IMG/VR virus record: IMGVR_UViG_3300030106_001806
Location: 1-22,171 of that record
Direction: 5' to 3' (one strand)
DNA from: a virus
Length of the DNA stretch: 22,171 bases
Shown: piece by piece, positions 1-22,171 of the stretch
How positions within the stretch are numbered: position 1 is the stretch's first letter
How the letters are laid out: each line of letters begins with the position of its first letter
Translations under genes and position numbers: made by a program
The notes under the pieces: generated by a model
The model's database searches: none
What the model was told of the DNA's origin: nothing
What the model saw: the letters and a program-made list of their open reading frames with translations, nothing else

Positions 1-110
1 AGTTTATATACTAAGCATAGTATCTATTACAGTAATATTTATATATAAAAATATATATTAGTTTATATACTATAATAGTTTATATACTATGCTTATATGC
101 TATACTATGC
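1..110. repeat. AT-rich repeat cluster at the end of the leftward gene cluster
   Basis: The 13-mer AGTTTATATACTA occurs three times, at 1-13, 60-72 and 77-89; the last two are 17 bp apart. The 10-mer GCATAGTATA occurs in reverse orientation at 83-92 and 101-110, and 9 of its bases occur in forward orientation at 15-23, so 15-23 can pair with 84-92 or 102-110. There is also a small palindrome, ATTAC-A-GTAAT, at 26-36. The stop codon of the 105..293 gene lies inside one GCATAGTATA copy. Related copies lie at the other end of the cluster (1866-1875, and GCATAGTTATA around 1729-1739). An operator or promoter cluster for genes beyond the left edge is my inference. Confidence 0.55.
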
Positions 111-293
111 GTCTTTCTCTCCTATACCTTTGTTTGTATCTATTTTGTAATTATGTGCCAGTTCATCACTTAATCTTGATAAATGATAACAAATTTCATC
201 CTTAGTTTTTTTATTTAATATGTCTTGTAGCCTTTGGTAAATGTATTTTGTTGCTACCATACTATCTCCCCAACCTAATGTTTGTATTTTCAT
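105..293 (-). CDS. Small hypothetical protein, 62 aa
   Basis: I do not recognise this protein. It is 62 residues, charged and mostly helix-like, with no membrane segment or signal peptide. It is lysine-rich around residues 28-32 and ends GEKDA. The ATG is well supported: AACAACA, then AAAGGAG, then about 9 bases to the start. This is the same leader type as most other genes of the leftward cluster. It is the last member of the cluster in the window and is separated from its upstream neighbour by about 100 bases that hold an inverted repeat. Its TAG stop overlaps a copy of the GCATAGTATA repeat. Being phage-early or host-directed is only inferred from position and size. Confidence 0.6.
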   Translation of the reverse strand: MKIQTLGWGDSMVATKYIYQRLQDILNKKTKDEICYHLSRLSDELAHNYKIDTNKGIGEKDA

Positions 294-351
294 GTTCTCT
301 CTCTCCTTTATGTTGTTTAATGACGATTTAAAGACTTGTGAGACTATGTAA

Positions 352-377
352 AGGCTAGTTTAGTAGTTCACTAGCCT
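352..377 (-). other. Inverted repeat between two small leftward genes
   Basis: AGGCTAGT at 352-359 and ACTAGCCT at 370-377 form a perfect 8-bp stem with a 10-base loop. It lies just downstream of the stop codon at 397 on the minus strand. No clear T-run follows in that direction, so it is a poor match to a Rho-independent terminator. It could be a weak terminator, a transcript-processing site or a stabilising 3' hairpin. Confidence 0.45.
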
Positions 378-421
378 AAATATAGTTTTCTGCTCTCTAT
401 AAGCCTAAAAAATAGTTTTCT
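373..421. repeat. Imperfect direct repeat of a gene's 3' end
   Basis: Bases 373-391 and 402-421 are near-identical; both read AGCCTAAA...TAGTTTTCT and differ by one base and one indel. The second copy encodes the last residues of the 397..585 protein (ENYFLG). The first copy is non-coding and lies just after the stop. It looks like a short local duplication. Confidence 0.5.
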
Positions 422-585
422 ATAATATCTGATATTAAGAATAAAAAGATAAAAAATATAAAGAGCATCACAATTGCAATGCTTTCTATAGTTAAAATAA
501 TCTTTTCTTTTCTGCTCATCTTTTTTGGTGTTGCCTGGTCTATATGTTTTTTAATCATGTGCATATTTAAATTTTGTCTAGTCAT
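397..585 (-). CDS. Small single-pass membrane protein, 62 aa
   Basis: Function unknown. A basic N-terminal part (about residues 1-27, with the run KKMSRKEK) precedes one strongly hydrophobic helix at about residues 29-52, rich in Ile, Leu and Phe. A short acidic tail (DIIENYFLGL) follows. The positive-inside rule predicts a cytoplasmic N-terminus. The ATG overlaps the stop of the upstream gene in the string ATGACTAG, and GGAAGAG lies upstream, so translation is probably coupled. Small phage inner-membrane proteins of this shape can be holins, superinfection-exclusion factors or host-takeover proteins; nothing here selects one of these. Confidence 0.6.
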   Translation of the reverse strand: MTRQNLNMHMIKKHIDQATPKKMSRKEKIILTIESIAIVMLFIFFIFLFLISDIIENYFLGL

Positions 586-751
586 TGCTACTACTCTTCC
601 AAATTATTTTAGCTAAATCAAAAATATAATTATTTAAATGATTATCTATTAAATTTTTTTCACATTCTTTTTGAAATTTAGTTACTGACATTGAATAAAC
701 TTTATCCAATGCTTTTCCATAATCTTCTCTTTCTTTGTATGTCATACTCAT
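578..751 (-). CDS. Small hypothetical protein, 57 aa
   Basis: Not recognised. The frame from the ATG at 751 to the TAG at 578 gives 57 residues, starting MSMTYKEREDYGKAL and ending WKSSSND. It is charged and likely helical, with no membrane segment. Support for it being real: AGGAG lies 8 bases before the ATG; the start overlaps the upstream gene's stop in the string ATGA; and its own stop overlaps the next gene's ATG. Without it the leftward cluster would have an unexplained hole between 585 and 748. A second in-frame ATG two codons later is possible. Confidence 0.6.
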   Translation of the reverse strand: MSMTYKEREDYGKALDKVYSMSVTKFQKECEKNLIDNHLNNYIFDLAKIIWKSSSND

Positions 752-918
752 TGTTTGTACTCCTGTTCTAAATTTATTCCAAATTTTGCAAAAGCTGATT
801 TAATAACTTTTATTTCTTTTTCATCATAAATCTCTTCTAATGTTTCTTCTTGATGTATAATATCTGATGACATCAAAGCATCTCTTATTGCTTTATATTC
901 TTTAGTTGTTAATTTCAT
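748..918 (-). CDS. Small acidic hypothetical protein, 56 aa
   Basis: Not recognised. The frame gives 56 residues, starting MKLTTKEYKAIRDAL, with an acidic middle (QEETLEEIYDEKE) and ending LEQEYKQ. It is probably soluble and helical. The start has the cluster's typical leader, AACAACAACAGGAG, followed 7 bases later by ATG. Its last codons (GAA CAG GAG TAC AAA CAA) contain the ribosome binding site of the next gene, and the two genes overlap by four bases (ATGA), so they are probably translationally coupled. Confidence 0.6.
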   Translation of the reverse strand: MKLTTKEYKAIRDALMSSDIIHQEETLEEIYDEKEIKVIKSAFAKFGINLEQEYKQ

Positions 919-948
919 AAATAAACTCCTGTTGTTGTTATGATTTAC

Positions 949-1284
949 TTAAGCAGCTTGTTTATTAATGTAGTCTTGAACTATTTGCTCTCCTACAATA
1001 TAAACATACATGTTCACAACTCTTTCAGGTTCTGAAAAATCTGTTGTAACTTGCCCAAAATTATCTTGTTCATAGTTTTTGATTATGTTTATTATATCAA
1101 AGGCTTGATCTCCTAGCCATTGTTTAGCTTTGTATCTGCCAATAATATAATAATCTGTATTAAAACAATGATGATGTAAATCATCTATATTATCTTGTAT
1201 CCATTGCTTGTCTTGTTCTGCAATGTAGTCATTAAAGTAACTTTGTATTTCTTGATATTTATAAGTTTGTGTAAAATGTGGCAT
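949..1284 (-). CDS. Conserved-looking hypothetical phage protein, 111 aa
   Basis: No function known to me. It has 111 residues and is rich in Tyr, Asp, Gln and His. A triple-His patch (DDLHHHCF) lies at about residues 35-42, followed by TDYYIIGRYKAKQWLG and a C-terminal stretch EPERVVNMYVYIVGEQ. The wording is reminiscent of a conserved uncharacterised family in marine phages, but I cannot verify that here. It is the largest gene of the leftward cluster. The ATG is preceded by AACAACAAGGAG; those same bases encode the last residues (DNNKEQ) of the upstream gene, whose stop is only two bases before the start. The His cluster could bind metal, which is speculation. Confidence 0.65.
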   Translation of the reverse strand: MPHFTQTYKYQEIQSYFNDYIAEQDKQWIQDNIDDLHHHCFNTDYYIIGRYKAKQWLGDQAFDIINIIKNYEQDNFGQVTTDFSEPERVVNMYVYIVGEQIVQDYINKQAA

Positions 1285-1286
1285 TT

Positions 1287-1502
1287 TTATTGCTCCTTGT
1301 TGTTGTCAATTAATAATAAATATTTATGATGTTTTACTACCATGTCTTGTAAATCTTTATTCTTTTTAATCAGAGTATTAAACAGTATTTCAAAGGTTTT
1401 TTTATGTGGTAAACCATTGTTCTTAATATTATTAAGCGTGTATCTAATACTATGTATTTCATGCTCTATATCTGTCATTAGTTTTTTTGTTGTGTTATTC
1501 AT
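1287..1502 (-). CDS. Small helical hypothetical protein, 71 aa
   Basis: Not recognised. The 71 residues are mostly charged and amphipathic (MNNTTKKLMTDIEHEIHSIR, later LIKKNKDLQDMVVKHH), which suggests a helical or coiled-coil protein with no membrane segment. The start has a clear AGGAG about 9 bases upstream, preceded by AACAACAAAT; part of that leader is the 3' end of the upstream gene. The spacing to the downstream gene is two bases, and its C-terminal codons double as that gene's ribosome binding site. Confidence 0.55.
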   Translation of the reverse strand: MNNTTKKLMTDIEHEIHSIRYTLNNIKNNGLPHKKTFEILFNTLIKKNKDLQDMVVKHHKYLLLIDNNKEQ

Positions 1503-1514
1503 GCTTAAAAACTC

Positions 1515-1694
1515 CTATTTGTTGTTATAAATTGTTATTAATGGATAGTATAAAGTTATTATTGTGAACATGCTTGAAAGCATAAATAATATAAAAAATA
1601 CTAATGGCATGTTTAAAGATAAAAAGTAAAATGATATTGGCAGCAATAAAAAGAACTGGGCCAATGCTATTAATAATGTTGTTTCGTATTTCAT
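1515..1694 (-). CDS. Small membrane protein with two hydrophobic segments, 59 aa
   Basis: Function unknown. The ATG at 1694 and TAG at 1515 give 59 residues beginning MKYETTLLIALAQFF. Nearly the whole chain is hydrophobic: one segment at about residues 7-25 and a second at about 31-53, with a short SLNMP turn between them. That fits a two-helix inner-membrane hairpin. It is the first gene of the leftward cluster; a TTGACA/TATACT promoter ends 30 bases before the ATG, and AACAACAGGAG sits 8 bases before it. Its final codons (AAC AAC AAA TAG GAG) overlap the ribosome binding site of the next gene. A class II-like holin shape is possible, but a two-helix hairpin alone does not prove it. Confidence 0.6.
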   Translation of the reverse strand: MKYETTLLIALAQFFLLLPISFYFLSLNMPLVFFILFMLSSMFTIITLYYPLITIYNNK

Positions 1695-1724
1695 AATATA
1701 AACTCCTGTTGTTAAGTTATACCT

Positions 1725-1754
1725 AGTATATAACTATGCTTTACAATATGTCAA
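1725..1754 (-). promoter_or_regulatory. Sigma70-like promoter of the leftward cluster
   Basis: Read on the minus strand, TTGACA (1754-1749) is a perfect -35 box. After an 18-base spacer comes TATACT (1730-1725), five of six bases of the -10 consensus. The first start codon of the cluster is 30 bases downstream. The spacer contains GCATAGT, the core of the repeated motif seen at 15-23, 83-92, 101-110 and 1866-1875, which could be an operator. A host-polymerase early promoter is the natural reading. Confidence 0.6.
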
Positions 1755-2012
1755 GTATATTATTTTATAGCAGCAATTTATTTTTATTTGTTTGGCTTCC
1801 AAGTGCTTAGATATTGCTTGTGTTTTTCCACCTCTCATGCTTATATTGTGAGACAGTTTTACACAGCATAGTATAGAAAAAAAATGAATAGCAACACAAA
1901 ACATAAAAAATATATAGCTTGTTGTAGCATAGGGGGAGTAAAAAAAAGGCTAGGCATCCCCTTTGCTGTCGGCTCTACATATGTCAACATAGATACACCA
2001 TAGAAACACACA
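1755..2012. other. Divergent intergenic region between small-gene cluster and late operon
   Basis: These 258 bases lie between the leftward promoter and the small terminase gene, and I see no convincing gene in them. They hold one forward GCATAGTATA copy (1866-1875), a weak stem TCTCA/TGAGA (1833-1837 with 1849-1853), and a possible poor rightward promoter (TTGTGA at 1846, 17-base spacer, TAGTAT at 1869; four of six matches each). An AGGGG...CCCCT pair flanks an A-run near 1931-1961. The late operon's promoter is expected here, but I cannot identify it firmly; a phage-specific promoter would not look like sigma70. Confidence 0.4.
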
Positions 2013-2411
2013 ATGCCAATCAGTAAGTACAAGAAGAACAAGATACTAGCAAAGATTACAGACGGACACAGTCTGTACCAAGCCTGTAAAGACGAGAAGG
2101 TAAGCAGAGCCACCTTTTATCGCCACATGGCTAAAGACGAGGAATTGAATGATACTGTGCGTACTGCACAGAAACAGGCTGCTGAGAAAGCCTTGGAGGA
2201 GTTAGAGGGTATGTTCTTAGATACTTTGCACAAAAGAAAGATATACGATCCTAATTTGTTAAGGGATTATGCAACACATGTCAGATGGAAAGTGCAGAAA
2301 GTGTTGCCAGAGAAGTTTGGTGAAGGCAAATCAAGAACTGGTGTTGAGATAAGTGATGGAACATTAAGAGTAGTATGGGAAACAGATGGCACAAATAAAG
2401 ATTCCGTATAA
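2013..2411 (+). CDS. terS: Terminase small subunit (Sf6 gp1-like)
   Basis: Recognises the viral DNA and loads it onto the packaging motor. The 132-aa protein has an N-terminal helix-turn-helix at about residues 17-43 (DGHSLYQACKDEKVSRATFY), which fits the DNA-binding domain of Sf6-type small terminases. A helical oligomerisation region follows (QAAEKALEELEGMFLDTL), then a conserved RWKVQKVLPEKFGE segment like the RKWALARMNPRKYGD of Sf6 gp1. The C-terminal tail (SDGTLRVVWETDG) would contact the large subunit. Length is normal for the family. The ATG has no recognisable Shine-Dalgarno site, unlike most genes here, so translation may depend on the first-gene position or an open leader. It overlaps the large terminase gene by 26 bases. 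Confidence 0.85.
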   Translation: MPISKYKKNKILAKITDGHSLYQACKDEKVSRATFYRHMAKDEELNDTVRTAQKQAAEKALEELEGMFLDTLHKRKIYDPNLLRDYATHVRWKVQKVLPEKFGEGKSRTGVEISDGTLRVVWETDGTNKDSV

Positions 2412-3672
2412 GCCAAGAGACCTCCAGGCTGAAATGCACAGAGATTTAAAGCGTTGGAATGTGCTTGTAATGCACAGAAGGTTTGGCAAAACTGTGTTTG
2501 CAGTCAATCACATGATAAAACATGCGTTGACTTGCCCTCTGCCAAGACCAAGAGTTGCTTTGGTTGCGCCTACTTTTAGTCAAGCCAAGAGGATTAGTTG
2601 GGATTATGTAAAGTATTATGCAGGCGTGATACCAGGAGTAAGTTTCAACGAAACAGAACTGAGGGCAGACTTCCCTAATGGTGGAAGGATTATGTTATTG
2701 TCAGGTGAGAATCCAGATGCGCTTCGAGGTATTTATTTGGACTTGTGTGTATTTGATGAGTATGGGATGCAGAATCCTAGAGTATGGGGGGAGGTTGTAA
2801 GACCAGCACTATCGGATAGAGAAGGTGCTGCCATATTTTTAGGTACGCCAAATGGCCATAACCATTTTTATGAAATCTTAACGCAAGCCAAGCATGAGAC
2901 GGAAGAGGGATCTGATTATTGGTATTGGAAGATTGCCAAGGCAAGTGAAACGCAGCTTGTAAAAGAAACAGAGTTAGATGCTGCAAAGTCTCAGATGACA
3001 CTTGAGCAGTATGAACAGGAGTATGAGTGTTCATTTACTGCTGCGATTATCGGTGCGTACTATGGAAGATTGCTTGTTGAAGCTGAAGATGCTGGGAGGA
3101 TTACAAGAGTTCCATATGATCCTGCCTTGCCAGTTCATACAGCTTGGGATCTAGGTATTAACGATTCAACTGCGATTTGGTTTGCACAGGTTTACAGAGG
3201 AGGTGCTGTTAATGTTATCGACTATTATGAGAATACTGGCTTTGGACTTGACCATTATGCAGAGGTACTTCGCCAGAAAGATTATCATTATGGAGATCAC
3301 CTTGCTCCACACGATATTGAGATTAGAGAGTTGGGGTCAGGCAAATCCAGGATGGAGACAGCGTTTAGTCTCGGTATTCGTTTTAAGGTGGTATCGAAAA
3401 TGAAAGTAGCAGATGGTATTAATGCTGCACGATTGCTGATGCCTAAATGTTATTTTGACAGAGACAAGTGCCATACAGGACTTGAGATGTTGAAACAGTA
3501 TAGACAAGAGTGGGATGAGAAGAAGAAAAGATTTAGAGATCAACCAAGACATGATTACACCTCTCATGCAGCAGATGCGTTTCGTTATCTAGCCATAGGC
3601 ATCAACAACAGAACGACCTACACCAAGCCACCACAATCTGTTGCTGATAATGAGTATAATATTTTTGCATGA
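2386..3672 (+). CDS. terL: Terminase large subunit (ATPase/nuclease)
   Basis: Motor that pumps DNA into the procapsid and cuts it. In order: Walker A variant HRRFGKT at about residues 30-36; Walker B DLCVFDE at 119-125 with catalytic Glu125; coupling motif FLGTPNG at 151-157; then the RNase H-like nuclease, with acidic residues in AWDLGINDS (Asp255), APHD (Asp310) and HAADAFRYL (about Asp397). All expected catalytic positions are present, and 428 residues is a normal length for a compact podoviral enzyme. The start lies inside terS, so translation is probably coupled. The gene is visibly richer in G and C than later genes: the line 2761-2820 has 29 of 60 G/C, against 17 of 60 for 13441-13500. 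Confidence 0.95.
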   Translation: MAQIKIPYKPRDLQAEMHRDLKRWNVLVMHRRFGKTVFAVNHMIKHALTCPLPRPRVALVAPTFSQAKRISWDYVKYYAGVIPGVSFNETELRADFPNGGRIMLLSGENPDALRGIYLDLCVFDEYGMQNPRVWGEVVRPALSDREGAAIFLGTPNGHNHFYEILTQAKHETEEGSDYWYWKIAKASETQLVKETELDAAKSQMTLEQYEQEYECSFTAAIIGAYYGRLLVEAEDAGRITRVPYDPALPVHTAWDLGINDSTAIWFAQVYRGGAVNVIDYYENTGFGLDHYAEVLRQKDYHYGDHLAPHDIEIRELGSGKSRMETAFSLGIRFKVVSKMKVADGINAARLLMPKCYFDRDKCHTGLEMLKQYRQEWDEKKKRFRDQPRHDYTSHAADAFRYLAIGINNRTTYTKPPQSVADNEYNIFA

Positions 3673-4073
3673 GCAAGTATAACGATTTACAAAGTGTGTT
3701 GATATTTATGCTTGAAAGTCCGTTGCACAGGACTTGGAACTTACAGCAGATATGCAGATGTGTTGTGCTTCCCATATTGCTTGATCAATACAAAGTTATG
3801 TACGAAAACAAACGAGTTGTCATGTTTGGAACTTGGGCGTTTCCAGAGCAAAAGCACATCAATGAGTATTTAAAAACATATGATTTTCCAGAAGAAGGAT
3901 ATACAGGAAAAGGAAAAGATGTTTGGATGATTGATTTTATTGCAAAAAAAGATTATACATTAAAAGGAGTAAGATATTTTAAGTATTACTTTAAAGAACA
4001 AGGGTATGAAATTGCTTTTTGGCTCAGACAAAGAAATAAAAAAATTGGCTTTGTTAAGTCTGCAAGGAGATAG
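3669..4073 (+). CDS. HlyC-like toxin-activating lysine acyltransferase homologue
   Basis: HlyC-family enzymes transfer a fatty acyl group from acyl-ACP to internal lysines of RTX toxins. This 134-aa protein aligns by eye with E. coli HlyC (about 170 aa). SPLHRTW at 17-23 matches HlyC SPLHRNW with catalytic His23 (here His20); VLPILLDQY at 33-41 matches VLPAIQANQY; GTWAF matches CSWAN; and WMIDFIA at 86-92 matches WFIDWIA with catalytic Asp92 (here Asp89). Both catalytic residues are kept. It is shorter at the C-terminus. The ATG overlaps the terL stop by four bases (ATGA), placing it firmly in the packaging/head operon. No RTX repeat protein is visible, so the substrate is unknown; a virion or host protein is possible. 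Homology is confident; activity is inferred. Confidence 0.82.
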   Translation: MSKYNDLQSVLIFMLESPLHRTWNLQQICRCVVLPILLDQYKVMYENKRVVMFGTWAFPEQKHINEYLKTYDFPEEGYTGKGKDVWMIDFIAKKDYTLKGVRYFKYYFKEQGYEIAFWLRQRNKKIGFVKSARR

Positions 4074-4075
4074 GT

Positions 4076-4735
4076 ATGGGTGGTAGTAGTTCAAATGGTG
4101 GTGGTTCATCTACTACAAGAATGAAAACTGAATACGAAGTTGAAGCAGAGAAGCAGGCCAGGGAAAGACAAAAGATGGCTCAGTCTGGCGTTCAAGATCC
4201 AGAAGATTTCACAAGACTTGCAGAAAATTTACAAGCACAAAAACTAGAAAGAGAAGCTGAAACACAGGACTTTCTTGGCAGGCCAAGATCAGAAACTATC
4301 AAGATTGGAAGTTTTGATACAAGAGTTCCTAAAAGTGGCGTGAGTATTCTTGGTATGGGATTGACAAAAGTAAGAGAGTTTGCACTCAAGCAGCAGGCAA
4401 GAGAACTGAGAAGAGGTGGCAGTATTGTTACCGATAAAGAAACAGGTGATTATGTCGGTGTAATGAGAGATGGAATCTATAGTGGTAGAGCAGAGTTTGA
4501 TCCAAATAGACAAAAAGAAGATAGTGGATCAGATCCACAAAGCGCTGTTGTTGGTGAGATAACACCAGAGATTACGCCAGAGGTAGTGCCTGATGAAACA
4601 ATCATTACTGCACAATCTAATCTTCCTCGAGGAAGAAGAGGTACGCAACGAACAAGAAGAGCAGGTCAAGCAGGAACTTTGATTGAAGGCTATGGAGTTC
4701 TTACAAGACCAGCAGGAAAAAGATCAGTTGTTTAG
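4076..4735 (+). CDS. Hypothetical virion-associated protein with Gly/Ser N-terminus and Arg-rich C-terminus
   Basis: I cannot name a function. The 219 residues start MGGSSSNGGGSSTTR, then a charged helical stretch (about 17-65, rich in Glu, Lys, Gln). A more ordered middle follows (KIGSFDTRVPKSGVSILGMG, then DKETGDYVGVMRDGIYSG). Next come an acidic linker with repeated TPE (EITPEITPEVVPDE) and a basic tail (LPRGRRGTQRTRRAGQ) ending RPAGKRSVV. The basic tail and position before the portal recall the small virion proteins of T7-like phages (gp6.7, gp7.3), but no sequence match is claimed. AGGAG lies 5 bases before the ATG, and the gap to the acyltransferase gene is two bases. As the nearest neighbour of that enzyme it is one candidate substrate. 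Confidence 0.6.
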   Translation: MGGSSSNGGGSSTTRMKTEYEVEAEKQARERQKMAQSGVQDPEDFTRLAENLQAQKLEREAETQDFLGRPRSETIKIGSFDTRVPKSGVSILGMGLTKVREFALKQQARELRRGGSIVTDKETGDYVGVMRDGIYSGRAEFDPNRQKEDSGSDPQSAVVGEITPEITPEVVPDETIITAQSNLPRGRRGTQRTRRAGQAGTLIEGYGVLTRPAGKRSVV

Positions 4736-4745
4736 GAGTTGAATT

Positions 4746-4970
4746 ATGTCATTTTTAAGACCAAAGGTAAACATCCCACCACCACCACCTGCACCACCAC
4801 CACCAATGCAAGCGAGTGAGGAAGATACACAAAGAGCAGCAGCCTTATCAGAAGAAGCAATGTCAGATGAAAGAAGAAGAAGAAAAGGCAGAGCATCTAC
4901 AATCGTTACAGGTCTTGCGAATGAAGAAAAAGACACACCAACAGGTAGACCAACATTGTTAGGATATTAG
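4746..4970 (+). CDS. Small proline-rich protein with Arg-rich GRASTIVTG motif
   Basis: A 74-aa protein in three parts. The N-terminus has two polyproline runs (residues about 11-20, IPPPPPAPPPP). An acidic helical middle follows (ASEEDTQRAAALSEEAM). The tail is basic (RRRRKGRASTIVTG) and ends RPTLLGY. Short proteins with a Pro-rich start and a 'GRASTI(L/V)TG ... LLG' end are common beside the portal gene in podoviruses and are thought to be minor virion or ejected proteins; the role is not established. The layout of a basic tail ending in a short conserved peptide echoes the gene just upstream. AGGAG sits about 8 bases before the ATG. The portal ATG follows its stop codon with no gap. Confidence 0.65.
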   Translation: MSFLRPKVNIPPPPPAPPPPMQASEEDTQRAAALSEEAMSDERRRRKGRASTIVTGLANEEKDTPTGRPTLLGY

Positions 4971-6572
4971 ATGACTGATTTTGCAAAAGAACTTGTGAGT
5001 AGATTAAATTATTTAGAAACTTACAGAAAGTATTGGAATACACATTATCAGGAACTTGCAGACTACATGCTTCCTGAGAAATCAGATATTGTGAAAAAAA
5101 GGAGCAGAGGTGAGAAAAAAACAGAAAACATCTTTGATGGCACAGCAGGACAAGCTGTGGATCTTTTATCTTCTGCTTTACATGGCATGCTTACATCTGG
5201 TGCTACACCTTGGTTTCACCTTGACATTAAAGATGAAAACATTGGTAGAGATGATGAGGTAAAAGAATTTTTAGAAAACGCATCCATGAGCATGATGCGT
5301 GGATTCAATAGATCAAACTTTGAAAACGAAGTGCATAGTTTGTATGTTGACTTAGTTGTGTTTGGAACAGGTTGTATGTTTATTGAAATGGAAAACAATA
5401 CACTCAGATTTTCTACACGACACATATCAGAGTTCTTTATACAAGAAAACCAGTTTGGAATGGTTGACACAGTTTTTAGAAAATACAAATCACCTGTTCG
5501 ACAAGTCGTGCAAAGATTTGGTATTGATAATGTAACAGAGCATCTAAAAAAGAAATTTGATAAATCACCAGATGAAGAAGTAGAATTATTACATGTGGTG
5601 TTGCCTAGAATTAACAGAAATCCAGAAAAGCCAGATAATCAGAATATGCCTTTTGCATCTTTTTATATTGATATGGAAACAAAAAGATTTTTATCCATTG
5701 GTGGCTTTGAGGAATTTCCCTATGTAGTTCCTCGTTTTCTTAAAAGCACAGGAGAAATCATGGGTCGTTCCCCTGCTATGACTGCTCTCGCTGATGTGAA
5801 AATGTTGAACTTGATGAGTAAGACCATCATTCAGGCAGCGCAAAAGCAAATTGATCCTCCTCTGCTTGTGCCTGATGATGGCTTCATTTTGCCAGTAAGA
5901 ACACAGCCTGGTGGTCTTAATTTTTTTAGAGCAGGAACAAGAGAAACAATATCACCACTCAATACAGGCGCAAACATTCCTATAGGTTTGAACATGGAGC
6001 AACAAAGAAGAGAAGCTATCAGAAGTGCTTTCTATGTTGACCAGTTGCTTAGTGGCACATCACCAAACATGACAGCTACAGAAGTTGTGCAAAGACAAGA
6101 AGAAAGAATGAGAGTGATTGGGCCTGTGCTTGGTAGATTGATGAATGAAATGCTAAGACCTTTGATAGATAGAGTTTTTGCACTCATGCTTAGAAACGAA
6201 ATGTTTACAATCCCACCAGAGATATTACAAGGCAGAGATATTGATATTGAATATGTATCTCCACTTGCAAAAGTACAAAAGTCAACAAGTCTTAATTCAA
6301 CAATGAGAGCATTAGAAATACTGTTACCACTTTCACAAAGCCTTCCTATTGGGGATCATTTAGATGAAGATGGTCTTGTTAGACATGTTACAGATAGTCT
6401 TGGTGTACCAAAATCAGTTCTGAGAACAAATGCTGAGATACAGCAAATCAGAGAACAAAGACAACAGATGCAGAAAGAGCAAATGGAAAGACAAAGAGAA
6501 CAAGAAGATGTTAATACAGCATTACAAGGCGCACAAGCAGTAAGGATGGTCGGTGGTGGTCAAGGCTCTTGA
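4971..6572 (+). CDS. Portal (head-tail connector) protein
   Basis: Forms the dodecameric ring at the unique capsid vertex through which DNA enters and leaves, and to which the tail adaptor binds. The 533 residues match the T7 gp8/BPP-1-type head-to-tail connector family. Recognisable parts are the N-terminal LNYLETYRKYWNTHYQELADYMLP, the segment FDGTAGQAVDLLSSALHGML followed by TPWFHL, and the later GRSPAMTALADVKMLNLMSK and TATEVVQRQEE. The C-terminus (about 485-533) is Gln/Glu/Arg-rich and likely a helical barrel. Length is typical. The start directly abuts the preceding TAG, with AGGA upstream, so coupling is likely. The 3' end overlaps the next gene by 20 bases. Confidence 0.93.
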   Translation: MTDFAKELVSRLNYLETYRKYWNTHYQELADYMLPEKSDIVKKRSRGEKKTENIFDGTAGQAVDLLSSALHGMLTSGATPWFHLDIKDENIGRDDEVKEFLENASMSMMRGFNRSNFENEVHSLYVDLVVFGTGCMFIEMENNTLRFSTRHISEFFIQENQFGMVDTVFRKYKSPVRQVVQRFGIDNVTEHLKKKFDKSPDEEVELLHVVLPRINRNPEKPDNQNMPFASFYIDMETKRFLSIGGFEEFPYVVPRFLKSTGEIMGRSPAMTALADVKMLNLMSKTIIQAAQKQIDPPLLVPDDGFILPVRTQPGGLNFFRAGTRETISPLNTGANIPIGLNMEQQRREAIRSAFYVDQLLSGTSPNMTATEVVQRQEERMRVIGPVLGRLMNEMLRPLIDRVFALMLRNEMFTIPPEILQGRDIDIEYVSPLAKVQKSTSLNSTMRALEILLPLSQSLPIGDHLDEDGLVRHVTDSLGVPKSVLRTNAEIQQIREQRQQMQKEQMERQREQEDVNTALQGAQAVRMVGGGQGS

Positions 6573-6795
6573 AAACTTAAAATATATGTATCGTCAAGTT
6601 TTTACTACCGATTCTGGAAAAAAGGTGTTAAAAGATTTAGAAGGGCGTTGCAACTTTCGTATCACAACTTATGTGAGCAACGATAGTAATGGAACTGCTT
6701 TTGAAGAAGGCAAGAGAACTGTTTACTTGCACATTTTAAATATGTTAGAAGAGGAAACAAATGAACGAAACAGAACAACAGGCAATCCAAACTGA
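6553..6795 (+). CDS. Bbp19-like small phage protein
   Basis: The 80-aa chain contains MYRQVFTTDSGKKVLKDLEG and a C-terminal FEEGKRTVYLHILNML. These fit the Bbp19-like domain found between portal and scaffold genes in BPP-1-type podoviruses; its biochemical role is unknown to me. The start is uncertain. The longest frame opens with GTG at 6553, with AAGGA about 8 bases upstream. An in-frame ATG at 6586 would give 69 residues but has no nearby ribosome binding site, so GTG is preferred. It overlaps the portal gene by 20 bases and the scaffold gene by 35 bases, so three genes interlock here. Confidence 0.7.
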   Translation: MVVKALENLKYMYRQVFTTDSGKKVLKDLEGRCNFRITTYVSNDSNGTAFEEGKRTVYLHILNMLEEETNERNRTTGNPN

Positions 6796-7621
6796 ACAGC
6801 CACAGCCAAGTGTCGCAGTAGAAACACCTGCTGAAGTGGCAAGTGGTAGTGGATCTCGAAGTGAGTTTCTACAACAATTACCAGAAGAAATAAGAGAACA
6901 TCCAAGTTTACAAAGCATCAATGATGTTGGCAATCTAGGACTTTCTTTTGTAAATGCACAAAGACTAATTGGTGCAGATAAGTTACCACTTCCGAAAAAT
7001 CCAACAGAAGATGATTTAAATAATATTTACTCAAGGCTTGGTAGACCAGATGAGCCAAGTGGCTATGCTCTGCAAGCTGATGGTCAAATGCTTTCTGAAT
7101 CAGATGTAAATACTGTATCAGATGTTTTTCATAAACTTGGTTTATCAAAGACACAAGCAAATGGTATTTTAGATTATTACAGAAGCAGCATACAGCAAAC
7201 TACAGAAGCAATGACAAAAGATGCTGCACAACAAAAAACTGATGTTGAGCAAAAACTTAAAGCAGAATGGGGTGCTGATTATGATGCAAAAGTGCAAATG
7301 GCAAACCAGGCAGTATCAGATATTGTAGGAAAAGATTTACTTGATATTGAACTCAAAGATGGAACAAAAGTTGGAAATCATCCTGCTTTTATAAAAGCCT
7401 TTTCAAACTTTGCAGAGTTTAAAAGGTCTGTAACAAAAGAAGATACAATTTCAGAAAACGCTGTAAATTACAGAATGAGTCCTGCTGATGCACAGGCTAA
7501 AATAGATGCAATCATGCAGGATAAAAGTCATGCTTATTGGAATAGAAAAGATACTATAGGCAGACAAAAAGCAGTTCAAGAGGTACAAGATTTATACGAG
7601 ATGGTAAGTGGAGCAGCGTGA
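6761..7621 (+). CDS. Capsid scaffolding protein
   Basis: Probable internal scaffold that guides capsid assembly and then leaves or is degraded. The 286 residues are acidic, Gln/Ala/Asp-rich and low in aromatics. A disordered N-terminus (TEQPQPSVAVETPAEVASG) precedes a segment FLQQLPEEIREHPSLQSIND typical of podoviral scaffolds. GRPDEPSGYAL and a helical region (QQKTDVEQKLKAEWGADYD) follow, then a C-terminal motif MSPADAQAKIDAIMQDKSHAYWN, which is common in this family and likely binds capsid protein. Position between the portal and the major capsid gene supports the call. AGAGGA lies upstream of the ATG, inside the preceding gene. Confidence 0.85.
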   Translation: MNETEQQAIQTEQPQPSVAVETPAEVASGSGSRSEFLQQLPEEIREHPSLQSINDVGNLGLSFVNAQRLIGADKLPLPKNPTEDDLNNIYSRLGRPDEPSGYALQADGQMLSESDVNTVSDVFHKLGLSKTQANGILDYYRSSIQQTTEAMTKDAAQQKTDVEQKLKAEWGADYDAKVQMANQAVSDIVGKDLLDIELKDGTKVGNHPAFIKAFSNFAEFKRSVTKEDTISENAVNYRMSPADAQAKIDAIMQDKSHAYWNRKDTIGRQKAVQEVQDLYEMVSGAA

Positions 7622-7841
7622 AATTAGAATGGAGTGCTTGAGACTTGCTGTTGAGTTTGGCAGTCAAAGAGATTTAGAGAATCCCAGACAACTCGCAGAT
7701 ATATACTACGAGTGGGTTATGGAGGGTAGCTTAGAAATAAGTCCTTCTGGCAATCGGAAAGACGATAGACCTAACGAGTCTGAAAATCATAGGAGTGTCC
7801 GTAAGGGTAGCATACCGAAAGTAACAAAAATGAAACTGTAG
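7608..7841 (+). CDS. Small hypothetical protein between scaffold and capsid genes, 77 aa
   Basis: Function unknown. The N-terminal half (IRMECLRLAVEFGSQRDLEN, then LADIYYEWVMEG) looks like a small helical domain. The C-terminal half is Ser/Arg/Lys-rich and probably disordered. The longest frame starts with GTG at 7608, overlapping the scaffold gene by 14 bases. An ATG at 7629 would give 70 residues and would leave the conserved-looking start MECLRLA. Neither has a strong ribosome binding site, so translation may rely on ribosomes finishing the scaffold gene. The adjacent DNA has no other gene before the capsid start at 7862. It may help capsid assembly, by position only. Confidence 0.55.
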   Translation: MEQREIRMECLRLAVEFGSQRDLENPRQLADIYYEWVMEGSLEISPSGNRKDDRPNESENHRSVRKGSIPKVTKMKL

Positions 7842-7861
7842 TTATTGATAAGGAGTAAATT

Positions 7862-8725
7862 ATGTCAGTAAATGTAACTACGGCATTTGTCCAACAGTAT
7901 TCTGCTAATGTGCAGATGCTCTCTCAGCAAATGGGTTCATTGCTTAGAGATGCTGTAAGGGTAGAATCTGTTACAGGAAAAAATGCCTTTTTCGATCAGA
8001 TCGGCAAAGTTACTGCGCAAAAGCGTACAACTCGTCATTCTGATACACCACAAATAGATACTCCACATGCCAGAAGAAGAGTATCCTTGGTCGATTATGA
8101 GTTCGCAGACCTTATAGACGAGCAAGACAAAGTTCGTATGCTTATTGATCCAACAAGTGCTTATGCTCAAGCAGCAGCAGCAGCTATGGGAAGATCAATG
8201 GATGATGTCATCATTGATGCAGCATTAGGAACTGCGTTTACTGGAGAAACAGGATCAACATCAACAACCATGCTTGCAGGCAATCAAATTGCAAATGGTG
8301 GTACTGATTTGACAGTTGCAAAGTTAAGAACAGCTAAAAAGACACTTGACTTAGCATCAGTAGATCCTTCAATCCCAAGATATATTGCTGTAGGCCCAGA
8401 GCAGATTGATGCGTTATTAGGAGATACAAATGTAACATCTTCTGATTTCAACACAGTCAAGGCTCTTGTCCAAGGTGAGATTGACACTTTCATGGGATTT
8501 CAATTCATAGTAACCAACAGACTATCAAAGGCGAGTAACATCCGTTCATGTTTTGCATGGGCAGAAGATGGTCTTACATTAGCGATTGGCAAAGATGTCA
8601 TGGCGAGAATAGATGAGAGAAGCGACAAAGGTTACGCAACTCAAGTTTACTATTGCATGAGTATCGGTGCTACGAGAATGGAAGAAGAAAAAGTCGTTCA
8701 GATAGACTGTGATGAGTCAGCGTAA
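7862..8725 (+). CDS. Major capsid protein
   Basis: Forms the icosahedral shell. The 287-residue protein fits the podoviral capsid family seen in BPP-1-like and marine phages. Recognisable segments are TTAFVQQYSANVQMLSQQMG, then VDYEFADLIDEQDKVRMLID at about 80-99, AYAQAAAAAMGRSMDDVIIDAA at about 100-121, and MGFQFIVTNRLS near 211. These fit an HK97-like fold; the BPP-1 relative is reported to have a rearranged HK97 topology, which may apply here by homology. A strong AAGGAG lies 7 bases before the ATG, as expected for the most abundant virion protein. The scaffold is just upstream and a likely decoration protein just downstream. Confidence 0.9.
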   Translation: MSVNVTTAFVQQYSANVQMLSQQMGSLLRDAVRVESVTGKNAFFDQIGKVTAQKRTTRHSDTPQIDTPHARRRVSLVDYEFADLIDEQDKVRMLIDPTSAYAQAAAAAMGRSMDDVIIDAALGTAFTGETGSTSTTMLAGNQIANGGTDLTVAKLRTAKKTLDLASVDPSIPRYIAVGPEQIDALLGDTNVTSSDFNTVKALVQGEIDTFMGFQFIVTNRLSKASNIRSCFAWAEDGLTLAIGKDVMARIDERSDKGYATQVYYCMSIGATRMEEEKVVQIDCDESA

Positions 8726-8736
8726 GGGAGAAGTAA

Positions 8737-9219
8737 ATGACTACAAAAAATTCTACACTTGTAGCTAATTTTGAAGCTACTCCTCAAGTTGCTAGTAATT
8801 CTCAAGAGCTTCATGGCGTTTTGCGTGTGGCTCAAGGAACGATAGCACTAGCTGCTGGAGACAGTACAGACAATGATATTGTCATGCTTGCTCCACTTCC
8901 AAGTAACGCATCTATAACCAAACTTCAGGTTGCAACAGATGCTTTAGGTGGCAGTTGTACTTTTAATGTTGGTATCTATCAAACAGATGGAACAGTTGTA
9001 GACGAGGACTTTTTCGCTACATCAGTTGCAGATGGTACAACAGCAGTTGCAGACTTAAGAACGGAAGCAGCAGATATTAATACGATTGGTAAAAAACTAT
9101 TTGAAAATGCAGGAGCATCCACAGATCCAGGTGGGTACTACTACATTGCAGCTACCTTTAACGCCACAGGTGGTACAGGTGGTGATATGTCTTTTATCAT
9201 TGAGTATGTAATCAACTAA
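8737..9219 (+). CDS. Probable capsid decoration (cement) protein
   Basis: The 160-residue protein is rich in Ala, Thr, Gly and Asp and nearly free of Lys and Arg. It has alternating hydrophobic residues typical of a beta-sandwich (GVLRVAQGTIALAAGDS, IVMLAPLPSNASITKLQVA, GGYYYIAATFN, MSFIIEYVIN). It sits 11 bases after the capsid gene with its own GGGAG site, where BPP-1 encodes its cement protein (Bbp16). Outer head decoration is therefore the best guess, made from position and composition, not from a motif. A strong hairpin follows its stop codon, so it closes the head module. Confidence 0.65.
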   Translation: MTTKNSTLVANFEATPQVASNSQELHGVLRVAQGTIALAAGDSTDNDIVMLAPLPSNASITKLQVATDALGGSCTFNVGIYQTDGTVVDEDFFATSVADGTTAVADLRTEAADINTIGKKLFENAGASTDPGGYYYIAATFNATGGTGGDMSFIIEYVIN

Positions 9220-9221
9220 CA

Positions 9222-9245
9222 AGAGGGGGAGTTATCTCCCCTTCT
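9222..9245 (+). terminator. Strong hairpin after the head module, possible partial terminator
   Basis: Bases 9222-9231 and 9236-9245 pair as a 10-bp stem (nine Watson-Crick pairs, one G-T) closed by a TTAT loop; the core is GGGGAG/CTCCCC. A run of five T follows six bases later (9252-9256). The offset T-run makes this an imperfect intrinsic terminator, perhaps one that dampens read-through into tail genes or protects the 3' end of capsid mRNA. The weak AAAGG ribosome site of the next gene lies directly after it. Confidence 0.6.
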
Positions 9246-9258
9246 CAAAGGTTTTTAT

Positions 9259-9855
9259 ATGCCATCAGTAGTAGATATATGTAATGAAGCAATGGATTTA
9301 TTAGGTGCAGCAACAATAACTGCACTTACAGAAAATTCAAAAGAAGCAAGACTTTGTAATAGAAGATTCTCAACAGTAAGAGATGCAACACTTCGATCAC
9401 ATAGTTGGAACTGTGCAATAGCTAGAGCCGATTTAGCAGCAGATAGTACAGCGCCTTCTTTTGGTTTTGCAAACCAGTTTCCTTTACCTACTGATCCTTT
9501 TTGTTTGAGAGTTCTATCTTTTTTTACATCAAATGTAGATGCAGAAATATCTCCTTACGACAGTCAAGTTATGTATAAAGTTGAGGGAAGAAAGATACTT
9601 TCAGATGAAGGAACTTGCAGAATAACTTACATAGCAAGAATTACAGATACAGAACAGTTTGATAGTTTGTTATCTAATGCTATTGCTTACAGACTGGCAT
9701 CAGAAACAGCTTATGCAATAACAGGTAGTACAACAGTTGCACAGTCAATGTATACTATGTATGAACAAAAGGTAAGAGAAGCAAGGGCAATGGATGCTCT
9801 TGAAGGTAAGCCAGATAAATTAGTTGCTGATGAGTTTACAAACATAAGGTTGTAA
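9259..9855 (+). CDS. Tail tubular protein A / head-tail adaptor (T7 gp11-like)
   Basis: Builds the ring joining portal and nozzle. The 198 residues match the T7 gp11-type family: VDICNEAMDLLGAATITAL at the N-terminus, then RLCNRRFSTVRDATLRSHSWNCAIARADL at about 31-60. A hydrophobic PLPTDPFCLRVLSF follows, and the C-terminal half has YRLASETAYAI and MYEQKVREARAMD. Length is typical. The start is the first ATG after the hairpin that closes the head module; its ribosome site (AAAGG) is weak. The nozzle gene begins two bases after its stop. Confidence 0.9.
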   Translation: MPSVVDICNEAMDLLGAATITALTENSKEARLCNRRFSTVRDATLRSHSWNCAIARADLAADSTAPSFGFANQFPLPTDPFCLRVLSFFTSNVDAEISPYDSQVMYKVEGRKILSDEGTCRITYIARITDTEQFDSLLSNAIAYRLASETAYAITGSTTVAQSMYTMYEQKVREARAMDALEGKPDKLVADEFTNIRL

Positions 9856-9856
9856 T

Positions 9857-12250
9857 ATGGCTAGAGTATCTACGATCTTAACTAACTTTCGAGCAGGAGA
9901 GTTGTCTCCCAAACTATCAGGTCGTATTGATTTGCAGAAATATAGTGAGGGTTGTGATACTCTTGAAAATATGTTGGTGTTCCCCTCTGGTGGTATAACT
10001 CGCAGACCAGGCACATCTTTTGCTGGAAGAAGTAAAGATGATGGAAAAGTAAAACTTGTCAACTTTGAATTTTCAGATGAACAGGCTTATGTGCTAGAGT
10101 TTGGCGCAAACTACATAAGGTTTTTCAAAGATGGTGGAATACTTACAGAAGCAACAAAAACTATAACTGCAATAACAAAAGCAAATCCAGCAGTCGTTAC
10201 TGCGACATCACATGGTTATAGTAACGGAGACAGAGTTTTTGTATCTGGTGTTGTTGGCATGACAGAAGTAAACAACAGAGAGTTTACTGTTGCAAATAAA
10301 ACAACAAATACATTTGAGTTATCAGGTATAAACAGTTCAAGTTTTACAACCTACACATCAGGTGGCACAAGTGGAAAAATAGTAGAAGTTTCAACAACTT
10401 ACAGCGTAACTGAGATATTTGAGATTAACTTTGCACAATCAGCAGATGTATTGTTTATCGCACACAAATCACACGAACCAGCAAAACTTACAAGAACAAG
10501 CACAACAAGTTTTACACTAGCTGATATTGATTTTACAGATGGCCCATATTTAGACGAAAACATAAGCACAACTACAATATACGCAAGTGCTGCTACAGGA
10601 ACAGGAATTAATCTAGTTGCATCAGCAGCGACTTTTGAAAGTGGTCATGTTGGCGCTTTGTTTAGATTTAGAGAGATTATCGAGACAAGCCATGATGCTT
10701 GGGCAGCTTCAACAAGTTATGCGCAAAATGATACTGTAAGAAACGCAGGTAATGTCTACAAGAAAACAAACTCAGGCTCACATACAAGTGGCACGACTCC
10801 TCCAGTACACACAACTGGCACAGAGACTTATGGTAGTATTGATTGGGAGTTTCAGCATAGTGGAACAGGTTTTGTCAAGATAACAGGTTTTACAAGTTCA
10901 ACACAAGTTGCAGCAGATGTGAAAAGCACATTGCCTGCTTCAGTTGTAGGCTCTAGCAATCCAACAACAAAATGGTCAGAAGGAGCATTTAGTTCTGTTC
11001 GTGGCTTTCCAAAGGCTCTTGCATTTTACGAAGAGAGATTATTCTTTGCTGGTACTACACATCAACCACAAACTATCTTTGGTAGTGTGTCTGCTGATTT
11101 TGAAAATCACACGCCAGGAACAAATGATGATGATGCAGTAAATGTTACTATAGCATCAGACCAAGTAAATGTTATAAAGCATTTATTACCAGGTCGTTTT
11201 TTGCAGATACTCACAACAAGTGCTGAGTTTACTCTTTCTGGTGGCACAGGCACAACTGCTGTTACACCAACGAATGTAAATGTGTTGAGAGAAACAACTT
11301 TTGGAACATCACAAGTAAGACCTTTGCGTGCAGGTAACTCAACGATACTTGTTCAAAAAGGAACAGAGAAAGTAAAAGAAATAACATTTGATTTAGATAC
11401 AGATGGACTACTTGGCGTTGATTTGACTGTGCTTGCAGATCACATAACAAGAGGTGGTTTGACGGATATGATATGGCAACAAGAACCTGAGTTAATACTT
11501 TGGTTTGTTGGTGCTGATGGTGCTTTGATTGGTCTTACATATGATAGAGCAAATGGAACTGTTGGATGGCATGGACACACTCTTGGTGGTAGTGGTGTAG
11601 TAGAAAGCATTACAGCGATACCAAGTGGTGCAGAAGATCAAGTATATCTGAGTGTTAAGAGAACAATCAATAGCGCTACAGTAAGACATATTGTTTTTCT
11701 TAAATCAATAAACTTTGGAACAGATGTAGCAGATGCCTTTTTTGTAGATAGTGGCTTGACCTACTCTGGATCTGCAACGACAACAATTACAGGATTAAAT
11801 CACCTTGAGGGAGAAACAGTCCAAATACTTGCAGATGGTTCTGCGCATGCAGACAAAACAGTATCAGGTGGTACAGTAACTTTAGATAGATCAGTTACAA
11901 AGGCACATATTGGACTTGGCTTTTCAAGTGTTGTAAAAACTTTGCGTTTGGAAGCTGGTGCTAATGATGGCACATCTCAAGGAAAAATAAAAAGAATACA
12001 TGGTGTAACAGCAAGATTTTTAGATACAGTAGGAGCAGAGTTAGGCCCAGACACATCAAATCTTGATAGAATACCATTTAGAGATAGCAGTATGGCTATG
12101 GACACAGCAGTACCAATGTTTACAGGAGATAAAGAAATATCTTTTCCAGCAGGATATGATAATGATGCACAAGTTGTAATAAGACAATCACAACCATTGC
12201 CTATGACTGTTGTTGCTATAATGAGGAGGTCAAATACTTTTGATGCTTAA
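9857..12250 (+). CDS. Tail tubular protein B / tail nozzle (T7 gp12-like)
   Basis: Forms the tail nozzle that anchors fibres and channels DNA. The 797-aa protein opens with the family signature STILTNFRAGELSPKLSGR, followed by LENMLVFPSGGITRRPGT. Two inserted surface modules are visible. Residues about 102-177 (AVVTATSHGYSNGDRVFVSG...) resemble the FCCH-type beta domain often found in phage tail proteins. Residues about 281-330 (AWAASTSYAQNDTVRNAGNVY) resemble a small carbohydrate-binding module; a related WAASTSY segment occurs in the fibre gene. Later, GFPKALAFYEERLFFAGT and PRPLRAG-like segments are typical of the nozzle core. The length is close to T7 gp12 (794). Confidence 0.9.
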   Translation: MARVSTILTNFRAGELSPKLSGRIDLQKYSEGCDTLENMLVFPSGGITRRPGTSFAGRSKDDGKVKLVNFEFSDEQAYVLEFGANYIRFFKDGGILTEATKTITAITKANPAVVTATSHGYSNGDRVFVSGVVGMTEVNNREFTVANKTTNTFELSGINSSSFTTYTSGGTSGKIVEVSTTYSVTEIFEINFAQSADVLFIAHKSHEPAKLTRTSTTSFTLADIDFTDGPYLDENISTTTIYASAATGTGINLVASAATFESGHVGALFRFREIIETSHDAWAASTSYAQNDTVRNAGNVYKKTNSGSHTSGTTPPVHTTGTETYGSIDWEFQHSGTGFVKITGFTSSTQVAADVKSTLPASVVGSSNPTTKWSEGAFSSVRGFPKALAFYEERLFFAGTTHQPQTIFGSVSADFENHTPGTNDDDAVNVTIASDQVNVIKHLLPGRFLQILTTSAEFTLSGGTGTTAVTPTNVNVLRETTFGTSQVRPLRAGNSTILVQKGTEKVKEITFDLDTDGLLGVDLTVLADHITRGGLTDMIWQQEPELILWFVGADGALIGLTYDRANGTVGWHGHTLGGSGVVESITAIPSGAEDQVYLSVKRTINSATVRHIVFLKSINFGTDVADAFFVDSGLTYSGSATTTITGLNHLEGETVQILADGSAHADKTVSGGTVTLDRSVTKAHIGLGFSSVVKTLRLEAGANDGTSQGKIKRIHGVTARFLDTVGAELGPDTSNLDRIPFRDSSMAMDTAVPMFTGDKEISFPAGYDNDAQVVIRQSQPLPMTVVAIMRRSNTFDA

Positions 12251-12662
12251 ATTAGTAAAATTAGAAGATAAACACATCAAAAATATTAAAACTGATTTTG
12301 AGTTTTCAGAACATCACAGAAGTTTACTGTGTCGAGACAATACAAGTGGATATGCTGCATTACTTGATAACCATGTGGTTGCGATAGGTGGTGTAAGTTG
12401 TTTGTGGGAGGGTGTTGCAGAAGGTTGGTTTATTATTGGAAATATCGGCAAGTCATTTCCACTTGCATTAGCAAGAATAGTTAAAAAGATGGTAAGTACA
12501 ATAATTTTAGAAAATAATTTATTTCGTTTACAAGCAAGTGTATGTTCTAATGATAAAAAGGCAGTTAGATTTATTAGATGGTTAAAATTTACAGAAGAAG
12601 GAATAATGAAAAAGTTTGGGCCTGATGGGGTAGACTATATTCGTTATGCTTGGGTGAAATAA
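12243..12662 (+). CDS. GNAT-fold protein, T7 gp13-like internal virion/assembly protein
   Basis: The 139-residue protein resembles the phage gp13/DUF2833 family with an acetyltransferase fold: GYAALLDNHVVAIGGVSCLWEG as the central beta-hairpin, then WFIIGNIGK, then RLQASVCSNDKKAVRFIRWLKFTEEG as the usual C-terminal GNAT beta-alpha-beta. The typical acetyl-CoA loop (Q/RxxGxG/A) is not obvious, so enzyme activity is uncertain. T7 gp13 (138 aa) is needed for core-protein assembly. An AGGAGG site inside the nozzle gene lies 13 bases before the ATG at 12243 and 10 before a TTG at 12240; I chose ATG, but the TTG would add one Met. Its stop overlaps the next start by one base. Confidence 0.75.
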   Translation: MLKLVKLEDKHIKNIKTDFEFSEHHRSLLCRDNTSGYAALLDNHVVAIGGVSCLWEGVAEGWFIIGNIGKSFPLALARIVKKMVSTIILENNLFRLQASVCSNDKKAVRFIRWLKFTEEGIMKKFGPDGVDYIRYAWVK

Positions 12663-13117
12663 TGAGTCCGACAGTTATAGCAGCAGCAGCAGTTGGAGCA
12701 TCAGGTTTTTTAAGTTTCAAAGGTGCAAAAGCACAAGCTAAAGCTATAGAAAGAACAGCAGACTACAATGCAAAAGTTGCTGAGAATGAAGCAATACTTT
12801 TGCAAAGAGCAAGGACAGATCAAGAAAGTCAACTTAGAAAAAATGCAGATAGACTTGAGGGAGCGCAAAGAGTAGCGACTGCAAAGTCTGGTATTACAAT
12901 GAGTGGCAGTCCATTAGAAGCACTTGCAGATACATATTTTAATACTGAAATGGATGCTTTAAGAATACAGTATGCTTCAGATATTGAGCAGACAAGACAG
13001 ATAGCATCAGCAAATTTAATTAGAGCAGAAGGTCAAGCAATGAAATCAGCAGCAAACACAAGAGCCTATGCAAACTTATTACAATCAGCAAGTCGATCAG
13101 CAACACTATTGAGTTAA
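12662..13117 (+). CDS. Internal virion protein, T7 gp14-like
   Basis: Probable smallest ejected core protein, which in T7 inserts into the outer membrane during infection. The 151 residues begin with a hydrophobic Ala/Gly-rich segment (TVIAAAAVGASGFLSF, about 3-18). A long helical region follows (KAQAKAIERTADYNAKVAENEAILLQ...), with the conserved-looking AKSGITMSGSPLEALADT near 79-96, which is shared by podoviral gp14-like proteins. ATG at 12662 overlaps the preceding TAA by one base; an in-frame TTG at 12650 is possible but needs four extra codons and has no better ribosome site. Order and size match T7 gene 14. Confidence 0.82.
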   Translation: MSPTVIAAAAVGASGFLSFKGAKAQAKAIERTADYNAKVAENEAILLQRARTDQESQLRKNADRLEGAQRVATAKSGITMSGSPLEALADTYFNTEMDALRIQYASDIEQTRQIASANLIRAEGQAMKSAANTRAYANLLQSASRSATLLS

Positions 13118-13119
13118 TT

Positions 13120-15462
13120 ATGCCACAGATACCAGTTTACAATAAAGGACAAGGAACAACAGTAGACTTAGCTACTGGTTCATTATCACCTCAAGCAAGT
13201 GTGCAAGCCTTTACTGCACCTGGAAGAGCAACAGAAAATTTTGCTAACAATGCACAACAGATAGCATTTAATTTTGGACAAGCTGAAAAGAAGGCCTTAG
13301 GAGATGCTGCTTCTTCTGATATACAATCAAAGTTTTTAGACGAAGCAAACAATAAAATCTTAACAAGTCAAACAACAGATACAGAAACAGCTAAAAAAGA
13401 AATAAATAGTTTGGTTGATAAGTATACCAACAAGATAGCTGTAGATCATCCTAATTTAACAAGAAGTCAAATAAGAGGTATTACAAACAACTTGAAAGAA
13501 CTTGGTGTAAGAGCAGGTACACAGCATAGAAAGCAAAGTTTTGCAAGAGGTAGAATTGTTGAAAGTAAAAATAACGATCAACTGATTTTAAAGTTTAGAG
13601 ATACACTTAAAACACTTTCCAAAGATAATCCTGTATATCAGGCTAATATTGGAGGTGTGAAAAAAATATATGAGCAAGCAGAACTCAATGGTTCAAATAA
13701 AGGCTTGACACATCCAACTTTTAAAAGTTTTGAGAAAGCTGTGTTAAGTGATGAAGTTTTTTTAAAAGTAAATACTGGAGATATTACAGGTGCAGAAAAC
13801 TTAGTTAAGTCAAGCACAATTATTGATGATGAGCAAAAGTTTAAATTACTTAGAACACTTAGATCAGAAACAACTGTAAAACAAAATGAACTATACAATC
13901 AAACTATTGAAAATATAGATCAAGAAGATTTTACAACAAATGATGTTAAATTAATTACTGATAAACTTGAATTAAATCAACCTTTTAGCCATGAACTTTC
14001 TAGTGGTAAGACTGTTAGTTTTAGTCCAGAGTCAATAGGAACTGGTAATAAATTAAAACTTATAAATTTTCTTAATAAAAAAGCAAAACAGACAGTTGAG
14101 AAAGATGCAAATCAAGCAACTGCTTTAATTAACAATGCTCCATTTACAGATACAAAAACATTTTCCCTAATTGCATCAGAGTCTTACGGAGATCTTGAAG
14201 ATGGTATAGCACAAAAAAGTATTAGCAGTAGTGCAAATACTTCTGCATCTAAAGCAGAACAGTTGGTAGAAATTTTTAAAGTAGATCCATCAGCAGTTGA
14301 TATTAATACGATAACTGAGAATATTAACAAGGCAAGATATCTTCTTACTACAAATATCAAGGGTAATGCTCTTGTGAACACAGTAGATTTTGGCAAATCA
14401 TCAAGTGCTTTGTTAGAAAAAATTAACAAAACAGAGATTGATTTAAGAAAAGCAGCGCTTGAAAACCAAAGACTTAATACTGGTATTGATTCTATAATTG
14501 TAGGAAATTTTGAATTTGTTAAAGATAATTATACACCAGCAGAAGTTGAAAAGATGACGGACTCTGTATTGAAAAACAAACCTATTGATGAGCAACTTTC
14601 TTTAATACAAGCCAATGGTTTAGTGAGTAATCAACTTAAAACTGTTTTAGCAAATGGTGTTGAAGAAGGAACAGGAACAAGTTTTGACCAATTCATAACT
14701 TCTGTATCGGAAAAAGTAGAAATTTACAAAAACCTTAAATTAACTGGCCAAGGTTTGATAAATCACACAACGCAAGCAGAAAGATCTTTTTATGAAGCAA
14801 TACTTTTAAATGAAAGTTTAGGTTTTGACAGAGAAGATGCTATAAGACGAGTAGGTTTGGCAAATCAAACAAACATATCTCCAACAGATGTTGACATCAA
14901 ATATCAAGCAATAGAAAACGCATCACAAAAAATTAAAAATGGTTTAGATGGTGTTTTTGGAACGGATGTTTTTAACTTATCTGCAATGAGGATCAAGGCA
15001 GAAAAGTATACAAAATTTTTACTTAGATTTGGCACAAATAAAGACATTGCTATTAAAACAGCAGTTGAAGATTTAAAAAACAGTCATGTTTTAATAAACA
15101 ATCATCTCATCACAAAGTTTGCAAACTTACCATCAAACTTTGAAGAAAAAACAAATATATTGGCAGAAAAGTTAAAAGAAGAAAATCCAGAGTTAAGGGA
15201 TGCAGAGGGCATTGCTTTTATTCCTATGGATGGAAGAGTTGACAAGTTTCATGTATATGTGGATGGAGAGCCACAATTTGGTAGTGGCTACATAATATCA
15301 AAAGAAGATTTTGATAAGGCCATAGAATTTAAAAGAGAAAAAATTAAAGTAGAAGCGCAAACAAAAATACAATCAACAAAAAAACTTACATCAGTTCTTA
15401 AAGAAAATGTAGAAAATTTAAAAGAAACTCAAGAAACAGTTTTTGGATTTGCAGGAGATTAA
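13120..15462 (+). CDS. Internal virion protein, T7 gp15-like
   Basis: Large core protein expected to be ejected and to form part of the trans-periplasmic DNA channel. The 780-aa length is close to T7 gp15 (747). The N-terminus is low-complexity (GKQGT-like, then TGSLSPQASVQAFTAPGRATENFANN). The rest is long, helical, Lys/Asn/Glu-rich and without cysteine clusters or membrane helices. The call rests on length, composition and position between gp14-like and gp16-like genes; sequence similarity is too diffuse for me to see. The start is ATG two bases after the preceding stop, with only a weak GAG upstream. The 3' end contains the AGGAG that appears to serve the next gene. Confidence 0.75.
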   Translation: MPQIPVYNKGQGTTVDLATGSLSPQASVQAFTAPGRATENFANNAQQIAFNFGQAEKKALGDAASSDIQSKFLDEANNKILTSQTTDTETAKKEINSLVDKYTNKIAVDHPNLTRSQIRGITNNLKELGVRAGTQHRKQSFARGRIVESKNNDQLILKFRDTLKTLSKDNPVYQANIGGVKKIYEQAELNGSNKGLTHPTFKSFEKAVLSDEVFLKVNTGDITGAENLVKSSTIIDDEQKFKLLRTLRSETTVKQNELYNQTIENIDQEDFTTNDVKLITDKLELNQPFSHELSSGKTVSFSPESIGTGNKLKLINFLNKKAKQTVEKDANQATALINNAPFTDTKTFSLIASESYGDLEDGIAQKSISSSANTSASKAEQLVEIFKVDPSAVDINTITENINKARYLLTTNIKGNALVNTVDFGKSSSALLEKINKTEIDLRKAALENQRLNTGIDSIIVGNFEFVKDNYTPAEVEKMTDSVLKNKPIDEQLSLIQANGLVSNQLKTVLANGVEEGTGTSFDQFITSVSEKVEIYKNLKLTGQGLINHTTQAERSFYEAILLNESLGFDREDAIRRVGLANQTNISPTDVDIKYQAIENASQKIKNGLDGVFGTDVFNLSAMRIKAEKYTKFLLRFGTNKDIAIKTAVEDLKNSHVLINNHLITKFANLPSNFEEKTNILAEKLKEENPELRDAEGIAFIPMDGRVDKFHVYVDGEPQFGSGYIISKEDFDKAIEFKREKIKVEAQTKIQSTKKLTSVLKENVENLKETQETVFGFAGD

Positions 15463-18400
15463 AATAGTTCTGAAACCAGAGAAGATTGAAAGAGCAAGAC
15501 CTTTTAGTTTATTAGAAGAGAAAAAGGCTCTTGATGATTACGAGAAGGCGCAAGACTCTGTTACATTTGCAAAGGCCACATCTGCTGCATTTGCTGAAGA
15601 TAATGCTATGTCATGGGTGTTTAATCAGCTTGAAGAATATGAAATAGATCCAGAATTTAGCTTAAATGACGAGGAGTTTGACGAACTTACCAAAGACATA
15701 CCTTTGGAATACCAAGACTTTGTAGGTGATGCAAGAAGTATGTCTCATGGAAGAAAACTCAGAGCAAATGTTTTGAACTCACTTGAGAACGAAAAAACAC
15801 TTGCAAAATACGGATGGGCAAGTTTACCTCTGCGTATTGCTGCTGCAACAATAGATCCTGTTGCTATTGGTGCTACTGTATTATCTGAAGGTGTTTTAGC
15901 GCCTGCAATATGGACTACGAAAGCAACAAGGCTTGGTAGATTTTTTAGAGGTGGTTTGACTGCTGGAGCAACATCAGCAGCTATTGAAGCCTACCTTGTT
16001 TCACAAAATCAAATAAAAGATCCATATGACATACTGTATGCAGCAGGTGGTGGTATGATACTAGGTGGTGCGACCTCAAGTATTTTTGGCAAAGCATCTA
16101 CACAGAACTATGAGAAGGCAGGTGCAAAGTTTGCAAATGATGCAAGTAAAGCACAAGCAAGTGATGTGGCACAATCTATGAAGGATAATGGCATTGAGGG
16201 TGTTGGCGCTATGGAAAATCCTATGTCTCGACCAATACAAATGGATGAAATGAGAAGAGGATCAGATGACAGAATTGAAGATGCTCAAGGTGCATCCCAT
16301 TCAACTTTTGGTAAAATTCGTTTTGATATGGTTGGTCAACTTAAATCTAGTAAAATAGCTACTTCAAGAAAACTTGCTGATTTACTCGCAGAGGATGCAG
16401 TTGATCCAGGTCAGATAACAGCAGACTTAATCAAGACCACAGAAACGAAAGCAACAACTGCTAGGTTTACAAGAGTTTATGATGATAGCTACACAAAATG
16501 GGCGAAGTCATTAAGCATAAATTATCTAGCAAGAGAATTTGGAAAATCAAAAAAAGATTTTGGAGTTTTAGTAGCAGATGAGATTGAGTTGCCTGGAAGC
16601 ACAACTAATCCACATATTGTTAATGCAGCTAATGCTTTTAGAAAAGAAATGGCAACAATGCTAAATAAAGCAAAAAAGGCAAATGTCAGAGGTTTTGATG
16701 ACATACCAGAAAATCCAACTTACTTTGCACACCTTTGGGATAATGCTAAATTTAGTGAAATAAGACAAAAATATGGCAAGAATGTAATTCCAGATTTACT
16801 TTCAAGTTCTTTAATAAGAGCCAATCCAAACATGGATGCTGATATAGCAAAAGCTATTGGCAAAGGTATGTATAAAAATATCGTAAAACGAAGCATGGGT
16901 ATGGATGCTGGTCTTTCAAGGATGTTTAGCACAAGTCAAAGAGAGGTATTGAAAGAAGTTCTTGAAGAAGAGGAACTTTTAAATAGCGCCCAAATTGAGT
17001 CTTTGTTAAATCAAATACATACAAAACCTGAAAAAGGTATGCCAAGAACAAGAAGAAGATTGAATTTTGATATTGAAACTACTGTTGAAGCAAGAGGGCA
17101 AGTTATATCAATCAAAGACCTCATGAATAGAAATACAGAAGAAGTTTTTAATATTTATGTTAATCAAGTTGTAGGAAAGACAGCACTAGCACGCAAAGGT
17201 ATTTTAAGTGATTCAGACTTTCAGAAAAGGTTAGATGACATTGTTGAAGAAGCAAGAGGTTTAGGAATTGATGCAACAGGTGATGTAGAAAAATTAAATG
17301 TCTTATATCAACTTATATCAGGTAGGCCAAGTCCAAAAGTGTCAGATCCAAGTGCGCTTGGAAATAGATTAGCAAGACTTTTATTAGATTACAGCTTCAT
17401 AAGAGTTATGAATCAAGTAGGTTTTGCACAGGTAGCAGAACTTGGAAATGCTGTCAGTATAGATGGTGTAACTGGTTTGTTGAGAGTTTTACCAGAATTC
17501 AAATCAATGCTTAAAAGAGTTCGTAATGGAGAAATAGAAGATAGTGTTATAAATGATATTGAAGCATTTACTGGTATTGGTGCTGATAGATTAATTCATA
17601 ATGCAGTAAACAAGTATGATGCAGAAGATATGTTAGCAAAGGGTAGGGGTGGTTTTTTAAGTAATATTGTTGATAAAGGTTTAAATGTTGTTCAGCCTTT
17701 AAAAAGAATTACAGCAGACATCTCTTTGATGGCTCAAGTAACTCTAGCACTTGAAAGAGCAGCAGCAAGAATAGCTACACAACAACTTGTAGATTTATCT
17801 TTTGGAATTAAAAGTATTAATTTTGCAAGATTGGGCAAGGGAACAAGGCAACAAGATATAGCAAGAAGAATGAAAAGCCTTGGCTTGGATGATGCTATGA
17901 GTCAAAGAGTGTTTAATCAGATTAGAGAAAACGCAGTTCTTGCTCCATCAGGTTTTTTTGGAAATTCAAGAAAAGTAAGAAGAATAAATTTAGAACAATG
18001 GGCAGATGAAGATGCTAGAGATGCTTTTGTTTTTGCAATAGCAAGATGGACAAGACAGAGCATACAACAAAATGATGTTGGTAATTTAAATGTTCACATG
18101 ACTGGAACATTAGGAAAAATCCTTACACAATTTAGAACATTTATGCTTGTCAGTTATTCAAAACAATTTTTACATAATATAAACAGAAGAGACTTTGCTG
18201 CTTTTCAAGGAATGATGTATTCTGTTTTATTTGGTGGTTTAGCTTATACTTTACAAACTCATGTAAACAGTATTGGCAGAGATGACAAAGAATCCTTTTT
18301 AGAGGAAAGATTGTCTGTAACTGAAATAGGGAAGGCTGCATTTCAAAGAGCAGGATGGTTCAGTTTATTTCCAGCGGCGATTGATACAGGATTGTCGTTA

Positions 18401-18670
18401 GTTGGAGAAGATCCAATGTTTGCTTATGGAAGGACAACTGGCCTTGCGTCTAATTTATTTAGAGGAATACCTTTAGTTGATTTAGTTGATAATGCAAGTC
18501 GTGCTGTTGTTGGTGGAAGTAGAGTTTTGTTTAATGACGAGTATCAATGGTCAAGAGGACAACAGCGTGCATTGAATTCATTAGTGCCATTTCAAAATGC
18601 TATGGGAATAAAAAATGTATTAAATTTAACTTTAGAAGGATTGCCAACAAATGCAAAATTACAATATTAG
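15443..18670 (+). CDS. Internal virion protein, T7 gp16-like, without visible lysozyme domain
   Basis: Very large core/ejection protein of about 1,075 residues; T7 gp16 is 1,318. It has hydrophobic Ala/Gly-rich stretches at about residues 129-165 (LRIAAATIDPVAIGATVLS) and 200-217 (GGGMILGGATSSIFG), then long helical regions. The C-terminal third has aromatic and Arg-rich segments (FAIARWTRQSIQQ, LTQFRTFMLVSYSKQF, VLFGGLAYTLQ) typical of gp16-like proteins. I see no N-terminal lytic transglycosylase motif, which accounts for much of the length difference. No ATG lies near the expected start. The longest frame begins with TTG at 15443, but the only good AGGAG (15453-15457) is six bases before an ATA codon at 15464, so initiation at ATA is a real possibility. 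Confidence 0.8.
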   Translation: MDLQEIKIVLKPEKIERARPFSLLEEKKALDDYEKAQDSVTFAKATSAAFAEDNAMSWVFNQLEEYEIDPEFSLNDEEFDELTKDIPLEYQDFVGDARSMSHGRKLRANVLNSLENEKTLAKYGWASLPLRIAAATIDPVAIGATVLSEGVLAPAIWTTKATRLGRFFRGGLTAGATSAAIEAYLVSQNQIKDPYDILYAAGGGMILGGATSSIFGKASTQNYEKAGAKFANDASKAQASDVAQSMKDNGIEGVGAMENPMSRPIQMDEMRRGSDDRIEDAQGASHSTFGKIRFDMVGQLKSSKIATSRKLADLLAEDAVDPGQITADLIKTTETKATTARFTRVYDDSYTKWAKSLSINYLAREFGKSKKDFGVLVADEIELPGSTTNPHIVNAANAFRKEMATMLNKAKKANVRGFDDIPENPTYFAHLWDNAKFSEIRQKYGKNVIPDLLSSSLIRANPNMDADIAKAIGKGMYKNIVKRSMGMDAGLSRMFSTSQREVLKEVLEEEELLNSAQIESLLNQIHTKPEKGMPRTRRRLNFDIETTVEARGQVISIKDLMNRNTEEVFNIYVNQVVGKTALARKGILSDSDFQKRLDDIVEEARGLGIDATGDVEKLNVLYQLISGRPSPKVSDPSALGNRLARLLLDYSFIRVMNQVGFAQVAELGNAVSIDGVTGLLRVLPEFKSMLKRVRNGEIEDSVINDIEAFTGIGADRLIHNAVNKYDAEDMLAKGRGGFLSNIVDKGLNVVQPLKRITADISLMAQVTLALERAAARIATQQLVDLSFGIKSINFARLGKGTRQQDIARRMKSLGLDDAMSQRVFNQIRENAVLAPSGFFGNSRKVRRINLEQWADEDARDAFVFAIARWTRQSIQQNDVGNLNVHMTGTLGKILTQFRTFMLVSYSKQFLHNINRRDFAAFQGMMYSVLFGGLAYTLQTHVNSIGRDDKESFLEERLSVTEIGKAAFQRAGWFSLFPAAIDTGLSLVGEDPMFAYGRTTGLASNLFRGIPLVDLVDNASRAVVGGSRVLFNDEYQWSRGQQRALNSLVPFQNAMGIKNVLNLTLEGLPTNAKLQY
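15453..15466 (+). promoter_or_regulatory. Ribosome binding site facing an ATA codon
   Basis: AGGAG at 15453-15457 lies inside the last codons of the gp15-like gene. The gp16-like reading frame offers ATA at 15464-15466, exactly six bases downstream, the optimal spacing. GTT and CTG (15470) follow, and no ATG is available for about 50 codons. The alternative TTG at 15443 has only a weak AAGAAA upstream. One substitution (ATA to ATG) would make this a normal start. Confidence 0.45.
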
Positions 18671-18716
18671 TTGTAGTAAAAGCCAAAATAATGTAAAAGA
18701 AAATATGAGGTACTAA

Positions 18717-20087
18717 ATGACAGTAAGTAGCACAACCACAAAGAATAGTTATTCTGGTAACGGAAGCACAACTGTTTTTGCTTATGCCTTCAAGATTTTT
18801 GCAGAAGCAGATTTAAAAGTTATTGTCCGTTCATCAACAGGTACAGAGACAACAAAGACACTAAATGCAGATTATACTGTTTCAGGTGTTGGTGTTACAA
18901 GTGGAGGTAATGTAACTTTTGGTTCAGCGCCTGCATCAGGCGAAACTGTTGTAATAAGAAGAGAAGCAGCGCTTACACAAACTACAGACTATACAGCAAA
19001 TGATCCTTTTCCTGCTGAAGATCACGAAAATGCACTTGATAAATTAACTTTTCACACACAACAACAGCAAGAAGAGTTAGACAGGGCAATAAAATTATCA
19101 AGAACAAATACAATGACATCTACAGAATTTACTGTAGGCGCATCTGATAGAGCAAACAAAGTTTTAGCTTTTGATAGTTCTGGTGAAATATCTGTAACAC
19201 AAGAATTAGGCACATTTAAGGGCAACTGGGCAGCAAGCACATCTTATGTTGTTCGAGATATAGTCAAAGACACAAGCACAAATAATATATTTATAGTAAA
19301 TTCAGCGCATACATCATCAGGAGCGCAGCCACTTACAACAAATGCAAATTCATCAAAATATGATTTATTGGTTGATGCAGCATCAGCAACAACATCTGCT
19401 ACAGCAGCAGCTACCTCTGCTACAGAAGCAGCAACTAGCGCAACAACAGCATCTACACAAGCATCAAACGCAAGCACAAGTGCAAGCACAGCATCAACTC
19501 AAGCTACAAACGCAGCGAATAGTGCCACAGCAGCAGCAGCGAGTGCAGCAGCAGCAGCGACAAGCGCAGATAATTTTGATGATGTGTACTTAGGTTCAAA
19601 GTCAAGTGAGCCATCAACTGATAATGATGGTGATGCACTAAATGCTGGAGACCTGTTCTTTGATACCACAGTAAATGCAATCAAAGTCTATACTGGTTCT
19701 GCTTGGCAAATTGTTTCCCAGGCATCATTAACATCTGTTGTTTCAGATACGACTCCACAACTAGGGGGTGATCTTGATGTAAATGGTAATGGCATTGTTT
19801 CTGTGTCGAATGGAAACATAGCCTTAACACCAAACGGAAGTGGCGTTGTTCGTCTTGATGGCAATGTTGACATACAAACAGGTGAGATTGTTCTTAAAAA
19901 TGGTGGTTCGCAGTCAAACATAAAATTTTATTGTGAGTCAAGTAATGCACATTACGCACAACTAACAGCACCAGCGCACTCTGATTTTTCAGGAAATGTT
20001 ACAATAGTTTTACCAGCGACAGGAGGTACTTTAGCGCTTACATCACAAATTGAAGATCCAACTGCATTGGCAATAGCTTTAGGATAA
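18717..20087 (+). CDS. Tail fibre protein with T7 gp17-like N-terminal domain
   Basis: Host-recognition fibre of 456 residues. Residues 1-125 form the T7 tail-fibre anchoring domain that attaches to the nozzle (STTTKNSYSGNGSTTVFAYA, later VVIRREAALTQTTDYTANDP and HENALDKLTFHTQQQQEELD). Residues about 168-218 contain a WAASTSYVVRDIV module related to one in the nozzle. Residues about 220-283 are a nearly pure Ala/Ser/Thr heptad-like tract, probably a trimeric coiled-coil shaft, encoded by GCA/ACA-rich repeats. The end has SAWQIVSQ, TPQLGGDLDVNGNGI and LPATGGTLALTSQI, beta-rich elements common in marine phage fibres. A GAGGT site precedes the ATG. The true receptor-binding tips may be the small proteins downstream. 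Confidence 0.9.
   Translation: MTVSSTTTKNSYSGNGSTTVFAYAFKIFAEADLKVIVRSSTGTETTKTLNADYTVSGVGVTSGGNVTFGSAPASGETVVIRREAALTQTTDYTANDPFPAEDHENALDKLTFHTQQQQEELDRAIKLSRTNTMTSTEFTVGASDRANKVLAFDSSGEISVTQELGTFKGNWAASTSYVVRDIVKDTSTNNIFIVNSAHTSSGAQPLTTNANSSKYDLLVDAASATTSATAAATSATEAATSATTASTQASNASTSASTASTQATNAANSATAAAASAAAAATSADNFDDVYLGSKSSEPSTDNDGDALNAGDLFFDTTVNAIKVYTGSAWQIVSQASLTSVVSDTTPQLGGDLDVNGNGIVSVSNGNIALTPNGSGVVRLDGNVDIQTGEIVLKNGGSQSNIKFYCESSNAHYAQLTAPAHSDFSGNVTIVLPATGGTLALTSQIEDPTALAIALG
19378..19563 (+). repeat. GCA/ACA-rich low-complexity tract inside the fibre gene
   Basis: About 186 bases encode alternating Ala, Ser and Thr (AATSATEAATSATTASTQAS and similar). Triplets GCA, ACA, AGC and TCA recur, with several runs of four to five GCA/GCAG units around 19529-19560. 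Such tracts can expand or contract by slippage and would change the length of the fibre shaft in whole codons. Confidence 0.6.
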
Positions 20088-20097
20088 GGAGTAATAA

Positions 20098-20445
20098 ATG
20101 GCAAACACATTTAAATTGGTAACAAAGGCAGGTGTAACGAGTGAGGATGTTATCTATACTGTAGCAGGTTCTACAACAACTGTAGTGCTTGGGATTATGT
20201 TAGGAAACACAACAACAAGTCAAGTAACAGTAACACTTACATTAAGTTCAGATACAGCAAACAGGGCAGGCGCTAACAATGAAGCAAATCAAGATGTTGA
20301 ATTAGTTACAAATGCTCCTATACCAGCAGGATCTTCATTAGAATTATTGTCAGGAAATAAAGTAAACATGGAAACTACAGATGTTTTAAAACTTACTGCA
20401 TCTGGAGCAACAGATATTGCGCTTTCAATTATGGAGATTACTTAA
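20098..20445 (+). CDS. Small tail-associated structural protein
   Basis: A 115-residue, beta-rich protein almost without aromatics. MANTFKLVTKAGVTSEDVIYTVAG at the start, AGSTTTVVLGIMLGNTT in the middle, and PIPAGSSLELLSGNKV...LKLTASGATDIALSIMEIT at the end resemble a widespread family of small phage tail/fibre-associated proteins in marine phages (the MANTFKN-type). Exact function is not established; a jelly-roll or collar-like role is inferred. AGGAG lies seven bases before the ATG. Its last codons, GGAGATTACTTA, also serve as the ribosome site of the next gene, whose ATG overlaps its stop by one base. Confidence 0.7.
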   Translation: MANTFKLVTKAGVTSEDVIYTVAGSTTTVVLGIMLGNTTTSQVTVTLTLSSDTANRAGANNEANQDVELVTNAPIPAGSSLELLSGNKVNMETTDVLKLTASGATDIALSIMEIT

Positions 20446-20894
20446 TGGCTTATGTTGGCAATCCTTTAGCTGCTAACTTTCAAACTTTACCATCTGTTGT
20501 AAGATTTAACGGAGATGGTTCAGACACAACCTTTGCACTAGGCAGAACTATAAGTTCAGTTCAAGAGATTATTGTTAGTGTAGATGGTGTAGTTCAAGAT
20601 AGTGCAGCGTATACTGTGCCAGATGGCTCAACACTAACATTTAGTGCTGCACCTTCAAGTGGTACTAACAATATATTTGTTTATTTTTTAGGATTAGCAG
20701 GTGAATCAATTACACCTACAGATCAGTTCAAAGGCAACTTTAAGGCAGGTGGTTTATTTAGAACTAATGCACAAACATTAGACTCAAACATAACAATACT
20801 TGCTACAGAAAATGCAAATGTAACTGGCCCTTTAACAATATCAAGTGGTGTAACATTGACAGTAGAATCAGGTGGAAGGCTCGTAACAATATGA
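20445..20894 (+). CDS. Short tail fibre-like protein with T7-tail-type beta domain
   Basis: The 149 residues carry one beta domain at about 14-85 (QTLPSVVRFNGDGSDTTFAL, then VQEIIVSVDGVVQDSAAYTV, then LTFSAAPSSGTNNIFVYFLG). It resembles the anchoring module of the larger fibre (compare YTVSGVG...VTFGSAPASGETVVI). The C-terminus (LDSNITILATENANVTGPLT, ending VTLTVESGGRLVTI) looks like the rungs of a small beta-helix. It is probably an adaptor linking later tip proteins or a short fibre by itself. It overlaps the next gene by four bases (ATGA), with GGAAGG upstream of that start. Confidence 0.7.
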   Translation: MAYVGNPLAANFQTLPSVVRFNGDGSDTTFALGRTISSVQEIIVSVDGVVQDSAAYTVPDGSTLTFSAAPSSGTNNIFVYFLGLAGESITPTDQFKGNFKAGGLFRTNAQTLDSNITILATENANVTGPLTISSGVTLTVESGGRLVTI

Positions 20895-21334
20895 GTGAAA
20901 TATTTGTAGATACAATACGAAAGACTGGTGGTTCACTAGGAACAGACATAAGAATTAAGAATACATCCGTGTATGAGTCTGATGGTGGTACAAGTGTTAC
21001 ACAGAATCTTGTACAAGGTTTAGCTAAAGCATGGTTTGCTTGTGATAATATGGCAATCATAGATTCTTTAAATTCAGCAGGACTAACAGATAATGGTACA
21101 GGTGATTTAACATTAACAGTTACAAATGCAATGGGTAATGCCAACTATTCAACTGGAATGGGAGCAGGTGGTAGTGCAGGTACTGATAGTTCAATAAGAA
21201 TTGTTGAAGGCATAGATGCTACTACAGCAAGAACTGCATCAGCTATTAGACTAAGACAAGGTTATAAACCTTCAAGTTTAACTAAACATGATGACTCCTT
21301 GTCCTCTATACAATTTTTTGGAGACCTAGCATGA
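20891..21334 (+). CDS. Tail-tip protein, array member 1
   Basis: The first of three tandem paralogues, 147 aa. The shared core is LAKAWFACDN...SAGLTDNGTGDLTLTVTNAMGNANYS at about 41-90, a domain I recognise as frequent at the ends of marine phage fibre proteins. The N-terminus (SEIFVDTIRKTGGSLGTDIR) is the usual short linker; the C-terminal third (IRIVEGIDATTARTASAIRL) differs completely from the other copies and is the likely variable surface. The protein ends GDLA. The codons of that ending (GGAGA at 21320-21324) provide the ribosome binding site for the next gene, which overlaps by four bases. Confidence 0.7.
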   Translation: MSEIFVDTIRKTGGSLGTDIRIKNTSVYESDGGTSVTQNLVQGLAKAWFACDNMAIIDSLNSAGLTDNGTGDLTLTVTNAMGNANYSTGMGAGGSAGTDSSIRIVEGIDATTARTASAIRLRQGYKPSSLTKHDDSLSSIQFFGDLA

Positions 21335-21720
21335 GTACCATTAAGACAAACACCTTAACAGGTACAACTTCAGCAGGTAGTATTCTTGTTACAGGAGAGG
21401 GTGGTTCTACCACAACAAACTTACAACAAGGATTGGCTAAATCATGGATTACATTTACATCTTCTTCGTCTTTTACAAATAGGGATAGTTTTAATGTAAG
21501 CACATTGACAGATGCAGGTGCAGGTTCAGCAACAATAACTATGACTAATGTTATGAGTAATATATATCATTCAGTTCAAGCTACATCAAATGATAATAAT
21601 TGTCATGCAGGTTCAGGTAACCACACAACAGCAGATTATCAAAACTTTTCAAAAAATAGTAGCCATAGTTTAGCTGATGCAACTTCACAATATGGTTCAG
21701 TACATGGAGATTTAGCATAA
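21331..21720 (+). CDS. Tail-tip protein, array member 2
   Basis: A 129-aa paralogue of its neighbours. The N-terminus (STIKTNTLTGTTSAGSILV) is a marine-phage fibre linker. The core is GLAKSWITF...DSFNVSTLTDAGAGSATITMTNVMSNIYHS at about 35-84. The C-terminal part (DNNCHAGSGNHTTADYQNFS...) is unrelated to the other copies and rich in His, Asn and Ser, suitable for surface contacts. It ends VHGDLA. GGAGA at 21706-21710 lies 9 bases before the next ATG, which shares one base with its TAA stop. Confidence 0.7.
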   Translation: MSTIKTNTLTGTTSAGSILVTGEGGSTTTNLQQGLAKSWITFTSSSSFTNRDSFNVSTLTDAGAGSATITMTNVMSNIYHSVQATSNDNNCHAGSGNHTTADYQNFSKNSSHSLADATSQYGSVHGDLA

Positions 21721-22109
21721 TGGCAAACGGAACAATAGCATTTGATACATTAACAACATCTGGTCAAATAACAGGTGGAACAGCTAAGTCTGTGGATACA
21801 GATTATCTTGTGACTGGTAGTGCAAAGGCTTGGGTTATTTTTAGTGGAGCAGATATTGAAACACCTTCTGGTCGTGGCAGCTTAAATATTGCTTCAATAA
21901 CAGACAATGGCACTGGAGATTATAACCCTGTTTATACTAATAATATGTCTGATGCTGACTATAGTGGGTCATTAACTTGTCACTCTCAAAGACATCATAA
22001 TATGAATACTCAAACAACAAGCACTGTTCAATTACTCATATTTAGTACCTCTAATAGTGCTTCTGATACAAGTGGCGTTAGAATGGTTGCAATAGGAGAT
22101 TTAGCATGA
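21720..22109 (+). CDS. Tail-tip protein, array member 3
   Basis: Third paralogue, 129 aa. The core is SAKAWVIFSG...GSLNIASITDNGTGDYNPVYTNNMSDADYS at about 33-81, the closest of the three to the common marine-phage form. The C-terminal variable part contains CHSQRHHNMNTQTT and STVQLLIFSTSN, again unlike the other copies. It ends AIGDLA. GGAGA at 22095-22099 sits six bases before the ATG of the next gene, with a four-base overlap (ATGA). Confidence 0.7.
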   Translation: MANGTIAFDTLTTSGQITGGTAKSVDTDYLVTGSAKAWVIFSGADIETPSGRGSLNIASITDNGTGDYNPVYTNNMSDADYSGSLTCHSQRHHNMNTQTTSTVQLLIFSTSNSASDTSGVRMVAIGDLA

Positions 22110-22171
22110 CAATAAAAACACCAAAGTTTCAAGGCACACATTTATGGGATAGATTGTGTTGGGCAAAAGAA
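22106..22171 (+). CDS. Start of a further gene, cut by the window edge
   Basis: Only 22 codons are visible, starting MTIKTPKFQGTHLWDRL. It begins with the same GGAGA-6-ATG arrangement as the tail-tip array and overlaps the preceding stop by four bases, so it is co-translated with the tail genes. The visible residues (THLWDRLCWAKE) do not match the linker of the three array members, so it may be a different tail or chaperone protein. No function can be given. Confidence 0.5.
   Translation, partial: MTIKTPKFQGTHLWDRLCWAKE

Follow-up and report, generated by a model that had tools for sequence, protein, structure and literature searches.

How can a run of small phage genes share one near-invariant peptide ending, GDLA, directly beside residues that cannot be aligned with one another? 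The genes concerned lie in the window, the first 22,171 bases of a virus record totalling 34,277 bases (IMGVR_UViG_3300030106_001806). The tail tubular protein B of this virus, a homologous structural protein, is ~45-50% identical to that of HTVC010P-type pelagiphages, which places the virus among the podoviruses of the broad HTVC010P-type group. It thus appears to be a marine relative of pelagiphage HTVC010P; HTVC010P-type phages kill the ocean bacterium SAR11. The answer favored here, with a probability of roughly 0.8, is that the locus provides fixed slots for tail-tip proteins with exchangeable C-terminal tips, and that a short box at the end of each gene is both the edge of the exchanged cassette and the ribosome site of the following gene. 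What keeps the ending near-invariant would then be the next gene's need for its ribosome site.

Gene map of the array

The following features were identified, all on the plus strand of the window unless marked as lying outside it.

18717..20087, + strand: T7-type tail fibre protein, the anchor, with an N-terminal domain and an Ala/Thr-rich stalk (PHROG 1640 / 13893 tail protein, E 1e-48 / 1e-44)
20098..20445, + strand: small structural-type protein before the adapter (the gene in the same place in phage HMO-2011, gp42, is annotated as a putative structural protein)
20445..20894, + strand: adapter 1, with a weakly T7-fibre-like N-terminus (PHROG 18673 tail fiber protein, E 3e-34)
20891..21334, + strand: slot A tip gene, 147 aa (PHROG 11355, E 5e-12)
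21320..21334, + strand: boundary box of A, GGAGACCTAGCATGA, encoding GDLA and stop, with the Shine-Dalgarno and ATGA overlap for gene B
21331..21720, + strand: slot B tip gene, 129 aa (PHROG 11355, E 3e-10)
21706..21720, + strand: boundary box of B, GGAGATTTAGCATAA, encoding GDLA and stop, with the Shine-Dalgarno and TAATG overlap for gene C
21720..22109, + strand: slot C tip gene, 129 aa (PHROG 11355, E 5e-13)
22095..22109, + strand: boundary box of C, GGAGATTTAGCATGA, with the Shine-Dalgarno and ATGA overlap for the following gene
22106..22171, + strand: start of the constant gene after slot C, which runs to 22540 outside the window
22551-22928, outside the window: second constant gene
23336-23794, outside the window: second adapter, similar to adapter 1
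Eight tip-gene copies in the whole record: 20891-21334, 21331-21720, 21720-22109, 22938-23336, 23791-24219, 24219-24638, 24638-25051, 25048-25491

A preliminary description, made from the sequence alone, had reported three adjacent GDLA-ending reading frames with a common core. These are present, but they are not the whole array: five further copies lie past gene C, making eight in the record, of which a search with gene A returned seven including itself and the reading of open reading frames added one more. The copies are ~30% identical to one another and retain the conserved core, and all eight end in GGA-GAY-YTA-(GCA or TCA)-stop, the copy at 22938-23336 ending GDLS. The region from 22938 to 25491 (4439-6992 in L008) forms a second array block, consisting of the GDLS tip gene, the second adapter and four GDLA tip genes. 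The variable part, placed by the description in the C-terminal third, is indeed C-terminal but comprises everything after LAKAW, about two thirds of the protein. In slot A, the slot-specific N-terminus occupies ~20891-21034, and from there to the stop the gene is exchangeable tip.

At the three junctions within the window, GGAGA precedes the next ATG (21331, 21720 and 22106) by 6, 9 and 6 bases, matching the reported range of 6 to 9. The junction at 20445, said to look the same, does so only at the DNA level: the gene at 20098..20445 ends in GGAGATTACTTAATG from 20433, with GGAGATT shortly before the next ATG, but the string is read in another frame (MEIT and stop) and the gene is unrelated. 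Adapter 1 matches PF03906 at E 2e-4, below the Pfam cut-off. The constant gene beginning at 22106 follows slot C in every complete array; it has no match in Pfam, PHROG, NCBIfam or PDB and possibly serves in fibre assembly. Elsewhere, the record encodes a GTA-type 3TM holin (26671-27084), an M15 peptidase endolysin (27824-28273) and a C-5 cytosine DNA methylase (31760-32848; PF00145, E 4e-45).

The GDLA ending as a putative ribosome site

For comparison, 302 loci were gathered by scans with the internal virion protein, the adapter and genes B and C, followed by an iterated profile search, the alignment of the eight copies being too diverse to scan the collection. The contigs come from one collection and are non-independent samples; slots were labelled according to gene order. 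Among 597 non-redundant homologues compared at their 3' ends, 535 end exactly in GDLA and 590 carry a Shine-Dalgarno-like tetramer within the last 20 coding bases.

Codon usage within the ending is strongly constrained. Of the 535 GDLA ends, 525 have GGA as the Gly codon and the other 10 have GGG; GGT and GGC are absent here, although they account for 62% of the Gly codons of these genes. The Ala codon is GCA in 509. The end of the gene overlaps the next start codon in 517 of the 525 testable cases. Variation amounts to 0.83 bits per codon at Asp, 1.79 at Leu and 1.03 at the stop, against 0.13 at Gly and 0.34 at Ala. The positions free to vary are the third base of Asp, the first and third bases of Leu, and the stop, whereas the constrained Gly and Ala positions are those on which GGAGA and the A of ATG depend. 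The homologues share ancestry, so a simple probability would overstate this codon bias; the free and constrained positions of the same box serve as an internal control.

Departures from GDLA point the same way. All nine GDLA genes with a non-GCA Ala codon before TGA retain a start codon, either as an ATG shifted to -1 or as GTG or TTG. GGAG is retained in the variants GELA, GALA (GGAGCT), GVLA (GGAGTA) and GGLS (GGAGGG), SDLA genes without GGAG have TAGGAGATATGATG directly downstream instead, and the Shine-Dalgarno is shifted in two genes ending GDLGET or GELGET. In Nostoc phage Nsp-JY18 (66% GC), one gene ends GETNA, encoded GCGGGGAGACAAACGCATGA; the DNA string therefore persists in another frame. 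Microcystis phage Mel-JY33 (67% GC) still encodes GDLA as GGAGACCTCGCATGA, yet GGA accounts for 6 of the 91 Gly codons in the genes counted.

A wider set of 162 diverse homologues was grouped by distance to the next gene. Where the next gene overlaps or abuts, 13 of 17 coding ends contain a Shine-Dalgarno-like site, versus 2 of 118 where the next start lies at least 7 bases past the stop (Fisher p 5e-13); the tail thus tracks gene spacing. The overlapping or abutting genes end in GDLA, GSLA, GETNA, GGQA, GDQ, GGR or GGNS. None of the 118 spaced genes ends in GDLA; most end in VAIFR or similar, with the Shine-Dalgarno after the stop, and at intermediate spacing FGD occurs with GGAGAT-TGA-TCC-ATG. 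In other gene contexts, homologous domains end IFR, FG, FGGR or FGGNS, and the wider set shows that the tip domain can do without GDLA. As a separate observation, many other phages (L319-L398) carry (N/S)VAIFR endings whose DNA, GTCGCCATCTTCCGCTAA, is conserved from one tandem copy to the next; this may be an alternative conserved cassette edge lacking an embedded ribosome site.

These comparisons bear on the possibility that GDLA is purely a structural or assembly motif closing a beta-sandwich or trimer, the overlap with the ribosome site being a by-product of biased codon use. The near-universality of GDLA fits this, as does its place after the last strand in the model of gene C, where the adjoining block reaches pLDDT 93. 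Yet codon bias would not explain why the third base of Gly is never T or C, or why GGA is used in a phage of 67% GC that otherwise seldom uses it; with homologous domains ending differently elsewhere, the dependence on spacing largely refutes the idea, which is improbable.

The arrangement is that expected of translationally coupled overlapping genes, with the start overlapping the stop (ATGA or TAATG) and the Shine-Dalgarno inside the upstream coding end. Embedding is in itself not unusual, because 183 of 357 other overlapping junctions on the same contigs, about half, also contain a Shine-Dalgarno-like site; what is unusual is its near-constancy (590 of 597) across otherwise unrelated tips. 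The exclusive use of GGA or GGG, the overlap with the start, the survival of the Shine-Dalgarno after loss of GDLA and the absence of the tail in spaced homologues together indicate that the ending is shaped by ribosome-site function. The claim that each gene end carries the start signal of the next therefore stands on codon bias, overlap and spacing dependence alike. The box would accordingly be predicted to drive translation and to couple successive genes translationally.

Exchange of tips between slots and phages

In close relatives with kilobases of 94-97% DNA identity, the N-termini of A, B and C are the same but the tips are not. This is the pattern of a modular tail-fibre locus, in which near-identical phages combine a constant N-terminus with a hypervariable C-terminus. 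Aligned to the window by BLAST, the relatives show edges at 21022-21049, 21320, 21443-21450, 21705 and 22095. In L011 an edge lies at 21320, the first base of box A, and L066 is 98.9% identical to the window from 21705 onward; in both, slot B retains its N-terminus and has a replaced tip. N-termini are at least 95% identical in 411 pairs, of which 394 carry unrelated tips.

N-terminus and tip follow different histories. Over profile columns 1-40, identity is higher between genes of the same slot than between genes of different slots (0.76 vs 0.44 in the first ten columns), whereas from column 41 to the end the two classes agree within 0.01 (0.23/0.22, 0.47/0.46, 0.11/0.11). By this measure, the N-termini are slot-specific and the tips keep no trace of their slot. 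Near-identical tips (92-98% DNA identity) occupy different slots, with sharp edges: the slot-A tip of the window matches the slot-B tip of L206 at 293 of 300 nucleotides (98%), and the slot-E tip of L188 equals the slot-A tip of L190 at the protein level. Tips also pass between phages, since phages sharing tips of 90-98% identity often have adapters and other constant genes that are only 45-85% identical. As regards intragenomic conversion between tips, no pair within a genome reaches 50% identity, a level at which only one or two pairs would be expected by chance.

The edges of the exchanged unit are exact. It had been suggested that breakpoints be sought at the GGAGA junctions, and they are found there: in 1,341 same-slot pairs with unrelated tips, the per-base average identity, 0.32 before GGAGA, reaches 1.00 at its first G. 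In 30 pairs with the same tip in different slots, identity drops immediately past the stop, to 0.33, and the middle base of the stop is at 0.5. The stop codon itself follows the slot (A, TGA in 95 of 97; B, TAA in 102 of 106). The exchanged unit is the C-terminal tip of ~300 bases, from AAR-NNN-TGG to GGAGAYYTAGCATRA. Short conserved DNA thus lies exactly at the module edges: a sharp 15-base box on the right and, on the left, at the K codon of LAKAW, ~3-9 shared bases that cover the K and W codons only. The earlier view of the whole gene as a self-contained cassette cannot be kept, as N-termini and stop codons belong to the slot and the swapped unit is the tip.

Tip diversity is extreme, with 448 clusters at 70% identity from 551 tips and a Chao1 lower bound of ~1,500 tip types for the sampled loci. 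Very fast point mutation or a diversity-generating retroelement, acting without exchange, could produce such diversity; it would hardly place near-identical tips with sharp edges in different slots, and no reverse transcriptase (PF00078) was matched in the virus record, which may be a fragment. This explanation is very improbable. The array was likewise rejected as a retroelement target, no reverse transcriptase being found in the record and the variation arising by exchange.

Slot number and slot occupants

Across 173 non-redundant loci the gene order is adapter, tips, two constant genes, zero or one tip, second adapter and further tips. Of 109 complete first blocks, 77 have three tip genes between the first adapter and the constant gene, 31 have two and a single block has one. 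In 25 of the 31 two-gene arrays, and in the one-gene array, the adapter is followed by a gap of 300 bases or more; in the cases read, the gap contains a gene whose N-terminus resembles that of slot A and whose tip is non-homologous. Because most first blocks have either three genes or a gene-sized gap, slot number is close to fixed while the occupants vary.

A freely expanding and contracting tandem array would account for complete first blocks with one, two or three copies and for second blocks with three or four tip genes after the adapter (7 complete second blocks). It would not be expected to leave three genes in 77 of 109 first blocks and a gene-sized gap in 26 of the remaining 32, nor to keep N-termini and stops specific to the slot, and is quite improbable. 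Of the proposal that copies are gained, lost and swapped, swapping between slots and phages is borne out; free gain and loss is not supported, because copy number is close to fixed. The suggested comparison with relatives gives the same division, GDLA being conserved and copy number hardly varying.

Slot-type N-termini joined to another kind of tip were also observed in L129, L137, L150, L154, L157, L165, L166, L174 and L189, and in HMO-2011 (L310) at 9626-10150 and 6357-6842; non-family slot tips are sometimes followed by a small extra gene. From these sequences, unrelated tip types appear to share the same docking segments.

Proposed mechanism and origin of the swaps

In the proposed mechanism, each slot gene would consist of a constant, slot-specific N-terminus of ~40-48 residues, presumably the docking part, and a C-terminal beta-sandwich tip. 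Tips would pass between slots and related phages as a ~300-bp cassette bounded on the left by AAR-NNN-TGG (the K of LAKAW) and on the right by the 15-base box GGAGAYYTAGCATRA. The box would do three jobs, encoding GDLA, supplying the Shine-Dalgarno of the next gene and forming, with its last bases, the overlapping ATG start of that gene (ATGA or TAATG). An incoming tip that ends in the box would therefore keep the next gene translated wherever it lands. The swaps themselves probably occur by recombination or annealing at short homology and are then filtered by selection for a working junction. Direct sequence evidence covers the box with its codon constraint, the independence of tip and slot, the breakpoints and the presence of one tip in several slots and phages.

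An alternative departs from this scheme solely in the origin of the swaps: illegitimate recombination would strike at random positions, the sharp edges reflecting selection for a working junction and fold, and the box would not be a recombination site. Phage mosaicism is accepted to arise in part by illegitimate joining (PMC3029335), and the left edge is so short that homology alone hardly explains the swaps. Homology between tips is evidently not needed, because a C1q-type tip occupies a slot in HMO-2011 and other non-homologous tips occupy slots in many arrays. Against this, the edges coincide base for base in many pairs and in different slots, and the 15-base box would readily serve as a patch of homology. 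Random joining followed by selection is a serious contender, at somewhat under an even chance; a crossover preference for the box and selection keeping the junctions would leave the same sharp edges, and sequence cannot tell them apart.

A more far-reaching version would make GGAGAYYTAGCATRA not only the protein end and the ribosome site but also the favored recombination site of a dedicated adhesin cassette exchange drawing on one large open pool of interchangeable tips; it is rather unlikely. If true, that pool would be common to the 34-kb pelagiphage relatives, 55-kb SAR116 phage types and freshwater cyanophages. Relatives of HTVC010P and HMO-2011 rank with the most abundant marine viruses. 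Fixed slots, a common tip pool and a junction at which translation of the operon continues with any inserted tip would offer a mechanism for matching receptor variation in their SAR11 and SAR116 hosts, and the GGAGAYYTAGCATRA box provides a simple handle for finding and counting tips in viromes.

A recombinase was sought among the minus-strand genes of the record without a profile or PDB match. One minus-strand gene at ~29.1-29.9 kb matches a 'recombination protein' of Pam5 with 44% identity across 41% of the gene. The minus-strand regions 28810-29873 and 30590-31492 encode a small protein whose acidic tail (DDDDEIPF) is SSB-like, the weakly Pam5-like gene and a possible nuclease, and represent a candidate recombination module without profile matches.

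Fold and putative function of the tips

Proteins A, B and C match the PHROG 11355 tail fiber protein between profile positions 11 and 130 of 131, and gene C also matches the PHROG 3484 tail fiber protein. Searches of the tips against Pfam and NCBIfam gave no meaningful match, and a sequence search of PDB nothing useful. Gene A alone recovered no cultured phage by tblastn; a more consensus-like member of the family did.

The AF2 model of gene C (pLDDT 82) is a beta-sandwich with low confidence at the N-terminus, its last strand (120-125) ending just before GDLA; the model of gene A (pLDDT 73.5) is all-beta from residue 44 onward. The best PDB fold matches are the phiAB6 tailspike and the receptor-binding domain of the cyanophage Pam1 tailspike (probability 1.00, E 0.014-0.2, TM 0.39-0.46 by query length, 9-18% identity), and with such E values the fold assignment is moderate. 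Among viral structures, tail fibres of Synechococcus phages such as Syn5 are matched as well. The natural reading is that the tips are tail-tip adhesins, for which receptor binding is plausible. The phiAB6 and Pam1 tailspikes are single large proteins, unlike the small separate tip genes described here.

Relation to known systems

In T7-like and in P2/Mu/lambda-type fibres, a conserved N-terminus carries C-termini that are exchanged as modules. In the portion of their report consulted, Mizuno et al. describe fibre C-termini and C1q genes of HTVC010P-related phages that under-recruit in metaviromes (PMC3909814), and a hypervariable lectin-type region in the same group is reported in the Skadi paper (PMC10504331). 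As in modular fibre exchange and in the metaviromic islands covered by that portion of PMC3909814, the present locus combines a constant anchor with a hypervariable, putatively host-recognizing C-terminal part. Unlike what is described there, it consists of seven or eight separate small genes that act as fixed slots with tips interchangeable between them, and its cassette edge doubles as the ribosome site of the next gene.

Boundary sequences guiding recombination have long been proposed at phage mosaic junctions and are not identifiable at most of them (PMC3029335). The box resembles these as a short conserved sequence between variable modules but differs in lying inside coding sequence, in being constrained by translation start and in occurring up to eight times per genome. 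The descriptions of PHROG 11355 and 3484 leave the array, the slots and the overlapping ribosome site unmentioned. While modular tail-fibre exchange is known, a slot array with slot-independent tips and a box serving as both cassette edge and ribosome site was not found described in the open-licence literature; as far as searched, a fixed multi-slot array of this kind is undescribed.

The closest cultured counterpart is Puniceispirillum phage HMO-2011, a SAR116 phage whose gp28-gp42 run in the same order, from adapter through tip genes, two constant genes, a tip gene and a second adapter to further tip genes, with GDLA ends. These genes are annotated merely as separate tail fiber or hypothetical proteins. 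The slot after gp32 holds the C1q-type tip (gp31), and some slots hold other tips.

A profile search for the tip family in HTVC010P itself (L089) found none. Its fibre-like gp30-gp32 were considered as members and rejected: they look alike but are spaced and lie outside the family. Located at 14027-15985 of that genome, these three genes have the look of tandem paralogues with a different fold, spaced ~30 bases apart, and possibly form a parallel slot array.
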